Shown: piece after piece, positions 1-64,000 of the stretch
Position numbering within the stretch: position 1 is the first letter of the stretch
Layout: each line of letters begins with the position of its first letter
Source of the DNA: Cryobacterium melibiosiphilum
GTDB taxonomy: Bacteria; Actinomycetota; Actinomycetes; Actinomycetales; Microbacteriaceae
Assembly: GCF_003602235.1 (NCBI RefSeq)
Contig: NZ_QZVS01000090.1
Location: 62,001-126,000, forward strand
Direction: 5' to 3'
Length of the DNA stretch: 64,000 nucleotides
Made by a program: the position numbers and the translations under genes
The notes under the pieces: generated by a model
The model's database searches: none
Seen by the model: only the letters and a program-made list of their open reading frames with translations
Told to the model about the DNA's origin: nothing

Positions 1-1407
1 GGAGACCTGACGGATGGCGTAGGGGAACTCCTCACGCGTCGGCAGCACGGGAACCAGGGCGCGCTCGGCGAGCGCTCCGTGGCCGATCTCGCGGCGCTTC
101 GGCGTTCCGACGCGGCCGGTTTCACCGGTCGAGTAGGGAGGGAAGTTGTAGTTGTGCATGTAGCGCTTCTTCGTAACCGGGCTCAGCGAGTCGATCGACT
201 GCTCGAGCTTCAGCATGTTCAGCGTGGTGACGCCCAGGATCTGGGTTTCGCCGCGCTGGAAGATGGCCGAACCGTGTACGCGCGGGATGACCGCAACCTC
301 GGCGTCGAGCGGGCGGATGTCGGCAAGTCCCCGACCGTCGATGCGGATGCCTTCGTTGAGCACGCGCGAGCGCACGACGAGCTTGGTGACCGACTTGTAC
401 GCCGCGGAGACCTGGTTCAGGGCGCTGGCGTCGAGCGTGCCGGCCTCGACCTGGGCTGCGATGGCGTTCTTGACGGATGCCTTGAGCGCGTCATCGGCGT
501 CCTGGCGGGCGACCTTGTCGGCGATCTGGTAGACGTCCTTCAGGGCGTCATACGACAGGGCGGCAACCGCGTCGTAGGTGGCCGGCTGGTAGGGCGGGAA
601 CAGGCTGTAGTTACCGGTGGGCTTGGCGGCCGCGTCGGCGACAACCTGCTGCGCGGCGATGAGCTGCTTGATGAACGGCTTCGAGGCTTCGATGCCGCCG
701 GCGATGACCTCTTCGTTCGGCGCGATGGCGCCGCCCTTGATGAGCGTCCACGCGTTGTCGGTGGCTTCCGCCTCGATCATCATGATCGCGACGTCCTGGC
801 TGCCATCAGCATCCGTCACCACGCGGCCGGCGACGACCATGCTGAAGACGGCATCGGAGAGCTGCGAGTGCTTCGGGAAGGCAACCCACTGGCCGCCACC
901 ATTGCTGTCGGGCATGAGTGCGACGCGAACGCCACCGATCGGGCCGGAGAACGGCAGGCCGGCGAGCTGGGTCGACATGGAGGCCGCGTTGATCGCGAGC
1001 ACGTCGTAGAGTTCGTCGGGCTCGATCGCGAGGACCGTGATGACGACCTGGATCTCGTTGCGGAGGCCGTCGACGAACGACGGGCGCAGCGGCCGGTCGA
1101 TCAGACGGCAGGTGAGGATCGCCTCGGTGGAGGGGCGACCTTCGCGACGGAAGAAGCTGCCCGGAATGCGGCCGGCAGCGTACATGCGCTCTTCAACGTC
1201 GATGGTGAGCGGGAAGAAGTCGAAGTTGTCCTTCGGCTGCTTGCTCGCACTCGTGGCGGAGAGCAGCATCGTCTCTTCGTCGATGTAGGCGGCGGCCGAG
1301 CCCTGCGCCTGCTGGGCGAGACGGCCGGTTTCGAATCGGATGGTGCGAGTGCCGAACTTACCGTTGTCGATAATGGTTTCGGCGAATGTGATTTCTGGAC
1401 CCTCCAT
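1..1407 (-). CDS. pnp: Polyribonucleotide nucleotidyltransferase (PNPase / GPSI), C-terminus cut by window edge
   Basis: The first 469 codons of a PNPase, the phosphorolytic 3'-5' exoribonuclease of the RNA degradosome; actinobacterial members were also described as guanosine pentaphosphate synthetase I. The N-terminus reads [20 protein letters not shown], followed by the first RNase PH fold ([20 protein letters not shown], then [20 protein letters not shown]), the all-helical linker, and the beginning of the second RNase PH fold ([24 protein letters not shown]). The KH and S1 RNA-binding domains lie beyond base 1. The ATG at 1407 follows AAGGAGAG about 10 nt upstream on the minus strand. It is divergent from the alpha-glucosidase gene. 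Family assignment is certain. Confidence 0.97.
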
Positions 1408-1649
1408 GCGGGGGTTCTCTCCTTTTTTTAGACTCGTTTGCCCGTGTGGCGTGCGAGTGGGGCACGGGGACGGGGAGCGGTCACTGCACAGTGCAAGTGG
1501 CTCAGTGCAGGTGCTTCCGGCCCGCCCAGGTGCTGCGGCTGGCCCATAATCGGGCCTCCGTAAGCCTAACAGACGCCTACCGAGCGTCTACCGGGACATT
1601 CCAGACGGATGCCCGTAGCGTTGAGGCCTGCCCCGGAAAGGACTGGTCC

Positions 1650-3407
1650 ATGACGAACGCCGCCACTGCCGCCGTACACGGAGAGCACGACTCGAATCCC
1701 TGGTGGACCCGGGCGGTGGTCTACCAGGTGTACCCGCGCAGCTTCGCGGACTCGAACGGCGATGGCATCGGCGACCTGGGCGGCATCCGGTCGAAGCTCG
1801 ACTACCTGGCCGAGCTGGGGGTGGATGCGATCTGGCTCTCGCCGGTCTACCCGTCGCCGCAGCACGACAACGGGTACGACATCAAGGACTACCAGGACAT
1901 CGACCCCGTCTTCGGCAGCCTCGCCGAATTCGATGCCCTACTCACGGCAGCCCACAGCCGGGGCCTCAAAATCATCATGGATCTCGTCGTCAACCACACG
2001 AGCGATGAACACCCCTGGTTCGTCGAATCACGCTCCTCGAAGGACAATCCGAAACGAGACTGGTACTGGTGGCGGCCGACGGCCGACGCGTCATCCGCAG
2101 GGGCTGTCGGCGGTCCGCCGAACGGCTGGGGCAGCGCCTTCAGCGGCCCGGCATGGACCCTCGACCCGATCACCGATGAGTACTACCTGCACCTGTTCGC
2201 CCGCCAGCAGCCCGACCTCAACTGGGAGAACCCCGAGGTGCGCCGTGCCGTGTACACGATGATGAACTGGTGGCTCGACCGCGGCGTCGACGGTTTTCGC
2301 ATGGACGTCATCAATTTCATCGCCAAGCGCGCCGAACTCGTCAGCGGGCCGCAGGCCAGCCTCGGCGGCGGCTCGCCGATGGGCCCGCAGATCCACGACT
2401 ACCTGCAGGAGATGCACCGGGAGGTCTTCGCCGGGCGCACCGGCGAGCACCTCACCGTCGGCGAGATGCCCGGCGTCACGGTCGAAGATGCCCGGCTCTT
2501 CACCGATCCGGCCCGGGCCGAGGTCGACATGATTTTCCAGTTCGAGCATGTCTCCCTGGACCAGGGGCAAACGAAGTTCCACTTCCTCCCCCGCAGCCTG
2601 CCCGCCCTCAAGGCAAGCCTCGGGCGATGGCAGGGCGGGCTCGCCGAAACCGGCTGGAACAGCCTGTACCTGAACAACCACGACCAGCCCCGCCTGGTGT
2701 CGCGCTTCGGCAACGACAGCGAATTCCGCTTCGAGTCGGCGACCCTGTGGGCGCTCGTGCTGCACCTGCACCGCGGCACGCCTTACATCTACCAGGGCGA
2801 AGAAATCGGCATGACCAACGTGCACTTCGAGAGCATCACCGACTATCGCGACATCGAATCCCTCAACCACTACCGCGAGGCCGTTGCGGAGTTCGACCGC
2901 ACCGGCCAGTTCGACCAGGCGCCGGCCACGGTGCTCGAGGGCGTGCACACGATGGGCCGGGACAACGCCCGCACCCCGATGCAGTGGGACGACTCCGCCC
3001 ACGCCGGCTTCACTTCGGGCACGCCCTGGATCGCGGCGAACCCGAACTTCGCCGCGGTGAACGTGGCCGCAGATCGCGCCGCCAAACGGAGCGTCTTCCG
3101 CTTCTACCAGCGCCTGATCACGCTGCGGCACACACTGCCGACCGTCGCCCTGGGCGACTTCACGATGCTGGAACCGAACCACGAGGCGCTCTATGCCTTC
3201 ACCCGCACCCTCGGCTCCGAGACCCTCCTGGTGGTAGCCAACGCAGCGGATGCCCCGCTCACCACGCCGCTTCCGGCCGACCTCTCCGGCGCCGAACTCC
3301 TGCTCGGCAACTATCCCGCGGCCGAGCAGACGGGCACCGGTGAAGCACCCCTGCGCGCCTGGGAAGCCCGCCTGTACCGGCTCGCAACGCGTACGGCGAA
3401 CTCATAG
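1650..3407 (+). CDS. GH13 alpha-glucosidase (oligo-1,6-glucosidase type)
   Basis: A 585-residue cytoplasmic glycoside hydrolase of family 13 that should release glucose from the non-reducing end of short alpha-glucosides. The (beta/alpha)8 barrel starts with WWTRAVVYQVYPRSFADSNG. Conserved regions are present: DLVVNHTSDEHPWF, GFRMDVINF with the nucleophile Asp, LTVGEMPG with the acid/base Glu, and NNHDQPR with the transition-state Asp. No signal peptide is seen. Start chosen at ATG 1650 because GGAAAGGA lies 7 nt upstream; the frame stays open to 1446 but that part has no family similarity. Members in this group act on isomaltose, maltose or sucrose; the sequence alone does not decide which. 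Confidence 0.93.
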   Translation: MTNAATAAVHGEHDSNPWWTRAVVYQVYPRSFADSNGDGIGDLGGIRSKLDYLAELGVDAIWLSPVYPSPQHDNGYDIKDYQDIDPVFGSLAEFDALLTAAHSRGLKIIMDLVVNHTSDEHPWFVESRSSKDNPKRDWYWWRPTADASSAGAVGGPPNGWGSAFSGPAWTLDPITDEYYLHLFARQQPDLNWENPEVRRAVYTMMNWWLDRGVDGFRMDVINFIAKRAELVSGPQASLGGGSPMGPQIHDYLQEMHREVFAGRTGEHLTVGEMPGVTVEDARLFTDPARAEVDMIFQFEHVSLDQGQTKFHFLPRSLPALKASLGRWQGGLAETGWNSLYLNNHDQPRLVSRFGNDSEFRFESATLWALVLHLHRGTPYIYQGEEIGMTNVHFESITDYRDIESLNHYREAVAEFDRTGQFDQAPATVLEGVHTMGRDNARTPMQWDDSAHAGFTSGTPWIAANPNFAAVNVAADRAAKRSVFRFYQRLITLRHTLPTVALGDFTMLEPNHEALYAFTRTLGSETLLVVANAADAPLTTPLPADLSGAELLLGNYPAAEQTGTGEAPLRAWEARLYRLATRTANS

Positions 3408-3533
3408 GCCGTTCATAGCCCCCGTACAGAGGCAGAACGGCTGGGCACCCTCTAACTGGTGCCAGCCGCGCACGTTGTGTATGACGACAAACGGTCGTTC
3501 TGTCCCTACAGTTGGAGTGAACAGGGGGACGAC

Positions 3534-4256
3534 ATGCGCGAAGTTTTACGATTCATCCTGGCACCGCTCATACGTGCCTGGGCAGGGCTGGCCCTGCAAA
3601 CCCAGGGCACCGTTCCTCGTCCGACCGACCACCCGCACTCGCACGCCACGGGACCCGACCACGACCGCGTACTCGTCTTCGGCAGCGGTCCGGCGACCGG
3701 CTGGGGCGTGCGCACCCACGACCTGGCGTTACCCGGGTCGCTTGCGCGGGCCCTGTCCGTGACCACCGGTCGCGGCGCCGATGTGAGCGTCGCGGCCAGC
3801 CCGCTCGGCTCGATCCGCCAGGGTTTTCACGACGTCGCCGAAATCGACCTCTCGGCTTACCACGCCGTCGTCGTGGCCCTCGGCGTGAACGACGCTATCG
3901 ATTTCATCCCGCCCACGGTCTGGCGGTCGGAGCTGGCGCGCATCCTGACCCACATCTCCGAGCACACCGGGCCCCAGACCCACATCTACATGCTCGGGAT
4001 CCAGCCGATCCGCACGATCCCGGTCTTCGACAATCGGTTATTCGGCGGCCTCGCGAACTGGCACGCCGCCGGGCTGAACCGCGTCACGTCAGACCAGTGC
4101 TCCCGCACTCCCCGCACCACGTTTGTGCCGTTGACGGGACGATCCTTCATCGTGGCCGGGCGCTACCGAACCTCAACGGATTACCAGCAGTGGGGCGAGT
4201 TCCTGGCCACCGAGATGGCCGACGACCTCACCGCGACGAGTCTGATTCGCCACTGA
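3534..4256 (+). CDS. SGNH-hydrolase-like protein with degenerate active site
   Basis: A 240-residue protein with the SGNH/GDSL fold pattern: a block I glycine-rich turn (VFGSGPATGWGV), a block III-like ALGVNDA and a C-terminal helix. At the place where the nucleophile normally sits (GDS), the protein reads GSG, and the C-terminal Asp-x-x-His is replaced by STDYQQWGEF. It may therefore be a binding protein or use a shifted serine; enzymatic function is not supported. The start at ATG 3534 follows a GGGGG stretch; 25 codons upstream are open but do not look like family sequence. Residues 5-22 are hydrophobic and could be an N-terminal anchor. Its 3' end overlaps the convergent permease gene by 29 bp. 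Confidence 0.75.
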   Translation: MREVLRFILAPLIRAWAGLALQTQGTVPRPTDHPHSHATGPDHDRVLVFGSGPATGWGVRTHDLALPGSLARALSVTTGRGADVSVAASPLGSIRQGFHDVAEIDLSAYHAVVVALGVNDAIDFIPPTVWRSELARILTHISEHTGPQTHIYMLGIQPIRTIPVFDNRLFGGLANWHAAGLNRVTSDQCSRTPRTTFVPLTGRSFIVAGRYRTSTDYQQWGEFLATEMADDLTATSLIRH

Positions 4257-5805
4257 CAACGGAGTCCGGCGCCGCATCACGCTTGCCAGCGGCGAGTATC
4301 GCAGCTTCCCGCTCGGCGGCCTCACGCTTGGCGGCCTTCAGCTTGAGGCCGAGCACGGAGTGCCGGCGTCCGTAGAGGAAGTACACGGCGAAGCCGATGA
4401 TCAGCCACACGCCGAACCGCGCCCAGGTGAGCGTCGTCAGGTTCAGCATCAGCCAGACGCAGAGCACGGCGGACAGGATCGGCAGGAAGGGCGAGAACGG
4501 CACCTTGAACGCCCGCGGCAGGTCTGGGCGTTTTTTGCGCAACACGACGACGGCAATGCTGACCAGCACGAAGGCCGACAGGGTACCGATATTGATCATT
4601 TCCTCGAGCACACCCACGTCAGTGAGGCCGGCGATGAGGGCCACGGCCAGTCCGGAGATGATCTGGATGCGGGCCGGCGTGCGGCGCTTGTCGGAGGTGA
4701 CACTGAGCCAGCGCGGCAGCAGTCCGTCGCGGCTCATCGCGAACAGCACCCGCGACAGCCCGAGCAGCAGCACCATGATCACGGTCGTGAGTCCCACGAG
4801 GATTCCCACCGAGATGATCTGCGCGGCCCAGCCTGCACCGACCGAGACGAACGCCGTGGCCAGGGACGCGTTCGGGTCGTCGGCGAGCACCGTGTAGGGC
4901 ACCATCCCGGTCAGCACGAGGCTCACACCGATGTACAGCACGGTCACGATGGCGAGGCCGGCAAAGATGCCGCGCGGCAACGTCTTCTGCGGGTTCTTGA
5001 CCTCTTCGGCGCTCGTCGCGACGACGTCGAAGCCGATGAAGGCGAAGAACACGAGTGAGGCACCGGCCAGCAGGCCGAACAACCCGTACTGCGCGGGGGC
5101 CGCACCGGTCATGAACGAGAAGAGTGACTGCATCCACACGTCACCCTCGCCCTCGGGAGTCGGCACCGATTCGGGGATGAACGGGGTGTAGTTCTCGACC
5201 TTGATGAAGAACGCACCGGCCACGATCACGAAGACCACGATCGCGACCTTGATGATCGTGAACACGCTCGCGACGCGGGCGGAGAGCTGGGTTCCGAGCA
5301 CGAGCAGGGTGGTGAAGATCGCGACGATGACGAACGCGCCCCAGCTCACGTTGAGGCCGACCACGGTGATGGTCGCGGGAACGTCCCAGCCGGCGAGGTC
5401 GAAGACCGTGCTGAGGTAGATGCCCCAGTACTTCGCGATCACGGCCGCGGCGGTCAGCATCTCCAGGATCAGGTCCCAGCCGATGATCCAGGCGAGCAGC
5501 TCGCCGAGGGTGGCGTAGGTGAACGTGTACGCCGACCCGGCAACCGGAACGGCCGAGGCGAACTCGGCGTAGCACATGATCGCGAGGGCACAGGTGAAGG
5601 CGGCCAGCAGAAAGGCGAGGGTGACGGATGGCCCGGCGTAGCTTCCCGCGGCCTTGGCGCCGACCGAGAAGATCCCGGCCCCGACGGCGACCGCGACGCC
5701 CATGATCATGAGGTCCCAGGTACCGAGGGTGCGCTTGAGGCTGTGGCCCTTTTCGAGCGAGTCGGCTATCGAATCTTCAATACTCTTGGTGCGCCAGAGA
5801 CTCAT
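4228..5805 (-). CDS. APC-superfamily amino acid permease (cationic amino acid transporter type)
   Basis: A multi-spanning inner-membrane transporter of the amino acid-polyamine-organocation superfamily. The N-terminus, MSLWRTKSIEDSIADS, then LKRTLGTWDLMIMGVAVAVG and AGIFSVGAKAAG, matches the YfnA/CAT subgroup, with about twelve to fourteen hydrophobic segments. An in-frame ATG eight codons upstream (5829) is possible; neither start has a convincing Shine-Dalgarno, and the chosen one matches family starts. The C-terminal tail is charged and alanine-rich (KLKAAKREAAEREAAILAAG). The substrate is probably a cationic or neutral amino acid; specificity cannot be read from the sequence. Confidence 0.9.
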   Translation of the reverse strand: MSLWRTKSIEDSIADSLEKGHSLKRTLGTWDLMIMGVAVAVGAGIFSVGAKAAGSYAGPSVTLAFLLAAFTCALAIMCYAEFASAVPVAGSAYTFTYATLGELLAWIIGWDLILEMLTAAAVIAKYWGIYLSTVFDLAGWDVPATITVVGLNVSWGAFVIVAIFTTLLVLGTQLSARVASVFTIIKVAIVVFVIVAGAFFIKVENYTPFIPESVPTPEGEGDVWMQSLFSFMTGAAPAQYGLFGLLAGASLVFFAFIGFDVVATSAEEVKNPQKTLPRGIFAGLAIVTVLYIGVSLVLTGMVPYTVLADDPNASLATAFVSVGAGWAAQIISVGILVGLTTVIMVLLLGLSRVLFAMSRDGLLPRWLSVTSDKRRTPARIQIISGLAVALIAGLTDVGVLEEMINIGTLSAFVLVSIAVVVLRKKRPDLPRAFKVPFSPFLPILSAVLCVWLMLNLTTLTWARFGVWLIIGFAVYFLYGRRHSVLGLKLKAAKREAAEREAAILAAGKRDAAPDSVVSGESDSSR

Positions 5806-5954
5806 CGCTGCTGCGTCCGTCCGTTTCATTTGTTCCGAAGCCGGGCCGTGCCATCAGTAGCCGTGCCGTCCAGGTCACGCCGTCAGTGGCCGCGCCAAGG
5901 ACTAATGCTAGCCCCCGCCGCGGTCTACTCCCGCTTCAGTGCGACCCTGCCGCG

Positions 5955-7028
5955 CTACCCGGCGAGAACCTCGGCGGCCAACAACTCGAGCGCGCGCACC
6001 CGGGCGGGGGCGGTGTCGAGGTCGTCGTGGGAATGCTCGGACGCCCCGGGAACGACCATGATCTCGTCGACGCCGAACCGGTCGGCGAGCGCGTGCAGGC
6101 GTGTCGCGGCGCCCGCGGGGGTGTCGATGACCCAGCCCCGCACCATCTGCTCGATGATCTCTGCCTGCGCGCCGGTCACGTCGGCGACCGCTGCCTGCTC
6201 CACGGTCAAGAGGGCCCCCATCGGCGCCCCGGTGCGCAGCCGGGCCATCAGCTGCAGCTGCGGCGTGGCCAGCGCGAGTGCCTCCTCGGCCGTGTCGGCG
6301 ACGGACACGTTCACGGTCAGGAACGTGCGCGGTGCGGCGAGGTTCTCTGACGGGGTGAACTCCGTGCGGTACAGGTTCAGGGCATCCGTCGTACCGTCAC
6401 CGGAGAAGTGATTGGCGAAGACGTAGGGCAGGCCGAGGCGCGCGGCGAGGTGCGCCGAGAACGAGCTTGATCCGAGCATCCAGACGACGGCGGAACCGGT
6501 CGCGGCGGGCGTCGCCCGCAAGACATAGTCCTGGCCCGAGGTGAGCCGCAGCGCGGCACCGTCGGGGTGCAGCAGGGCACCGATGTCCGCCACGTTGTGT
6601 TCGAAGGCGTCCACGTCGCTCACGGCGCCGCTGGAGCGCAGGTACGACGAGATGACGGGGTCACTGCCGGGCGCGCGGCCGAAGCCCACGTCGATGCGGC
6701 CGGGGAACGCCGCCTCGAGAATGCCGAGCTGCTCGGCGATGACCAGCGGCGAATGGTTGGGCAGCATGATGCCGCCCGATCCCACCCGGATCCGCTCGGT
6801 GCGCGCGGCGAGGATCCCCATCAGCACGGGCGGGTTGGTCGAGGCGACCGCCTGCATATTGTGGTGCTCGGCGACCCAGTAGCGCGTAAATCCCAGCCGA
6901 TCGGCCATCTGGGCGAGTGCGACGGATGCCGCGAGCGCGTTGCCCGAGGTCTGCCCGCTGCGCACGGGAATCAGGTCGAGAACGGAGAGCGCGAGCGGGC
7001 GGTTCTGGTGTGTCTTTACAGGTGTCAT
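5955..7028 (-). CDS. LLM-class flavin-dependent monooxygenase (MsnO8-like)
   Basis: A 357-residue luciferase-like flavoprotein with the single-domain TIM barrel. Diagnostic stretches are LSVLDLIPVRSG, MADRLGFTRYWVAEHHNMQ, VGSGGIMLPNHSPLVIAEQ and DVGFGRAPGSD, which are typical of the subgroup usually called MsnO8-family LLM oxidoreductases. These use FMNH2 and oxygen; the physiological substrate is unknown. A GTG codon directly precedes the ATG used here (7028). No clear ribosome site is seen. It sits between the rpsO terminator and the permease gene, so it is probably transcribed from its own promoter. Confidence 0.9.
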   Translation of the reverse strand: MTPVKTHQNRPLALSVLDLIPVRSGQTSGNALAASVALAQMADRLGFTRYWVAEHHNMQAVASTNPPVLMGILAARTERIRVGSGGIMLPNHSPLVIAEQLGILEAAFPGRIDVGFGRAPGSDPVISSYLRSSGAVSDVDAFEHNVADIGALLHPDGAALRLTSGQDYVLRATPAATGSAVVWMLGSSSFSAHLAARLGLPYVFANHFSGDGTTDALNLYRTEFTPSENLAAPRTFLTVNVSVADTAEEALALATPQLQLMARLRTGAPMGALLTVEQAAVADVTGAQAEIIEQMVRGWVIDTPAGAATRLHALADRFGVDEIMVVPGASEHSHDDLDTAPARVRALELLAAEVLAG

Positions 7029-7111
7029 CACTGGAGCGAACCGTCCGGCGTGCCGCGGTATTCCGGGGCGCGATGCCGCGCCGGGTATTCCACGCCGGGC
7101 GCCGGGGACGC

Positions 7112-7145
7112 AAAACGGGCCGCCACCCGAAGGTGACGGCCCGTT
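7112..7145 (-). terminator. Rho-independent terminator of rpsO
   Basis: Downstream of the rpsO stop the minus strand carries AACGGGCCGTCACC, a short loop, then GGTGGCGGCCCGTT followed by TT. The 14-bp stem with one G-T wobble and the U tract are textbook intrinsic-terminator features, and it separates rpsO from the monooxygenase gene. Confidence 0.85.
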
Positions 7146-7160
7146 CTCAAGAAGTTCGCG

Positions 7161-7430
7161 TTATCGACGAAGTCCGAGCTGTTCGATCAGCTTGCGGTAA
7201 CGACTGATGTCGATGTCCGAGAGGTAACCGAGCAGGCGGCGACGCTGACCAACCATGAGGAGCAGGCCACGACGCGAGTGGTGGTCGTGCTTGTGCTCCT
7301 TGAGGTGCTCCGTGAGGTCGAGAATACGTGCGGTGAGCATCGCAATCTGGACTTCGGGGGACCCGGTGTCACCAGGATGGGTAGCGTACTTTTCGATGAT
7401 CGCCTTCTTAGCGGTGGGCTCGAGTGCCAT
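7161..7430 (-). CDS. rpsO: 30S ribosomal protein S15
   Basis: An 89-residue S15, the primary 16S rRNA-binding protein of the platform. The sequence shows [17 protein letters not shown]-type residues (here [20 protein letters not shown]), the [19 protein letters not shown] segment that contacts rRNA, and the ending LIEQLGLRR, all family hallmarks and full length. It has its own terminator just downstream. In most bacteria rpsO lies immediately upstream of pnp; here about 5.8 kb and four genes separate them. Confidence 0.98.
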
Positions 7431-7498
7431 AGATGGGATCCCCTTTCTCTCACTGCGCGGTGCCCTTGGCAGAATGCCTGAGCTCTCTTTGTCCGCGG

Positions 7499-7526
7499 CC
7501 GTTGAACGGCAACCTCAATACTTTAG
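7499..7526 (-). promoter_or_regulatory. rpsO: Possible rpsO promoter -10 and leader hairpin
   Basis: Reading the minus strand toward rpsO there is a TAAAGT hexamer (7525-7520) resembling a -10 box, followed by the self-complementary GCCGTTCAACGGC (7511-7499) in the presumed leader. S15 leaders in other bacteria often carry a regulatory fold, but no specific S15-binding motif can be identified here. This is a weak assignment based on composition and position only. Confidence 0.25.
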
Positions 7527-7568
7527 CAGAATCTCGCGCCGGGCAGAATCTCGGGCCTGGGCAGAGCC

Positions 7569-7910
7569 TCAGCGCCGGGGCGGTGCGGCCGCGATGTTGA
7601 GGCGGCGCAACGGCTTCGCCGAGAGCGCGGCGACCGCTTCAGCCAGGCTCGGAAAGTTGCTGAACTCGATCTGGGAACCACCGATCCTGGTGACCTCGTA
7701 GTTCCCGGCGGTCAGTTGGATGAAGCCGAGGATAGCCGAGGACGTGCCGATGGCGGTGGTCGCGTCGGAGACCATCCACTCGGTCGGCGACAGGGCGGTC
7801 GCGCCGTCTGGGCTCCGGGTGGGCGGGGTGACGGGGGCGGTGCGCGTCGCACGCGCCGGGCGGGAATTCGGGCTGGAAACAGTGCGAATGGTCAGTCCGT
7901 GAAGAGGCAT
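7569..7910 (-). CDS. Small hypothetical protein
   Basis: A 113-residue protein that I do not recognise by function. The first half is low-complexity and rich in Ser, Thr and Pro; the second half (SSAILGFIQLTAGNYEVTRI, then EFSNFPSLAEAVAALSAK) looks like a small beta-beta-alpha domain. The ATG at 7910 is preceded by GGAG six nucleotides upstream; a TTG two codons earlier is also in frame but lies too close to the ribosome site. It is divergent from the zinc-ribbon gene. Confidence 0.7.
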   Translation of the reverse strand: MPLHGLTIRTVSSPNSRPARATRTAPVTPPTRSPDGATALSPTEWMVSDATTAIGTSSAILGFIQLTAGNYEVTRIGGSQIEFSNFPSLAEAVAALSAKPLRRLNIAAAPPRR

Positions 7911-8123
7911 GAACAACTCCGATCTGCAGGTGAGAAATTGACATCCGCTGATGAGGACAGACTAGCCGAACGTCCCCGCCGCCGACATCTCGGAACCACC
8001 CCCCAAAATCCCGACTCGAATGGGGGGTCCACCGACCGGTGTCAACCCATACCGCTCCATGGAAAATCTCTGCATACTGAAATCCTTCTCACACAAGAGA
8101 TCCTCATCAAAGGAGAACAATTC

Positions 8124-8303
8124 GTGCTGATGACCTGCCCGCACTGCAACGCCGCTGCCAAGCTCGCCCCGAACCCCGCCCGGGTCGGCTTCACATCCGC
8201 ACCGCGTTACCGTCTGACCTGCTCGGGCTGCGCCGAGACCACCGTGGGGGATGCCGCGAACGCCGAGCGGAGCATCCGCTCGAATATTCTCACGGCGGCC
8301 TAA
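8124..8303 (+). CDS. Small zinc-ribbon-like protein
   Basis: A 59-residue protein with two CxxC knuckles, CPHC near residues 5-8 and CSGC near residues 33-36, separated by about 24 residues, which is the spacing of a zinc ribbon. The GTG start at 8124 has AGGAG 8 nt upstream; the ATG two codons later is possible but less well spaced. It has no obvious enzymatic part and its partner is unknown. Being short, it is easily merged with unrelated upstream sequence in the same open frame. Confidence 0.7.
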   Translation: MLMTCPHCNAAAKLAPNPARVGFTSAPRYRLTCSGCAETTVGDAANAERSIRSNILTAA

Positions 8304-8378
8304 CAGACAGGCCGGCATCGGGCTCGCCCCCCGCTGAGGCCCCCGCTCCCGATAAGGTGAGGCAACACTGGGGGCACG

Positions 8379-8732
8379 ATGGGCACGCTGCTATACGGCA
8401 ATTCGGGAATCGTCATCAGCTTCGACGATCGTGCGCTCATGCACCTGCAGATCGTGATCAGCGCCAAACTGCGCCGCCGGGAGAGCTTCGTGTTCTCGTG
8501 GATCGATGCGGCCGACGCCAACAGCGGGCGCAGCGCGATCTGGATCGACCCGGCCAGCACCCTCTACTATCGCTATTTCGGCAGCCGGGTTCCCACGATC
8601 AACCGCGAATGGATCGACGCCCTGATGCTGTCCGCCAACAGCGCCGGCGGGCTCGTCTTCATGACCGAGCCGGTGCCGACTCCGCCCGGCGTCGGCGCCC
8701 AGCATGCCACTCCGGGACCATCCATCCGATGA
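8379..8732 (+). CDS. DUF7882-like small protein
   Basis: A 117-residue protein resembling a small family common in Microbacteriaceae (MGTLLYGNSG, FDDRALMHLQIVISAKLRRR, ESFVFSW, TINREWIDALMLSANSAGGL). Members are sometimes annotated as ATP-dependent DNA ligase, apparently by misannotation, because no ligase motifs are present. The function is unknown. The stop codon overlaps the ATG of the rhodopsin gene (ATGA at 8729-8732), so the two are likely translated together. Confidence 0.8.
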   Translation: MGTLLYGNSGIVISFDDRALMHLQIVISAKLRRRESFVFSWIDAADANSGRSAIWIDPASTLYYRYFGSRVPTINREWIDALMLSANSAGGLVFMTEPVPTPPGVGAQHATPGPSIR

Positions 8733-9694
8733 ACACGACGATTGTGGCACCGTGGACGGCGACGCTCACCGAGTCCCAGTACATGCTCACGCAATATTTC
8801 CTCGTCATCGCCGCCCTGGCCTTGTTCGCCGGATTCGTGCGAACCTGGACGACCCGCGGCGAGGTCGGCGCCCGGTACCGGCCGGCCGTGGTCGCCCGGC
8901 TTTCCCTGATGGGCGTCGCCTTCCTCGGCTACGTCTATATGGTGATCAACTTTCGCTACGGGTACGACCTCACCGCAGCCGGGTACGTTCCCAACGAACT
9001 GGCCATCAACGCGATGGCGACGCGGTACATGGACTGGTCGCTGACCGTTCCCCTCCTGACCGTGGAGCTGCTGGCCGTCTGCACCGTCGTCGGCGCCGCG
9101 GCCAGGCGCGTTCGAATCTGGGCGGTGGCCGGCGCGTTCCTGATGATCTTCACCGGCTACCTCGGGGCGGTCGTGATCGGCGGCGGCACCAGCCTGCTGG
9201 CCCTGGTCGTCTGGGGCGGCATCAGCTGTGCGTTCTGGATCGCCACCATGCTCCTGCTGATCCGCGAGGTGCGGCGCTCTCTGCCCGAATTGACGACCGA
9301 ATCCGCAACACTGCTACGGTCAGCCACATTCGTTCTGCTCGGCGGCTGGTTCATCTACCCCGTGATGTTCATGATCCCGCTGCTCGGTTCGGGCGGGGCC
9401 TTCACCACCGCCATGCAGATCGGTTATTGCATCGCCGACATCTTTGTCAAGGTGGTCTTCTGCGGGCTCATCCACCGGGTCGCCAAACTGCGCACCGCAG
9501 AAGACGTTCGATCGGGACTCGACGTGCACCACGAAGCGATTTGGATTTCTTCGGTCAAGCAGTCCGACGCCGGCCTGCCCCGTGAGGTTTACCTCGACGA
9601 CGGCTCGACCGTGCACCACCGGCGCCCGCAACCGCCACTGAGTTCGGCGGTTCCCACCGCCCCCACGAAGATGCCCGGCTACATCGAACCCTGA
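8729..9694 (+). CDS. Microbial (type 1) rhodopsin, predicted outward proton pump
   Basis: A 321-residue seven-helix retinal protein. Helix C reads RYMDWSLTVPLLTVE: Arg99, the counter-ion Asp102, Thr106 and the cytoplasmic donor Glu113 make the DTE pattern of proteorhodopsin and xanthorhodopsin-type proton pumps. Helix F has W207-x-x-Y-P. Helix G has Asp237 and the retinal-linking Lys241 (ADIFVKVVF). The residue matching the proteorhodopsin colour switch (position 105) is Leu110, which predicts green absorption. Helix E has VWGGIS with Gly at or near the place that leaves a carotenoid window in xanthorhodopsin. A soluble tail of about 70 residues follows helix G, longer than usual. No retinal or carotenoid biosynthesis genes lie in the window. 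Confidence 0.92.
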   Translation: MNTTIVAPWTATLTESQYMLTQYFLVIAALALFAGFVRTWTTRGEVGARYRPAVVARLSLMGVAFLGYVYMVINFRYGYDLTAAGYVPNELAINAMATRYMDWSLTVPLLTVELLAVCTVVGAAARRVRIWAVAGAFLMIFTGYLGAVVIGGGTSLLALVVWGGISCAFWIATMLLLIREVRRSLPELTTESATLLRSATFVLLGGWFIYPVMFMIPLLGSGGAFTTAMQIGYCIADIFVKVVFCGLIHRVAKLRTAEDVRSGLDVHHEAIWISSVKQSDAGLPREVYLDDGSTVHHRRPQPPLSSAVPTAPTKMPGYIEP

Positions 9695-9769
9695 CGCTCC
9701 GGTCGCGAAAATCGCGCGGGCCCGTAGCGTCGCAGGGTGCGGAGCCGGTCGAAGTGGTTTCATTGAGGG

Positions 9770-12700
9770 ATGCAGACTCGCCCGTTCGATCTTCACCTCG
9801 TCGCCACCCCGATCCTGAGTTATGCCCTCGCGCACAACCGCCAGAGCGTGGTCACGAGCGTCACGGTCGATAACACGGGGCCGGCCGTGCGGGCTGCCGT
9901 GCTGCGTATCAGTGTGGAGAGCGCCGGACAGCCCTTGGCGGCGGCCTGCGAGATCCTGGTGGACCTCGCGGCCGAACGTCCGGTCACTCTGACCGACCTG
10001 ACCCTGCGCGGCGACCCCGCCGTCATGCTCACGGTCGAAGAGCAGCGCCCGGCCACCATCCGGGCAACATTGACCGTCGGCGGCGACGTCGTCGCCGAAG
10101 CCCGCCACGAGATCCAGCTGCTCGCTGCCCGGCAGTGGATCGCCCGTCCCGTCGAACTCGGCCTTGAGATGCTGTCCGCCCACGTGCTGCCGAACGACCC
10201 GGCCATCACGACCCTGCTGGGCGAGGCCGCCGACCTGCTCGAGAAGAGCACCGGCAGCGGCTCCCTGCAGGGCTACCAGACCGGGGACACACGCGTCGAC
10301 CAGGTCGTCGAGTCGGTCTTCGCCGCGATGCGGGCCCGCGACATCCGGTACAGCACCCCGCCCGCGAGCTGGGACGTGGAGGGCCAGAAGATTCGCACCC
10401 CCGGCGAGGTGCTCGATGGGCGGGCCGGCACCTGCCTCGACACGACCGTGGTGATGGCGGCCGCCCTCGAACAGGCCGGCCTCCACCCCCTCATCTTCGT
10501 CGTCACCGGCCACGCGTTCCTCGGCTACTGGCGTGACGAGCAGACGCTCGGCTCCCCCGCGATCACCGACCTGGGCGACGTGATCAACCTCATCGACCTC
10601 GGCCTGATCTCACTCGTGGAGACGACGGCCGTGACGACCGACCGTTCCGGGCTCTCCTTCGCCGACGCGCAGCGAGCCCCCTACCTCGCGCACCTCGCCG
10701 GTGATCTTTCGGCCGTCGTCGGCGTCGCCGATGTCGTGCAGGCCAGGCTGGGCGGCATCATTCCGTTGCCGGCGCGCACGACGGATGCGGCCGGCACGGT
10801 CGTCGTGACCGAATACCGCCCGGCTTCCGCCGCCGTTCCCACAGTGGATCGCCCGGCCCGGCCCGGCCCGCTGACCGGCATACCCGGCGCCGCCGAGACC
10901 GATCCCGTTCCGCCACGGGTCGAGCAGTGGAAGAACGCGCTGCTCGACCTCAGCCTGCGCAACCGACTGATCAACTTCACCGATCGCGGCAGACTCGCCC
11001 TCACCGTTCCCGACCGGTCGCTCGGCGCGATCGAAGACCAGGTCAACGCCGGCACCGGTCTCACCCTGGTGCCGAGCGACCGGGTGTCGCAGATCGACCG
11101 GGAGCGGGGCATCCGCTTCGGCCGAGACCTGCCGCAGGAACAGCTCAGCTCGCTGCTGCAGGACAAACGGTCCGTCGTCGCCGACGTCACCGAGGCCGCC
11201 TACGACACCCGGCTGCGCGGCCTCGCCTACAAGGCCCGCACGATCGTGCAGGAGACCGGCGCGAACAACCTGTATCTCGCCTTCGGCACCCTGGTGTGGA
11301 CCGTGGCCGACCGGGAGCTGCGCTCACCGCTCGTGCTCGTGCCGGTCGTGCTCGAACCCACCCGCGGGGGTTACTATATCGCGCTCGACGAGTCCGGTCA
11401 GTCCACCCCCAACTACTGCCTGCTCGAAAAACTGCGCCAGCTGCACGGCCTGCACATCCCGGGCCTCGAAACGCCGTCGGGCGACGAATCCGGCCTGGAT
11501 CTCGAAGCCGCGTTCCGCGCCACCCGCGAGGCGCTGCACGGCGCAGGCCTCCCGTACCGAGTGGACGAGACCCTCGACCTGTCGATTCTTCAGTTCGCGA
11601 AGTTCCGGCTGTGGAAGGACCTCGACGACAACTGGCAGACCCTCGCCGAGAATTCGCTCGTCAGTCACCTCATCCACTCGCCGACCCTGCCGTTCGTCGA
11701 CCCGGTTGTGGCCCCGCCCGCGCCCGACCTCGACGCCCTCGGTGCGGAGTGCCCGGTGCCGGGTGACTCGTCCCAGCTGGCGGCGGTCGCCGAGGCCGTG
11801 GCCGGCCGCACCTTCGTGCTCGAAGGCCCGCCCGGCACGGGCAAGAGCCAGACGATCACGAACCTGCTCACCCGCGCCGTCGCGGACGGCAAAAAGGTGC
11901 TTTTTGTCGCCGAGAAGCGGGCCGCGCTCCAGGTCGTGCAGAAACGCCTCGAGGAGGTCGGTATGGGTGCCTTCGCCCTCGACCTGCACGACAAAGCCAG
12001 CAAACCGCAACAGGCACGCGCCCAGATTCGGCGAGCGCTCGAACACCGCGTCGAGGTCGACGCGCAGGGCCTGAAAAGTGATCTCGACCAACTCGGCACC
12101 GCCCGCCGCAGCCTCGCCCGGTACGCCGAGCACCTGCACGAGCCCAACGCCGCCGGCCTGTCGTTCTACTCCGCGCGCACCCAGGCGCTGGCCGCCGCCG
12201 ATGTGCCGTCCCTGCCGGTGCCGATCAGCCTGCCCGCCTCGGTGAGCGCCGAACAGCTCGCCGAGCTGCGGCTGACCCTGCGCGACCTGCCCGACGTGTC
12301 GGAGCCCGCGAACCCTCGCCGCGATCATGCCTGGGGCTTCATCGGGACGCGTTCCATCACAGCGGATGCCCTCGCCGCCGTCGATGCTGACACCGTCGCC
12401 GCCGTCGCGGCGGAACTTGATGCGGCCTGCGCCGCCCTCTGGGCGGCAGTGCCGACCGGTGATCCGGCCGCGGCGGTCGTGCAGACGCTGTCGAGTCCGG
12501 ACCAGTTCGCGGCCCTCGGAGCCCTCGCGGGGTCCCCGCGTCCGCCGGTGGAGATACTGGACGCGACCCGCAGTCCGGAGTGGATCCGCGCGCACGCGGC
12601 CGCGACGCAGGCGGTGGATGCTTTCGCGGCGACCGCGCACCCCGCGCTGTTGCAGTGCACCCCGGCTGCGCTGCTGCTCGACGTGCACGCGATTCATGCT

Positions 12701-15694
12701 GCGGCGTTCGACGCGGATTCCTCGGGTTTTTTCGGGCGCAAGAAGCGCCGTCAGGCGGTGTTTGCCGAGCTGCAGGCGACGCTGCGGCCGGGCGCCGAGG
12801 TCAGCCTGCGGCACCTCTCGGTTCTCACCGGGCAACTGGCCGAAACCCGCGTTGAGCTCGATGCCCTGCGCGGCCAGGTGGCGGCCCTGCCCGGCGTGCG
12901 GCTCGCAGCCGACTGGAATCCGCTCATCGCGGCCGACGGAACCTCCTTGGCGATGCAGCTGGCCTGGCTTGTCTGGGCCGGGGGCGTCGTTGCGCCGTAC
13001 GCCGAATCACAGGCCGCGACCGCTCGCGAAGACTTCGTGGTGGCCCTGCGCTCCTACCTCGCCGCGAACCCGGCGAGTGACGCAGAGTTCGGTGCGGCCG
13101 TCACCCGGGTCGCGAACGCCTGGCAACCCCTGGCCACCGCTACGAGCGCGAGCTCCGCGGACCTGTCGCGCTGGGCCGGGCGGGCCGGGCTGCTCGCCGC
13201 CTGGACGGCTGCCGGCTCCGAGCGGGCCATTGCCGCTCCCGGCGTTCCTTCACTGCGGCGGTGGCTGGCCCTGCTCGCGCAGCTGCAGCCGCTCAGCGCC
13301 CTCGGTCTCACCGAGGCCCGCACCATCATCCTGGAGGGCACCATCGATCCCGGCGACGCGACCCTCGCGTTCGAGAAGGGACTGGCCCGCGCTGCCCTCG
13401 ACGAGCGCGGCGCGGCAACGGCCCTCGACCGGTTCGACACGGAGGCGCAGAACCGGGCGATCACTCGGTTCACCGGGGCATCCGCTGCCGTGCGGGCACA
13501 CCTGCCGACCTTCATTCCCTCCACGGTGCTCGAGCAACGCACCTGCGGCGACGCCGTGAACACCGGCCAGATCGGGCTGCTGAAACGGCAGCTCGACCGC
13601 CAGCGCGGCGGCATGGGCGTGCGCGAACTCATGAGCACCTTCGGTGAGCTGATCACCGAGATCATGCCGTGCATGCTGATGAGCCCGGAGTCCGTGGCGC
13701 GATTCTTTCCCGCGCATGCTGAACTCTTCGACATCGTGGTGTTCGACGAGGCTTCCCAGGTGCGGGTGGCGGATGCCGTCGGCGCGATGGGCCGCGCACG
13801 CTCGGTCGTCGTCGTCGGGGACAGCAAACAGATGCCGCCGACCGCGTTCGCGGAGTCGAGCATCAGCTCGCTCGACGACGAAGCGGTGAACGTCGACTTC
13901 GTGCGTGACGAGGAGTCGGTCCTGTCGGAGTGCGTGCAGGCCCAGGTACCGAGCCGGTGGCTCTCGTGGCACTACCGCAGCCAGGACGAATCACTGATCG
14001 CGTTCAGCAACCGTGAGTATTACCGCGGCACCCTGTCGTCGTTCCCTGCACCTCGCCGCAGCGGCGGCACCGCCGAGACCGGCGACTCCCCGACCGGCGA
14101 CTACGGCGTCAGCCTGCGCAGGGTCGACGGCACGTTCCTGCGCGGTGGTCTCGGCAAGGCGCTGCGCACCAACCCGGTCGAGGCCCACGCCGTGGTCGAC
14201 GAGATCGTCCGGCGTTTCGCCGTCTCCCCGGTCGAGAGTCCCTCCATCGGGGTCGTCACCTTCAACCTGCAGCAGCGTGCCCTCATCGAGGGGCTGCTGC
14301 GCGACGGCGGAGACGACCGCATCACGACTGCCCTCGACGTGGACACCGACGGCCTGTTCGTGAAGAACCTCGAGAACGTGCAGGGCGACGAACGCGACAC
14401 CATTCTGTTCTCGACCGCGTTCAGCGCCGATAAGACCGGCCGGCTGCCGCTCAACTTCGGCCCGCTCAACCTGCCGGGCGGGGAACGCCGACTCAACGTG
14501 GCCGTCACCCGGGCGCGCCGCCAGATCATCGTGTTCAGCAGCTTCGCCCCGACCGACCTGCGCAGCGAGGAGACGGTCTCGCTCGGCATCAAGCACCTGC
14601 GCAGGTACCTGGATATGGCGGCCCTCGCCGGCACCGATGCGTCGCAGCAGGAGGCCCGTCGCGGCACCGCCATCGACCGGCACCGCGAGGAGATCGCGAC
14701 GGCCCTGCGCGCACGTGACCTCGTCGTGGCGACGGATGTCGGACTCAGCGACTTTCGCATCGACCTCAGCGTCGCCGCTCCCGGTGACCCGCAGCGGCCG
14801 CTCATGGCCGTGCTGCTCGACGGTCCGGCCTGGGCCGCTCGCCGCACGGTCTCCGATCGAGACGGCCTGCCCGTCGACGTGCTGTCACATCTGTTGGGCT
14901 GGCCGGCCGTGGAACGGGTCTGGATGCCCGCCTGGCTGGAGAACAGTACGGCCGTTCTCGACCACCTCACGGCCGCTCTTGACGCGGTTGCCGGAGCGGA
15001 GGCACCCGCACCGGCTCCGCCGGCCAGCGCGAGCTCGAGCGCGAGTGCCAGCCAGGCTCCGACCATCGCTGGTCTGCGGTCCGGCGGCGCAGCATCCGTC
15101 ACCGCGGACGCGACGCGCCCCGCGCCGCGCCGCGCCGCCCTCGAGCGCGATTTCGAGCCCTGGCCCGAGCGTGCCCTGGGGCCGATCTCGGTGCTGGATG
15201 CCTTGCCCGGCCGCCGGTCGTCCGACGCGGTCGCGGTCGCCCTGCGCGAGATCGTCGAGGCCGAGGGACCGATCCACACCACCCGCCTCGCCAAACTGCT
15301 CGCGTCGGGTTTCGGGCTCGCCAAACTCAGCGCGGCGCGGTCCGCGTCCATCCTCGGGCAGCTGCCGAGCGACCTTGTCGGCGCGGATTCCTTCGCCTGG
15401 CCGAGCCAGCTCGATCCCGCACAGTGGCGCGGCTACCGGCGCACCCTGGCCGGCACGACCCGCCCGCTCGATCAGGTCAGCCCGCGCGAAATCGTCAACG
15501 CCATGGTCGAACTCGCCCATGTGTCCGCGGGAATGAACGAGGACGAACTGAAACGCGAGGCCCTCAGCGTGTTCGGCGGCACCCGAATGACGGCGGGCAT
15601 CGTCTCCGTGCTCTCCAACGCCCTGCAGCAGGGCCTCGCCGAGAGTCGCCTCGAGATGACGCCCGCCGGGGTCATCGTCGCCGCCCCCGAATAG
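9770..15694 (+). CDS. Giant superfamily I helicase with DUF4011, nuclease-like and DUF3320 regions
   Basis: A 1974-residue protein. Approximate order: N-terminal beta-rich part; a transglutaminase-like stretch with Cys222 (GRAGTCLDTTVVMAAALEQA) and His248 (TGHAFLGYW); a DUF4011 start at about 385 (WKNALLDLSLRNRLINF); Walker A GPPGTGKSQT at 686-695; a long insertion; Walker B VFDEASQV with Asp1326; helicase motifs ending NVAVTRARRQI near 1577; a restriction-endonuclease-like region near 1650-1760 (LSDFRIDLSVAAPGDP and VLLDGPAW), and a DUF3320-like helical region near 1810-1870. The layout resembles COG1112 helicases fused to Vsr/MTES_1575-type nucleases, families found in some antiviral systems. 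A role in DNA or RNA quality control or defence is inference. It is a single gene with no partner of the same operon visible. Confidence 0.88.
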   Translation: MQTRPFDLHLVATPILSYALAHNRQSVVTSVTVDNTGPAVRAAVLRISVESAGQPLAAACEILVDLAAERPVTLTDLTLRGDPAVMLTVEEQRPATIRATLTVGGDVVAEARHEIQLLAARQWIARPVELGLEMLSAHVLPNDPAITTLLGEAADLLEKSTGSGSLQGYQTGDTRVDQVVESVFAAMRARDIRYSTPPASWDVEGQKIRTPGEVLDGRAGTCLDTTVVMAAALEQAGLHPLIFVVTGHAFLGYWRDEQTLGSPAITDLGDVINLIDLGLISLVETTAVTTDRSGLSFADAQRAPYLAHLAGDLSAVVGVADVVQARLGGIIPLPARTTDAAGTVVVTEYRPASAAVPTVDRPARPGPLTGIPGAAETDPVPPRVEQWKNALLDLSLRNRLINFTDRGRLALTVPDRSLGAIEDQVNAGTGLTLVPSDRVSQIDRERGIRFGRDLPQEQLSSLLQDKRSVVADVTEAAYDTRLRGLAYKARTIVQETGANNLYLAFGTLVWTVADRELRSPLVLVPVVLEPTRGGYYIALDESGQSTPNYCLLEKLRQLHGLHIPGLETPSGDESGLDLEAAFRATREALHGAGLPYRVDETLDLSILQFAKFRLWKDLDDNWQTLAENSLVSHLIHSPTLPFVDPVVAPPAPDLDALGAECPVPGDSSQLAAVAEAVAGRTFVLEGPPGTGKSQTITNLLTRAVADGKKVLFVAEKRAALQVVQKRLEEVGMGAFALDLHDKASKPQQARAQIRRALEHRVEVDAQGLKSDLDQLGTARRSLARYAEHLHEPNAAGLSFYSARTQALAAADVPSLPVPISLPASVSAEQLAELRLTLRDLPDVSEPANPRRDHAWGFIGTRSITADALAAVDADTVAAVAAELDAACAALWAAVPTGDPAAAVVQTLSSPDQFAALGALAGSPRPPVEILDATRSPEWIRAHAAATQAVDAFAATAHPALLQCTPAALLLDVHAIHAAAFDADSSGFFGRKKRRQAVFAELQATLRPGAEVSLRHLSVLTGQLAETRVELDALRGQVAALPGVRLAADWNPLIAADGTSLAMQLAWLVWAGGVVAPYAESQAATAREDFVVALRSYLAANPASDAEFGAAVTRVANAWQPLATATSASSADLSRWAGRAGLLAAWTAAGSERAIAAPGVPSLRRWLALLAQLQPLSALGLTEARTIILEGTIDPGDATLAFEKGLARAALDERGAATALDRFDTEAQNRAITRFTGASAAVRAHLPTFIPSTVLEQRTCGDAVNTGQIGLLKRQLDRQRGGMGVRELMSTFGELITEIMPCMLMSPESVARFFPAHAELFDIVVFDEASQVRVADAVGAMGRARSVVVVGDSKQMPPTAFAESSISSLDDEAVNVDFVRDEESVLSECVQAQVPSRWLSWHYRSQDESLIAFSNREYYRGTLSSFPAPRRSGGTAETGDSPTGDYGVSLRRVDGTFLRGGLGKALRTNPVEAHAVVDEIVRRFAVSPVESPSIGVVTFNLQQRALIEGLLRDGGDDRITTALDVDTDGLFVKNLENVQGDERDTILFSTAFSADKTGRLPLNFGPLNLPGGERRLNVAVTRARRQIIVFSSFAPTDLRSEETVSLGIKHLRRYLDMAALAGTDASQQEARRGTAIDRHREEIATALRARDLVVATDVGLSDFRIDLSVAAPGDPQRPLMAVLLDGPAWAARRTVSDRDGLPVDVLSHLLGWPAVERVWMPAWLENSTAVLDHLTAALDAVAGAEAPAPAPPASASSSASASQAPTIAGLRSGGAASVTADATRPAPRRAALERDFEPWPERALGPISVLDALPGRRSSDAVAVALREIVEAEGPIHTTRLAKLLASGFGLAKLSAARSASILGQLPSDLVGADSFAWPSQLDPAQWRGYRRTLAGTTRPLDQVSPREIVNAMVELAHVSAGMNEDELKREALSVFGGTRMTAGIVSVLSNALQQGLAESRLEMTPAGVIVAAPE

Positions 15695-15825
15695 CCCTAC
15701 CCTTCCGAAAACAGCGACCGCGAGATAAGCGCTGCGCTGAGAGTAGGCTGAAAGTACGCCGAGACGCCGCAGTTCGTGTCATTCGGACACGACGGTTGCA
15801 ACACGTTTCGTCGCAGGAGAACACC

Positions 15826-16896
15826 ATGCAGGCACCACTCATGAAGGCCGCGCGTTTTCACGGTCCGCACGACATCCGCATCGAAAATATCCCTGTCCCC
15901 GTATTGCGAGCGGGAGCCGTCGCCATCGACGTCGCCTGGTGCGGCATCTGCGGCACCGACCTGCACGAGTACCTCGACGGGCCGATCTTCATCCCGGCGG
16001 CCGGCCACCCGCATCCGCTCTCGCACGAAGAAGAACCGGTCACGCTCGGGCACGAATTCTCCGGAACGATCACCGCCCTCGGTGAAGGCGTGACCGGACT
16101 CACCGTCGGCGAGAACGTCGTCGTCGAACCCTACTTCGTCTGTGGCGAATGCGCCCAGTGTCTCGCCGGCAACTACCACCTCTGCGTCAAGATGGGCTTT
16201 ATCGGCCTCGCCGGCGGTGGCGGCGGCCTGAGCGAGAAGGTCGTCATCGACCAGCGCTGGGTGCACCCCGTCGGCCAGATTCCCCTCGACCAGGCGGCCC
16301 TCATCGAACCGCTCTCCGTCGCCCACCACGCGTTCGTGCGCAGCGGCGCCAAGGCCGGAGATGTCGCCCTGATCGGCGGCGCCGGCCCCATCGGCCTGCT
16401 CGTCGCCGCGGTACTCAAGGCCAAGGGCGTCACGGTGATCATCTCCGAGCTGAGCGAGGCCCGTAAGGCGAAAGCCCTCGCCACCGGTGTCGCCGACTAC
16501 GTGCTCGATCCGCGCGAAGCGGATGTCGCCACCCGCGTTCGCGAACTGACCAACGGCGTCGGCGCCGACGTCTGCTTCGAGTGCTCGAGCGTCAACGTGG
16601 TGCTCGACACCCTGTTCGACGCCGTGCGCCCGGCCGGGGTCATCGTCAACGTGTCGATCTGGGGCAAGCCGGCGAGCCTCGATATGCAGAAGCTCGTGCT
16701 CAAGGAGGTCGACCTGCGGGGCACCATCGCGTACGTGCGCGACCACCCGGCCACGATCAAGCTCGTGCAGGACGGATTGGTCGACCTCGCCCCGTTCATC
16801 ACCGGCCGCATCGCCCTCGACGACCTGATCTCCGAAGGCTTCGACACGCTGATCAACCACAACGACACCGCGGTGAAGATCATCGTGCACCCGTAA
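15826..16896 (+). CDS. Zinc-dependent alcohol dehydrogenase, 2,3-butanediol dehydrogenase type
   Basis: A 356-residue medium-chain dehydrogenase. The catalytic zinc site is in CGICGTDLHEY and GHEFSG; the structural zinc loop is CGECAQCLAGNYHLC; the nucleotide-binding loop is LIGGAGPIGLL. The insert with GPIFIPAAGHPHPL between the first motif and GHEFSG is typical of (R,R)-2,3-butanediol dehydrogenases, which interconvert acetoin and butanediol with NAD. The ATG at 15826 follows AGGAG at a good distance; a second ATG five codons later is also possible. Substrate could also be sorbitol or a related polyol. Confidence 0.88.
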   Translation: MQAPLMKAARFHGPHDIRIENIPVPVLRAGAVAIDVAWCGICGTDLHEYLDGPIFIPAAGHPHPLSHEEEPVTLGHEFSGTITALGEGVTGLTVGENVVVEPYFVCGECAQCLAGNYHLCVKMGFIGLAGGGGGLSEKVVIDQRWVHPVGQIPLDQAALIEPLSVAHHAFVRSGAKAGDVALIGGAGPIGLLVAAVLKAKGVTVIISELSEARKAKALATGVADYVLDPREADVATRVRELTNGVGADVCFECSSVNVVLDTLFDAVRPAGVIVNVSIWGKPASLDMQKLVLKEVDLRGTIAYVRDHPATIKLVQDGLVDLAPFITGRIALDDLISEGFDTLINHNDTAVKIIVHP

Positions 16897-16969
16897 CACC
16901 TGCTCCTACGCTCGCAGGTCGGCCCGCCGGTTCTATCGGGGCCCTACCGTAGTGTGAAGGTCGACTCGC

Positions 16970-17058
16970 CTGGTTTCGACCGCTCCTTCGTCGCGGCTCA
17001 ACCGGCGGGTTCCTCCGCTGGTTGAGCCGGCGCGCGAAGCGCGCCGGTCGAAACCCGG
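16970..17058. repeat. REP-like long imperfect palindrome between convergent genes
   Basis: Outer arms TGGTTTCGACCG (16971-16982) and CGGTCGAAACC are complementary. Inner arms GGCTCAACC (16995-17003) and GGTTGAGCC pair as well, and a small CGCGCGAAGCGCG hairpin lies inside. The sequence resembles the dispersed ggtttcgac...gtcgaaacc intergenic elements common in Microbacteriaceae. Placed between the dehydrogenase (+) and dhaK (-) it may also act as a terminator. Confidence 0.75.
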
Positions 17059-17080
17059 CGAGACGACCTACTGGGCCGCG

Positions 17081-18076
17081 CTAGAAGACGCGGGCGGCGA
17101 TCTCGGCGGGGGCTTCCAGCAGGCGTTCGATCTCATCGTCGAGCTTGACCAGGGTCAGGCTCGCGCCGGCCATGTCGAGCGAGGTGCAGTACTCCCCCAC
17201 ATAACTGCGCCCCACGTCGATGCCGCGCTGCCGCAGCTGTTCGTGGGCCCGCCCGTACAGAATGTACAGCTCGCTGATCGGGGTGCCGCCGAGCCCATTG
17301 ATCATCAGGGCGACCCGGTCGCCCGCCCGATACGGCAGGTCGCCCACGACCGCGTCGAGCAGCTCGTCGGTCATCTCGTCGGCGGTGGTCAGCTTCGCCC
17401 GGCGCCTGCCCGGTTCCCCGTGGATGCCCACGCCCACCTCGATCTCGTCGTCCCCGATCTCGAACAGCGGCGACCCCTTCGCCGGCGGGGTGCAGGAGGT
17501 CAGCGCGATGCCCATGGTGCGGGTGACGCTGTCGACCTTCTCGCCGATGCGAATCAGCTCGTCCAGATCTGCCCCGGCCTCCGACGCCGCACCGACCGCT
17601 TTCATCACGAAAAAGTTGCCGGCCACGCCCCGGCGGCCGACCGTGTAGGTCGAGTCCTGCACGGCGACATCATCGTCGATGAAGAGCGTTTTCACGTTGA
17701 TGCCCTCGGCCGCGCTCATCTCCTGCGCCATCTCGAAGGCCATCCGGTCACCGGTGTAGTTGTTCACGAGCAGCAGCACGCCTTTCGGCGAGGCCATCAG
17801 CTTGGTGGTCTCGTAGACGTAGTCCATCGGCGGCGCGGCAAAGACATCGCCCGGACAGGCGGCATCGAGCATGCCCCGCCCGACCGTCATCACGTGCGCC
17901 GGTTCGTGACCGGAACCGGAGCCCTGGATGATGGAGACCTTGTTCGGGTTGGGGCCGTCGGCCCGCATGATCAGGTTGTACTCGGGTACATACCGCAGCT
18001 TGTCGGGGTTGGCCAGGGCGATGCCCTTGAGCATTTCGGGAACGTACTGCTTCGGGTCGTTCACAAACTTCTTCAT
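17081..18076 (-). CDS. dhaK: Dihydroxyacetone kinase subunit DhaK
   Basis: A 331-residue DhaK, the subunit that binds the ketose covalently as a hemiaminal on a histidine. The family start MKKFVNDPKQYVPEMLKGI, the loop GSGSGHEPAH, and His219 in EVGVGIHGEPG are intact. It is the last gene of an operon running aldolase, HAD hydrolase, DhaL, DhaK. No DhaM is present, so the phosphoryl donor may be ATP through DhaL. The real substrate could be dihydroxyacetone or another short ketose such as erythrulose. Confidence 0.93.
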   Translation of the reverse strand: MKKFVNDPKQYVPEMLKGIALANPDKLRYVPEYNLIMRADGPNPNKVSIIQGSGSGHEPAHVMTVGRGMLDAACPGDVFAAPPMDYVYETTKLMASPKGVLLLVNNYTGDRMAFEMAQEMSAAEGINVKTLFIDDDVAVQDSTYTVGRRGVAGNFFVMKAVGAASEAGADLDELIRIGEKVDSVTRTMGIALTSCTPPAKGSPLFEIGDDEIEVGVGIHGEPGRRRAKLTTADEMTDELLDAVVGDLPYRAGDRVALMINGLGGTPISELYILYGRAHEQLRQRGIDVGRSYVGEYCTSLDMAGASLTLVKLDDEIERLLEAPAEIAARVF

Positions 18077-18140
18077 CGTCCTGTTCCACCGTTTCCGTGT
18101 GCGTGTTCACCCGGGCCGGTCGGTCCGGGATCAGTGCCCC

Positions 18141-18779
18141 CTAGCTCAGCGACCATTCCGCGGCGAGCCGCTCGAGGATCACCGCGACGGCGACCGCTCC
18201 AGGGTCGGGAGATCCGATGCTGCGCTCGCCCGTGTAGCTGGCCCGACCCCGCCGGGCCTGCATCGACGTCGTCGCGTCGGCGCTCGCCCGCGCCACCACG
18301 GCCGCTCGCTCCAGCGCGGTCTGGGCATCCGTGCCGGCGATCAGCTCCGCCTCGAGGGCGTCGGTGGCCGGCACGAGCGCGTCGAGCAGGGTCTTGTCGC
18401 CCAGGTCGGACTTGCCGCGGGCTTTGATTCCCTCGATTGCGGCCCGCAGCATCGCGACGACATCGGCCCCGGTCAGCTGCTCCTTGTCTTTCACCGCCGC
18501 TGCCGCCCGCAGAAAGGCTGTGCCCCAGATCGGCCCCGAGGTGCCGCCGATGCGGCCCGCGATGACGAGGGCAACCTTCTGCAGGAACACCGACGGGGTA
18601 GTGCGGTCGAGCGCGTCCCATTCCTGTAGCACGATCTCGAAACCCCGCGCGAGGGAGAACCCGAAGTCACCGTCACCGACGACGGCATCGAGGTCGCCGA
18701 ACTCTCTTTCCTTGTCGACCGCGGTCTGCGCGATGCTGTGCACCACGAACGCGGTGATCGTCACACTCGAACTGATCAT
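18141..18779 (-). CDS. dhaL: Dihydroxyacetone kinase subunit DhaL
   Basis: A 212-residue all-helical DhaL. The Mg-nucleotide Asp triad is present (Asp31, Asp36, Asp38 in LDAVVGDGDFG), but the residue after the last Asp is Phe39 where the classic enzyme has His. Other motifs are GGTSGPIWGTAF, KARGKSDLGDKTLLDAL and the C-terminal ARRGRASYTGERSIGSPDPG. The gene start ATG 18779 overlaps the HAD stop by one base (TGATG), so translation is coupled. It should hand a phosphoryl group from ATP, or from DhaM elsewhere, to the DhaK-bound ketose. Confidence 0.93.
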   Translation of the reverse strand: MISSSVTITAFVVHSIAQTAVDKEREFGDLDAVVGDGDFGFSLARGFEIVLQEWDALDRTTPSVFLQKVALVIAGRIGGTSGPIWGTAFLRAAAAVKDKEQLTGADVVAMLRAAIEGIKARGKSDLGDKTLLDALVPATDALEAELIAGTDAQTALERAAVVARASADATTSMQARRGRASYTGERSIGSPDPGAVAVAVILERLAAEWSLS

Positions 18780-19660
18780 CAGATCTCCACCTCACTGGCA
18801 TGGTCATGGTCACGGCCCGGGTCATCTGGGGCGTGCGGGTCGGGGCTCGGGTCGGTCCTCGGGGTGCGGGCCAGAATCGCCTCGAGCACCCCGAGGTCCA
18901 CCACGGCTCCGGGCTGGAGCCGAAACGGATCCGCGAGGGTGATTGTCTCCAACACGTCGGGGTCACCGAGCGAGGACACGACCAGCGCGGCCCCGGCAAA
19001 GTCATCGGCCACGGTGTATCCACTGACCGTGATGAGGGTGCGCAGGCCTGCGCCGAGGGCGGCCCGAAGCCCATTCGCGCTGTCTTCCACGACGACCACG
19101 CTGTCGGGATTGAGACCGCCGTTGTCCGCTCCGAGCGCATCGAGCGCATAGCGGTAGATGTCGGGGGCGGGCTTCTTCGCGGCCACGATGTCCCCCGCGA
19201 ACACCGCGAACCGCGCCGCGAGGTCGCCTCCCACGGCGTGCTGCAGCACCGCGCGAACGGATGCCTCCGCCGATGTCGACGCGACGGCCAACCGCCACCC
19301 CGCCGCCGCCGCTTCACTGGCCAGTCGCAGCACACCCGGGCGCGCGGGAAGGTCCCCCGCCGCGACCCGCTCAGTGTAGATCTGCGTCTTGCGCTGGTGC
19401 CAGCGGGCGATCATGGCCGCCCGGGCGGCCGTGAAGTGCGGACTCATCGGGTCGAGCCCGAGCCGGTGGCAGAGGTCCGGGGTGAGGACGCTGAGCATCC
19501 GCTCTTTGCCGCCTCCGATCAGCAGCTTTTCGGCGTAGTCCGCATCGCTCCACTGCACGGGAACCGAAAACTCGACGAAGGTCTGGTTGAATGCGGGCAG
19601 GTGCCCAAAACGTTCGGTATCGGAGAGCACCCCGTCGCAGTCGAAGATCAGTGCCGGCAT
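18779..19660 (-). CDS. HAD-superfamily sugar phosphatase or phosphomutase-like
   Basis: A 293-residue HAD hydrolase of the CbbY/beta-phosphoglucomutase-like type. Motif I is FDCDGVLSDTE, motif II is the AVASTSAE region, motif III is AAKKPAPD and motif IV is VVVEDSANG. The start MPALIFDCDGVL at 19660 lies one base after the aldolase stop, so it is coupled. A long C-terminal tail (RTPRTDPSPDPHAPDDPGR) is hydrophilic and unusual. Context suggests it acts on a sugar phosphate in the same pathway as the aldolase and DhaKL. Confidence 0.88.
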   Translation of the reverse strand: MPALIFDCDGVLSDTERFGHLPAFNQTFVEFSVPVQWSDADYAEKLLIGGGKERMLSVLTPDLCHRLGLDPMSPHFTAARAAMIARWHQRKTQIYTERVAAGDLPARPGVLRLASEAAAAGWRLAVASTSAEASVRAVLQHAVGGDLAARFAVFAGDIVAAKKPAPDIYRYALDALGADNGGLNPDSVVVVEDSANGLRAALGAGLRTLITVSGYTVADDFAGAALVVSSLGDPDVLETITLADPFRLQPGAVVDLGVLEAILARTPRTDPSPDPHAPDDPGRDHDHASEVEI

Positions 19661-19661
19661 G

Positions 19662-20519
19662 TCAGGCCTTCCCGGCGCTGCCGAACTGCCGGGCCAGGTC
19701 CCGAGTGAGGGCGGCCACATCCGTGTGCACGTGCGCAAAGAGTGCCGGCGGATCCCACCTGTCTTTCGCCTCCGCCTCTTCGAGAAAGGCGAGGCTCGAT
19801 TTCATGAAGGTGATCTTGAGGGCCGTTGAGATATTGACCTTGGCGCAGCCCCGGCGAATCAGGTCGGAGAACTGGGCCTGGGTCATGCCACTGCCCCCGT
19901 GCAGGGCGATCGGAATCGGGTGTTCGTCGACGATGTCGCTGACCCGTTGAAAGTCGAGAACGGGCTCGTGCCGGTAGACGCCGTGGGCGTTTCCGATGGC
20001 GGGTGCGAAGACGTCCACCCCGGTTTCCTCGATGAAGCGCAGGGCCACGTCGAGGTTCTGCCTGGCCGACTCGGTGTCGGAGCCGATGCCGTCCTCCACG
20101 CCGGTGATCGCTTCGATCTCCCCCTCCACGTGGGCGCCATGGGCCCGGGCTTCCCGTACGACCTCGATGGTCTGGCGCTGGTTCTCCTCCACGGGAAGCA
20201 CCGACGCGTCGAAGAGCACCGAATTCCAGCCCCGGTCGAGGCACTCGGTGATCACCGCCCGGTCGGGACAGTGGTCGAGGTGCAGCACGACGGGCACCTC
20301 GATACCCGCCGTCATCGAGGTCCACATGCTGGCCAGAACGTTCGAGCCGAGCGCCTTCACGGTCTTCACCGACGTCTGCACGATCACCGGCGAGCGCGCC
20401 TCGACGGCCCCGGCCAGCACGGCCTCCATGGTCAGGTCGTTGACGATATTGATGGCCGGCACACCGTAACGCTCGGCGAAGGCCCGATCAACGACTTCCT
20501 TCAGGGTGGATACGGGCAT
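19662..20519 (-). CDS. Class II ketose-bisphosphate aldolase (GatY/KbaY/Fba-like)
   Basis: A 285-residue metal-dependent aldolase. Key features are VVLHLDHCPD (Zn His and catalytic Asp), HVEGEIEAITGVEDG, NAHGVYRHEP (Zn His), IALHGGSGM (Zn His) and KVNISTALK. It cleaves or forms a ketose 1,6-bisphosphate or related ketose phosphate. The ATG at 20519 is supported by AAGGAGG seven bases upstream; the longer frame is not supported. It is the first gene of the aldolase-HAD-DhaL-DhaK operon. It is not clearly the housekeeping Fba. Confidence 0.9.
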   Translation of the reverse strand: MPVSTLKEVVDRAFAERYGVPAINIVNDLTMEAVLAGAVEARSPVIVQTSVKTVKALGSNVLASMWTSMTAGIEVPVVLHLDHCPDRAVITECLDRGWNSVLFDASVLPVEENQRQTIEVVREARAHGAHVEGEIEAITGVEDGIGSDTESARQNLDVALRFIEETGVDVFAPAIGNAHGVYRHEPVLDFQRVSDIVDEHPIPIALHGGSGMTQAQFSDLIRRGCAKVNISTALKITFMKSSLAFLEEAEAKDRWDPPALFAHVHTDVAALTRDLARQFGSAGKA

Positions 20520-20618
20520 CTCCAGCCTCCTTGCGCAGTTGCCGGACATCGTAGGCTCAAGCCACCTACTCGACAATGCCTTGAGACCGGGCGCGCGCGC
20601 CGGCGCCGCCGCCGGACG

Positions 20619-21728
20619 CTACTTCTTGCGGGGACGGCGCGGCGCCCTCACTGGGAGGGGCGCGGCTTCGCCGTTCCAGACCTTAGCGATCGCCCAGGCG
20701 ACGGCCGCGATCGGCACCGCGACGACGGCACCGACGATGCCTCCGACAATAGTTCCGCCGGTCAGTGCCACCAGGATGACGAGCGGATGCAGGTTGAGCG
20801 ACTGTGCCATCACCACCGGCTGCAGGAAGTTGCCCTCGAGCTGGTTGACCGCAACGACGATGATGATCACGATCAGGGCGGTGATCGGGCCGCTCGCCAC
20901 CAGGGCCACGAGTGCGGCGAGGATCCCCGCGGCGGTGGCACCGATGAGCGGGATGAAGGCGCCGAGGAAGACGATGACAGCCAGCGGCAGCGCGAGGGGA
21001 ACCTGCAGGATGGCCAGGCCGATGCCGATGAAGAGCGCGTCGACGAAGGCGATGATCGCGGTGCCGCGCACGTACCCGCCGAGCACTCCGACCGAGGTGG
21101 TGCCGATGCGGCGACCGCGGGCGAGGCGCTCGCCGTGGAAGGGCTTGAGGAAGAAGGCCCAGATCTTGTCGCCGTCTTTGAGGAAGAAGAAAAGGATCAC
21201 GATCAGCAGCACGGCGGAGGTGATGATCTCGATGACGGCCGTGGCGCCGGCGAGGGCGCCGGTGCCGAACTGGCTGCTCGTGACGAAGTCCACGACCGCG
21301 TCGCGCACGCCGTTGATCTGCTCTTCATTGATCGGGATCGGCCCCTGCATCACGAAGTCGATGAGCTTGTCGATGCCGTCGGTGGCAGCCACGGCGAGCT
21401 CGTCGAATTGGTCCTGCACGGCGAAGACGATGAGGGTGATGATGCCGCCGAGGATACCGATGACGGCGAGCAGCGTGATCCACGTCGCCAGGATCGCTGC
21501 CATGCCGCGCCGCCGAAGCACGTTGACGATCGGGCTGAGGGCCGCAGCGAGAATGATGGCGAGCAGCACCGGGATGACGACGAGCTTGAGCTGCACCATG
21601 CCGTAGATGACCACGGCCGCGAGCGCGATGACGAGCAGAATCTGCCCGCTGCGCAGGCCCAACCAGCCCAGGTTGTCGGTGAGGGTCGTGCGCGGGACCG
21701 CCGGAGTCGTGGGTTCTTTTGCTCGCAT
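20619..21728 (-). CDS. AI-2E family transporter
   Basis: A 369-residue membrane protein of the AI-2 exporter (UPF0118/YdiK-YhhQ) superfamily. There are roughly eight hydrophobic segments, including GQILLVIALAAVVIYGMVQL, LKLVVIPVLLAIILAAALSP and the C-terminal GGTIVGGIVGAVVAVPIAAV. Members export small molecules or ions; real AI-2 export is shown only for one or two proteins. The tail is basic (APRRPRKK). An AGGAGG lies about 16 nt upstream of the chosen ATG, with a run of six Gs directly before it. Confidence 0.9.
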   Translation of the reverse strand: MRAKEPTTPAVPRTTLTDNLGWLGLRSGQILLVIALAAVVIYGMVQLKLVVIPVLLAIILAAALSPIVNVLRRRGMAAILATWITLLAVIGILGGIITLIVFAVQDQFDELAVAATDGIDKLIDFVMQGPIPINEEQINGVRDAVVDFVTSSQFGTGALAGATAVIEIITSAVLLIVILFFFLKDGDKIWAFFLKPFHGERLARGRRIGTTSVGVLGGYVRGTAIIAFVDALFIGIGLAILQVPLALPLAVIVFLGAFIPLIGATAAGILAALVALVASGPITALIVIIIVVAVNQLEGNFLQPVVMAQSLNLHPLVILVALTGGTIVGGIVGAVVAVPIAAVAWAIAKVWNGEAAPLPVRAPRRPRKK

Positions 21729-21840
21729 CCCCCCAGCCTAGACACCTCCTGTGAGCCCCTTGTCAAGATCGAGGGTCAGGGGTCAAATGAACGTATCCCT
21801 CCCACCACGTTTCGTGCGCACCCGCGCGCAGTGCTGTGCA

Positions 21841-21882
21841 CCAACGATGTCCTGCTCCAACGATGTCCTGCTCCAACGATGT
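21841..21882. repeat. Three tandem 16-bp repeats ahead of fdhA
   Basis: The decamer CCAACGATGT occurs at 21841, 21857 and 21873, separated by CCTGCT, giving a 16-bp period of CCAACGATGTCCTGCT. The last copy ends 16 bases before the fdhA start, so it lies within the leader or promoter. Confidence 0.9.
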
Positions 21883-21898
21883 ATCTAGGAGGATACAA

Positions 21899-23122
21899 AT
21901 GACAGGAAACATTGCAGTCGCTTACAAGGGTCCGGGCAAGGTCGAGGTCATCGACATCGACTACCCGAGCTTCGAATTGAAGGACGGACCGGGTGTCAAC
22001 CCGGCGAACATCGGCCGGAAGGTGCCGCACGGCGTCATCCTGAAGACCGTGACCACCAACATCTGCGGATCTGACCAGCACATGGTTCGCGGTCGCACCA
22101 CTGCCCCGAAAGACCTCGTGCTCGGGCACGAGATCACCGGCGAAGTCGTCGAGGTCGGCCCCGACGTGGAGTTCATCAAGGTCGGCGACATCGTCTCGGT
22201 GCCGTTCAACATCTCCTGCGGTCGCTGTCGTAACTGCAAGGAAGGCAAGACCGGCATCTGTCTCAACGTCAACCCCGACCGCCCCGGCAGCGCCTACGGT
22301 TACGTCGACATGGGCGGCTGGGTCGGCGGGCAGTCCCAGTTCGTGCTGGTGCCCTACGCCGACTGGAACCTGCTGAAGTTTCCCGACCGCGACCAGGCCC
22401 TCGAGAAGATCATGGACCTCACCATGCTCTCCGATATCTTCCCGACCGGGTTCCACGGCGCCGTGTCGGCCGGAGTCGGCGTCGGCTCGACGGTGTACAT
22501 CGCGGGAGCCGGGCCGGTTGGCCTCGCGGCCGCGGCATCCGCTCAGCTGCTCGGAGCCGCCGTGGTCATCGTGGGCGACCTCAACGAAGATCGCCTCGCC
22601 CAGGCCCGCAGCTTCGGCTGCCAGACCGTCAACCTGACCCGCGGCGAGCCGCAAGACCAGATCGAGCAGATTCTCGGTGTTCCGGAGGTCGACGCTGCCG
22701 TCGACGCCGTGGGCTTCGAGGCTCACGGTCACGGCAAGAACTCGGGGACGGAGCAGCCCGCCGCCGTGCTCAACTCCCTGATGTCGATCACCGCGGCCGG
22801 TGGCGCGATGGGTATCCCCGGCCTGTACGTGACCGGCGACCCGGGAGCGAAGGACAAGGCAGCCCAGGAGGGCTCGCTGTCGCTGCGGCTGGGCCTCGGC
22901 TGGGCGAAGTCGCTCTCGTTCACGACCGGCCAGTGCCCCGTCATGCGCTACAACCGCAAGCTCATGATGGCGATCCTGAACGACAAGGTTCAGATCGCGC
23001 AGGCCGTCAACGCGAAGGCCATTCCGATCGAGGACGCTCCGCGGGGCTACGCCGAGTTTGATGCCGGCGCGGCCACCAAGTACGTGCTCGATCCGAACGG
23101 CTACGTGCTGAACCAGAAGTAG
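21899..23122 (+). CDS. fdhA: Glutathione-independent formaldehyde dehydrogenase
   Basis: A 407-residue zinc dehydrogenase close to the NAD-dependent formaldehyde dehydrogenase/dismutase of Pseudomonas putida. It keeps ICGSDQHMVRGR and LGHEITGEVVE for catalytic zinc, SCGRCRNCKEGKTGICLNVN for structural zinc, and YIAGAGPVGLA for NAD. The family insert GYVDMGGWVGGQSQFVLVPY is present. The ATG at 21899 has TAGGAGG eight bases upstream. It oxidises formaldehyde, or disproportionates it to formate and methanol, without glutathione or mycothiol. A strong terminator follows. Confidence 0.93.
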   Translation: MTGNIAVAYKGPGKVEVIDIDYPSFELKDGPGVNPANIGRKVPHGVILKTVTTNICGSDQHMVRGRTTAPKDLVLGHEITGEVVEVGPDVEFIKVGDIVSVPFNISCGRCRNCKEGKTGICLNVNPDRPGSAYGYVDMGGWVGGQSQFVLVPYADWNLLKFPDRDQALEKIMDLTMLSDIFPTGFHGAVSAGVGVGSTVYIAGAGPVGLAAAASAQLLGAAVVIVGDLNEDRLAQARSFGCQTVNLTRGEPQDQIEQILGVPEVDAAVDAVGFEAHGHGKNSGTEQPAAVLNSLMSITAAGGAMGIPGLYVTGDPGAKDKAAQEGSLSLRLGLGWAKSLSFTTGQCPVMRYNRKLMMAILNDKVQIAQAVNAKAIPIEDAPRGYAEFDAGAATKYVLDPNGYVLNQK

Positions 23123-23152
23123 GTTGCCACCACGCCGACAGTGAGCCGGTCG

Positions 23153-23193
23153 ACGGGCCGACCCGGGGCATCGCCCCTGGTCGGCCCGTTTTC
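23153..23193 (+). terminator. Rho-independent terminator of fdhA
   Basis: Arms ACGGGCCGACCCGGGGC and GCCCCTGGTCGGCCCGT pair with one mismatch around a 3-nt loop, followed by TTTCC. It lies 30 bases past the fdhA stop and also ends up between convergent genes. Confidence 0.9.
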
Positions 23194-23201
23194 CTGCGCG
23201 C

Positions 23202-24131
23202 CTATTCGGGCGTGGGTGGATCGGTGAGGCCGTAGACCAGGCTGCGGTTCGGCGTGACGAAGCGGGCGGCGACCTCGTCGAGAACGTCGTCGCTGCCGGC
23301 ATGGATTCCCCCAGCGCGCGGCCAGTGGCTGATCACGTCACTGAATCCGAGCTCGGCGGCGCGTCCCACCGCGTCGTCGAAGGCAGCCAGGCTCTGCAAC
23401 GAGTAGCTGCCGCCGCTGTCGAGGGACAGGTACCGGTCGATGCTGGCCAGCGTGCGCCCGTCGGCACCGGCGACATCTTCCAGTCGCCGCAGCAGGTCGC
23501 GCACGCTCGACCACCACTCGTCGCCGGTGACGCCGTCGCGCCCCGTGGTCACCCAGCCCTGGCCGAAGGTGCTGGCCAGGCGCAGGCCCTTCGGTCCGTT
23601 CGCGGCGATCACGAACGGCAGGCGCGGTGCCTGCGACGGGTGCCCGACCATGCGCGCGTTGACCGCGGTGAACCAGTCACCGGTGAAACTCATGCCGCCG
23701 GACCCCGCTTCCTCGAAACGCAGCAGCTTGTCGAGGCCGGTCACGAATTCCGCGAAGCGGGCGTGACGCTCGGCGGAGGTGTAGCCCGGCTGGCCGAGCA
23801 CCGACGCGTCGAACCCGGTGCCCCCGGAGCCGACGCCGAGCAGAAACCGGCCCCCGGACACGTCATCGATCGTCGCGATGTCCTTGGCAAACGGCACGGG
23901 ATGTCGAAAATTGGGCGATGCGACAAAGGTTCCCAGACGAATGTGCCGCGTGACCGCGGCAGCGGCCGTGAGGGTTGGCACGGTCGCCTGCCAAGGCTCG
24001 TCGGCGAGAGTTCGCCACGACAGGTGGTCGTAGGTCCAGGCGTGGGCGAACCCATATTCTTCGGCACGCTGCCACGTCGCGCGGGCGTCCTGCCAGGCGT
24101 CCTGGGGCAGGATGACAATTCCATAGCGCAT
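23202..24131 (-). CDS. LLM-class flavin-dependent oxidoreductase
   Basis: A 309-residue luciferase-like flavoprotein of a different subgroup from the one at 6-7 kb. It has MRYGIVILPQDAW, AEEYGFAHAWTYDHLSW, RHIRLGTFVASPNFRHPVPF and GGRFLLGVGSGGTGFDASVL, which fit the F420 or FMN-dependent single-domain family. The cofactor cannot be settled here. It is divergent from the M4 protease and convergent with fdhA. Confidence 0.9.
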   Translation of the reverse strand: MRYGIVILPQDAWQDARATWQRAEEYGFAHAWTYDHLSWRTLADEPWQATVPTLTAAAAVTRHIRLGTFVASPNFRHPVPFAKDIATIDDVSGGRFLLGVGSGGTGFDASVLGQPGYTSAERHARFAEFVTGLDKLLRFEEAGSGGMSFTGDWFTAVNARMVGHPSQAPRLPFVIAANGPKGLRLASTFGQGWVTTGRDGVTGDEWWSSVRDLLRRLEDVAGADGRTLASIDRYLSLDSGGSYSLQSLAAFDDAVGRAAELGFSDVISHWPRAGGIHAGSDDVLDEVAARFVTPNRSLVYGLTDPPTPE

Positions 24132-24206
24132 GACGCGAGTCTACGAGCCGGTGCCCGGCCCGAAAAGTTCTGGTGCTGTGTCGGTGGTTGCTGGCAGACT
24201 CTGGCC

Positions 24207-25322
24207 ATGACTGGCACAGGCTCCCCCTCCCCGGAATTTCGACCCCACCGCTGCGGCATCGTGCCGCCGTATCTGCTGCAACGGCTGGCCCAACTCGATG
24301 ATCCCCGGTTCGCCGCCGCGACCGAGGCCGCCCGTCACTCTCTGCTGCAGGACACGCCTGTGCGCGAGCATCGTGCCCTGCTGGGCGAGGCGGTCAAGCC
24401 CCCGGTGCGCGCGGCTGCCGGTCGAGTGCCCGGGACCCCACACCGCACCATCTCCGATGCCGCACGGCTGACCCGACTGCCCGGGCGCCGGGTGCGCACC
24501 GAGGGCCAACCCGCGCTGACGGATGTCGCGGCCAACGAAGCGTACGACGGCCTCGGCCAGACCCAGGCCCTGTTCTGGACGGTTTTCGGCCGGGACTCCA
24601 TCAACGGCGTCGGCCTGCCCCTCGATGCCACCGTGCACTACGGCCGGCAGTACGACAACGCGTTCTGGGACGGGGAGCGCATGGTGTTCGGCGATGGTGA
24701 CGGCCAGGTCTTCACCCGTTTCACCGTGTCACTCTCGGTGATCGCGCACGAGCTCACCCACGGTGTCACGGAGTTCACGGCCGCCCTCGCGTACGAGGGC
24801 CAGTCCGGGGCGCTCAACGAGTCCGTGTCCGACGTGTTTGGCTGCCTCGTCGAGCAACACACGCGTGGGCAGAATGTGACCGAGGCGAGCTGGCTGGTCG
24901 GCGAGGGCCTCTTCACCGACCAGGTGCAGGGCCTGGCCCTGCGTTCGCTGCGCGCCCCGGGCACAGCGTACGACGATGACGTGCTGGGCGAAGACCCGCA
25001 ACCCGACCATATGTCGGGCTTCATCGTCACCGACGACGACAACGGGGGCGTGCACCTCAACTCAGGAATCCCGAACCGTGCGTTCTACCTCGTTGCGGAG
25101 GCCCTCGGGGGTTATGCCTGGGAGCGGGCCGGCCGGATCTGGTTCGATACCCTCACGGGCGGGCTGCTGCGCCGCCACACGGATTTCGTCAGCTTCGCCG
25201 AAGCCACCCTCACGTGTGCCGCAGATCGGTACGGCTCCGACTCCGCCGAGTGGGCCGGGGTGCAGTCGGCCTGGAACCGGGTTGGGGTGGAGACCGCTGC
25301 GGGGGGTAACATCGCTGCATGA
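24207..25322 (+). CDS. M4-family (protealysin-like) zinc metallopeptidase
   Basis: A 371-residue thermolysin-family protease. Zinc ligands are His181 and His185 in HELTH and Glu205 in NESVSDV, with catalytic Glu182. The Asn/His pocket DNGGVHLNSGIPNRAFY is present. No signal peptide is seen, which is the feature of the protealysin group of cytoplasmic M4 enzymes. The ATG at 24207 is chosen because the reading frame upstream overlaps the divergent gene. Its stop overlaps the next start (ATGA), the usual layout with emfourin. Confidence 0.93.
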   Translation: MTGTGSPSPEFRPHRCGIVPPYLLQRLAQLDDPRFAAATEAARHSLLQDTPVREHRALLGEAVKPPVRAAAGRVPGTPHRTISDAARLTRLPGRRVRTEGQPALTDVAANEAYDGLGQTQALFWTVFGRDSINGVGLPLDATVHYGRQYDNAFWDGERMVFGDGDGQVFTRFTVSLSVIAHELTHGVTEFTAALAYEGQSGALNESVSDVFGCLVEQHTRGQNVTEASWLVGEGLFTDQVQGLALRSLRAPGTAYDDDVLGEDPQPDHMSGFIVTDDDNGGVHLNSGIPNRAFYLVAEALGGYAWERAGRIWFDTLTGGLLRRHTDFVSFAEATLTCAADRYGSDSAEWAGVQSAWNRVGVETAAGGNIAA

Positions 25323-25588
25323 AAGTGATCGTCTCCCGGAGCGGCGGAACCGCCGGCATCCGTCTCACCTGGGAGGTACGTGTCGACGAGCAGGCCGACG
25401 CGCTCAACTGGGCCGATTTTCTCGGCTCGCTGCCGTGGAACGACGTGACCGACAGCGAGCCCGTGCCCGACCGGTACCTCTACCGCATCCGCTGCGCCCC
25501 ACACGAAGTGGTACTCGCCGAACCCGAAGTCAACGGCCCCTGGCGGGACCTGATCGACCGCGTGCAGGCGGCCAACGGCCGCATGTAG
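25319..25588 (+). CDS. Emfourin-like inhibitor of protealysin
   Basis: An 89-residue protein that starts four bases before the protease stop (ATGA) and matches the emfourin family: MKVIVSRSGGTAGIRLTWEV, DALNWADFL, PDRYLYRIRCAPHEVVLAE and PWRDLIDRVQAA. In known pairs emfourin binds and inhibits the cytoplasmic M4 protease. Start position is fixed by the overlap. Confidence 0.88.
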   Translation: MKVIVSRSGGTAGIRLTWEVRVDEQADALNWADFLGSLPWNDVTDSEPVPDRYLYRIRCAPHEVVLAEPEVNGPWRDLIDRVQAANGRM

Positions 25589-25601
25589 CGCGGGTTAACC
25601 T

Positions 25602-25664
25602 CCGCGAGAGCGGGTGAATCGTCGGTTGGCCGGTGCCAGAACGACGTTTCACCCGCTCTCGCGG
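25602..25664. repeat. 63-nt palindrome between convergent genes
   Basis: Perfect arms of 17 bases, CCGCGAGAGCGGGTGAA (25602-25618) and TTCACCCGCTCTCGCGG (25648-25664), with further imperfect pairing inward to a small loop. It sits between emfourin (+) and the E2 gene (-) and may terminate both. It shares size and the outer CGCGAG with the 62-nt palindromes at 37, 42 and 43 kb, but its middle is different. Confidence 0.85.
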
Positions 25665-25680
25665 CAATTCAGGTCGTGCT

Positions 25681-26982
25681 TTAGATGACGATGCGCAGCG
25701 GTTCTTCGAGCAGCTTCGTCAGGTCGCGCAGGAACCCCGCGGCCACGGCCCCGTCGAGAACACGGTGGTCCACGGTGAGGGTGATCTTGACCTTGGGCAC
25801 GGCCACCAGCACGCCGTCCCGAATGACGGGCACGTCGGTCGCCGCGCCGATGGCCAGAATCGCGGCCTCCGGCGGGTTGAGCACGGCCGTGAACGAGTCG
25901 ATGCCGAACATTCCCAGGTTGCTGATCGAGAAGGTGCCGCCGGTCATGTCGGCCAGCCCGAGCGATCCGGTGCGCGCCTTGCCGGCCAGCGCCACACTCT
26001 CACCGGCGATCGTCGCGAGCGACTTGGTGTCGGTGTCGCGGATCACAGGAACCAACAGCCCGTCATCGGTCGCCACGGCGATGCCCACATTGACGTGCGG
26101 GTGACGCAGGATCGCGTCGCCACCCCAGGACGCGTTGACCTCGGGGTGCTGGCGCAGCGTGACGGCCGCGGCCCGCACGAACAGGTCGTTGATGCTGACC
26201 TTCTGACCGAGGGCCGCGAGCGAAACGTTGACCTCGGCGCGGAAGGCGACGAGACGTTCCACGTCGACCACACTGGTGAGGAAGAAGTGCGGAACGGCCT
26301 GGCTCTCGGTGAGGCGGCGCGCGGTGACCTTGCGAATCCGGCTGATGGCCACCACCTCGTCATCGGCTCCGGGGGTGATGACGGCCGCTGCCGGGGCAGC
26401 GGGAGCGACGACGGATGCGGCGGGTGCGGCAGGCTCAGCGGCCGTCCCGGCCTCGAGCTCCGTGATGCGCGCTTCGACGTCGGCGCGGGCGATCCGGCCC
26501 TGCGGGCCGGTCCCGGTGAGCGTTGCGATGTCGATGTTGTGCTCTTTGGCGATCTTGCGCGCGAGCGGCGAGGTGCGCAGATCCTTCGGAGCGACCGGAG
26601 CAGCGGCAGCCGGGACCGCCTCGGGCGCAGCGGGCGTCGCCGGGGCTTCCGCGGCCTTCTTCGTCGCCGGGGCGATCTTCGCGGGCGCCTCAGCGGCCGG
26701 AGCCTCGGCGGCGGGGGCTGCGGGGGCATCCGCTTCGACGATGTGGGTGCCATCTCCGATCACCGCGACGGCCTGGCCGATCGGCACGAGCGCGCCGGCC
26801 GGAACCAGCAACTGCTCGAGGATTCCGTCGTCGAAGGACTCCAGGTCCATCGTGGCCTTGTCGGTTTCGATTTCGGCGAGAACGTCACCCTTGTGGATGG
26901 TGTCGCCAACGTTCTTCAACCAGCGGCTGAGTTCGCCCTCTTCCATGGTGTCGGAGAGGCGGGGCATGATGACTTCAGGCAT
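25681..26982 (-). CDS. 2-oxoacid dehydrogenase E2 (dihydrolipoamide acetyltransferase)
   Basis: A 433-residue E2. One N-terminal lipoyl domain has the lipoylated Lys in EIETDKATMD (near residue 43). After a long Ala/Pro linker there is a peripheral subunit-binding domain (TSPLARKIAKEHNID, LTGTGPQGRIARADVEA). The catalytic domain ends with TLTVDHRVLDGAVAAGFL, with the active His and Asp. It transfers the acyl group from E1 to CoA. It is the last gene of the E1 alpha-E1 beta-E2 operon; the spacing to E1 beta is 8 bases. E3 is not in the window. Confidence 0.92.
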   Translation of the reverse strand: MPEVIMPRLSDTMEEGELSRWLKNVGDTIHKGDVLAEIETDKATMDLESFDDGILEQLLVPAGALVPIGQAVAVIGDGTHIVEADAPAAPAAEAPAAEAPAKIAPATKKAAEAPATPAAPEAVPAAAAPVAPKDLRTSPLARKIAKEHNIDIATLTGTGPQGRIARADVEARITELEAGTAAEPAAPAASVVAPAAPAAAVITPGADDEVVAISRIRKVTARRLTESQAVPHFFLTSVVDVERLVAFRAEVNVSLAALGQKVSINDLFVRAAAVTLRQHPEVNASWGGDAILRHPHVNVGIAVATDDGLLVPVIRDTDTKSLATIAGESVALAGKARTGSLGLADMTGGTFSISNLGMFGIDSFTAVLNPPEAAILAIGAATDVPVIRDGVLVAVPKVKITLTVDHRVLDGAVAAGFLRDLTKLLEEPLRIVI

Positions 26983-26990
26983 GAACGTTC

Positions 26991-28022
26991 CTACTTCTCG
27001 AGCGGTGCGACATTAAGGACCTCACGCACGACCTTGGCGAGTTCGGCGGCGTGGGGCAGCGCGGCGAGCTCAAGGGTCTTGGCGTAGGGCAGGGGAACCT
27101 CGGCGGCGGCGACACGGCGCACGGGGGCGTCGAGGAAGTCGAAGACACCCTCCCCGATCGTGGCCGAAATTTCGGCGCCGATTCCGTAGCTGAGCCAGTC
27201 GTCTTCGAAAACGACCGCGTGACCGGTCTTGCGCACGGAGGCGCAGATCGTTTCGCGGTCGAGCGGACGGAGGCTGCGCAGGTCGACGACCTCGATCGAG
27301 AGACCCTCCGCCTCGAGCTTGTGGGCAACCTCGAGGGCGGTCGTGGTGCCGCGGGAGTAGCTGACGATCGTGAGATCGGTGCCCTCCTTGACGACGGCGG
27401 CCTTGCCGATCTCGGCGATCTGTTCGCCGTCGGGCACCTCACCCTTGGAGCTGTACAGCGACAGGTTCTCGATGAAGATCACCGGGTCGTCGTCGCGGAT
27501 CGCGGCGGTGAGCAGCGCCTTCGCGTCGGCCGGCGTCGACGGCGCGAGCACCTTGAGACCGGGGATGTGCGCGAACCAGACCTCGAGGTTCTGCGAGTGC
27601 GTTGCAGCGAGCTGCTGGCCGCCGCCACCGGGCATGCGGATGACCATCGGCACGGCGACCTGGCCGCCGAACATGGAACGCATCTTGGCGGCGTGGTTCA
27701 CGATCTGGTCGATCGCGATCAGGCTGAAGTTGATCGTCATGATCTCGACGACCGGGCGCATGCCGATCATCGCGGCGCCGAGCGCGGCGCCGACGAATCC
27801 TTCTTCGGCGATCGGGGCGTCGACAACGCGGTCCGGGCCGAATTCGGTGAGCAATCCCGCGGTGATCTTGTAGGAGCCTTCGAAGACTCCGATTTCCTCG
27901 CCGATCAGAAAGACGTTCTCGTCGTGCAGAAGTTCGGCGCGCAGGGTCTCGTTGAGGGCCTGGCGGTAGGTGATGACGCGGGTGGCGGGCGGGTCAGTGA
28001 CCGGCGCGGCTTCGATACTCAT
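26991..28022 (-). CDS. 2-oxoacid dehydrogenase E1 beta subunit
   Basis: A 343-residue E1 beta. It has VFLIGEEIGVFEGSYKITAG, DRVVDAPIAEEGFVGAALGA, EIMTINFSLIAIDQIVNHAA and RMPGGGGQQLAATHSQNLE, typical of the TPP-binding beta chains of pyruvate or acetoin dehydrogenase. The gene overlaps the E1 alpha stop by four bases (start 28022 and alpha stop 28019). Whether the complex uses pyruvate or acetoin is not decided by sequence reading. Confidence 0.9.
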   Translation of the reverse strand: MSIEAAPVTDPPATRVITYRQALNETLRAELLHDENVFLIGEEIGVFEGSYKITAGLLTEFGPDRVVDAPIAEEGFVGAALGAAMIGMRPVVEIMTINFSLIAIDQIVNHAAKMRSMFGGQVAVPMVIRMPGGGGQQLAATHSQNLEVWFAHIPGLKVLAPSTPADAKALLTAAIRDDDPVIFIENLSLYSSKGEVPDGEQIAEIGKAAVVKEGTDLTIVSYSRGTTTALEVAHKLEAEGLSIEVVDLRSLRPLDRETICASVRKTGHAVVFEDDWLSYGIGAEISATIGEGVFDFLDAPVRRVAAAEVPLPYAKTLELAALPHAAELAKVVREVLNVAPLEK

Positions 28023-29095
28023 AGTGCTTCCATAACGGGGTCGCCGGGCAGAGCGGATGGCGCATTGGCCACGGGAGTCGCATACACGTACGCGAACAGG
28101 TCGGCAGGGTCGGGGTCGGGGCTCGCGTCACCGAACTCGACGGCGGCGTCGACGATGGCGTCGATCTCGGCGTCGATGGCGTCGGCCGCAGCATCGTCCA
28201 GGATGCCGGCCGCGATCAGCTGCGCACGGAAAACGGGCACCGGGTCGGACTTCTGGGCGATCGTGGTGTCCTCAGGCGAGCGGTAGCGCGCCGGGTCGAC
28301 GACCGAGTGCCCGCGCAGGCGGTAACACATCAGCTCGAGCAGCACGGGCTGGCGTTCGGTGCGGGCACGCTCGAGGGCGGCAGCCGCCGCGTCACGAACC
28401 GCGAGCACGTCATCGCCGTCGACCCGGATGCCGGGGATGCGGTACGACGCGCCGCGCTTGTACAGGTCGGGTTCGGCCGAGGCGGCTTCGACGGTGGTGC
28501 CCATGCCGAGGCGGTTGTTGACGATCACGTAGACGATCGGCAGGTTCCACAGTCCGGCGAGGTTGAGCGCTTCGTGGAAGGCGCCGATGTTCGTCGTGCC
28601 GTCGCCGAGCAGGCACATGACCGCGTCGGAGTCCGGTCCGGATGCCTGCTTCTGCTTGATCGCCAGGGCGACGCCGGTGGCCGGGGGAATCTGCCCGCCG
28701 ACGATGCCGTAGCCGCCGAAAAGGCGCGCCTGGCTGTCGAACATGTGCATCGAACCGCCGCGACCGCCGGACACGCCGGTGGTCTTGCCGAACAGCTCGG
28801 CCATGACCCGTCCGGGTTCGAGGTCGCGCATCAGCGCGTAGCCGTGATCCCGGTAGCCGGTGAAGAGGTAGTCGCCCGTGTTAATGGCGGCCATCAGGCC
28901 GACCACGGTCGCTTCCTCTCCCAGATTCAGGTGGCAGTAGCCGCCGATCTTCGCTCGCGCGTACATCTCACTCGATCGCAACTCGAAGTTGCGAATGAGC
29001 GACATGCTTCGGTAATACCCTCGCAGAACATCCGCGGGAGTATCGCCCGGGAATGCCTGCACTTCAGCTGTTCGTGCACGGGTTTTGGCCGCCAT
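28019..29095 (-). CDS. 2-oxoacid dehydrogenase E1 alpha subunit
   Basis: A 358-residue E1 alpha with the thiamine diphosphate motif GDGTTNIGAFHEALNLAGLW ending in VNN, and the phosphorylation-loop-like region YRLRGHSVVDPARYRSPED. The start MAAKTRARTAEVQAFPGD at 29095 opens the operon. Two-subunit E1 enzymes of this type are less usual than the large AceE in Actinobacteria, so the operon could serve pyruvate, acetoin or a branched 2-oxoacid. No regulator sits beside it. Confidence 0.9.
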   Translation of the reverse strand: MAAKTRARTAEVQAFPGDTPADVLRGYYRSMSLIRNFELRSSEMYARAKIGGYCHLNLGEEATVVGLMAAINTGDYLFTGYRDHGYALMRDLEPGRVMAELFGKTTGVSGGRGGSMHMFDSQARLFGGYGIVGGQIPPATGVALAIKQKQASGPDSDAVMCLLGDGTTNIGAFHEALNLAGLWNLPIVYVIVNNRLGMGTTVEAASAEPDLYKRGASYRIPGIRVDGDDVLAVRDAAAAALERARTERQPVLLELMCYRLRGHSVVDPARYRSPEDTTIAQKSDPVPVFRAQLIAAGILDDAAADAIDAEIDAIVDAAVEFGDASPDPDPADLFAYVYATPVANAPSALPGDPVMEAL

Positions 29096-29212
29096 GAATC
29101 CGCCTCGCTTCCGACATAATGTCTCCGAAAAGCTTACGCCGAATACTTGCCTAACAAGTACACGCGTTGCATGCGCAGAGCGTCAACGCAAGCCGACGAT
29201 GGCGAACCACGA

Positions 29213-29247
29213 GGAAAAGGGCCGAGCCGCGGGTGCGACTCAGCCCT
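29213..29247 (-). terminator. Terminator of the BCCT transporter gene
   Basis: On the minus strand AGGGCTGAG and CTCGGCCCT form a stem, with the inner GTCGCACCCGCGG loop, followed by TTTTCC. It lies 27 bases past the transporter stop. One mismatch in the stem. Confidence 0.7.
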
Positions 29248-29273
29248 GATCATCCGCTGTGAGGCGGTTGAAC

Positions 29274-31073
29274 CTAGACCTGCGGGGGCTGCTTGCGACC
29301 GAGGCGCCAGCGTTTTTTCGCGTCGTCTGCCGTGCCGTCGGACAGTGCTGCGTCGGACAGCGTTGCATCGGCGAGGGCCGCATTGATGCGGTCATCGACC
29401 TGGTCACCGAAGTGCTCGTCGAAGTTCTCCTCGAGGTGCTCGGTGACCTTCTCGCCGATGCGGCGCGAGAGCTCGTTCTTGCGGGCACGACGTTCGGCCC
29501 GCACGAGAACCTGGTGTTCGGCGTTGAGCGCCTTGTACGTGGCGATACACATGCCGATCATGACGATGCTCACGGGGATGGCAGTGAGGATCGCGCCGGT
29601 CTGCAGCGCGGCCAGGCCGCCGGCCAGCAGCAGCGCGATCGCGACGAGTCCGCCGAGGCTCGCCCACATGATGCGGCTCCACTTGGGCGGGTTGGTGTCG
29701 CCACCGGAGGCGAGCATGTCGATCACGAGCGAGCCGGAGTCGGCCGAGGTGATGAAGAAGATCGCCACCACCAGCACCGCGAGCACCGAAAGGATCGCGC
29801 CGAAGGGCAGGCTGCCGAGGAAGTTGAACAGCACGTTTTCGGGGATGATGCCGACCTCGGGGTCGAAGAGTCCGCCGCCGTCACCCTCCCAGGCCTGGCG
29901 GATGGCGCTGCCACCCATGACCGCAAACCACACGAAGGTGACCAGGGTCGGAACGAGCAGCACGCCGGCGATGAACTGGCGCACCGTACGGCCGCGGGAG
30001 ATGCGCGCGATGAACACGCCCACGAACGGGGCCCAGGAGATCCACCAGCCCCAGTAGAAGACCGTCCAGGCACCCTGGAAGTCGAGTCCCGCATCGCCGG
30101 TGAACGCTCCGGTGTCAAAGGTGAGTCCGACGACGTTCTGGAAGTACCCGCCGATCGACTGCACGAGCAGGCGCAGCAGGTACATCGTGGGGCCGAGCAA
30201 CAGCACGGCGACGAGCAACAGGCCGGCCATGCCGAGGTTGATGTTGGAGAGCCACTTGATGCCCTTGCCGACACCACTGACCACCGAGGCGGTTGCGATG
30301 ATGGTGATGACGACGATGAGAATCACGAGCAGGGTGTTGGTGACCTCGCCGACAACGCCGAGGTAGCTGAGTCCGGCGGCGATCTGCTTGACGCCGAGGC
30401 CGAGGGAGGTGGCGACACCGAACAGCGTGCCGACGATCGCGATGACGTCGATCGCATCGCCCAGGCGACCCTTGACGCGGCGGGTGCCGAGCAGCGGCTC
30501 GAGGGCCCAGCGGATGGACACCGGCCGGCCCTTGCGGTGGATGGAGTAGGCGAGGGCCAGGCCGACGACGGCGTAGATGGCCCACGCGTGGAAGCCCCAG
30601 TGCAGGAACGTCTGCGACATTGCCGCGGATGCGAGATCGGCGGAGTCTCCCTCGACACCGGGCTTCGGGGTGACGAAGAAGGTCAGGGGCTCGGAGGCTC
30701 CCCAAAAGACGAGGCCGATGCCCATTCCGGCAGCGAAAAGCATGGCGAACCAGCTCATGATGCCGAACTCGGGTTCGTCGTCGTCTTTGCCGAGTTTGAT
30801 GTCGCCGAAGCGACTCAGGCCCATCCAGATGGCGAAGACCACAAAGGCGGCGACGATCACGACGTAGTACGGGCCGAGGCCGGCAACGACCCAGCCCTGG
30901 AGCAGGGCCAGCACGCTGCCGGTGCGCACCGGGAAGGCGATGGCGACGATGACCACGGCGAGGATGATGCCGAGGGCCGGGTAGAAGACCCGCGGTGCGG
31001 GCACGGCGAACCGTTTACGGGGTGCGGGAGGGTCGGATTCGACCGCCGGCAACGCGTCGGGAAGAGCGCTCAT
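29274..31073 (-). CDS. BCCT-family betaine/choline/carnitine transporter
   Basis: A 599-residue inner-membrane symporter with about twelve transmembrane segments. FAAGMGIGLVFWGASEPL is the family signature that includes the Na+ site, and SWAPFVGVFIARISRGRTVR is the helix-8 region. The C-terminal tail is long, basic then acidic (RAERRARKNELSRRIGEK, EHLEENFDEHFGDQVDDR) and may sense osmolarity as in BetP. ATG 31073 is taken as start; the frame upstream is open but not family-like. Glycine betaine is the likeliest substrate. Confidence 0.92.
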   Translation of the reverse strand: MSALPDALPAVESDPPAPRKRFAVPAPRVFYPALGIILAVVIVAIAFPVRTGSVLALLQGWVVAGLGPYYVVIVAAFVVFAIWMGLSRFGDIKLGKDDDEPEFGIMSWFAMLFAAGMGIGLVFWGASEPLTFFVTPKPGVEGDSADLASAAMSQTFLHWGFHAWAIYAVVGLALAYSIHRKGRPVSIRWALEPLLGTRRVKGRLGDAIDVIAIVGTLFGVATSLGLGVKQIAAGLSYLGVVGEVTNTLLVILIVVITIIATASVVSGVGKGIKWLSNINLGMAGLLLVAVLLLGPTMYLLRLLVQSIGGYFQNVVGLTFDTGAFTGDAGLDFQGAWTVFYWGWWISWAPFVGVFIARISRGRTVRQFIAGVLLVPTLVTFVWFAVMGGSAIRQAWEGDGGGLFDPEVGIIPENVLFNFLGSLPFGAILSVLAVLVVAIFFITSADSGSLVIDMLASGGDTNPPKWSRIMWASLGGLVAIALLLAGGLAALQTGAILTAIPVSIVMIGMCIATYKALNAEHQVLVRAERRARKNELSRRIGEKVTEHLEENFDEHFGDQVDDRINAALADATLSDAALSDGTADDAKKRWRLGRKQPPQV

Positions 31074-31217
31074 AGTGGAGCTTTCTGGTAGAGCGGGAGC
31101 GCAACAGACCCGAATCGGCCAGCTAGATGGCTGCACGTCCAATGGGCAAAGGACTAGTGTACCCCAAGCTAGGGGCAATCACGGGCTCAGGCCTCTGGGA
31201 CGTGCAACGATGAAGCC

Positions 31218-31658
31218 ATGAACATCGACGGCACGGGTCATGAGAACGACGCCCAGATCCACATTCTGACCGAAGACGAGTGTTGGGAGGCGCTCCTCTC
31301 CAGCAGCCTGGGCCGCCTCGCGGTGAGCGTGGGCGGCAACCCCGAGATCTTCCCGGTCAACTTCATCGCGGTCGACCGTCGCTTGCTGTTCCGCACCTCC
31401 CCCGGCACCAAGCTGGTCGAACTGACGGTCAACAACCGGGTGGCCTTCGAGACCGATGGCGTGGGTCGTGACGAGGCCTGGAGCGTGGTGATCAAGGGCG
31501 TCGCGTCGATTCTCGAACGCCAGCTGGACATCGACACGGCCGACATGCTGCCGCTCCGCCCGCTCATCCCCACGGTGAAGCACATCTACGTCGAGATCAA
31601 GCCCACGGAGCTGACCGGCCGACGTTTCCACCTCGGTCCGGAGCCGCTGCACTCCTAG
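31218..31658 (+). CDS. Pyridoxamine 5'-phosphate oxidase-like flavin-binding protein
   Basis: A 146-residue single-domain split-barrel protein: ILTEDECWEALLSSSLGRLA, VNFIAVDRRLLFRTSPGTKL and NRVAFETDGVGRDEAWSVVI are typical of the Pyridox_ox_2 group, which bind FMN, F420 or heme. The substrate is unknown. The ATG at 31218 is well placed. It is divergent from the BCCT gene. Confidence 0.88.
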   Translation: MNIDGTGHENDAQIHILTEDECWEALLSSSLGRLAVSVGGNPEIFPVNFIAVDRRLLFRTSPGTKLVELTVNNRVAFETDGVGRDEAWSVVIKGVASILERQLDIDTADMLPLRPLIPTVKHIYVEIKPTELTGRRFHLGPEPLHS

Positions 31659-31667
31659 AAAGCGCTG

Positions 31668-32084
31668 CTACACATCGGCGGTCTGCAGGCGCAGGACATG
31701 CAGCAGGGCCGTCGCGTAGGCATCCACTGCGCTGGATGCGGTGAATTCGGTGCGCCTGCCGCTCAGGTCGAGCTCGACCCGGTACCCGACCGGAGTGACG
31801 CGTTTCAGGCCATGGAAGGCCTCACCCAACAGGGTGCGCAGCTGGTCTTCCCTCGGCAGCCAGAGCGCGTGTTCGACGGCGAGCGAGTCGAGAGCCCACT
31901 CGGTTGTACCGTTGAAGCCGAGAATCGTACCGGTGTCGAATTCGTGGGGCTCGATCGTCATGTCGCTGACGTGGAACACGTCGCTATCGAGGTCGGGGCG
32001 TTCGATGCGGAAGGCGTCACCGGAGACTGGGCGCCACGCCAGTCCGGCCGAACGCAGGGACCGGGCAATATCGGTGGTGATCAT
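31668..32084 (-). CDS. Hypothetical protein (sometimes mislabelled CpaE-like)
   Basis: A 138-residue protein conserved in related genera: LRSAGLAWRPVSGDAFRIER, FHVSDMTIEPHEFDTGTILG, FNGTTEWALDSLAVEHALW, LPREDQLRTLLGEAF. Relatives are often named pilus assembly protein CpaE in databases, but no P-loop is present, so that name is doubtful. The function is unknown. It is convergent with the preceding oxidase-like gene and only 9 bases away. Confidence 0.8.
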   Translation of the reverse strand: MITTDIARSLRSAGLAWRPVSGDAFRIERPDLDSDVFHVSDMTIEPHEFDTGTILGFNGTTEWALDSLAVEHALWLPREDQLRTLLGEAFHGLKRVTPVGYRVELDLSGRRTEFTASSAVDAYATALLHVLRLQTADV

Positions 32085-32201
32085 GGATCATTATCTGCGC
32101 GAGAGTACCGTGGTAGCCAGAGCCACTGCGGAATATCCGCGACAATTCAGGCGGATCGTCGAGTCGACCAGAAAGTTGGGTGAGCCACGCTCAATCTCAC
32201 G

Positions 32202-32420
32202 GTGCACGTCAAACCCGGCAGCCGCAAGGGTCCGCTCGTCGTCAACGACGAAGACGCGGATGATTCGGTGACCGTTTTTCTGCAGCAGCGCGCCGTTGAG
32301 GGCGCCGCCAACGATGCCCTGGTCAAGATCCTCGCCCAGCATTTCGGTGTGGCCAAGAGGGACGTCGACATCGTTCGCGGGCACGCGTCGCGCATCAAAC
32401 ACGTGAGGATCGACCGCTGA
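32202..32420 (+). CDS. DUF167 (YggU-like) protein
   Basis: A 72-residue protein of the DUF167/YggU fold: VHVKPGSRKGPLV, VFLQQRAVEGAANDALVKIL and KRDVDIVRGHASRIKHVRID. The GTG at 32202 is the only workable start because an in-frame stop lies at 32181. Function is unknown in the whole family. The gene ends inside a perfect inverted repeat. Confidence 0.85.
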   Translation: MHVKPGSRKGPLVVNDEDADDSVTVFLQQRAVEGAANDALVKILAQHFGVAKRDVDIVRGHASRIKHVRIDR

Positions 32421-32440
32421 GCGCGGCCGATCCTCACGTG
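32400..32440. terminator. Inverted repeat between DUF167 gene and fkbP
   Basis: Arms CACGTGAGGATCG (32400-32412) and CGATCCTCACGTG (32428-32440) are perfect over 13 bp with a 15-nt loop. The left arm lies inside the last codons of the DUF167 gene. No U tract follows, so it may stop transcription only weakly from either side. Confidence 0.55.
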
Positions 32441-32462
32441 TGGCGCGTGCCTGTCCGGGTGG

Positions 32463-32834
32463 TTAGCTGACGCCGCGCAGGTCGATGATGAAGACCAGGG
32501 TCTGGCCGGAGAGGCGGTGGCCCGAACCGGCGGGGCCGTAAGCCAGGTGCGGCGGCACGACGAGCTTGCGACGGCCGCCGACCTTCATGCCGGGAATGCC
32601 CTGCTGCCAACCGGCGATGAGGGACGTGAGCGGAAAGTTGATGGTCTGGCCGCGGCTCCAGGAGGAGTCGAATTCCTCACCGGACTCATACTCGACACCG
32701 AGGTAGTGCACGTCGACGGTCGCGCCGGCGAGGGCTTCGGCGCCGTCACCTTCGACAATGTCGACGATTTCCAGCTGTTCGGGCGCGGGGCCCTCCGGGA
32801 AGTCGATTTCGGGCTTGGCATTGAGATCTGTCAT
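32463..32834 (-). CDS. FKBP-type peptidyl-prolyl isomerase
   Basis: A 123-residue single-domain FKBP: VDVHYLGVEYESGEEFDSSW, INFPLTSLIAGWQQGIPGMK, RKLVVPPHLAYGPAGSGHRL and LVFIIDLRGV. The active-site aromatics and the Asp of the drug-binding pocket are in place. ATG 32834 is preferred over one four codons upstream because a GGATAGGGGG stretch precedes it. No signal peptide, so cytoplasmic. Confidence 0.93.
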   Translation of the reverse strand: MTDLNAKPEIDFPEGPAPEQLEIVDIVEGDGAEALAGATVDVHYLGVEYESGEEFDSSWSRGQTINFPLTSLIAGWQQGIPGMKVGGRRKLVVPPHLAYGPAGSGHRLSGQTLVFIIDLRGVS

Positions 32835-32879
32835 CCCCCTATCCAAGCGGATTTCGCGCGTTCGCGCAGCCGTGATCGC

Positions 32880-34364
32880 TCAGGGCGTGATCGTGTGTGT
32901 GGCGATGATGCGCTCGATGACGTCGAACATCGTGCCCGGATTGAGCAGGCCATGGGGGTCGAAGACCGCTTTGAGACGGCGCTGCAGGTCGATGTTCGTC
33001 TCGCCGAGCTCGTCACGGAGCCAGCGGCGTTTGAGCACGCCCACCCCGTGCTCCCCCGTCAGCGTGCCGCCGAGGCGCAGGGCCGCCCGGAACATCTCGT
33101 CGGCGGCGGCCCACACCTCCTCCGGGATCGTGGGGTCCGGTTCGGCCGCACCATCGGCATCCGTTTCGACGCGGTGCGAAACGATGAAGTTGGGGTGCAG
33201 GTTGCCGTCGCCGGCGTGCGCCACCGTCGGGATGGCGATTCCGGTGCGGGCCGAGATCTCCGCGATGACGTCGAACATCTCCGCCATCCGGGAGCGTGGA
33301 ACGCAGATGTCTTCGATCAGCACGGTTCCGTGCGCGGCCAGGGCGGGGTGCATCGCCCGGCGAATGGCGAGCAGGCGATCGGCCGCCAGCGGGTCGGACT
33401 CCATCCGCGCGTCACCGCCGGCGGCGCGCAGCACCGCGAGAGCCTGCTCCGCCTCGGTCAGTGCCGCCGGACGATCCGTTTGCAGCAGCAGGAACGCGCC
33501 GCCCGTGGGCAGCCCGGCCGTTGCCTCCGCGCCGAGGTAGCGGCGAATGAAACCGAGGGCGACGGGGTCGAGCAGTTCCATGACTGCGGGACGCAGCCGG
33601 CCGGCGGTGATGAGAGCGGATGCCGCCGCACCGGCCGCGACAGAGGGAAAGATCGCGCCAATGGTCACGGTCTGCCCCGTCATGATCGGCCGAACCTTCA
33701 CGACCGCCTCGACGATCACGCCGAGGGTACCCTCCGAGCCGGTCAACAGCGCCGTGAGATCGTAGCCGGTCACGCCCTTCACCGTTCGCCGGCCGGTGCG
33801 CAGCAGGCTGCCGTCGGCCAGAACGACGGTCAGCCCGAGCACGGCTTCGCGGGTGACCCCGTATTTCGCACAGAGCAGGCCGCCGGCGTTCGTGGCGATG
33901 TTGCCGCCGATCGTCGAGATCGCCTTGCTGGCCGGATCGGGTGCGAACCACAGGCCGTGCGCGGCGAGGGCATCGTTCAGGTGCTGGTTGATGACGCCCG
34001 GCTCAACGACGGCGAGTTCGTCGTCGGGGTTGATTTCGAGGATGCGGTCCATCGCCGCCAGGCCCAGCACGATCGACCCGTCGGTGCCGCAGGCGCCGCC
34101 GGCGAGGCCGGTGCCGGCACCGCGCGTGACGACCGGCACCCGGAATTCGGTGGCGATGCGCAGGGCCACCTGCACGTCGGCCACCGAGCGCGCAGTCACG
34201 ACGGCAAGCGGCACGCCCGGCGCCTGCCATCCCGATTTGTCGAAGCGGGCCGCGGCGAGCGCGGCCGCATCGACCGTGACCGCGGCGCCCAGCTCGGCGT
34301 GCAGGCGGCGCAGGGCCTGGTCTGCGGAGGCTGGATGGGTATCGGCCGGTGACGATGCTGTCAT
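32880..34364 (-). CDS. FAD-linked oxidase, glycolate oxidase GlcD-like
   Basis: A 494-residue oxidase with the VAO-type FAD fold. [20 protein letters not shown] and [18 protein letters not shown] bind [20 protein letters not shown] and [12 protein letters not shown] are active-site motifs. GlcD oxidises glycolate or D-lactate. GlcE and GlcF partners are absent here, so it may act alone, as many D-lactate dehydrogenases do. ATG 34364 is chosen; the upstream extension is compositionally odd. Confidence 0.9.
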
Positions 34365-34496
34365 GGCTTCCACACTACTGAGCGCGGCCCTGCCCGGCAC
34401 CGGGCGGCTACACTCGGCACCGCACGGCCTCGTCCGGCACCGCACGGTGTCCGATTTCCGCTACCCGCGGGCGGCGGCCCGTGGCAGGCTGGGACG

Positions 34497-36101
34497 ATGC
34501 CCCCCACCCGTTCGACCTCGTCCGACCCCGCCGCGGATCCCGACTTCGCCGAACGATACCGCGCGATGTCCTCGCGGGATACCCGTTTCGATGGGCAGTT
34601 CATCACCGGTGTGCATTCGACCGGCATCTACTGCCGGCCAAGCTGCCCGGCGACGACCCCGAAGGCCGCGAATGTCTCGTTCTATCTGACGAGCGCCGCC
34701 GCCCACGAGGCTGGGCTGCGCGCCTGCAAACGCTGTCTCCCCGATGCGGTTCCCGGGTCGCCGGCCTGGAACCTACGCGATGACCTCGCCGGCCGTGCGA
34801 TGCGCCTCATCGGCGACGGTCTCGTCGAGCGCGATGGTGTCGCCGGGCTCGCCGCCCGCCTCGGCTACACGCCCCGCCACCTCACCCGGGTGCTCGTCGC
34901 CGAACTCGGCGCCGGCCCCCTCGCCCTCGCCCGCGCCAATCGCGCCCAGACCGCCAGGATGCTGCTGGTGAACACCGAACTGCCCATCACCGACGTGGCC
35001 TTCGCCGCCGGGTTTGGCAGCGTGCGCCAGTTCAACGACACCATCACGGCCGTCTACGAACGCACGCCGACGGCGTTGCGACAGGGCGTGCGGCATCCGC
35101 TGCCCGCAGGCGCCGGCGGCCTGCGGGCCGGCGGTGATGAGACCGGCGGCACCGACACCGGCGGCACCCGCCTGACGATTCAGCTGCCCGTCCGAGGCCC
35201 GTTCGACGGCCTCGGCCTGTTGCGCTTTCTCGCGGCACGAGCGCTGCCCGGCATCGAGACCATCGAGCACACGGCGACGGATGCCGCCGCCCCCGTGACC
35301 GGCTACGGCCGCACGCTGCGCCTGCCGCACGGCCCGGCAACCATCGACCTGACGCTTGTTCCCGTCGGCGGTGGCACGGCCACCGCCCCGGGCGTGACCT
35401 GCTCCGTCTGGGTCAGCAGCCTGGCCGACCTGGCTCCGCTGGTCAGCCGGGTGCGTCGCCTGCTCGATCTCGACGCCGATGCGCTTGCCATTGACCGGGC
35501 GCTCGCGCAGGACCCGCTGCTGGCCCCGTTCGTCGCCCGCACCCCGGGCATCCGGGTTCCGGGCAGCACCGACCCGGAGGAGACGCTGTTTCGAGCGCTG
35601 ATCGGCCAGCAGGTGTCGGTCGCGGCCGCCCGCACCGCGCTCTCCCGGCTGTCGGCCGAGCTCGGCGAGGATCTCCCGGCCCCCGCGCACCGCGCCGGGT
35701 CCGGTGCCGGCCCCGGCCTGGTGCGCCTGTTTCCGACGGCGACGGCGATCGCCGACCACGGGCGCGCGGTGCTGCGTGGCCCCGCCGCGCGGGTGGCCAC
35801 GATCCTGCAGACGGCCGAGGCCCTCCGAACCGGAGAACTCGAGCTTTCGCCCGGCGACACCCGCGAAGACCTGTCGAAAAAGCTGCAGGCCCGGGCCGGA
35901 ATCGGGCCGTGGACCGCCGGCTATGTCGCGATGCGGGTGCTCGGCAGCCCGGACATTCTGCTCACGAGCGACCTGGCCCTGCGCCAGGGCGCCGGGCGTA
36001 TCGGCCTGCCGATCACGCCCGCTGCGCTCGCCGCCCACGGTGCCGCCTGGGCGCCGTGGCGCAGTTACGCCGGCATGCACCTGTGGAACGCCTACAAGTA
36101 G
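34497..36101 (+). CDS. Ada-AlkA fusion: methyl-phosphotriester sensor plus 3-methyladenine glycosylase
   Basis: A 534-residue DNA-repair protein. Residues 15-85 form the Ada zinc domain with Cys46, Cys50, Cys77 and Cys80 ([13 protein letters not shown]); Cys46 should accept the methyl group. Residues 95-190 are an AraC-type helix-turn-helix ([34 protein letters not shown]). Residues 220-340 match the AlkA N-terminal domain and 350-534 the HhH-GPD glycosylase ([39 protein letters not shown]). The O6-methylguanine transferase domain is missing. Start ATG 34497 is 6 nt after a GGGACG site. Confidence 0.92.
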
Positions 36102-36163
36102 TAGGCCTCGCAGCTGTCGGGTTTCCACAGGTAACCACGTCGGGGGCCGGATAGCCTAGGTAA

Positions 36164-37039
36164 GTGAAGTTTGCGCACCTGAAAGTCGAAGGCCAGTCCG
36201 CACCGAGGTTGGCGGTGACGATCGGGGACGCAGCACTGTTCCTCGACGACGTCATGCAGAACGCCCCTCGCGACCTGCAAGACCTGCTCGAAAAGGGCAG
36301 CCCCGAATACGAACGGGTGCAGACCAGCACCGCCGCCGCGATCAACCGCGGTGCCGCCCTGACGCCGATCGACGAGCTGCGCCACGCCTCGGCCGTGTTA
36401 CGTCCGCCGCAGATCATTGCGATCGGCGCGAACTACGCCGCCCACTCCTCCGAGCTGAGCCTGCGCCTCGAAACGGCGGCCACCGTGTTCTCGCTCTGGC
36501 CGAACTCGCTCACCGGGCACGGGGCCACCACGACCTGGCCCGCCGACCGCACCGGGCAGGTCGACTACGAGGCCGAACTCGGCGTCATCATCGGCCGCCC
36601 GGCACACCGTGTGTCGGTGGCGGATGCCCTCGACTACGTCTTCGGCTACACCGTCGTGAACGACATCACCGCGCGCGACCTGCAGTTCTCCGAAGCGCAG
36701 TGGTCCCGCTGCAAGTCCTTCGACGGGTTCACCCCCACCGGACCGATCGTCGTCACCGCCGACGAGATCGGCGACCCGCAGAACCTGTGGCTGACCACGC
36801 ACGTCGACGGACGCCTGCTGCAGGACGCATCGAGCGGTGACATGGTGCGTACCGTCGCCGAGATCATCTCCTACCTCTCCCAGACGGCGACGCTGCTGCC
36901 CGGCACGCTCATCTCGACCGGCAGCCCGGGAGGCGCCGGGTACAGCCGCAAGCCCCCGGTTTTTCTGCGTGAGGGTTCCACCGTCACGGTGGCGATCGAC
37001 AAGATCGGCCTCCTCACCACCCACTGCCGCGAAATCTAG
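36164..37039 (+). CDS. Fumarylacetoacetate hydrolase-family protein
   Basis: A 291-residue protein with the FAH fold: AIGANYAAHSSE, the metal ligands in DYEAELGVIIG, NDITARDLQF and SRCKSFDGFTPTGP, and LISTGSPGGAGYSRKPP. Members hydrolyse or decarboxylate aromatic-ring cleavage products or oxaloacetate-like acids; the exact substrate cannot be called. The GTG at 36164 has no Shine-Dalgarno, while TAGCCT lies at a -10 distance, so it may be translated leaderless. Confidence 0.87.
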   Translation: MKFAHLKVEGQSAPRLAVTIGDAALFLDDVMQNAPRDLQDLLEKGSPEYERVQTSTAAAINRGAALTPIDELRHASAVLRPPQIIAIGANYAAHSSELSLRLETAATVFSLWPNSLTGHGATTTWPADRTGQVDYEAELGVIIGRPAHRVSVADALDYVFGYTVVNDITARDLQFSEAQWSRCKSFDGFTPTGPIVVTADEIGDPQNLWLTTHVDGRLLQDASSGDMVRTVAEIISYLSQTATLLPGTLISTGSPGGAGYSRKPPVFLREGSTVTVAIDKIGLLTTHCREI

Positions 37040-37082
37040 CCCGCCCTCACTTCGCACCCTCCGTTTCTTGAGTGAGCAGATT

Positions 37083-37144
37083 TCGCGAGTGAGCAGTTTA
37101 TGCACTTCCCGCGCTCGGGAAGTGCATAAACCGCTCACTCGCGA
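37083..37144. repeat. 62-nt palindromic element, copy A
   Basis: A 62-nt inverted repeat with 29-nt arms and a CGCT loop. The outer part is TCGCGAGTGAGCAG and the inner part ATGCACTTCCCG. There is one mismatch in the stem. Between the FAH-family gene (+) and the permease gene (-). Compared with copies B and C it has paired substitutions on both arms. Confidence 0.95.
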
Positions 37145-37158
37145 GAGTGTCAGCGCGC

Positions 37159-38724
37159 TCAGTCGCGATCGTCGGGGGCGCGGAAGACCTCTTTCTCCAT
37201 CGCGTCGTACCCTTCGGCCTGCGGGTCGCGGTGTGCGCCGCCCGAAAGCGCGTACTCCTCCTCCGGGGAGAGCACCAGTCGGGTGCGCCCGAACAGGGCG
37301 AACAGGCCGAGTCCGATCACGTAGACCACGGCGATCGCCACGATCGCGGGGCGGAAGATGTCGTTGAGCAGAAAACCGAGGAAGATCGCGGCCGCGATCA
37401 CCCCCGCGACGATGGCGCCCCAGACGCCGGTCGGGCTGCGGTACGGGCGCGGGGCATCCGCTAGATTGCGACGCAGCAGCACGAACGACACCATCTGCAG
37501 CAGGTAGGCGAGCACCGCGCCCCACACCGCGATGTTGAGCACGATCGCGCCGCCCGAGCCGGCCGCCCCGCCGGTGAACTGCACGACGAGCAGGGCGACG
37601 AATCCGATGAGCGCCCCGACCAGCAGCGCGACCCACGGGGTCTGCCGGGCACCGGTCAACGAGAGAACCTTGGGGTAGTACCCGGCGCGACTGAGCGAGT
37701 ACATGTTGCGGCCGTAGGCGAACATGATGCCCTGAAGCGACGCGAGCAGCCCGATCAGAGCGAAGGCGCTGAGCACCGCGGCGAGCCCCTCGGGCAACAC
37801 GGCACGAAATCCGTCGAGCAACGGTTCACCGGAGGTGCCGAGCGCAGCCGAACCGGTGAGCCCCGGATTCAGCACGAGCACCACCGCGCCGCAGGCCACG
37901 AGGGTGACCATGCCGAGCACGCCGGCGCGCGGAATGTCTCGGCTCGGATCGTGGGCCTCTTCGGCCGCGAGCGGTAACTCTTCAATGCCGAGGAAGAACC
38001 ACATCGCAAACGGCAGGGCGAACAGGATCGGCAGCACGCCGTGCGGCAGAAACTCGCTCTGGCCGGGGTCCGGTGGAATATCGTACAGGTTCGCGACGCT
38101 CCACTGCCCCGAGAATACGGCGATGACGGCGAAGATTGCCAAGATGCCGATGGAGAGGAACGACACGATGATCGCAAAGCGGAACGACACGGATGCCCCG
38201 GCGGTGTTGAGCAGAATGAAGATCGCATAGAGCACAATCCACCACACCCACTCCGGCAGCACAAAGTTGAACAGCACCTCGGTGATGCCGTTGGCATAGG
38301 AGGCCGAGAAGAACACGATCACGGCGGTCGTGGCCACGTATTCGATGGTTTCGGCGAGGCCGGTCACGAAACCGCCCCACGGTCCCATCGCCGCGCGGGC
38401 GAAGGAGTACGCGCCGCCGGTGTGCGGCATCGCGGCGGACATCTCACCAATCGAGAACAGCATGGTGAAGTACATCACCACCACGATCACGAAGGCGATG
38501 AGCATGCCGCCGAACCCGGCGGAGTCGAGGCCGAAGTTCCAGCCCGAGAAATCGCCGGAGATGACCGCGGCGATGCCGATGCCCCAGATGCCCCAGAAGC
38601 CGGCCGTGCGCTTCAGGCTGCGCTTGTCGAAGTAGCCTGCCTCGGCCGGCCGGTAGCTGACACCCGACACGCTGCGCCCGGGGCGCGGTGTTCGGGCGGA
38701 TTCCTCGGACGCTGGTGTGGACAT
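37159..38724 (-). CDS. Ethanolamine permease-like APC transporter
   Basis: A 521-residue APC transporter with the features of the ethanolamine permease group: the start FDKRSLKRTAGFWGIWGIGI, then AAVISGDFSGWNFGLDSAGF, TGGAYSFARAAMGPWGGFV and MWFFLGIEELPLAAEEAHDP. About twelve membrane segments. ATG 38724 has GAGGAA eight nucleotides upstream. It is divergent from the glutamine-synthetase-like operon, which in other actinobacteria links such permeases to gamma-glutamylation of ethanolamine or polyamines. Confidence 0.88.
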   Translation of the reverse strand: MSTPASEESARTPRPGRSVSGVSYRPAEAGYFDKRSLKRTAGFWGIWGIGIAAVISGDFSGWNFGLDSAGFGGMLIAFVIVVVMYFTMLFSIGEMSAAMPHTGGAYSFARAAMGPWGGFVTGLAETIEYVATTAVIVFFSASYANGITEVLFNFVLPEWVWWIVLYAIFILLNTAGASVSFRFAIIVSFLSIGILAIFAVIAVFSGQWSVANLYDIPPDPGQSEFLPHGVLPILFALPFAMWFFLGIEELPLAAEEAHDPSRDIPRAGVLGMVTLVACGAVVLVLNPGLTGSAALGTSGEPLLDGFRAVLPEGLAAVLSAFALIGLLASLQGIMFAYGRNMYSLSRAGYYPKVLSLTGARQTPWVALLVGALIGFVALLVVQFTGGAAGSGGAIVLNIAVWGAVLAYLLQMVSFVLLRRNLADAPRPYRSPTGVWGAIVAGVIAAAIFLGFLLNDIFRPAIVAIAVVYVIGLGLFALFGRTRLVLSPEEEYALSGGAHRDPQAEGYDAMEKEVFRAPDDRD

Positions 38725-38887
38725 GGAGTTCCTCACTGAAAGTCGGCGAGCACGGGGGTAACGGCCAAACCTGTTCTGCCCTTTCCTGCCGCCGAGTGTA
38801 CGACGATCAGCCCGTCGCCGCGCGAATTCCTGTGCTGTAATGGTCGCGTTCCCGCCGTGCACCCGACTGCATTCCGAGGAGAAAATC

Positions 38888-40294
38888 ATGCTGGATCCGC
38901 GTTCCGTCCCGGCCTATCGTGGCGAGGCCACGACCCGGCCGGGCTACCTCGGCCTCGACGCCCTGACCGACCTGGTCGCCGCCGGCACGATCGACACCGT
39001 GATCGTCGCCTTCACCGACATGCAGGGCCGGCTGGTCGGAAAACGCGTCTCGGCGCGGTTGTTCCTCGAGGAAGTGCGCGAACACGGCGCCGAATGCTGC
39101 AATTACCTGCTCGCCGTCGACGTGGACATGAACACCGTCGACGGCTACGCGATGTCCAGTTGGTCGCGCGGCTACGGCGACATGGCGATGATCCCCGACC
39201 TCACGACGCTGCGCCTGGCTCCCTGGCTCCCGGGCACGGCCCTCGTCACCGCCGACCTGCAGTGGCAGGACGCCCGGCCCGTCGTTGCCAGCCCGCGGCA
39301 GATCCTGCAGAAGCAGCTGGCCCGGCTGCACAGTCGCGGCCTGACCGCCCTGGTCGGCACGGAGCTCGAGTTCCTCGTTTTCGACGACGACTACCGCACG
39401 GCCTGGCGTAAGGGCTACCGCGACCTCACTCCCGGCAGCGACTACAACGTGGACTACGCCCTGCTCGCGTCGACGCGGATGGAACCACTGTTGCGGGACA
39501 TCCGCCTCGCCATGGACGGCGCGGGAATGTACTGCGAGGGGGTGAAGGGCGAGTGCAATCTCGGCCAGCAGGAGATCGCGTTCCGCTACGCGGATGCCCT
39601 CACCACCTGCGACAACCACTCAATCTATAAAAATGGGGCAAAAGAGATCGCCGCTGAACACGGCAAGAGCCTCACCTTCATGGCCAAGTTCAACGAGCGC
39701 GAGGGCAACAGCTGTCACATCCACATCAGCCTGCGCGACGAGGACGGTTCACCGATTTTCGCTCAGGCGGATGCCGAACACGGCATGTCAACGCTGTTCC
39801 GGCAGTTTGTGGCCGGCCAGCTCGCCGCCATGCGCGAGCTCACCCTGTTCTCAGCCCCCAACATCAACTCGTACAAACGCTATGTCGACGGCAGCTTCGC
39901 GCCGACGGCGATCGTGTGGGGCCTCGACAATCGAACCTGCGCCCTGCGCGTGGTGGGCCACGGGGCGAGCCTGCGCGTGGAAAACCGGGTGCCGGGCGGC
40001 GACGTGAACCAGTACCTCGCGGTCAGCGCCCTCATCGCGGCCGGCCTGTACGGCATCGAGAACGAACTCGAGCTGGAGCCGGCGTTCCCCGGCAACGCAT
40101 ATTCGAGCGCGGCCGACCGCGTGCCGTCTACGCTGCGGGCCGCCGTCGGAGCCTTCGCCACCTCGACGGTGGCCCGGGAAGCGTTTGGCGATGAGGTCGT
40201 CGAGCACTACCTGAACAATGCCCGGGTGGAGCTGGCCGCCTTCGATGCGGCCGTGACGGACTGGGAGCGGGTGCGCGGTTTTGAACGGCTCTGA
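38888..40294 (+). CDS. Glutamine synthetase-like gamma-glutamyl ligase
   Basis: A 468-residue GS-I-fold enzyme. The Mg and substrate motifs are GTELEFLVFDDD, VKGECNLGQQEIAFRYADAL, NSCHIHISLRDEDG, APNINSYKRYV and RVVGHGASLRVENRVPG. These match the GlnA2/3/4 and PuuA group that add glutamate to polyamines or ethanolamine rather than ammonia. The ATG at 38888 is supported by GAGGAGA; it opens an operon with an overlapping amidotransferase-type hydrolase and an SDR. Confidence 0.9.
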   Translation: MLDPRSVPAYRGEATTRPGYLGLDALTDLVAAGTIDTVIVAFTDMQGRLVGKRVSARLFLEEVREHGAECCNYLLAVDVDMNTVDGYAMSSWSRGYGDMAMIPDLTTLRLAPWLPGTALVTADLQWQDARPVVASPRQILQKQLARLHSRGLTALVGTELEFLVFDDDYRTAWRKGYRDLTPGSDYNVDYALLASTRMEPLLRDIRLAMDGAGMYCEGVKGECNLGQQEIAFRYADALTTCDNHSIYKNGAKEIAAEHGKSLTFMAKFNEREGNSCHIHISLRDEDGSPIFAQADAEHGMSTLFRQFVAGQLAAMRELTLFSAPNINSYKRYVDGSFAPTAIVWGLDNRTCALRVVGHGASLRVENRVPGGDVNQYLAVSALIAAGLYGIENELELEPAFPGNAYSSAADRVPSTLRAAVGAFATSTVAREAFGDEVVEHYLNNARVELAAFDAAVTDWERVRGFERL

Positions 40295-41102
40295 GCGGCG
40301 CCTCACTGAGGACGACACGCCGCTGATCGGCGTGACGACCTACCGCGAAATCGCGAGCACCGGGGTCTGGACCGTGCCGGCCGCCTTTCTGCCCGCCAGC
40401 TACCTCGATTCGGTCACCCGCGCGGGCGGCGTGGCGGTGCTGCTGCCGCCTCAGCCGACCTCCCCCGCAATCGTCGCCCGGGTGCTCGAGGGCCTCGATG
40501 GCCTGGTCTGTACCGGCGGTCGGGACATCGACCCGGCCCGCTACGGCAAGGTGAGGCATCCGCAGACCGACAGCCCGCGGCACGACCGCGACGCCTGGGA
40601 GGCTGAGCTGCTCAGCCAGGCCATCGCGCGCGACCTGCCCTTCCTCGGCATCTGCCGCGGCGCCCAGCTGCTCAACGTCGTGTGCCGCGGCACCCTGCAC
40701 CAGCACGTGCCCGACATCGTCGGCACCGAGAGCTACCGGACCGGCGACGGGGTCTACGGCAGCGTGTCGGTCGACGTCGCCCCGGGCTCCCGGCTGCACG
40801 CCCTGATCGGAACGGATGCCGCACTTCCCACACCGGCGCAGGTTGCCGTCTACCATCACCAGGCCATCGACGAGCTTGGCGCCGACCTCACCGTCACCGC
40901 CCGCGCCGCTGACGGAATCGTGCAGGCGATCGAGCTGGCCGGAGCGACGTTTGGGATCGCGGTGCAGTGGCATCCCGAGGAACAGGCGGACGACATCCGC
41001 CTGTTCGTGGGCCTCGTGACGGCGGCTGCGACGTACCGGGCCCGGAAAGAGACGAATCAGGCACCGAATCAGGCACCGCTGACAGGCAGGAGTACACCAT
41101 GA
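40281..41102 (+). CDS. Gamma-glutamyl-gamma-aminobutyrate hydrolase-like (class I amidotransferase)
   Basis: A 273-residue class I glutamine amidotransferase-type hydrolase. The nucleophile Cys is in LGICRGAQLLNV and the His-Glu pair in AVQWHPEEQ. PuuD-type enzymes cleave a gamma-glutamyl bond. The start is a TTG at 40281 within the last codons of the ligase gene, preceded by a GGGAG-like run; the frame is otherwise closed. Its stop overlaps the SDR start (ATGA). Confidence 0.88.
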   Translation: MNGSERRLTEDDTPLIGVTTYREIASTGVWTVPAAFLPASYLDSVTRAGGVAVLLPPQPTSPAIVARVLEGLDGLVCTGGRDIDPARYGKVRHPQTDSPRHDRDAWEAELLSQAIARDLPFLGICRGAQLLNVVCRGTLHQHVPDIVGTESYRTGDGVYGSVSVDVAPGSRLHALIGTDAALPTPAQVAVYHHQAIDELGADLTVTARAADGIVQAIELAGATFGIAVQWHPEEQADDIRLFVGLVTAAATYRARKETNQAPNQAPLTGRSTP

Positions 41103-41887
41103 GCCCCTCCGCGAGCGATCTCACCCAGCGGCTGCGTGGCCGCATCGCCGTGATCACCGGCGGTGCCGGCGGAATCGGGCTCGCGACCGCGCGCCGGTTC
41201 GCGGCCGAAGGCGCCACCGTGGTGATCGGCGACGTCGACGAGACGGCCGGGCTGCGCGCCGCCGACCAGGTCAACGGGTTGTTCGTAAAGGTCGACGTGA
41301 CCAGTCAGGACGAGGTCGACGCCCTGTTCGACACCACCTACCTGCTCTACGGAGCGGTGGACGTGGCGTTCAACAATGCCGGCATCTCCCCCACCGACGA
41401 CGCCTCGATCGAGTCGACGGAGCTGCCGGCCTGGCAACGCGTGCAGGACGTCAATCTCACCTCGGTGTACCTCTGCTCCCGGGCGGCGCTGCGCTACATG
41501 ACCCGGCAGGGTCGCGGATCGATCATCAACACCGCGAGTTTCGTGGCCGTGATGGGGTCAGCCACGAGCCAGATCTCCTACACGGCATCCAAGGGTGGAG
41601 TGCTCGCCCTCAGTCGCGAGCTCGGTGTGCAGTTCGCGCGCCGGGGCATCCGGGTGAATGCCCTCTGCCCGGGACCGGTGAATACGCCGCTGCTGCAGGA
41701 GTTGTTCGCGAAGGACCCCCAGGCGGCCGCCCGCCGCCTGGTGCACGTGCCGATGGGCCGCTTCGCCGAGCCAGAGGAGGTCGCCGCCGCCGTCGCATTC
41801 CTCGCAAGCGATGACAGCTCCTTCATCACGGCCAGCACCTTCTTGGTCGACGGCGGCATCAGTTCCGCGTACACCACCCCGTTCTAG
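41099..41887 (+). CDS. Short-chain dehydrogenase/reductase
   Basis: A 262-residue classical SDR. TGGAGGIGLATARRF binds NAD(P), VDVAFNNAGISP follows, catalytic Ser is in INTASFVAVMG and catalytic Tyr-x-x-x-Lys is YTASKGG. It is the third gene of the gamma-glutamyl operon and may oxidise an alcohol intermediate such as gamma-glutamylethanolamide, which is inference. AGGAG precedes the ATG at 41099. Confidence 0.88.
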   Translation: MSPSASDLTQRLRGRIAVITGGAGGIGLATARRFAAEGATVVIGDVDETAGLRAADQVNGLFVKVDVTSQDEVDALFDTTYLLYGAVDVAFNNAGISPTDDASIESTELPAWQRVQDVNLTSVYLCSRAALRYMTRQGRGSIINTASFVAVMGSATSQISYTASKGGVLALSRELGVQFARRGIRVNALCPGPVNTPLLQELFAKDPQAAARRLVHVPMGRFAEPEEVAAAVAFLASDDSSFITASTFLVDGGISSAYTTPF

Positions 41888-41902
41888 AACGTCGTCCCAG
41901 TC

Positions 41903-41964
41903 TCGCGAGTGAGCAATAAATGCACTTCCCGTGCCCGGGAAGTGCATTTATTGCTCACTCGCGA
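41903..41964. repeat. 62-nt palindromic element, copy B (upstream of nuclease gene)
   Basis: A perfect 62-nt palindrome with 29-nt arms and a TGCC loop. Outer sequence TCGCGAGTGAGCAATAAA, inner ATGCACTTCCCG. It lies 15 bases after the SDR stop and 67 bases before the nuclease gene start. Identical to copy C except for the loop and one outer base. Confidence 0.97.
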
Positions 41965-42031
41965 AGTGGAGGCTCAGGTTGGGCTGTGGAGAACCGTCGT
42001 CGAACCGCCGCGCGGGGGCACTGTGGGTGGC

Positions 42032-42952
42032 ATGCCTCGACTCGTTCCGCTCCCCGACGACTTTCGTTCGCGACCGTTCTCGACGCGGGAAGCGCGTGCA
42101 CGCGGGGTTTCCCTCGGGCGGCTGCGCAGCGCCGACCTGCTCAAGCCCTTTCCGGCCGTTCGAGAGGTTCGGACACCGACGCCCTCGATCGATACCGCCT
42201 GCGCGAGCTACGGCGAGCGGATGCCGCCAAGCCAATCGTTCAGCCACGCCACGGCCGCACGGTTGCACGGCCTGCCGCTGCCGCGGCGGGTGCAGGCCGC
42301 GGGCGTGATCGAGGTGAGTGTGGAGCTACCGGGCCAGTGTCCGCGGGTCGTGGGGGTTCGCGGGCATCGGGTCACGGCGGGCAGCGTCAGAACGGTGCTG
42401 GTGCGGGGGTTCCGGGTGGCCGCGCCGGTGGACACGTGGTGCCAGCTCGCATCCGTTCTTTCGCTCGACGAATTGATCGTCGTCGGTGACGCACTCGTCC
42501 GGCGCCAGAGCCCGCCCGCCACGCTGCCAGAATTGCGAGCAGCCGTCGCGGACTTCGCCGGGCATCGCGGGGCGAAAAAACTGCGCGAGGCCCTGATCTG
42601 GGTGCGCGCCGGGGTGGATTCACCTCGGGAGACCGAGCTGCGCCTGCTGCTCGTGCGCGCAGGGCTGCCCGAACCCGAAATCAACGGCATCATCCGCAAC
42701 CGGCTCGGCGTCAAGATCGCGACCGGAGACATCGTGTACCGGCGCTACAAAGTACTCGTGGAATATGACGGCGGCCAGCACCGCACCGACGAGGAGCAAT
42801 ATCACTGGGACGTCGACCGTCTCGATGCGATCATGGCCGAGGGGTGGCGGGTGATCCGCATCAACAAGTCCCACCTGCGCACACGCAACCGCGCCGTGTT
42901 CAAGGTCGAGAAAGCGCTCACGTCGGCGGGCTGGGTTCATGGCCGCGAGTGA
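42032..42952 (+). CDS. Vsr/DUF559-like nuclease domain protein framed by palindromes
   Basis: A 306-residue protein. The N-terminal 60 residues (LPDDFRSRPFSTREARARGV and SLGRLRSADLLKPF) look like the helix-turn-helix start seen in AbiEi-type proteins. Residues 195-295 carry a PD-(D/E)XK-like core: Glu200/Glu202 in PRETELRLLL, Asp233 in TGDIVYRRY, Glu244 and Asp246 in VLVEYDGGQHR and the ending strand GWRVIRINKSHL. This is the Vsr/DUF559 group of small nucleases. ATG 42032 is the first start with family-like sequence. The stop codon lies inside palindrome C. The physiological target is unknown. Confidence 0.8.
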   Translation: MPRLVPLPDDFRSRPFSTREARARGVSLGRLRSADLLKPFPAVREVRTPTPSIDTACASYGERMPPSQSFSHATAARLHGLPLPRRVQAAGVIEVSVELPGQCPRVVGVRGHRVTAGSVRTVLVRGFRVAAPVDTWCQLASVLSLDELIVVGDALVRRQSPPATLPELRAAVADFAGHRGAKKLREALIWVRAGVDSPRETELRLLLVRAGLPEPEINGIIRNRLGVKIATGDIVYRRYKVLVEYDGGQHRTDEEQYHWDVDRLDAIMAEGWRVIRINKSHLRTRNRAVFKVEKALTSAGWVHGRE

Positions 42953-43004
42953 GCAATAAATGCACTTCCCGAGCCCGGGAAGTGCATTTATTGCTCACTC
43001 GCGA
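42943..43004. repeat. 62-nt palindromic element, copy C (overlaps nuclease stop)
   Basis: A 62-nt palindrome with arms identical to copy B apart from an unpaired outermost base, and an AGCC loop. The nuclease gene stop codon (42950-42952) uses the TGA of GAGTGAGCAA within the left arm. It is between the nuclease gene (+) and the permease gene (-). Confidence 0.95.
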
Positions 43005-43008
43005 GAAA

Positions 43009-44538
43009 CTAGCCCGCGAGGAGCAGTTCGATCGGGCCGCGCACGAAGAAGAACACGAAGCCGAGGGCGACGACCCAGAGCAGCGGGCTGACCTCGCGGG
43101 CCTTGCCCGAGAAGCTGCGCACGAGAACCCAGGCGATGAAGCCGGCGCCGATGCCGTTGGCGATCGAGTAGGTCAGCGGCATCACGATGATGGTCAGGAA
43201 CACCGGCAGCACGATCGAGAACTCGCTGAAGTCGATGTGCCGAATCTGCGACACCATGAGCGCACCGACGATGACGAGCGCGGCGGCGGCGACCTCGAGC
43301 GGCACGATCATGGTCAGCGGCGTGAAGAACATCGCGGCGATGAACAGCAGGCCGGTCACGACGTTCGCGAATCCGGTGCGCGCTCCTTCACCGATGCCGG
43401 CGCCCGATTCGATGAAGACGGTGTTCGACGAAGCGGATGCCGCGCCACCGGCGACCGCGCCGATCCCCTCCACGATGAGGGCGCTCTTCAGGCGCGGGAA
43501 ATGGCCGTTCTTGTTGGCCAGGCCAGCCTCGGTGGCCAGGCCCGTCATGGTGCCCATGGCGTCGAAGAAGTTGGTGAAGACGAGCGTGAAGACGAGCATC
43601 ACGCCGGCGAGCAGGCCGATGCGGTCGAAGGCGCCGAAGCTGACCTGGCCGAGCAGGCTGAGGTCGGGCACCGCGACGATCGACGACGGCAGCACGGGGG
43701 CGTTGAGGTTCCAGCCGGCCGGGTTGGTGCCGAGCGAGGGGCCGACCTTGAAGATGGCCTCGAGGATCACGGCGATGACGGTCGTGGTGACGATGCCGAT
43801 CAAGAGCGCGGCCTTGACCTTACGGGCCAGCAGCACGCCGGTGATGATCAGGCCGAGCACGAAGACGGCCGTCGGCAGGGTCGCGACCGAGCCGGCATCG
43901 CCAAGCTGCACGGGCGGCGAGGCCGCGCCGCTGGCCCGCACGAATCCGGAGTCGACGAGGCCGATGAAGGCGATGAACAGGCCGATGCCGACGGTGATGG
44001 CAATTTTCAGTTGATGCGGGATGGCGTTGAAGATGAGTTCCCGCATGCCGGTCGAGGCCAGCAGCACGATGATGAGGCCGTTGATGACGACGAGTCCCAT
44101 GGCCTCCGACCAGGTGACCTGGCCGACGACACTCACCGCGAGGAACGAGTTGATGCCGAGGCCGGCGGCGAACCCGAACGGAAGCCGGGCGATGACGCCG
44201 AACAGGATCGTCATGACCCCGGCGGTCAGGGCGGTCACCGCAGCAACCTGCGCGTTGGGCAGCCAGTTGCCGTTCACGTCGAGGGCAGCCTGGTCGGCGC
44301 TGAAACCGCCGAGGATCAGCGGGTTGAGAATGACGATGTACGCCATCGTGACGAAGGTGACGACGCCGCCGCGGGTTTCCCGGGCCCAGGTCGAGCCCCG
44401 ACGGGTGATCTCGAAGTAGCGATCGACGCGGGCACGCAGGCCGGTGCGAGTGTCGGGCGCGGCATCCGCTGCAGCGGCGGTGGCATCCGGAGCGTCGGCG
44501 GGCAGACCGGTGGTGCTGGTGTTCTCAGAGCGTGAAAT
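43009..44538 (-). CDS. NCS2 nucleobase permease, AzgA type (hypoxanthine/guanine-like)
   Basis: A permease of about 509 residues with 12 to 14 membrane segments. GGVVTFVTMAYIVILNPLIL, GFAAGLGINSFLAVSVVG, TNFFDAMGTMTGLATEAGL and ASASSNTVFIESGAGIGEGA match the AzgA group of purine permeases. The likely start is ATT at 44538 because GGGAGAACACC sits directly before it, in perfect ribosome-site spacing, and the protein then begins SRSENTST. A GTG at 44580 is the nearest canonical start but lacks a ribosome site. Confidence 0.88.
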   Translation of the reverse strand: MSRSENTSTTGLPADAPDATAAAADAAPDTRTGLRARVDRYFEITRRGSTWARETRGGVVTFVTMAYIVILNPLILGGFSADQAALDVNGNWLPNAQVAAVTALTAGVMTILFGVIARLPFGFAAGLGINSFLAVSVVGQVTWSEAMGLVVINGLIIVLLASTGMRELIFNAIPHQLKIAITVGIGLFIAFIGLVDSGFVRASGAASPPVQLGDAGSVATLPTAVFVLGLIITGVLLARKVKAALLIGIVTTTVIAVILEAIFKVGPSLGTNPAGWNLNAPVLPSSIVAVPDLSLLGQVSFGAFDRIGLLAGVMLVFTLVFTNFFDAMGTMTGLATEAGLANKNGHFPRLKSALIVEGIGAVAGGAASASSNTVFIESGAGIGEGARTGFANVVTGLLFIAAMFFTPLTMIVPLEVAAAALVIVGALMVSQIRHIDFSEFSIVLPVFLTIIVMPLTYSIANGIGAGFIAWVLVRSFSGKAREVSPLLWVVALGFVFFFVRGPIELLLAG

Positions 44539-44671
44539 GGTGTTCTCCCGTGCCGGTTTCGGCGTGACCGGGTCGAACACGTCGCAGACAGATAAGTTTA
44601 CGCCGTCCGGCCCCATTCGGGGAACGCATGGCCGGTGTTCGGCAGGCGTTCGAGGTGCTGTCGAGAATCGT

Positions 44672-46222
44672 TCAGACGTGCGGCACGAAAGCTCCCCACG
44701 CGAGGCGCCGCTCGGCCAGCGGGTCGGCCTCGATGCGGTCGACGGCATCGATGATGAGCGTCTCCCGGGAGGCCTCGTCGTAGCGCGGCCAGTCGGCATC
44801 CGGCACCCCGGTCGCGGCGAAGTTCAGCCACCAGTACTGCATGCGGGCACCGATCTGCTGGAACGTGCGACGCCCGCCGAGCGAGGTCATCGCCCGCCCG
44901 AACCAGCCGTCAAGCCGGTCGAACAGGGGAAACAGCTCGAGGCCGTGGGTGGCATCGAGGCCCATCCGCCGCACCAGCCGCGGAGCCGCGTCGAAGCGGT
45001 AGAAGAACACCGGAGCGTAGCGCGAGTGCCGCTCCCCCACCTTCACGCTCGGGTACCAGAACGAGTAGTCGCCGCCGAAATCGAGCGCCGGCCGCAGCGC
45101 CGGAATGCCGGGGTACTGCGCTTTCAGCGCCTTGCGGGCCTTCTTCTTGGTCTTCTTGAAAATGGCGCGGATGCGAGGGGGCGTCGTCGCGAGGATGTCG
45201 ATGCGCCCGCTGAACAGCGAGCCCTCACGGGCATTGGTGCCGATAATCAGGGGCACCCGGTGGGCGCGACCGTCACGGAAGGCGTCAAGGGGGCGCTCGG
45301 GGAGAAAAACACCGTCGATGACCGGGCAGAGCGGAATCGTGCCCGGGTAGCGGTCGGGGCTCTGCACCGTGAACCGGGTCGTCAGTTCGGCCAGCCGGGC
45401 CGGAGTGGCCCCGAGCAGCAGGGCGGCGGCGGCCGCGGGTTCCCAGTCCCCGTCTTCGCCATCGGCGGCGAGGCTGTCGACGAATTCGCCGGCCCAGACG
45501 GCGGTGAGCGCCGGCGGGTAGACCGCGTTCGGCGGGGCGCTCTGCGCGATCGCGCGCTGGAAGAGCCCGGCCGCCGCCGGCACCGTCATGAGGGTCGTCA
45601 CCGCGTTGCCGCCGGCTGATTCGCCGAACACCGTGACCTGGTTCGGGTCGCCGCCGAATGCGGCAATGTTGCCCTGCACCCACTGCAGCGCCGCGACCTG
45701 GTCGCGCACTCCGAGGTTGCTCTCGAACGGCCGTTCCGGCGTGGAATACCGGCTGAAATCGAGGTAGCCGAGCGCCCCCAGCCGATAGTTGAAGCTGACA
45801 TAGAGGATGCCGCCGCGCCGCACGAGGCCCTCGCCCTGCCTGGGGACTTCCCGCGACGAGCCGACGCTGTATGCGCCGCCGTGGATGAAGACCATGACCG
45901 GCCGCAGGGCCCTGCTGGGGGCATCCGGTGCCAGCACGTTGAGGTTCAGGCAGTCTTCGCCCTGCGGGATGCGCGGGTGAGCGCCGATGAACTGCCCCTT
46001 GTGGCTCTGCGGGGCGACCGGCCCCCAGTCGCTGGCGTCGCGCACGCCGGGCCACGCCGCGGGCGGCTCCGGCGCCCGAAAGCGCAAGCGGCCGATCGGC
46101 GCCGCCGCATAGGGGATACCGCGCCAGGCCCGCACGCCGCGCTCACGGATGCCGCGGACCACCCCGGTTGCCACGGTCACGTCGAGCGGTTCCATGGTGC
46201 CCGTGCGGGCGAGTCGGCTCAT
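44672..46222 (-). CDS. Type B carboxylesterase
   Basis: A 516-residue alpha/beta hydrolase of the carboxylesterase/para-nitrobenzyl esterase family. FIHGGAYSVGS is the oxyanion loop, VTVFGESAGGNAVT the nucleophile elbow, and DATHGLELFPLF carries the His. No signal peptide is seen. Upstream AGGATCGAAG supports ATG 46222; a second ATG is nine codons in. Substrate not known. An internal basic stretch KKTKKKARKALK is unusual. Confidence 0.9.
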   Translation of the reverse strand: MSRLARTGTMEPLDVTVATGVVRGIRERGVRAWRGIPYAAAPIGRLRFRAPEPPAAWPGVRDASDWGPVAPQSHKGQFIGAHPRIPQGEDCLNLNVLAPDAPSRALRPVMVFIHGGAYSVGSSREVPRQGEGLVRRGGILYVSFNYRLGALGYLDFSRYSTPERPFESNLGVRDQVAALQWVQGNIAAFGGDPNQVTVFGESAGGNAVTTLMTVPAAAGLFQRAIAQSAPPNAVYPPALTAVWAGEFVDSLAADGEDGDWEPAAAAALLLGATPARLAELTTRFTVQSPDRYPGTIPLCPVIDGVFLPERPLDAFRDGRAHRVPLIIGTNAREGSLFSGRIDILATTPPRIRAIFKKTKKKARKALKAQYPGIPALRPALDFGGDYSFWYPSVKVGERHSRYAPVFFYRFDAAPRLVRRMGLDATHGLELFPLFDRLDGWFGRAMTSLGGRRTFQQIGARMQYWWLNFAATGVPDADWPRYDEASRETLIIDAVDRIEADPLAERRLAWGAFVPHV

Positions 46223-46343
46223 GCTTCGATCCTATTTGTTCCGGGGATCGCGAAATTGTAACTACGATCGACAAGGATTGCACGAGCACGACGGTGCATG
46301 AACCGGCATTGCATCGACAGCGCAGCAAGCGGAACGAGACACC

Positions 46344-47684
46344 ATGGCACGACCCATCCTCCCCTGGACCCTGCACGGCGACGGCAAGACCGTCGGTGAA
46401 GATGAGGTCGTCGCCCCCGGCGAACGCCTCAATTGGCCCCTGACCATTGGCATCGGCGCCCAGCACGTCGTCGCCATGTTCGGCGCCACGTTCCTCGTGC
46501 CGCTGCTCACCGACTTTCCGCCGAGCACGACGCTGCTGTTCTCCGGCATCGGCACGCTATTGTTCCTCATCATCACCGGCAACCGCCTGCCCAGCTACCT
46601 GGGGTCGTCGTTCGCGTTCATCGCCCCGATCACCGCGGCGACGGCATCCGCCGGCATGGGCAGCGCGCTGTTCGGCATTCTGGCCGTGGGCGTGCTGCTC
46701 GCCCTCGTCGGCGTGATCGTTCAGCTCACCGGCACCGGGTGGATCGACGCGCTGATGCCGCCGATCGTGTCGGGTGCGATCGTCGCCCTGATCGGCTTCA
46801 ACCTGGCGCCGGTCGCCAAGGCGAACTTCGACCGCGCGCCCGTCACCGCGCTGATCACCCTGGTCGCGGTCATTCTCTGCACCGTTCTGTTCCGCGGCAT
46901 TCTCGGCCGGCTGTCGATCTTCCTCGGCGTCATCGTGGGCTACGTGGCCGCGGTCGCGTTCGGCGAGGTCGACTTCAGCAAGGTCACCGATGCGCCGTGG
47001 GTCGGCCTGCCGCCGTTCATGCTGCCGACGAACCCACTCACGGACCCCGCCGTCTTCGGCGTGCTGCCGGCCTTCCTGCCTGTCGTGCTCGTATTGATCG
47101 CCGAGAACGTCGGCCACATTCGCGGCGTGGCCCAGATGACGGATGCGAAAGTGAACCGGGTCACCGGGCGAGCCCTGCTCGCCGACGGCCTGGCCACCAT
47201 GCTCGCCGGCTTCAGTGGCGGCAGCGGCACCACCACCTACGGTGAGAACATCGGCGTGATGGCCGCGACCCGCATCTACTCGACGGCCGCCTACTGGGTC
47301 GCCGGCATCGTCGCGGTGCTGCTCGGCCTCTCCCCCAAGGTCGGCGCGGTCATCAACACCATTCCGGCCGGCGTGCTCGGCGGCGTGACGACGGCGCTCT
47401 ACGGACTGATCGGCGTCATCGGCGTGAAGATCTGGCTCGACAACAGGGTCGACTTCACCAAGCCGGTCAACCAGTTCACCGCCGCGACCGCGTTGATCAT
47501 CGGCATCGCCGACTTCACGCTGAATGCGGGCACGCTCAGCTTCAACGGCATCGCGCTCGGCACCGTCGCAGCCATCTCGATCTACCACCTGATGACGCTC
47601 ATCACCCGGCTGCGCGCCCCGCGCCCGGGAGCGACCATCGAGCCGCCGGTCGGCACGACCGAGCCGGACCGCGCCGCGGTCTAG
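46344..47684 (+). CDS. NCS2 permease, uracil/xanthine type
   Basis: A 446-residue transporter with the UraA-type layout: TIGIGAQHVVAMFGATFLVP, ITGNRLPSYLGSSFAFIAPI, LIAENVGHIRGVAQMT and SGTTTYGENIGVMAATRIYS, the last being the family signature. Most relatives take up uracil. Divergent from the carboxylesterase gene with 121 bases between them. Confidence 0.9.
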   Translation: MARPILPWTLHGDGKTVGEDEVVAPGERLNWPLTIGIGAQHVVAMFGATFLVPLLTDFPPSTTLLFSGIGTLLFLIITGNRLPSYLGSSFAFIAPITAATASAGMGSALFGILAVGVLLALVGVIVQLTGTGWIDALMPPIVSGAIVALIGFNLAPVAKANFDRAPVTALITLVAVILCTVLFRGILGRLSIFLGVIVGYVAAVAFGEVDFSKVTDAPWVGLPPFMLPTNPLTDPAVFGVLPAFLPVVLVLIAENVGHIRGVAQMTDAKVNRVTGRALLADGLATMLAGFSGGSGTTTYGENIGVMAATRIYSTAAYWVAGIVAVLLGLSPKVGAVINTIPAGVLGGVTTALYGLIGVIGVKIWLDNRVDFTKPVNQFTAATALIIGIADFTLNAGTLSFNGIALGTVAAISIYHLMTLITRLRAPRPGATIEPPVGTTEPDRAAV

Positions 47685-47716
47685 CCGCCCGCAACGGCAG
47701 AGACTACAGTCAAGAA

Positions 47717-48538
47717 ATGGTCCAGAAAAACGGTTCTACCCCCGCCGGGGTGCGCCTTCGCAACAACGTGCACGTGTCGGGCAACCCCAGCGGGCGGCCG
47801 CTGATCTTCGCTCACGGCTTCGGCTGCAGCCAGGAAATGTGGCGTGACGTGGTGCCCGCCTTCGCCGCGGATTACTGCATCGTGCTGTTCGATCATGTCG
47901 GCGCCGGTGACTCCGATCTGTCCTCCTACGACTACGGCAAGTACGATTCGCTGCACGGCTACGCCGACGACGTTCTCGAGGTGATGGCGGAACTCGACCT
48001 GCACGACGCCGTCTACGTCGGGCACTCCGTGAGCTCCATGATCGGGGTTTTGGCCGCGACCCGCGACCCCGCACGGTTCGGCGCCCTCGCCCTGGTCTGC
48101 CCCTCCCCGCGCTATACCAATGTCGACGATTACGTCGGAGGGTTCGAGCAATCCGAAATCGACGGGCTGCTCGACGCCCTCGACTCGAACTACCTCGGCT
48201 GGTCGGCCACCATGGCGCCGGTCATGATGGGCAATGCCGACCGCCCCGAGCTCGGCCAGGAACTCACGACGAGCTTCTGCAAGACCGATCCGGACATCGC
48301 CAGCCACTTCGCGCACGTCACCTTCCTCTCCGACAATCGAAACGACCTGGGTCGGGTGAGCACTCCGACCCTGATCCTGCAGTCCGAGCACGACGTCATC
48401 GCGCCGCTTCCGGTGGGCGAGTACGTGCACGGGATGATCTCCGGCAGCACGTTCGTGGTACTGCCGATCTCGGGTCACTGCCCCAATCTGTCGGCGCCAG
48501 GCCTGCTCGCCACGGAAATTCGGGCCTTTCTCGCGTGA
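47717..48538 (+). CDS. RsbQ-like alpha/beta hydrolase
   Basis: A 273-residue alpha/beta hydrolase very like Bacillus RsbQ and plant KAI2/D14: NNVHVSGNPSGRPLIFAHGF, CSQEMWRDVVPAFAADYCIV, LFDHVGAGDSDL and the nucleophile Ser104 in GHSVSSMIG, with Asp in QSEHDVIAP and His in SGHCPNLSAP. RsbQ signals to a PAS-domain partner. Here the stop overlaps the start of a PAS-GAF-GGDEF gene (GTGA at 48535), so that protein is the presumed partner in place of the usual RsbP phosphatase. Confidence 0.9.
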   Translation: MVQKNGSTPAGVRLRNNVHVSGNPSGRPLIFAHGFGCSQEMWRDVVPAFAADYCIVLFDHVGAGDSDLSSYDYGKYDSLHGYADDVLEVMAELDLHDAVYVGHSVSSMIGVLAATRDPARFGALALVCPSPRYTNVDDYVGGFEQSEIDGLLDALDSNYLGWSATMAPVMMGNADRPELGQELTTSFCKTDPDIASHFAHVTFLSDNRNDLGRVSTPTLILQSEHDVIAPLPVGEYVHGMISGSTFVVLPISGHCPNLSAPGLLATEIRAFLA

Positions 48539-49983
48539 CCGAGCACCGTTCGGCCGAGTCGCGGGCATCCCACGACGAGTGGTCAGACACACCGGAACAG
48601 CGCTACGCCGATGCGCCGTGCGGGTTGCTCACCACGACCCCGGACGGCATCCTGACCGAGGTCAATGACACTTTTCTGCGCTGGACCGGGTATTCCCGCA
48701 CGAGCGTCATCGGGACCCCGTTCGAACAGCTGCTGACCGTAGGCAGTCACGTGTTCTACGAGACACGCTACCTGCCCGTGCTGCGGCTTGCCGGGGAGGT
48801 GCGGGAGCTCTCCCTGACCCTGCGCTGCGCCGGCGGCGGCACCCTGCCCGTGCTCGTGAACGCGACGACACACCTCGGCCCGGATGGTCGTCCCCGCCTG
48901 GTACGCACGGCCATCTTCGATTCCACCCAGCGGCATTCTCTGGAGCGCGAACTGCTGGTCGCCCGCCGGGTGGCGGAAGCCTCCGAAGCGCGCGTGCGGG
49001 TGCTGCAGGACGCCGGAGCAGCCTTCGGCGCCTGCGACTCGGAAGAAAGCGTGGCCGCGGCACTCGTGGACTGCGCACGCCAGGCCTTTCGCGCGACAGC
49101 GGCCGCAGTGGTGCTGATCGAGGAGTCCGGGGACATGCGGCTCGCCGCCGGGGACCATCCGCTCCTCGAAGCCCTCGCGGGCACCGTTGTGCGGCGCCCC
49201 GAAGCCGATGCGCTGAGCAATGGTCGAGCCGTCACGATCACGAGCCTCCAGGATGCCACCAGCCGGTTTCCCGACGTCGCCGATGCCTTGCGGGCGACGC
49301 GGTTGGAGGCCCTGTCCGTCATTCCGCTGATCGGCGGTGAACGGTCGGTCGGCCTGCTGCTCTGCTTCTATGGGCGTCAGCGCGGCTTCGACGACGACGT
49401 TCTCGCATTGCAGGCCGCGCTCGCCCTTCAGGCCGTGCAGGTCTTCGAACGGGTGCGGCTGCACGCCGAGCTCGAGAATCTCGCGCTCTATGACCCGCTC
49501 ACGGGCCTCGCCAACCGCAAGCTGCTGCAGCACACGCTCGGCGCTGCGCTCGTCTCTGCCGAGCGCAAACACACCCCGATGGCGGTGGTTTTTCTCGACC
49601 TCGACGGCTTCAAGGCGGTCAACGACGGCCTGGGCCATCTGGCGGGTGACGCGGTGCTCGAACAGGTCGCCGACCGGCTGCGGGCCGTCGTGCGCGGCAG
49701 TGATACGGTCGCCCGGTTCGGCGGGGATGAGTTCGTGGTGGTCTGCGAAGACATCAATGAGCGCGACGCTCGTCAGCTGGCCGATCGCATCCGCCTGGCC
49801 GTTCGACGGCCGCTGCCGGGAGTTGCCGGCTCTTTCGCCGTGACAGCGAGCGTCGGCATCGCCCTGCACCGACCGGCCGCTGGCGCGGCAACGACCGTGG
49901 CCGATCTGCTTCAGGCGGCCGACTCGTCGATGTACGTGTCGAAGAGCGCCGGCAAGGACGGCATCACGGTCGTGACCGTCTGA
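48535..49983 (+). CDS. PAS-GAF-GGDEF diguanylate cyclase
   Basis: A 482-residue sensor enzyme. Residues 20-140 are a PAS domain (APCGLLTTTPDGILTEVNDT and FLRWTGYSRTSVIGTPFEQL), 160-315 a GAF domain (DSEESVAAALVDCARQAF, LSVIPLIGGERSVGLL), and 325-482 a GGDEF domain (YDPLTGLANRKL, LDLDGFKAVNDGLGHLAGD, ARFGGDEF). The RGSD inhibitory site five residues before GGDEF is present. It should make c-di-GMP from GTP. The start is GTG 48535 overlapping the rsbQ-like stop. Confidence 0.92.
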   Translation: MTEHRSAESRASHDEWSDTPEQRYADAPCGLLTTTPDGILTEVNDTFLRWTGYSRTSVIGTPFEQLLTVGSHVFYETRYLPVLRLAGEVRELSLTLRCAGGGTLPVLVNATTHLGPDGRPRLVRTAIFDSTQRHSLERELLVARRVAEASEARVRVLQDAGAAFGACDSEESVAAALVDCARQAFRATAAAVVLIEESGDMRLAAGDHPLLEALAGTVVRRPEADALSNGRAVTITSLQDATSRFPDVADALRATRLEALSVIPLIGGERSVGLLLCFYGRQRGFDDDVLALQAALALQAVQVFERVRLHAELENLALYDPLTGLANRKLLQHTLGAALVSAERKHTPMAVVFLDLDGFKAVNDGLGHLAGDAVLEQVADRLRAVVRGSDTVARFGGDEFVVVCEDINERDARQLADRIRLAVRRPLPGVAGSFAVTASVGIALHRPAAGAATTVADLLQAADSSMYVSKSAGKDGITVVTV

Positions 49984-50009
49984 CCGGTGGCCTGCTGCCT
50001 GAGGCCCGC

Positions 50010-50495
50010 TCAACCGCGGGAGGACACCGAGGCCAGGTCGGCGGCGAAGGTGAACGTCTCCGTCACGGGCGTGCCGGCGAGCACGCCGGGCAGCCAGTGC
50101 CGGGCGTCGTCCCACATCTCATCGACCGGCAGCGTCGCCACGTCGAACCAGACCGGGTTGAGCTCGTCCGACTCCCGCGGCGTGCCGCTCCACTCGGTCA
50201 CCGTGAAGACGTTCGACACCTGGCTCCACGCGGTTCGGTGCGGAAACAGGTAGGTCAGCACGCCCATCGGCACGAGAGCGGATGCCGCCACCACGAGCCC
50301 GGATTCCTCCTCGATTTCGCGCACCGCGGCATCCGTCGCCGTCTCGCCGGGTTCGAGCTTGCCGCCGAGGCCCACGATATTTCCCAGGCCGAGGCCTTTC
50401 TTCTTGCGGCCGAGGAGCACCTGTCGGTCGCCGGCCGGGGAGGTTCTCATGAGGTAGCAGACGCACACCTGGGGCAGCGCCGGGGAATCAGTCAT
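50010..50495 (-). CDS. NUDIX hydrolase (MutT-like)
   Basis: A 161-residue NUDIX enzyme. The box GGKLEPGETATDAAVREIEE ESGL matches the GX5EX7REUXEEXGU consensus fully, and the sequence AWSQVSNVFTVTEWSGTPRE then ELNPVWFD follows, as in 8-oxo-dGTP diphosphatases. The start is ATG 50495. It is divergent from the mycoredoxin gene across a short tandem repeat. Confidence 0.9.
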   Translation of the reverse strand: MTDSPALPQVCVCYLMRTSPAGDRQVLLGRKKKGLGLGNIVGLGGKLEPGETATDAAVREIEEESGLVVAASALVPMGVLTYLFPHRTAWSQVSNVFTVTEWSGTPRESDELNPVWFDVATLPVDEMWDDARHWLPGVLAGTPVTETFTFAADLASVSSRG

Positions 50496-50514
50496 GCCGA
50501 AAGCGTATCCCCCG

Positions 50515-50567
50515 AGCGGATCCCCCAGCGGATCCCCCAGCGGATCCCCCAGCGGATCCCCCAGCGG
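50515..50567. repeat. 12-bp tandem repeat between divergent genes
   Basis: The unit AGCGGATCCCCC occurs four times in full from 50515 to 50562, then AGCGG follows. Each unit carries a GGATCC site. It fills most of the 91 bases between the NUDIX gene and the mycoredoxin gene. Confidence 0.97.
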
Positions 50568-50586
50568 CGCAGCCTAAGCTGAGCCC

Positions 50587-50841
50587 ATGGACTTTGTACC
50601 GAACACCGGAACCATCACCATGTTCACGACGAACTGGTGCGGCTATTGCAAGCGCCTGAAGGTGCAGCTCGACAAGGCCGGGATCGGCTACACCGAGGTG
50701 AACATCGAAGAGGTCGACGGCACGGCAGAGCTCGTGATGAGCCTGAACGACGGCAATCAGACCGTGCCCACGATTCTGTACCCCGACGGTTCCGCCGCAA
50801 CGAACCCGTCGATCGCGCAGGTGCAGGCCAAACTGGCCTGA
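50587..50841 (+). CDS. Mycoredoxin-like glutaredoxin
   Basis: An 84-residue glutaredoxin-fold protein with the WCGYC active site (ITMFTTNWCGYCKRLKVQLD, then NQTVPTILYPDGSAATNPS). The CGYC motif and length match mycoredoxin-1, which reduces mycothiol-mixed disulfides in Actinobacteria. No clear ribosome site precedes the ATG at 50587, only a GAGCC stretch, so it might be leaderless. Confidence 0.88.
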   Translation: MDFVPNTGTITMFTTNWCGYCKRLKVQLDKAGIGYTEVNIEEVDGTAELVMSLNDGNQTVPTILYPDGSAATNPSIAQVQAKLA

Positions 50842-51042
50842 CCGGGCTGAACGGCCTGCACCATTCGACGGAGTTCGGCTCGAAAAGCACTCTTCTCGGG
50901 CTGGCCTGACTGTGTTCTCGCGGTCACTCTCCGTCGAGAGGTGCGGGCCTGCCCGCGGGCAGCGGCGCGGTCGACGGATGTCGCGGCATCCGTCGTCGAA
51001 TGCGGCGTGCCCGCCCAGCCGAACGCGGTACGGCGCCAGGCA

Positions 51043-51276
51043 GCGGCGCAACCACTGCGCAGCGGGTTATCTATGACGCGGCGCAACCACCGCGCAGCAG
51101 CGCAACTACCGCGCACCGGCCGACATACGACGCGGCGCCGGTGCGGGGCACCGGCGCAAGTACCGCGCAGCTGAGGCCTTTTCTTGCCTGCGGAGGGCGA
51201 CGAGGGAGGTGCGCGGTAGGTGCGCCGCTACGCCGTTGGCACGCCTACCGCGCTGCGGCGCAGGTACCGCGCAGCG
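51043..51276. repeat. Cluster of degenerate GCGCAA(N)YACCGCGCA repeats in a 507-bp gap
   Basis: The gap 50842-51348 between the mycoredoxin (+) and phosphofructokinase (-) genes has no convincing gene. Inside it five forward copies of a roughly 20-bp motif, GCGGCGCAACCACCGCGCAG-like, lie near 51043, 51078, 51100, 51153 and 51255, and one inverted copy near 51210-51226. The inverted copy pairs with CACGCCTACCGCGC (51239-51252) to form a hairpin. Some short open frames cross it but their codon use is noise-like. Confidence 0.75.
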
Positions 51277-51348
51277 AATCTGAGCCACCGGAGCGGGCTG
51301 ACCCGCGGCGGGCCGGAACGAAGCAGCGCGCTGGCCGCCCGAGCTCGA

Positions 51349-52377
51349 TCAGCCGAACAGCACCGCGGCCTCGTCGTAGCGGGCCGGGGAGACCTTCTTG
51401 AGGCCGATCGTCGCGGCGGCGATGCTGACCACGTCGATCTCGGTGCCGCGCAGCGACACCATCGAGCCCCACTGTGAGTTCTGCACCGCGTCGATCGCGG
51501 CCATGCCGAGCCGGGTCGCGAGCACGCGGTCGTACGCCGACGGTGCACCGCCGCGCTGGGTGTGACCGAGCACGGTGGCACGGCTCTCGATGCCGGTGCG
51601 CTCCTCGATCATCGGCGCGATGAGTTCGCTGATGCCGCCGAGGCGGGGGCGGTCGAAGGCGTCGAGGCCCTTGTGCGAGTGGGCCTCCTCCATGCCGGCG
51701 AGCAGGAAGCCCTCGGAGACCACGATGACCGGGGCACGGCCGCGGTCGCGCACGTGCTCGACCCACTCGCAGATCTGCTCGATCGTCTTGGGCTGCTCGG
51801 GAATGAGAATGGCATGGGCTCCGCCGGCCATGCCGGAGTGCAGGGCGATCCAGCCGACGTGGCGGCCCATGACCTCGACGATCATGCAGCGGCCGTGTGA
51901 CTCTGCGGTCGTGCGCAGCCGGTCGATGGCCTCGGTGGCGATCTCGACGGCGGTGTTGAAGCCGAAGGAGTAGTCGGTGGCCTCGAGGTCGTTGTCGATC
52001 GTCTTCGGCACGCCGATGATCTTGAGGCCGGCCTCGGTGAGGCGGTGCGCCGCGGTGAGGGTGCCCTCGCCGCCGATCGCGATGACGGCGTCGATGCCCT
52101 GGGCGTCGAGCGTGCGCTGGATGTTCTCCGGCCCGCCGTTCTCGCCCTCGAAGGGGTTGGTGCGGGAGCTGCCGAGGATGGTGCCGCCCTGACGGGAGAG
52201 GCCGCGCACGCTGTGCCGGTCGAGTTTCATGAAGTCGCCCTGCACGAGTCCGCGCCAGCCGTTGCGGATGCCGACGAACTCGGCATCGTGCGCGCGCACT
52301 CCCTTGAGCACGGCGCCGCGAATGACGGCGTTGAGCCCGGGGCAGTCGCCGCCGCTGGTGAGGATACCGATCTTCAT
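51349..52377 (-). CDS. pfkA: 6-phosphofructokinase
   Basis: A 342-residue phosphofructokinase: ILTSGGDCPGLNAVIRG, IAIGGEGTLTAAHRL, VPKTIDNDLEATDYSFGFNT and GHTQRGGAPSAYDRVLATRL. The GGEGT glycine at the position that separates ATP from PPi enzymes argues for ATP use, while the Lys in PKTIDND is the one usually seen in PPi-type enzymes. This combination is known from actinobacterial group III enzymes. It commits fructose 6-phosphate to glycolysis. Start ATG 52377. Confidence 0.93.
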   Translation of the reverse strand: MKIGILTSGGDCPGLNAVIRGAVLKGVRAHDAEFVGIRNGWRGLVQGDFMKLDRHSVRGLSRQGGTILGSSRTNPFEGENGGPENIQRTLDAQGIDAVIAIGGEGTLTAAHRLTEAGLKIIGVPKTIDNDLEATDYSFGFNTAVEIATEAIDRLRTTAESHGRCMIVEVMGRHVGWIALHSGMAGGAHAILIPEQPKTIEQICEWVEHVRDRGRAPVIVVSEGFLLAGMEEAHSHKGLDAFDRPRLGGISELIAPMIEERTGIESRATVLGHTQRGGAPSAYDRVLATRLGMAAIDAVQNSQWGSMVSLRGTEIDVVSIAAATIGLKKVSPARYDEAAVLFG

Positions 52378-52408
52378 GTGTGGCCGATCTTGTCAACAGC
52401 GGCAAACT

Positions 52409-52439
52409 GCCGCCCCCTAATGATGGGCCGGGGGGCGGC
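52409..52439. terminator. GC-rich hairpin between SNF2 helicase gene and pfkA
   Basis: GCCGCCCCCT (52409-52418) pairs with GGGGGGCGGC (52430-52439) around a short loop. It lies past the helicase stop on the minus strand but has no U tract, so intrinsic termination is uncertain. Confidence 0.35.
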
Positions 52440-52477
52440 GGGACTCAAATCCGTTGTGTTGCGGGGTCGCCTTCGGG

Positions 52478-54643
52478 CTACAGGTTACCGTCGAGCGCCT
52501 GACCCAGCAGGTAGATCAGGGCGCTGGCCTGCACGGTCTCTTCCGGTCCGACCGGCTCGGTCGATCCGTCGAGCGCGCGGGCCGCGAGGCCCTCCTTGCT
52601 GCCGATGAGGTCGGCGATGCGCGCGTCGATTGTGTGGGCGGCGATGATGCGCCAGGCGGTGACGGGTTCGTCCTGCCCGATGCGGTGCACCCGGTCGATG
52701 GCCTGCGTCTGTTCGGCCGCAGTCCAGCTCAGCTCGGCGAGCACGACGTTCGAGGATGCCTGCAGGTTGACGCCGACACCGGCAGCGGTCAGCGAGCACA
52801 CCGCGATGCTGACGTCGGGATCGTTGTTGAACGCGTCGATCGCAGCTTGGCGGGCCAGCGCGGTCTGGTCCCCGCGCAGCGACACCGTCTTCAGGTCACG
52901 CTTGGCGAAGATCTCCTCCGCGGCATCCATGACGTCGATGTGCTTGGCGAAGAAGACGACCTTGCCCACGGACCGCGCCAGCTGGGCGGCATAGTCGGCG
53001 GCGAGGCCGGCCTTGGCCTGGCCGATCTTGCGCACCATCGTGAAGACGTTCTCCCCGGTGGTCTGGCCCTTGGAATCTTCGAGTTCGGCGAGGGCGACCG
53101 CACGAATGTACGCGGTGCGGGTCTCCGCCGGGGACAGCGACGAGTCGCCGCGGTCCTTGCGGGCCGCGATGAGCGCCGTGTAGCGCTTGACCAGGCGGGC
53201 GCCGAGTTCACGTTCGGCCTGCCGGATGGAGCGGCCGAGGTCGTCGTCGAGTTCGACGGGAAGGTCGGCGACACGCTTGGCCGGCAGGTCGGTGGCGACG
53301 TCGACCTTGCGGCGACGAACGATGCCCATGTCGATGACCGAGGCGCGTGCTTCCGGGTAGAAACCGACATCCGCCGGCGTCAGGCCGGTGTCTTCGAGAG
53401 CCTGCAGCAGTTGGGGTGCGGGCTTGTCGCCCTCGATCCAGCCGAGGAACTGCCAGATCGCCCGAAAGTCGTCGACGTCGTTGATGAGCGGGGTTCCGGT
53501 GAGGGCCATCAGCAGCGGGTTCGGGGTGCGGCGGCGGATCTGCTCCGCGAGGGCCAGCACGTGCTTCGACCGCTGCGACTGCAGGTTCTTGATGAAGTGG
53601 GCTTCGTCGACGACCATGCCCTTGAACCCGAGCGAGCCGAGCCAGGCGAGGTGCCGGTCGAGCACGTCGTAGTTGACGACGACGACGTCGGCGAAGGCGT
53701 CGAGGGTGTCGCCGTCGCCGTGGATCACGGTCGCGCGGCGGTTGGGTGTCCACAGTTCGACCTCGCGGGCCCAGTTCATCTTGACGACGTTCGGCACGAT
53801 GGCCAGCAGCGGGTAGGAATTGGTGACGGATGCCGCGAGCAGGCTCTGCGCGGTCTTGCCCAGTCCCGGCTCGTCGGCGAGCAGATAACTGCGGTGGCCC
53901 TGGCGTGCGCTCTCGATGAAACGCGCCTGGTGGCGCATGAGTTCCATTCCGGGGGGCGACAGCCGGTCGAGCCGGGGGGCTTCGGGCATGTCCATGCTCG
54001 CGGCCTGGCCACCGGAGCCGTACTCGAAGGATTTGAAGAGCGGGCCAAGCAGTTCCCAGTTGGCGAGCCGGCGGGCGCGGGAGACGGGCGGCGGCGCTGC
54101 CGCGCTGAAGTCGGGGGCGAGAAAGGGATTGGCGAGCTGGCGGGCCTTGACCGACTGGGGCACGACCTGGCCGACCGGCATGACCGGTTTGACCTCGGGT
54201 TCGCGGCTGATGATGAGTTCGTCGGGGCTGAGTGCGGCGCCGGATTCGAGCAGCCAGTCCCGACGGAAGCGCTGGGCGACCGTCGACACCGAGGCATCCG
54301 GTTCGAGCAGGGTGATCAGGCTGGTGTCGCGCGCTGCGGTGCGGGCGAGGATCTGGGCGATTCCGTCGAGGCGTTTCAGCAGTTCGGCGCGGTTGCCGTC
54401 GGTCTGGTCGCTGTCGCCCTTGACGCGGGCGCGTTCCTCGCGCATGAGCAGCGCGATGACCTGGAATTTGGTGCGATTGGTGGGGCCGAGCTTGCCGCCG
54501 GTCTGCGCCTTCGCCTCGACCTCGCGCACCTTGCGCGCGAGGATCGGGATGATCGGGGCGTCGTCGTCGCGCGAACGCGGACGGGTACGCCGGGGCGCAT
54601 TGGTCCGGCCGGAGCCGGTGGTCTGGTGGCGAGTCTGGGCCAT
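52478..54643 (-). CDS. SNF2-family DEAD-like ATPase (SMARCAL1-like)
   Basis: A 721-residue Swi2/Snf2-type ATPase. LLADEPGLGKTAQSLLAA is motif I, MVVDEAHFIKN motif II, MALTGTPLINDVDDF motif III, VAVCSLTAAGVGVNLQ motif V (AVCSLTAAGVGVNLQ) and AIDRVHRIGQDEPVTAWRI motif VI. The single compact ATPase core with a 200-residue N-terminal region resembles the SMARCAL1/ZRANB3 branch. It may remodel or anneal DNA. ATG 54643 follows GTGGAGAACA. No nuclease domain is fused. Confidence 0.9.
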   Translation of the reverse strand: MAQTRHQTTGSGRTNAPRRTRPRSRDDDAPIIPILARKVREVEAKAQTGGKLGPTNRTKFQVIALLMREERARVKGDSDQTDGNRAELLKRLDGIAQILARTAARDTSLITLLEPDASVSTVAQRFRRDWLLESGAALSPDELIISREPEVKPVMPVGQVVPQSVKARQLANPFLAPDFSAAAPPPVSRARRLANWELLGPLFKSFEYGSGGQAASMDMPEAPRLDRLSPPGMELMRHQARFIESARQGHRSYLLADEPGLGKTAQSLLAASVTNSYPLLAIVPNVVKMNWAREVELWTPNRRATVIHGDGDTLDAFADVVVVNYDVLDRHLAWLGSLGFKGMVVDEAHFIKNLQSQRSKHVLALAEQIRRRTPNPLLMALTGTPLINDVDDFRAIWQFLGWIEGDKPAPQLLQALEDTGLTPADVGFYPEARASVIDMGIVRRRKVDVATDLPAKRVADLPVELDDDLGRSIRQAERELGARLVKRYTALIAARKDRGDSSLSPAETRTAYIRAVALAELEDSKGQTTGENVFTMVRKIGQAKAGLAADYAAQLARSVGKVVFFAKHIDVMDAAEEIFAKRDLKTVSLRGDQTALARQAAIDAFNNDPDVSIAVCSLTAAGVGVNLQASSNVVLAELSWTAAEQTQAIDRVHRIGQDEPVTAWRIIAAHTIDARIADLIGSKEGLAARALDGSTEPVGPEETVQASALIYLLGQALDGNL

Positions 54644-54904
54644 TGTTCTCCACTTCACAGCAGCACGGCACATGTGGACCGCGCTCGTCGGTGGCGGCGG
54701 CCGGGCACGAGGTTCCGTGGACGTCGACGCGATCGACACGCTGAACCCCGGATCGAGCATCGTGACGTCGGATCTGCAGTGACTACATGCGCAGTGACTG
54801 CATAAACAACGGCACGGTCGAATTGGTGATCGGGTTCTCCAAGCGCGGTTCCAGTGTACGCCCGCGAGGCGTTCCCGACCGACCGCCAGTCCGGCGGGTC
54901 CAGG

Positions 54905-55246
54905 CTATTTATGGACCGGCACTTTGGTACGCACGCCGACGACGATGAACACGATCGCGCCGGCCATCTGGGCGAAGGCCCACCCGGTTCCCTCCAACGG
55001 CAGGATCGCCACCGGGTTCCAGAGCACCGCGATCGGCACCAGGCCGAGGAGCCACCACCACGCTTTGGCCTGGATCACGAAGACACAGAGGATCAGCGCG
55101 AGGATGCTCGCCGCGTAGCGGATGACGATAAAGCCCTCGCTCTCGAGCAGGGCGATGCCGGCCAGCAACGCGATCGCTCCGAGCAGGCCGGGGGCCAGCG
55201 CTGCGCGGGTGAAGGTCGGTTCGAGGGGGGTTCCCATGCGTGTCAT
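54905..55246 (-). CDS. Small four-helix membrane protein (DUF6804-like)
   Basis: A 113-residue protein with four hydrophobic helices: GLLGAIALLAGIALLES, GFIVIRYAASILALILCVFV, WWWLLGLVPIAVLWNPV and FAQMAGAIVFIVVGVRTK. Its ATG at 55246 overlaps the stop of the large membrane protein before it (TGATG). Family resemblance to DUF6804 is from memory and moderate. Function unknown. Confidence 0.78.
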   Translation of the reverse strand: MTRMGTPLEPTFTRAALAPGLLGAIALLAGIALLESEGFIVIRYAASILALILCVFVIQAKAWWWLLGLVPIAVLWNPVAILPLEGTGWAFAQMAGAIVFIVVGVRTKVPVHK

Positions 55247-57111
55247 CAGTTACCGCCTCCCCCGCCGCCGCCACCGCCGCCGCCGGCGGATCCCCCGCTC
55301 ATGCCCGAACTCGACGAGCTCGCCGCACTTCCCGACCAGGCGGCCGTGGTCGTGGCCGAGAATGCGCCGATGCCCGCCGCGAAGTAGAGGGCGTTGAAGC
55401 TGCCGCTTCCGACGTACCAGTCGGGCTGCGTCTCAGCGCCCTGATAGTACTCGCCGAGCACGCTCGACCACTCCTTCTCCTGGCCGAAGAGCACCGCGTA
55501 GGGCAGCACCCGCTCGTACAGCTTGAGCACCCGACTCGGGTCTGACCCGCCGTCGAAGCCGGGCCGCGGCCGACCCGGGGAGCGCAGCGCTCCCTCGGGA
55601 CTCTGCAGGACACGAAGTCGATCGACTTCGGCGAGGGCAATATACAACTTGAGGCCTTTCAGGTAGTCGCGCAGTTCCGCGCCGGTCGCGGTGAGCGGGC
55701 GCACGGACCCGGCCACCACCACGGTCGTGATCGCGGTGAGGATTCCCACGATGACGGTCACGATCGGCCAGGCTCCACCGATCTCCGTCACCCCGGCGAT
55801 GAAGCTCGCGATGGCCGCCACCCCGCCGAACACGCAGCCGAGCACGAGCAGCCAGGTGCGCAGGGCACCACCGGGCTGGGTGCGATACCCGGCCGTGAGC
55901 ATGCCGCGACGCACGAATGCGGTCACCTTGAGCAGCGCCGCGGTGAGCTTCGCGTCCTTTGCCTGCAGGTCACGGCGACCGCCGGGTGCCATCCCGGGAA
56001 AGAGCAGGTTCAGGATGCCGCGCTCGGTCTCGTCGATACCGTCACTGCTCCGCAGTTCCAGCGCATAGTGCGGGGTCGCCGAGGCCTTCACTGCTCCGGC
56101 CTTCTTCTTGGCACCGGCCTTCGTGCCGATCGGCTCGGTCTCGATCACCCGGAGGTTGCCCCGAACAGCGAGGCTGAGGAACAGCGCGGCCATCGCCTTC
56201 GTGGTTCCGCCGGCCACGTCGCTCGCCTGCAGCAGGTTGACTCCGCGGGGCGGCAGGTACTCGGCGATGATCGTCGGGCGGCCCGGCGCGTGCCGCCAGG
56301 CTGTGGCGCGCGCGATGATCGCACCGATCATGACGAGCAGCGCGAGCAGCGCCGCCCCGGCTGCGATGCCGGGAAACGGGGTCGCCGTGAAGGAGTCGTC
56401 TCGCGGGGTGAAGGTATCCGCCGCGAACTCGGCGACGATCGTGAGGGTTTCGCGGGGGGCCAGGTCGGTCGCGGCGACGGTGACCGACGTGGCGGCATCC
56501 GCTTCGGAGAGATCCAGCGTGCCGCATCCCCGGGTGGAGCCCTGCGCGCCGCGATAACAGGCAGTGTTGCCGGTGAACGAGTCGGCGATCTCGTCGTCGA
56601 GGGTGACCGTCGCCGAGATCTCAGCGATCGGCTGGGTGAAGCCGGTGCCGTTGACGTCCCAGTAGAACTCCTGCTGGTCTGAATCGTCGGGGTTCAGCAC
56701 GACGTGGGTCTGGCTGTACGTGATGACATAGGTCTGGGCGCCATGCACGAAGTCGTCGTCGCTGATCACGAGCAGTTCGAGGTCGTCGTCGGCTGACTCG
56801 GTCTCGAAGTCGCGGGGGACGCCGTTTTCGTCGGTCACGCTCTCGATCTCGAGACCGGTGGGGTCACCCTCATAGTGCGTGGGGATGGCACGGTTGAGGC
56901 CGTGGTTCTGGTCGCTCTCAGGAAAGCGGGCCACGATCGTTTCGACCGTATTCAGGGTGGAATACCCCTCGGCGGTGATCCCGAGCTCGAACTCGGAGTG
57001 CCACGAGTCGAAGGTGAAGTCATCAACGTCTGCAGAAGCGGCCGTCGGCACGGCGACGAGAGCGGCGCAGACCAGTGCCACCGCGATGACGAGGCGAATC
57101 GGTCGACGCAT
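55246..57111 (-). CDS. DUF2207-domain membrane protein
   Basis: A 621-residue exported membrane protein. A signal peptide (RLVIAVALVCAALVAVPTAA, then SADV) is followed by a DUF2207 extracellular beta-domain (residues about 30-230), a transmembrane helix near 245-265 (GIAAGAALLALLVMIGAIIA), a cytoplasmic part with two further helices near 420-480 and an extraordinary C-terminal poly-glycine tail of eleven glycines. Relatives are unannotated. It shares an operon with the small four-helix protein. Confidence 0.88.
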   Translation of the reverse strand: MRRPIRLVIAVALVCAALVAVPTAASADVDDFTFDSWHSEFELGITAEGYSTLNTVETIVARFPESDQNHGLNRAIPTHYEGDPTGLEIESVTDENGVPRDFETESADDDLELLVISDDDFVHGAQTYVITYSQTHVVLNPDDSDQQEFYWDVNGTGFTQPIAEISATVTLDDEIADSFTGNTACYRGAQGSTRGCGTLDLSEADAATSVTVAATDLAPRETLTIVAEFAADTFTPRDDSFTATPFPGIAAGAALLALLVMIGAIIARATAWRHAPGRPTIIAEYLPPRGVNLLQASDVAGGTTKAMAALFLSLAVRGNLRVIETEPIGTKAGAKKKAGAVKASATPHYALELRSSDGIDETERGILNLLFPGMAPGGRRDLQAKDAKLTAALLKVTAFVRRGMLTAGYRTQPGGALRTWLLVLGCVFGGVAAIASFIAGVTEIGGAWPIVTVIVGILTAITTVVVAGSVRPLTATGAELRDYLKGLKLYIALAEVDRLRVLQSPEGALRSPGRPRPGFDGGSDPSRVLKLYERVLPYAVLFGQEKEWSSVLGEYYQGAETQPDWYVGSGSFNALYFAAGIGAFSATTTAAWSGSAASSSSSGMSGGSAGGGGGGGGGGGN

Positions 57112-57196
57112 ACCGTAAGTCTACCGAGCGGGTGCCGGTCGGGCCTCCCCCACCGGACGGACCCGGCGTCGCACGCGGGTGCGGATCTGTAGCAGC

Positions 57197-57757
57197 CTAG
57201 GCGTGCTGGATGGGGATCGACGTGGTCGACGGCGGCAGTTCGAAGAGCATCTCGAGTCCGGGACGCAGCTCAGCGACCCAGGCCTCGTAGCCGGCGTCGG
57301 TGAGGTGCAGTTGATCCTCGGTGAAGTCGGGGCCCAGCTCGCCGTCGGGCGTGGACAGGGCCGGCCACAGGTCGAGATAGCGCACATATTGGGTCGGGGC
57401 GTACTGCCAGATGTGCCGGTTGATGGACCTGATGGTCTCGGCGAAGTCCTTGCCGCGCGGCAGCAGTGATTGCACCAGGATGCGGGTCTCCGGCAGCCGT
57501 TTACGCAGGGAATGCATGATGGTCTCGAGGTTGCGCACGACGTACTCGTCGCTCTTGCGCCACCCGAGGTCATTGGTTCCGACGCCGATCACGATCGCGT
57601 CGGGTCGAAGCTCGACGACAGCGTCCAGTGCGCCGAGCACATCATCGGTGGTGTTGCCGGCGACCGCCAGATTGAGGATGTCGTACTCGGGAAACCAGTG
57701 TTCCCACTGGCCGCCCACGGTTAGTCCGTCGCCTAGAAAAGCAATTGAAACAGTCAC
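57197..57757 (-). CDS. SGNH-hydrolase-like protein with GDG in place of GDS
   Basis: A 186-residue SGNH-fold protein: IAFLGDGLTVGGQWEHWFPE, IGVGTNDLGWRKSDE, the C-terminal EDQLHLTDAGYEAW with Asp and His. The nucleophile Ser of GDS is Gly here, confirmed from the codon GGA. The rest of the pocket looks complete. It may have lost activity or use a different residue. The GTG start at 57757 has GGGAGG five bases upstream. Confidence 0.85.
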   Translation of the reverse strand: MTVSIAFLGDGLTVGGQWEHWFPEYDILNLAVAGNTTDDVLGALDAVVELRPDAIVIGVGTNDLGWRKSDEYVVRNLETIMHSLRKRLPETRILVQSLLPRGKDFAETIRSINRHIWQYAPTQYVRYLDLWPALSTPDGELGPDFTEDQLHLTDAGYEAWVAELRPGLEMLFELPPSTTSIPIQHA

Positions 57758-57824
57758 AGTAGCCTCCCGATCGCTTCCATCATGCCTCGGAAGAGGGCAT
57801 GCCCGCCAGTCTTCGCAGCCGATC

Positions 57825-59309
57825 CTAGGCTCGCAGCACCGGGCTCTCGGCCGCCGCGGTCGCGGTGATGCGATTGGCCATCCCGCTGAAAATCACACCG
57901 TGGAACGGCAGTATCGAGAACCAATACAGCCGGCCGCCGAGGCCGCGGGGAAAGAACACCGCGCGCTGACGGTACATCGAACCACCGTCATCCGCCGGCG
58001 TCACGGTCATTTCAAGCCAGGCCAGGCCGGGAACGCGCATCTCGGCGCGCAGGCGCAGAAAGCTGCCGTGGTCGATCTGTTCGACCCGCCAGAAATCGAG
58101 CACCTCGCCGGTGTGCAGCTCGTCGGGGTGACGGCGACCACGACGGAGACCAACCCCGCCGACGATCTTGTCCATCCAGCCGCGCACCGCCCAGGCCAAG
58201 GGGAAGGAGTACCAGCCGTTGTCGCCGCCGATACCCTCGATGACCCGCCAGAGGTCGGCCGGTTTCGCGGGGGTGTGCATCTCGCGCAGGTCGGTGTAGA
58301 CGATGTGGCCGGCCCAATCGGGGTCGCTCGGCAGCGGGTTGCTCGACGCTCCTTCGATAGAGGAGTTGCGCCAGCTGGTCTCCACGTCGCCGACCTTCAT
58401 GCGGCCCAGGGCCAGCTTGACCGCCGTGCGATAGCCCGTGAGACCTCCGGGCGGCGGCGGGATGACACCGTCGATGTCGTGTTCGTTCACGACGCAGTCG
58501 TACTGCAGCGAGGCGATGATCGGGATGGCCAGGCTGCGCGGGATCGGAGTGACGAGGTTCACCCACTGCGAGGCCAGCCACGGGGTCAGCACCGGCAGCG
58601 ACGCGATCGCTCGCTGGCGCAGGCCGGCCTCGAGGGCGTAGCCGTTCATCATCTGCCCGTAGCGCAGCACGTCGGGGCCGCCGATGTCGAAGGTGCGGTT
58701 GATCTCCGGCGGGAGGCTTGCTGCGCTCAGCAGGTAGTAGAGCACGTCGCGCACGGCGATCGGCTGGATCTTGTTGCGCACCCACTTGGGCGCGGGCATG
58801 TAGGGCAACACGTCGGTGAGGTGCCGGATCATCTCGAACGACGTCGAGCCGCTGCCGATGACGACCCCGGCCTGGAACGCGACGGTCGGCACGCCCGAGT
58901 CGAGCAGGATACGACCGACCGCGGTGCGGGAGCGGAGGTGTTCGGACAGTTCGGCGGTGTCGGGGTGCAAGCCGCCGAGGTAGACGATGCGCTTCAGACC
59001 GGCCTGCCGTGCCGCCGCGGCGACGTTACGGGCGCTCGTCAGTTCAATCTGTTCGAAGTCACCGGCGGCGCCCATGGAGTGCACGAGGTAGTAGAAGACC
59101 TCGATACCCACGACCGCCCGGTCGACGGAGGCCCGGTCGGTGAGGTCTCCCTCGAAGATCTCGACCTGGTCGGCCCAGGGCACGTCACGGAGTTTCTCGG
59201 GCGTGCGCACGAGCACGCGCACCGTGTGCCCGGCCTCGAGCAGCCGGGGCACGAGGCGCCCGCCGATGTATCCCGTCGCGCCCGTTACCAGTACCGTTTC
59301 AGCAGTCAT
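57825..59309 (-). CDS. NAD(P)-dependent SDR-type protein fused to DUF2867
   Basis: A 494-residue protein: an N-terminal atypical SDR (VLVTGATGYIGGRLVPRLLE, YYLVHSMGAAGDFEQIE, KRIVYLGGLHPDT) to about residue 300 and a C-terminal START-like DUF2867 region (SFPLAWAVRGWMDKIVGG, VLDFWRVEQIDHGSFLRLRA and ADDGGSMYRQRAVFFPRG). The two-domain layout is common in actinobacteria; substrate unknown. ATG 59309. Confidence 0.88.
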   Translation of the reverse strand: MTAETVLVTGATGYIGGRLVPRLLEAGHTVRVLVRTPEKLRDVPWADQVEIFEGDLTDRASVDRAVVGIEVFYYLVHSMGAAGDFEQIELTSARNVAAAARQAGLKRIVYLGGLHPDTAELSEHLRSRTAVGRILLDSGVPTVAFQAGVVIGSGSTSFEMIRHLTDVLPYMPAPKWVRNKIQPIAVRDVLYYLLSAASLPPEINRTFDIGGPDVLRYGQMMNGYALEAGLRQRAIASLPVLTPWLASQWVNLVTPIPRSLAIPIIASLQYDCVVNEHDIDGVIPPPPGGLTGYRTAVKLALGRMKVGDVETSWRNSSIEGASSNPLPSDPDWAGHIVYTDLREMHTPAKPADLWRVIEGIGGDNGWYSFPLAWAVRGWMDKIVGGVGLRRGRRHPDELHTGEVLDFWRVEQIDHGSFLRLRAEMRVPGLAWLEMTVTPADDGGSMYRQRAVFFPRGLGGRLYWFSILPFHGVIFSGMANRITATAAAESPVLRA

Positions 59310-59360
59310 TTTCTTACCCTATCCGGATACCTTACCGAGTTAGCTGAACGCCTCCCGCCA

Positions 59361-59385
59361 AAGCGGCTCGACCGGCGAGCCCGCT
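59361..59385 (-). terminator. Possible terminator of the alpha-galactoside operon
   Basis: Just past the solute-binding protein stop, the minus strand reads AGCGGGCTCG, loop CCGG, TCGAGCCGCTTT. The stem is short (about 8-9 bp) with a brief T run. Confidence 0.4.
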
Positions 59386-59388
59386 GGA

Positions 59389-60771
59389 CTAGTAGTCGTT
59401 GAGGAGCCCGTTCACCCGCTCATTGACCTCCGTCAGGTCCGACGGGTCCAGCCCGAACGACAGCACCCGGTCCATCGCGTTGGTCATGACCGCGTTGATC
59501 TCCACGGCAGCACCGGACAGCGGAAAGAGCACGGTCGTCTCATCGTCGATGTGCGTCGTGAAGGCGTCGATGTCGAACCCGGTCTCGGCGAAGGCCGCCT
59601 CGGCGTCGTCGCCGACCGAGCTGATCGACGGAAACACGACTCCGGCCTCCGCGACAACCTGCTGGCAGTCGGTCGAGGCCAGGTACTGCACCCATTCCCA
59701 CGCCGCCGCCTTCTTGGTGGAGGACACGGAGATCGAGTCGGCCAGCGAGTTGAACATGCTCGCCCGCTCACCGTCGACGCCGGCCGGTGTGGCGGCCGTA
59801 TTCAGGTTCACCCCCTGCAGTTTGTCGAAGGTGTTGATGTTCCATGCCCCGTCGGTGACCATGGCGTAGGAGCCGGCCTGCAACTGCGTGGACAGGCTCG
59901 CGCCCACGGTCTGCGCGAGCGGCGGCATGTAACCCTTCTCGATCAGCCCCCGCCACCAGGCGATGGTGTCCTGAAAGCGCTCGTCGTCGTAGTTGAGCGT
60001 GCTGCCCCAGGTCGGTTCGTCCATGGAGGTCCAGCCCGTCGTCGCCGCGAGCATCGACCAGCTGAGCTGCCCGTAACCGCCGCCGGAGTCGTCGAGCCCC
60101 AGCCCGAACGTCTCGACGCTGGTCTTGTCGAAGCCCGCTTCGTTGCCGCGCACCCCGTTGGTGTCGACGGTGAGGCTCGCGATCACCTGCTCATAGCTGC
60201 CGCCGTCGGTGGGGTTCCAGGTCATCGCGGCGAGGTCGGCGGCGCTGATTCCGGCATCCGTCGTCATGTCCTCGTTGTAGAAGATCGCGACGGTGTCCCA
60301 GTCCTTGGGCATGCCGTACTGGTTGCCGTCCCGTCCCTGCCAGAGTTCGAGGGTGCCGTCGACGAAGCGGGTCGTGTCGATGTCGGCGGCGTTGATCAGC
60401 GGATCGAGGTTCTCGATGAGGCCGCGTTCGGCGTAGTCGCCGTATTTCGAGCTGTGGTCCACGAACACGTCGGGCGCCGAGTTCGCGACGAACGAGGTCA
60501 TCAGCTTGTTCCAGTAATCGTCGTAGCCGTACTGTTCGATGGCGATGGTGATATCGGGGTGCAGCAGCTCGAAATCATCGGCGCACTGCTGGTAGACGGG
60601 CATCTGGTTCGAGTCCCACATCCAGTAGCTCAGTTCGCCGGCCTCACCCCAGGCGCCCTCGGCGGTTCCGGCCTGGGCGCAGCCGGCGAGGGTCACGGTG
60701 ACGGCAACGGCGATGACGGATGCCGCGGTGCGCCGAAAACGTCGGCGCGGCTGGTGCGTGTGGCTGGTCAT
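59389..60771 (-). CDS. ABC transporter solute-binding lipoprotein (sugar)
   Basis: A 460-residue binding protein. The signal is RRFRRTAASVIAVAVTVTLA then the lipobox LAGC with Cys31 to be lipidated. The mature part (GELSYWMWDSNQMPVYQQCA, DVFVDHSSKYGDYAERGLIE, YAMVTDGAWNINTF) fits family 1 sugar-binding proteins. ATG 60771 overlaps the permease stop (ATGA). Given the alpha-galactosidase in the operon, the ligand is probably raffinose, melibiose or a related alpha-galactoside. Confidence 0.93.
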   Translation of the reverse strand: MTSHTHQPRRRFRRTAASVIAVAVTVTLAGCAQAGTAEGAWGEAGELSYWMWDSNQMPVYQQCADDFELLHPDITIAIEQYGYDDYWNKLMTSFVANSAPDVFVDHSSKYGDYAERGLIENLDPLINAADIDTTRFVDGTLELWQGRDGNQYGMPKDWDTVAIFYNEDMTTDAGISAADLAAMTWNPTDGGSYEQVIASLTVDTNGVRGNEAGFDKTSVETFGLGLDDSGGGYGQLSWSMLAATTGWTSMDEPTWGSTLNYDDERFQDTIAWWRGLIEKGYMPPLAQTVGASLSTQLQAGSYAMVTDGAWNINTFDKLQGVNLNTAATPAGVDGERASMFNSLADSISVSSTKKAAAWEWVQYLASTDCQQVVAEAGVVFPSISSVGDDAEAAFAETGFDIDAFTTHIDDETTVLFPLSGAAVEINAVMTNAMDRVLSFGLDPSDLTEVNERVNGLLNDY

Positions 60772-61733
60772 TTGATCCCCGAGAATCCGATCGAGTTCAC
60801 GATCTTTCGGCTGAAGACGATAAAGAGAAGGAGGATGGGCAACGCGGCGAGCAGGGCGGCGGCCATCAGGCCGGCCCAGTCCGGGGTGCCCTGCGGGGTC
60901 TGCGAGCGGAACACGCCGAGCGCGACGGTGAGCACGCGCACGCTGCTGTCGCTGCCGACCAGCAGCGGCCAGAAATATTCGTTCCAGGCCTGGATGTACT
61001 GCAAAATGGCGAGGGTCGCGAGGGGGCCGGTGCTCATCGGCAGGATGATGCGGAAGAAGATGCGCAGGTGGCCGGCCCCGTCGAGCCGGGCGGCTTCCTC
61101 GACCTCGCTGCTGATGCCCAGGAAGAACTGCCGCAGGAAGAAGATCGCGAACGGCGTCATGAAGAAGAAGGGCAGCACGATGCCGGCGTAGGTGTTGATC
61201 AGGCCGAGGTCGCGCATCAGCAGGAAGTTGGGCAGCTGGGTGAAGATCGGCGGCACCATCAGTGCGATGAGGAACAGGAAGAACACGGCGTTGCGGCCGG
61301 GCCAGCGCAGCCGCGCGAACGCGTAGGCGGCGAGCGCCCCGAAGAAGACCTGGCCGGCAGTGATGATCGTCGCCACGAGGACGGAGTTGAGCAGGTAGCC
61401 CCAGAAGTTGAGACTCGCCCCCGAGCCGCCCTGAGCCTGCGCCTCGGCGGTGGTGGCGAGGCCGAGCACCCGTTCGAAGGCTCCCCAGGTGAACTCGACC
61501 GGCAGGAGTGAGCCCGGGTCCGTCGCGAGGGCGGCGCCGTTGGACAGTGCCGTGCGCAGCATCCAATAGAAGGGGAAAAGGGTGATGAGCATGAAGGCGC
61601 CCATGGCGACCCAGGCGATGATCTTGCCGGTCGGGGGCCGCACGCGGCGGCGTTTGGTGGTGCCGGGTGTGGTGGCCGTGGATGTGGTGGCCGTGGTGGA
61701 TGTGATGGGAGCGGGATCGGTGGTGGTGGTCAC
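60768..61733 (-). CDS. ABC transporter permease, MalG type
   Basis: A 321-residue inner-membrane permease with six hydrophobic segments and the EAA loop EEAARLDGAGHLRIFFRIIL. It ends GLMAAALLAALPILLLFIVF and SRKIVNSIGFSGIK, as the MalG group does. The start is GTG 61733, eight bases past the MalF-type gene stop with AGGACC upstream. The ORF frame continues upstream but has no membrane-like character there. Confidence 0.92.
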   Translation of the reverse strand: MTTTTDPAPITSTTATTSTATTPGTTKRRRVRPPTGKIIAWVAMGAFMLITLFPFYWMLRTALSNGAALATDPGSLLPVEFTWGAFERVLGLATTAEAQAQGGSGASLNFWGYLLNSVLVATIITAGQVFFGALAAYAFARLRWPGRNAVFFLFLIALMVPPIFTQLPNFLLMRDLGLINTYAGIVLPFFFMTPFAIFFLRQFFLGISSEVEEAARLDGAGHLRIFFRIILPMSTGPLATLAILQYIQAWNEYFWPLLVGSDSSVRVLTVALGVFRSQTPQGTPDWAGLMAAALLAALPILLLFIVFSRKIVNSIGFSGIK

Positions 61734-61741
61734 GGTGGGTC

Positions 61742-62686
61742 CTAGTTCAGGTCTGATTCGCCGGCCCGGGTGAGGCGCAGCTGCACCGCCGCGATCACCC
61801 CGAGCACCGCGAGGAGTACGACGGAAATAGCGGAGGCGTAGCCGAAGTCGAGGCGTTGGAAGGCCAGATCGAAGATGTAGTACTGCACGACCCGGGTGGC
61901 GTCGCCGGGGCCACCGCTCGTCGTGACGGCCACGGTGTCGAACACCTGGAACGACCCGATCATGGTGATCACGAAGACGAGGGCGAGCACCGGCCGCAGC
62001 AGCGGAACGGTGACGCGCCAGAACATCTGCCACTCGCTCGCGCCGTCGGTGCGGGCGGCCTCGTAGACATCCTTCGGAATCATCTGCAGCCCGGCGAAGA
62101 TCAGCAGCGCCGTGTAGCCGAGGTGACGCCAGGTGTTGACGAGCGCGATCGTCGGGATAGCCCAGGTTTCGTCACCGAAGAAGGCGATGGCGTGGCCGCC
62201 GAGAGCCTGGATGCCCTCGTTGACGATGCCGATCTGAAAGTCGAGCATCCAGAACCAGACCAGCGCGACGACGACGTTGGCCACGAGGTAGGGCATCACG
62301 ACGACGCTGCGGATGAAGGTCGACTGGGTGAGCCGGTGCATCAGCACCGCGAGGGCCAGCGCGAGGACGGTCTGCAGCGCGATGTTGATCGCGACGTACA
62401 GCAGCGTTGCCCGCGCGGAGTTGTGGAACGTCTCGTCGGTGAACAGCCGGGCATAGTTGTCGAGCCCCACCCACACCGGCGCCGTGAAGACGTCATAGTC
62501 GGTGAAGCTCAGATAGATGCCGCGCACGGTCGGCCAGAAGTAGAACACCGCGAAGCCGAGCAGCGAGGGCGCGATGAACGCGATGGCGACCCAGGTCTGT
62601 CGGCGTACCGCGCGCCTGTGGTTGCGTTTCGAATCCGGCCGGGCGGGGGCATCCGTCGTGGTCGGTGTCAGGGTGAGGGTGGACAT
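61742..62686 (-). CDS. ABC transporter permease, MalF type
   Basis: A 314-residue permease with six segments: AIAFIAPSLLGFAVFYFWPT, the loop YAARLFTDETFHNSARATLL-like region, and EAARTDGASEWQMFWRVTVP as the EAA loop. It starts ATG 62686, only 1 base after the alpha-galactosidase stop, so it is coupled. No ATPase is in the window; a shared MsmK-like ATPase elsewhere is usual for this family. Confidence 0.92.
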   Translation of the reverse strand: MSTLTLTPTTTDAPARPDSKRNHRRAVRRQTWVAIAFIAPSLLGFAVFYFWPTVRGIYLSFTDYDVFTAPVWVGLDNYARLFTDETFHNSARATLLYVAINIALQTVLALALAVLMHRLTQSTFIRSVVVMPYLVANVVVALVWFWMLDFQIGIVNEGIQALGGHAIAFFGDETWAIPTIALVNTWRHLGYTALLIFAGLQMIPKDVYEAARTDGASEWQMFWRVTVPLLRPVLALVFVITMIGSFQVFDTVAVTTSGGPGDATRVVQYYIFDLAFQRLDFGYASAISVVLLAVLGVIAAVQLRLTRAGESDLN

Positions 62687-62687
62687 C

Positions 62688-64000
62688 TCAGCCCACCCGG
62701 GTGACGCGCAGCAACAGCAGCTGTTCGGGGTGCAGGGCGGGCATCTGCAGTCCCGATTCGGCCAGCACCGAGCCGGGCAGGGTGACGCCGCCGTCGCCGA
62801 GCCAGGGCAGCGTCGTCGTCGACCGACAGTTTGGGCGGTCGCCGGGGTACTGGGCGGCCACCCGATAGGTGCCGGCCGGCTCGAGGCCCGGCAGCACGAC
62901 CGGGCCCGAAATGGCGGTCAGCGGCGTGGTCAGCTGCACGAACGCGAACAGGGCGTCGGTCTCGCCCACGACACCGTGCAGCAGAGCGGATGCGTCGGCG
63001 TGGTCGGCGCGCACCACCCGGCCGGTGTGCAGCAGGCCACGGAGCTCCTTGTAGAGGGAAACCCAGTCGGCGAGTTCGGCGCGCTCGGCCTGGGTTGCCC
63101 GCGAGATGTCCCATTCGATGCCGAAGTGGCCGAAGAGGGCGGTTCCGGCGCGGAAGCTGAGCGCGTGACTGCGGCCGGTGGTGTGGGCCGTCGGCGAGCC
63201 GACGTGCGATCCGACGAGTTCGGGCGGCACGAGCTGGCCGGTCCAGCGCTGAATCTGCTGGCGTTCGAGCGGGTCGATCACGTCGCTGGCCCAGATGCGA
63301 TCGGTGCGTTCGAGAATCCCGAGGTCGGCGCGACCGCCGCCCGACGAACAGGATTCGATCTCGACGCCCGGGTGGCGCTCGCGCAGTTCGTCGAGCAGGC
63401 GGTACACGGCGAGGGTCTGCTCGTGCACCCCGGCGGCCCCGGTCGGCGAATGGCCGGCCTCGACGAGGTCGCGGTTGTGGTCCCACTTCAGGTAGCCGAT
63501 GCGGTTGCGGGTCAGGATCTCGTCGAGACGCTGCAGAATGTGGGCGAAGGCCTCCGGATGGCCGAGGTCGAGCACCTGCTGCTGGCGCGACGCTACCGGA
63601 AGCCGCCCGGCGGGGGCGAGCATCCATTCGGGGTGGGCTCGCGCGAGGTCGGAGTCGGGGTTGATCATCTCGGGTTCGACCCAGAGCCCGAATTGCAGGC
63701 CGAGGCCGGTCACCCTGTCGATCAGCGGGTCGAGGCCGTCGGGCCAAACCGTTTCATCGACGTACCAGTCGCCGAGGCCGGCGCTGTCGTCGCGGCGGTG
63801 GCGGAACCATCCGTCGTCGAGCACGAAGCGTTCGGCGCCCACCTCGGCGGCCGCCTCTGCCAGTTCGGTGAGGCGACCGAGGTCATGGTCGAAGTACACG
63901 GCCTCCCATGTGTTCAAGACGACCGGCCGCGGCGACGACGGATGCCCCGGGCGAGACCGCAGGTAATCATGGAACCGTTCGGCGACCTGGTCGAGGCCCC
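62688..64000 (-). CDS. GH36 alpha-galactosidase, N-terminus beyond window edge
   Basis: The C-terminal 437 codons of a GH36 alpha-galactosidase that removes terminal alpha-galactose. NTWEAVYFDHDLGRLTELAE is the family barrel start, WVEPEMINPDSDLARAHPEW follows, the nucleophile Asp is in YLKWDHNRDLVEAG and the acid/base Asp is in RIWASDVIDPLERQQIQRW. The reading frame runs past base 64000, so the N-terminal beta domain is missing only because of the window. It heads the alpha-galactoside uptake operon. Confidence 0.95.
   Translation of the reverse strand, partial: GLDQVAERFHDYLRSRPGHPSSPRPVVLNTWEAVYFDHDLGRLTELAEAAAEVGAERFVLDDGWFRHRRDDSAGLGDWYVDETVWPDGLDPLIDRVTGLGLQFGLWVEPEMINPDSDLARAHPEWMLAPAGRLPVASRQQQVLDLGHPEAFAHILQRLDEILTRNRIGYLKWDHNRDLVEAGHSPTGAAGVHEQTLAVYRLLDELRERHPGVEIESCSSGGGRADLGILERTDRIWASDVIDPLERQQIQRWTGQLVPPELVGSHVGSPTAHTTGRSHALSFRAGTALFGHFGIEWDISRATQAERAELADWVSLYKELRGLLHTGRVVRADHADASALLHGVVGETDALFAFVQLTTPLTAISGPVVLPGLEPAGTYRVAAQYPGDRPNCRSTTTLPWLGDGGVTLPGSVLAESGLQMPALHPEQLLLLRVTRVG

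Follow-up and report, generated by a model that had tools for sequence, protein, structure and literature searches.

RAYTs are chiefly proteobacterial. The REP/RAYT systems are described, in the accessible text of the sources, as dispersed palindromes with an enzyme gene that lies beside its own palindromes and forms a co-evolving pair with them (PMC8266576), and REPs are given there as 20–40 bp in length (PMC3733652). According to the accessible portions of further papers, AbiEi binds a pair of 23-bp inverted repeats separated by 3 bp and is autoregulatory, with both AbiEi and Rv2827c repressing their own genes via paired inverted repeats (PMC7319586); the homing endonuclease I-Bth0305I is described as forming a dimer on a target that is nearly 60 bp long (PMC3943268); and MTES_1575, around 2,100 residues in length, combines HEPN, helicase, and wHTH domains (PMC3710099). 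A literature search conducted mostly outside subscription journals and bioRxiv revealed, in the texts accessible to it, no published link between palindromes and DUF559 or AbiEi-nuclease proteins.

The locus that we compare with these systems lies in a 64,000-nt stretch of a Cryobacterium genome (hereafter the window). An earlier note on this DNA had described two near-identical 62-nt palindromes around one gene that ends inside the second of them, and both points are borne out by the sequence. Copy B (41903–41964; 29-nt arms) precedes a nuclease gene on the plus strand (42032–42952, ATG to TGA, 306 aa), and copy C (42943/42944–43004; 28-nt arms) holds the TGA of this gene inside its left arm. 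The arms of both copies are fully complementary around a 4-nt loop, and the copies differ from each other only in one loop base (TGCC in B, AGCC in C) and one outermost base. The palindrome-gene-palindrome unit fills the gap that separates an SDR gene (its stop at 41887) from a convergent gene for a xanthine/uracil-type permease (end at 43009, adjoined by copy C), with 15 nt from the SDR stop to the first base of copy B and 67 nt from the end of copy B to the start codon of the nuclease gene. As single-stranded DNA, copy B folds at −40.7 kcal/mol, compared to −9.0 ± 2.3 kcal/mol in 200 shuffles (z −14), and a scan of the window found no T-run terminator at either B or C. Another family member, copy A (37083–37144), has no adjoining nuclease gene. 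Chance origin of the palindromes was rejected on the z-score of the copy B fold and the 42 copies of the family.

The gap beside the permease gene was fully read in five other congeners (L235, L236, L238, L239, and L240), all of which have an ORF in place of the unit. This ORF encodes a GntR/FCD regulator in L235 and looks alike by eye in the other four, and no such ORF is found in the window between 41887 and 43009. Among eleven congener loci at the permease site, a hairpin with a score of at least 12 lies beside the permease gene only in G067, where it is a different palindrome, accompanied by debris with a half arm ending CTGCTCACTCGCG. The G067 permease gene is also the most similar one (95% over 285 nt), and the genes upstream differ. 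Elsewhere in the window, an inverted repeat (51080–51117/51208–51245) resembles another palindrome family of G067 (L245:19192–19263), and a tandem repeat with the 12-nt unit CCCCCAGCGGAT occupies 50510–50569.

The earlier note had called the gene product a Vsr/DUF559-like nuclease, which stands for the C-terminal domain and fails for the first two thirds of the protein, which are AbiEi-like. The AlphaFold2 model (pLDDT 96.0, pTM 0.91) suggests an AbiEi antitoxin-like part (codons 3–192; 42038–42607, plus strand) made of a putative winged-helix DNA-binding domain and a second domain, followed by a nuclease domain of the Vsr/DUF559/EDxHD type (codons 195–301; 42614–42934, plus strand), so that the window protein models as an AbiEi-like part joined to a Vsr/DUF559/I-Bth0305I-type nuclease. 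In structure comparisons, residues 3–192 match AbiEi of S. agalactiae (6y8q; Z 12.1, rmsd 5.6 over 177 residues) and Rv2827c (1zel; Z 9.1), and residues 195–301 match I-Bth0305I (3r3p; Z 12.8, rmsd 2.5 over 96 residues), NGO0050 (3hrl; Z 11.7), and Vsr (1cw0; Z 10.3). Since residues 51–192 also match nucleotidyltransferase-like chains such as MenT1 (Z 8.7–9.0), the AbiEi assignment there is less exclusive than the nuclease one. In a Foldseek search with the whole model, two chains reached E ≤ 0.001, each from the Toxoplasma mitoribosome, and 3r3p ranked third at 0.012. Pfam assigns only DUF559 and MTES_1575 to the window protein (PF04480 at 25.1 bits, cut-off 20.6), and among 74 family sequences PF18741 matches 69 and PF04480 matches 56 (E ≤ 0.01), while PF13338 matches one relative. 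The putative active-site residues E200, D233, H250, and D260 are invariant in 74 aligned sequences (with L209 and L211 left out); paralogue L045 has another residue at the H250 position, and in an alignment with 3r3p the histidine of the window protein does not fall on a 3r3p histidine. The nuclease genes are under purifying selection, with dN/dS values of 0.07–0.28 in 13 hand-picked pairs.

Six members of the nuclease family were found in the window genome, and all six adjoin a palindrome, each of a different sequence. Palindromes lie on both sides of the window gene, L026, L028, and L045; the truncated gene L044 is flanked by a palindrome on one side and by copies of its arms on the opposite side, and L043 has one upstream only, in several copies. 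In our reading, each nuclease keeps its own palindrome, so that one genome has several independent pairs. Two side observations concern related genes: in L044 (2785–3540), the truncated paralogue (G000:C46:58747–59223) reads into palindrome arms and looks like a decaying unit, and in L051, a weak match (E 0.3), an AbiEi/DUF559-like gene (1212–2514) with a weak PF04480 match sits between two copies of a further, distinct TTCGACGG palindrome. The notion that every DUF559 gene has palindromes was rejected, given that the other DUF559 genes of this genome, L046 and L050, have no hairpin with a score of at least 13 within 1.5 kb on each side.

Outside this genome, the family profile matches in all 57 Cryobacterium genomes searched (that of the window included) and, at E ≤ 1e-10, in 188 of 246 genomes sampled from the class. 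For a survey of hairpins (score ≥13, at most 400 nt from the gene), loci were picked without looking at palindromes: the best match from each of 29 congeners, another 40 of the listed matches, the 80 best among 121 named loci, and two class sets, one of 11 loci (the window's own family) and one of 57 (other families; 17 returned, 40 chosen for spread). In this order and before merging 13 duplicate pairs, hairpins stood on any side of 24/29, 25/40, 57/80, 8/11, and 48/57 genes and on both sides of 9/29, 8/40, 18/80, 2/11, and 27/57. The 204 distinct loci had a hairpin on any side in 153 cases, on both sides in 63 (17/69 congener, 18/68 named, 1/10 class own-family, and 27/57 class other-family loci), upstream in 112, and downstream in 104, while 51 had none at this score within 400 nt; 14 of the 204 carried hairpins with a score of at least 20 on both sides. 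In comparison, 119 control genes of 250–500 aa, all of them from Cryobacterium (400 kb of seven congeners), had hairpins on any side in 25 cases, on both sides in none, upstream in 8, and downstream in 17 (Fisher p 4e-15 for both sides and 1e-21 for any side). The named and class sets were compared with the outer flanks of the same loci, and after deduplication hairpins with a score of at least 13 were 25-fold (named), 36-fold (class), and 11-fold (congeners) rarer in outer flanks. Median hairpin length was 61 nt over distinct loci. The earlier note's view of a nuclease gene set between palindromes of its own class, in a RAYT/REP-like layout with an unrelated enzyme, therefore holds in the paralogues and across the class, and thus more widely than its author thought. 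That the gene belongs to phages or plasmids was rejected, with matches at E ≤ 1e-10 in 1 of 50,697 phage records and 4 of 72,556 plasmid records.

Plainly observed are flanking palindromes, of a different sequence for each paralogue, and, in the families in which copies were counted, dispersed copies of the same sequence. We regard a real cognate association between enzyme and palindrome as nearly certain and consider it highly probable that the protein recognises its palindrome, whereas the further prediction that its nuclease activity maintains or spreads the repeat has only slightly better than even odds. Overall, we favor (at a probability of roughly 0.65) a cognate pair of enzyme and repeat that would work in the manner of REP/RAYT with an unrelated enzyme, with binding, cutting, and copying as its inferred steps. 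A fuller version is offered tentatively, at just under even odds: an actinobacterial REP/RAYT counterpart of separate origin, in which members of an AbiEi-Vsr-type family would bind, cut, and propagate private palindromes of around 60 bp that serve as their homing sites. Mechanistically, two subunits might bind the two arms of the palindrome via their AbiEi-like parts, as AbiEi does on paired inverted repeats, and a dimer on a palindrome of around 60 bp would be the natural reading. The nuclease may then cut in or next to its palindrome, and repair of the cut from other copies would keep the palindrome copies alike. Through such repair, a solo palindrome could also be converted into a palindrome-gene-palindrome unit, with one palindrome on each side of the gene, and in the long run a dispersed palindrome family would be maintained or spread while enzyme-palindrome pairs would mostly be inherited in place.

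The AbiEi likeness also suggests an operator-only explanation, which we consider rather unlikely. According to this rival, the protein represses its own gene via the upstream palindrome, the copies elsewhere in the genome make up a regulon or are operators in decay, and the nuclease has another target, e.g., in foreign DNA. It fits the autorepression by AbiEi and Rv2827c cited above, the PADLOC AbiEi models, which match four of the five own paralogues (though not the window protein), and the location of hairpin centres, which lie mostly 50–150 nt before the start codon. However, hairpins are about as frequent downstream as upstream (104 vs. 112 of 204 loci; centres mostly 0–100 nt after the stop), and they match the upstream ones: among the 63 distinct loci with both hairpins within 300 nt, the upstream and downstream arms of one locus agree at a median of 22 of 26 positions, compared to 11 between loci, and 78% of same-locus pairs reach the 99th percentile of between-locus pairs. 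Arm similarity correlates with protein identity (Mantel r 0.48, 0/999, duplicates included), which common descent alone could explain, and windowed partial correlations along the protein, between −0.08 and 0.08, singled out no part of it that tracks the palindrome.

The number of dispersed copies, about 40, also speaks against an operator alone. A search of the window genome with its palindrome gave at least 80 matches when both strands are counted, from the 40 candidates scored out of 55, and 42 copies were read in the fetched stretches of this genome, a count that takes in one copy with a truncated right arm and two with identical flanks. At E ≤ 1e-3, the palindrome had no match in 59 other relatives (36 of them congeners), a set without G067, where 320 kb contained two diverged copies (L257) and two sites with outer arms only (L245 and L258). 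Among 40 copies, 39 of them distinct, the arms hardly vary outside positions 13–17, and this conservation runs through the inner arms, which likewise argues against the operator. The ATAAA variant common to B and C is found in 5 of the 42 copies. Arm covariation was compared with shuffles of these 40 copies, which are related to each other: 44 cells had changed on both sides vs. 17.9 in shuffles (0/500 as high), and two further measures were not above shuffles (5 vs. 4.7 pairs changed on both sides and 17 vs. 15.3 further pair types). Directly outside the arms, three pyrimidines occur in 82–89% of 80 flanks, taken from the 40 copies that remain without the truncated L036 copy and L042, the flanks of which are those of L041. 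Beside these results we note a palindrome in G067 (L257, 3256–3335) with an inner tandem of CGCTTCCCGG; from this tandem of CGCTTCCCGG, palindromes may grow at their centre. At one intergenic site shared between species (L230 2365–2395, L231 2342–2415, and L227 2342–2402), the outer arms are kept and the inner stem varies as one block from species to species. The cognate pair that we favor would be compatible with an additional role of the upstream palindrome as operator.

Repeat abundance was compared with nuclease presence for two other palindromes. F1, met in random stretches of G022 and sought in 57 genomes, is dispersed in G022, which also has its nuclease, and has a match at E ≤ 1e-3 in 14 of the 57. 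The six genomes with the most first-look candidates (G022 91, G002 56, G060 42, G070 37, G006 30, and G030 28) are exactly those with an orthologue of nuclease L103 of at least 77% identity; the next nuclease is 64% identical. Their lead is narrow, given that G073, which keeps a nuclease remnant, follows with 27 candidates, and first-look candidates are a loose measure in that G025 has 24 of them and zero F1 matches. Counted as matches, which are lower bounds because 16 candidates were scored per genome, F1 reaches at least 32 in G022, G060, G002, and G030, at least 31 in G006, and at least 30 in both G070 (with the orthologue) and G073 (with the remnant only), followed by at least 23 in G079, 19 in G023, 14 in G003, 12 in G010, and 6 in G069. 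The odds of the F1 ranking are 3e-8 across 57 genomes and 3e-4 among the 14, assuming independent genomes, which these are not. For F2, matched in 20 of the 57 genomes, the leading counts go with nuclease identity in part: G034 (at least 32 matches; 100% identity), G017 (26; 86%), G028 (22; 84%), G014 (19; 73%), and G007 (10; 65%) stand beside G035 with 20 matches and no nuclease at E ≤ 1e-40, and the others have at most 9. Nucleases are present in G063 (69%), G078 (68%), and G018 (63%), yet these genomes have only 4, 2, and 0 F2 matches. From these counts and identities and from the orphan palindromes, we conclude that repeat abundance tracks the nuclease in a clear but imperfect manner, for F1 and, in part, for F2. 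The independence of palindromes and gene that the earlier note had named as counter-evidence was mostly not found, since a close orthologue marks the six F1-richest genomes, but orphans exist in G035 (F2) and in G073, G079, G023, and G003, which have F1 copies without a close nuclease.

At the locus upstream of an aldo/keto reductase gene, occupied, decayed, solo-palindrome, and empty states are found in different species, which is a further point against a mere operator. In G022 the gene lies there between two palindromes, and the alignment of five further genomes extends through the gene. G073 keeps one palindrome plus a remnant of the start of the gene, which leads into the right arm of another palindrome. 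A single palindrome, imperfect in each case, is present in G079, G003, and G023, and in G069 no palindrome was recognised. The direction of change is clear only for G073, where it is decay. The window genome's own paralogue L028 occupies this locus too, with a diverged palindrome, and the aligned F1 sites showed no target-site duplication. When 69 congener and 5 own loci were sorted by flanks that they share on one or both sides, they formed groups of 25, 12, 12, 7, 5, 4, 2, and 2 loci along with five singletons. The nuclease genes are thus mostly syntenic, which implies that gene movement is rare. The window gene is a singleton, and its twelve nearest relatives (56–63% identity) are all in the largest group, which adjoins an apparent purL gene, encoding AIRS domains. 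Flanks of this purL-downstream site had no match in the fetched stretches of the window genome. Its place away from the site of these relatives indicates either movement or loss of a paralogue elsewhere. The idea of a small mobile unit thus survives in part: the window copy lies off its nearest relatives' site and another locus shows solo and empty states, but most congener genes stay in place.

The same observations bear on the possibility that the palindromes are MITE-like repeats moved by another enzyme, with the nuclease genes as passengers between two copies. Palindromes that outlive the nuclease or occur without it in some genomes are in line with this, as is the fact that no insertion step of the nuclease was seen, but one gene family lies between unrelated palindromes in many actinobacterial families and F1 abundance goes with the nuclease, so that we find this rival quite improbable. 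Weakest, and scarcely credible, is the proposal that the palindromes are general bidirectional terminators or RNA hairpins that adjoin nuclease genes by chance: control genes often have a downstream hairpin (17/119) and 13 of 40 window-family copies lie between convergent ORFs (by a rough ORF caller), but nuclease genes have hairpins upstream as well as downstream, with both sides in 0/119 controls, the window palindromes lack a T-run, and every paralogue has its own palindrome sequence.

The pairing of a nuclease with its cognate palindrome speaks for a so far unrecognised type of genome repeat that comes with an enzyme of its own. If this is true, it would assign an enzyme to dispersed intergenic palindromes of Actinobacteria, give a likely role to DUF559/AbiEi-like proteins of unknown function, and mean that a REP/RAYT way of life emerged a second time, built on a hydrolytic nuclease. 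It would also provide many natural pairs of an enzyme and a site of around 60 bp in which recognition, homing, and the maintenance of palindromes can be studied, and the reason why bacterial genomes retain repeated palindromes would become testable with one protein and one DNA site.

Among known systems, REP/RAYT is matched by the window family and by F1 in G022 in that an enzyme gene adjoins cognate palindromes of which further copies are dispersed over its genome. Membership among the RAYTs was rejected, given that there is no Y1/HUH (IS200/IS605-like) transposase, that Pfam finds only DUF559/MTES_1575, and that the modeled fold is AbiEi-like plus Vsr-type; the enzyme is thus AbiEi-like and Vsr/DUF559-type instead of an HUH/Y1 transposase, and the palindromes measure around 60 nt, compared to the 20–40 bp given for REPs in the accessible text of PMC3733652. 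The EDxHD homing endonuclease I-Bth0305I resembles the window protein in the predicted fold of the nuclease domain and, as far as the accessible text of PMC3943268 goes, in a long dimer-bound target of nearly 60 bp, but the window gene is free-standing and intergenic (between SDR and permease genes) rather than inside an intron or target gene, and it has an AbiEi-like part and many dispersed sites. With AbiEi and Rv2827c of type IV toxin-antitoxin systems it would share the modeled fold of residues 3–192, along with a paired inverted repeat upstream, whereas here a nuclease domain is fused, the repeats are also downstream and dispersed, and no gene for an AbiEii nucleotidyltransferase toxin is an immediate neighbour at the window locus, which is flanked by the SDR and convergent permease genes. 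The C-terminal domain is shared with the DUF559/MTES_1575 REases of the Vsr superfamily, as seen from the PF18741 and PF04480 matches, but MTES_1575 is a multi-domain protein of around 2,100 residues for which the accessible text of PMC3710099 mentions no palindromes. Because it would work like REP/RAYT without belonging to it, we view this kind of system as new as a category, while noting that it follows REP/RAYT logic.
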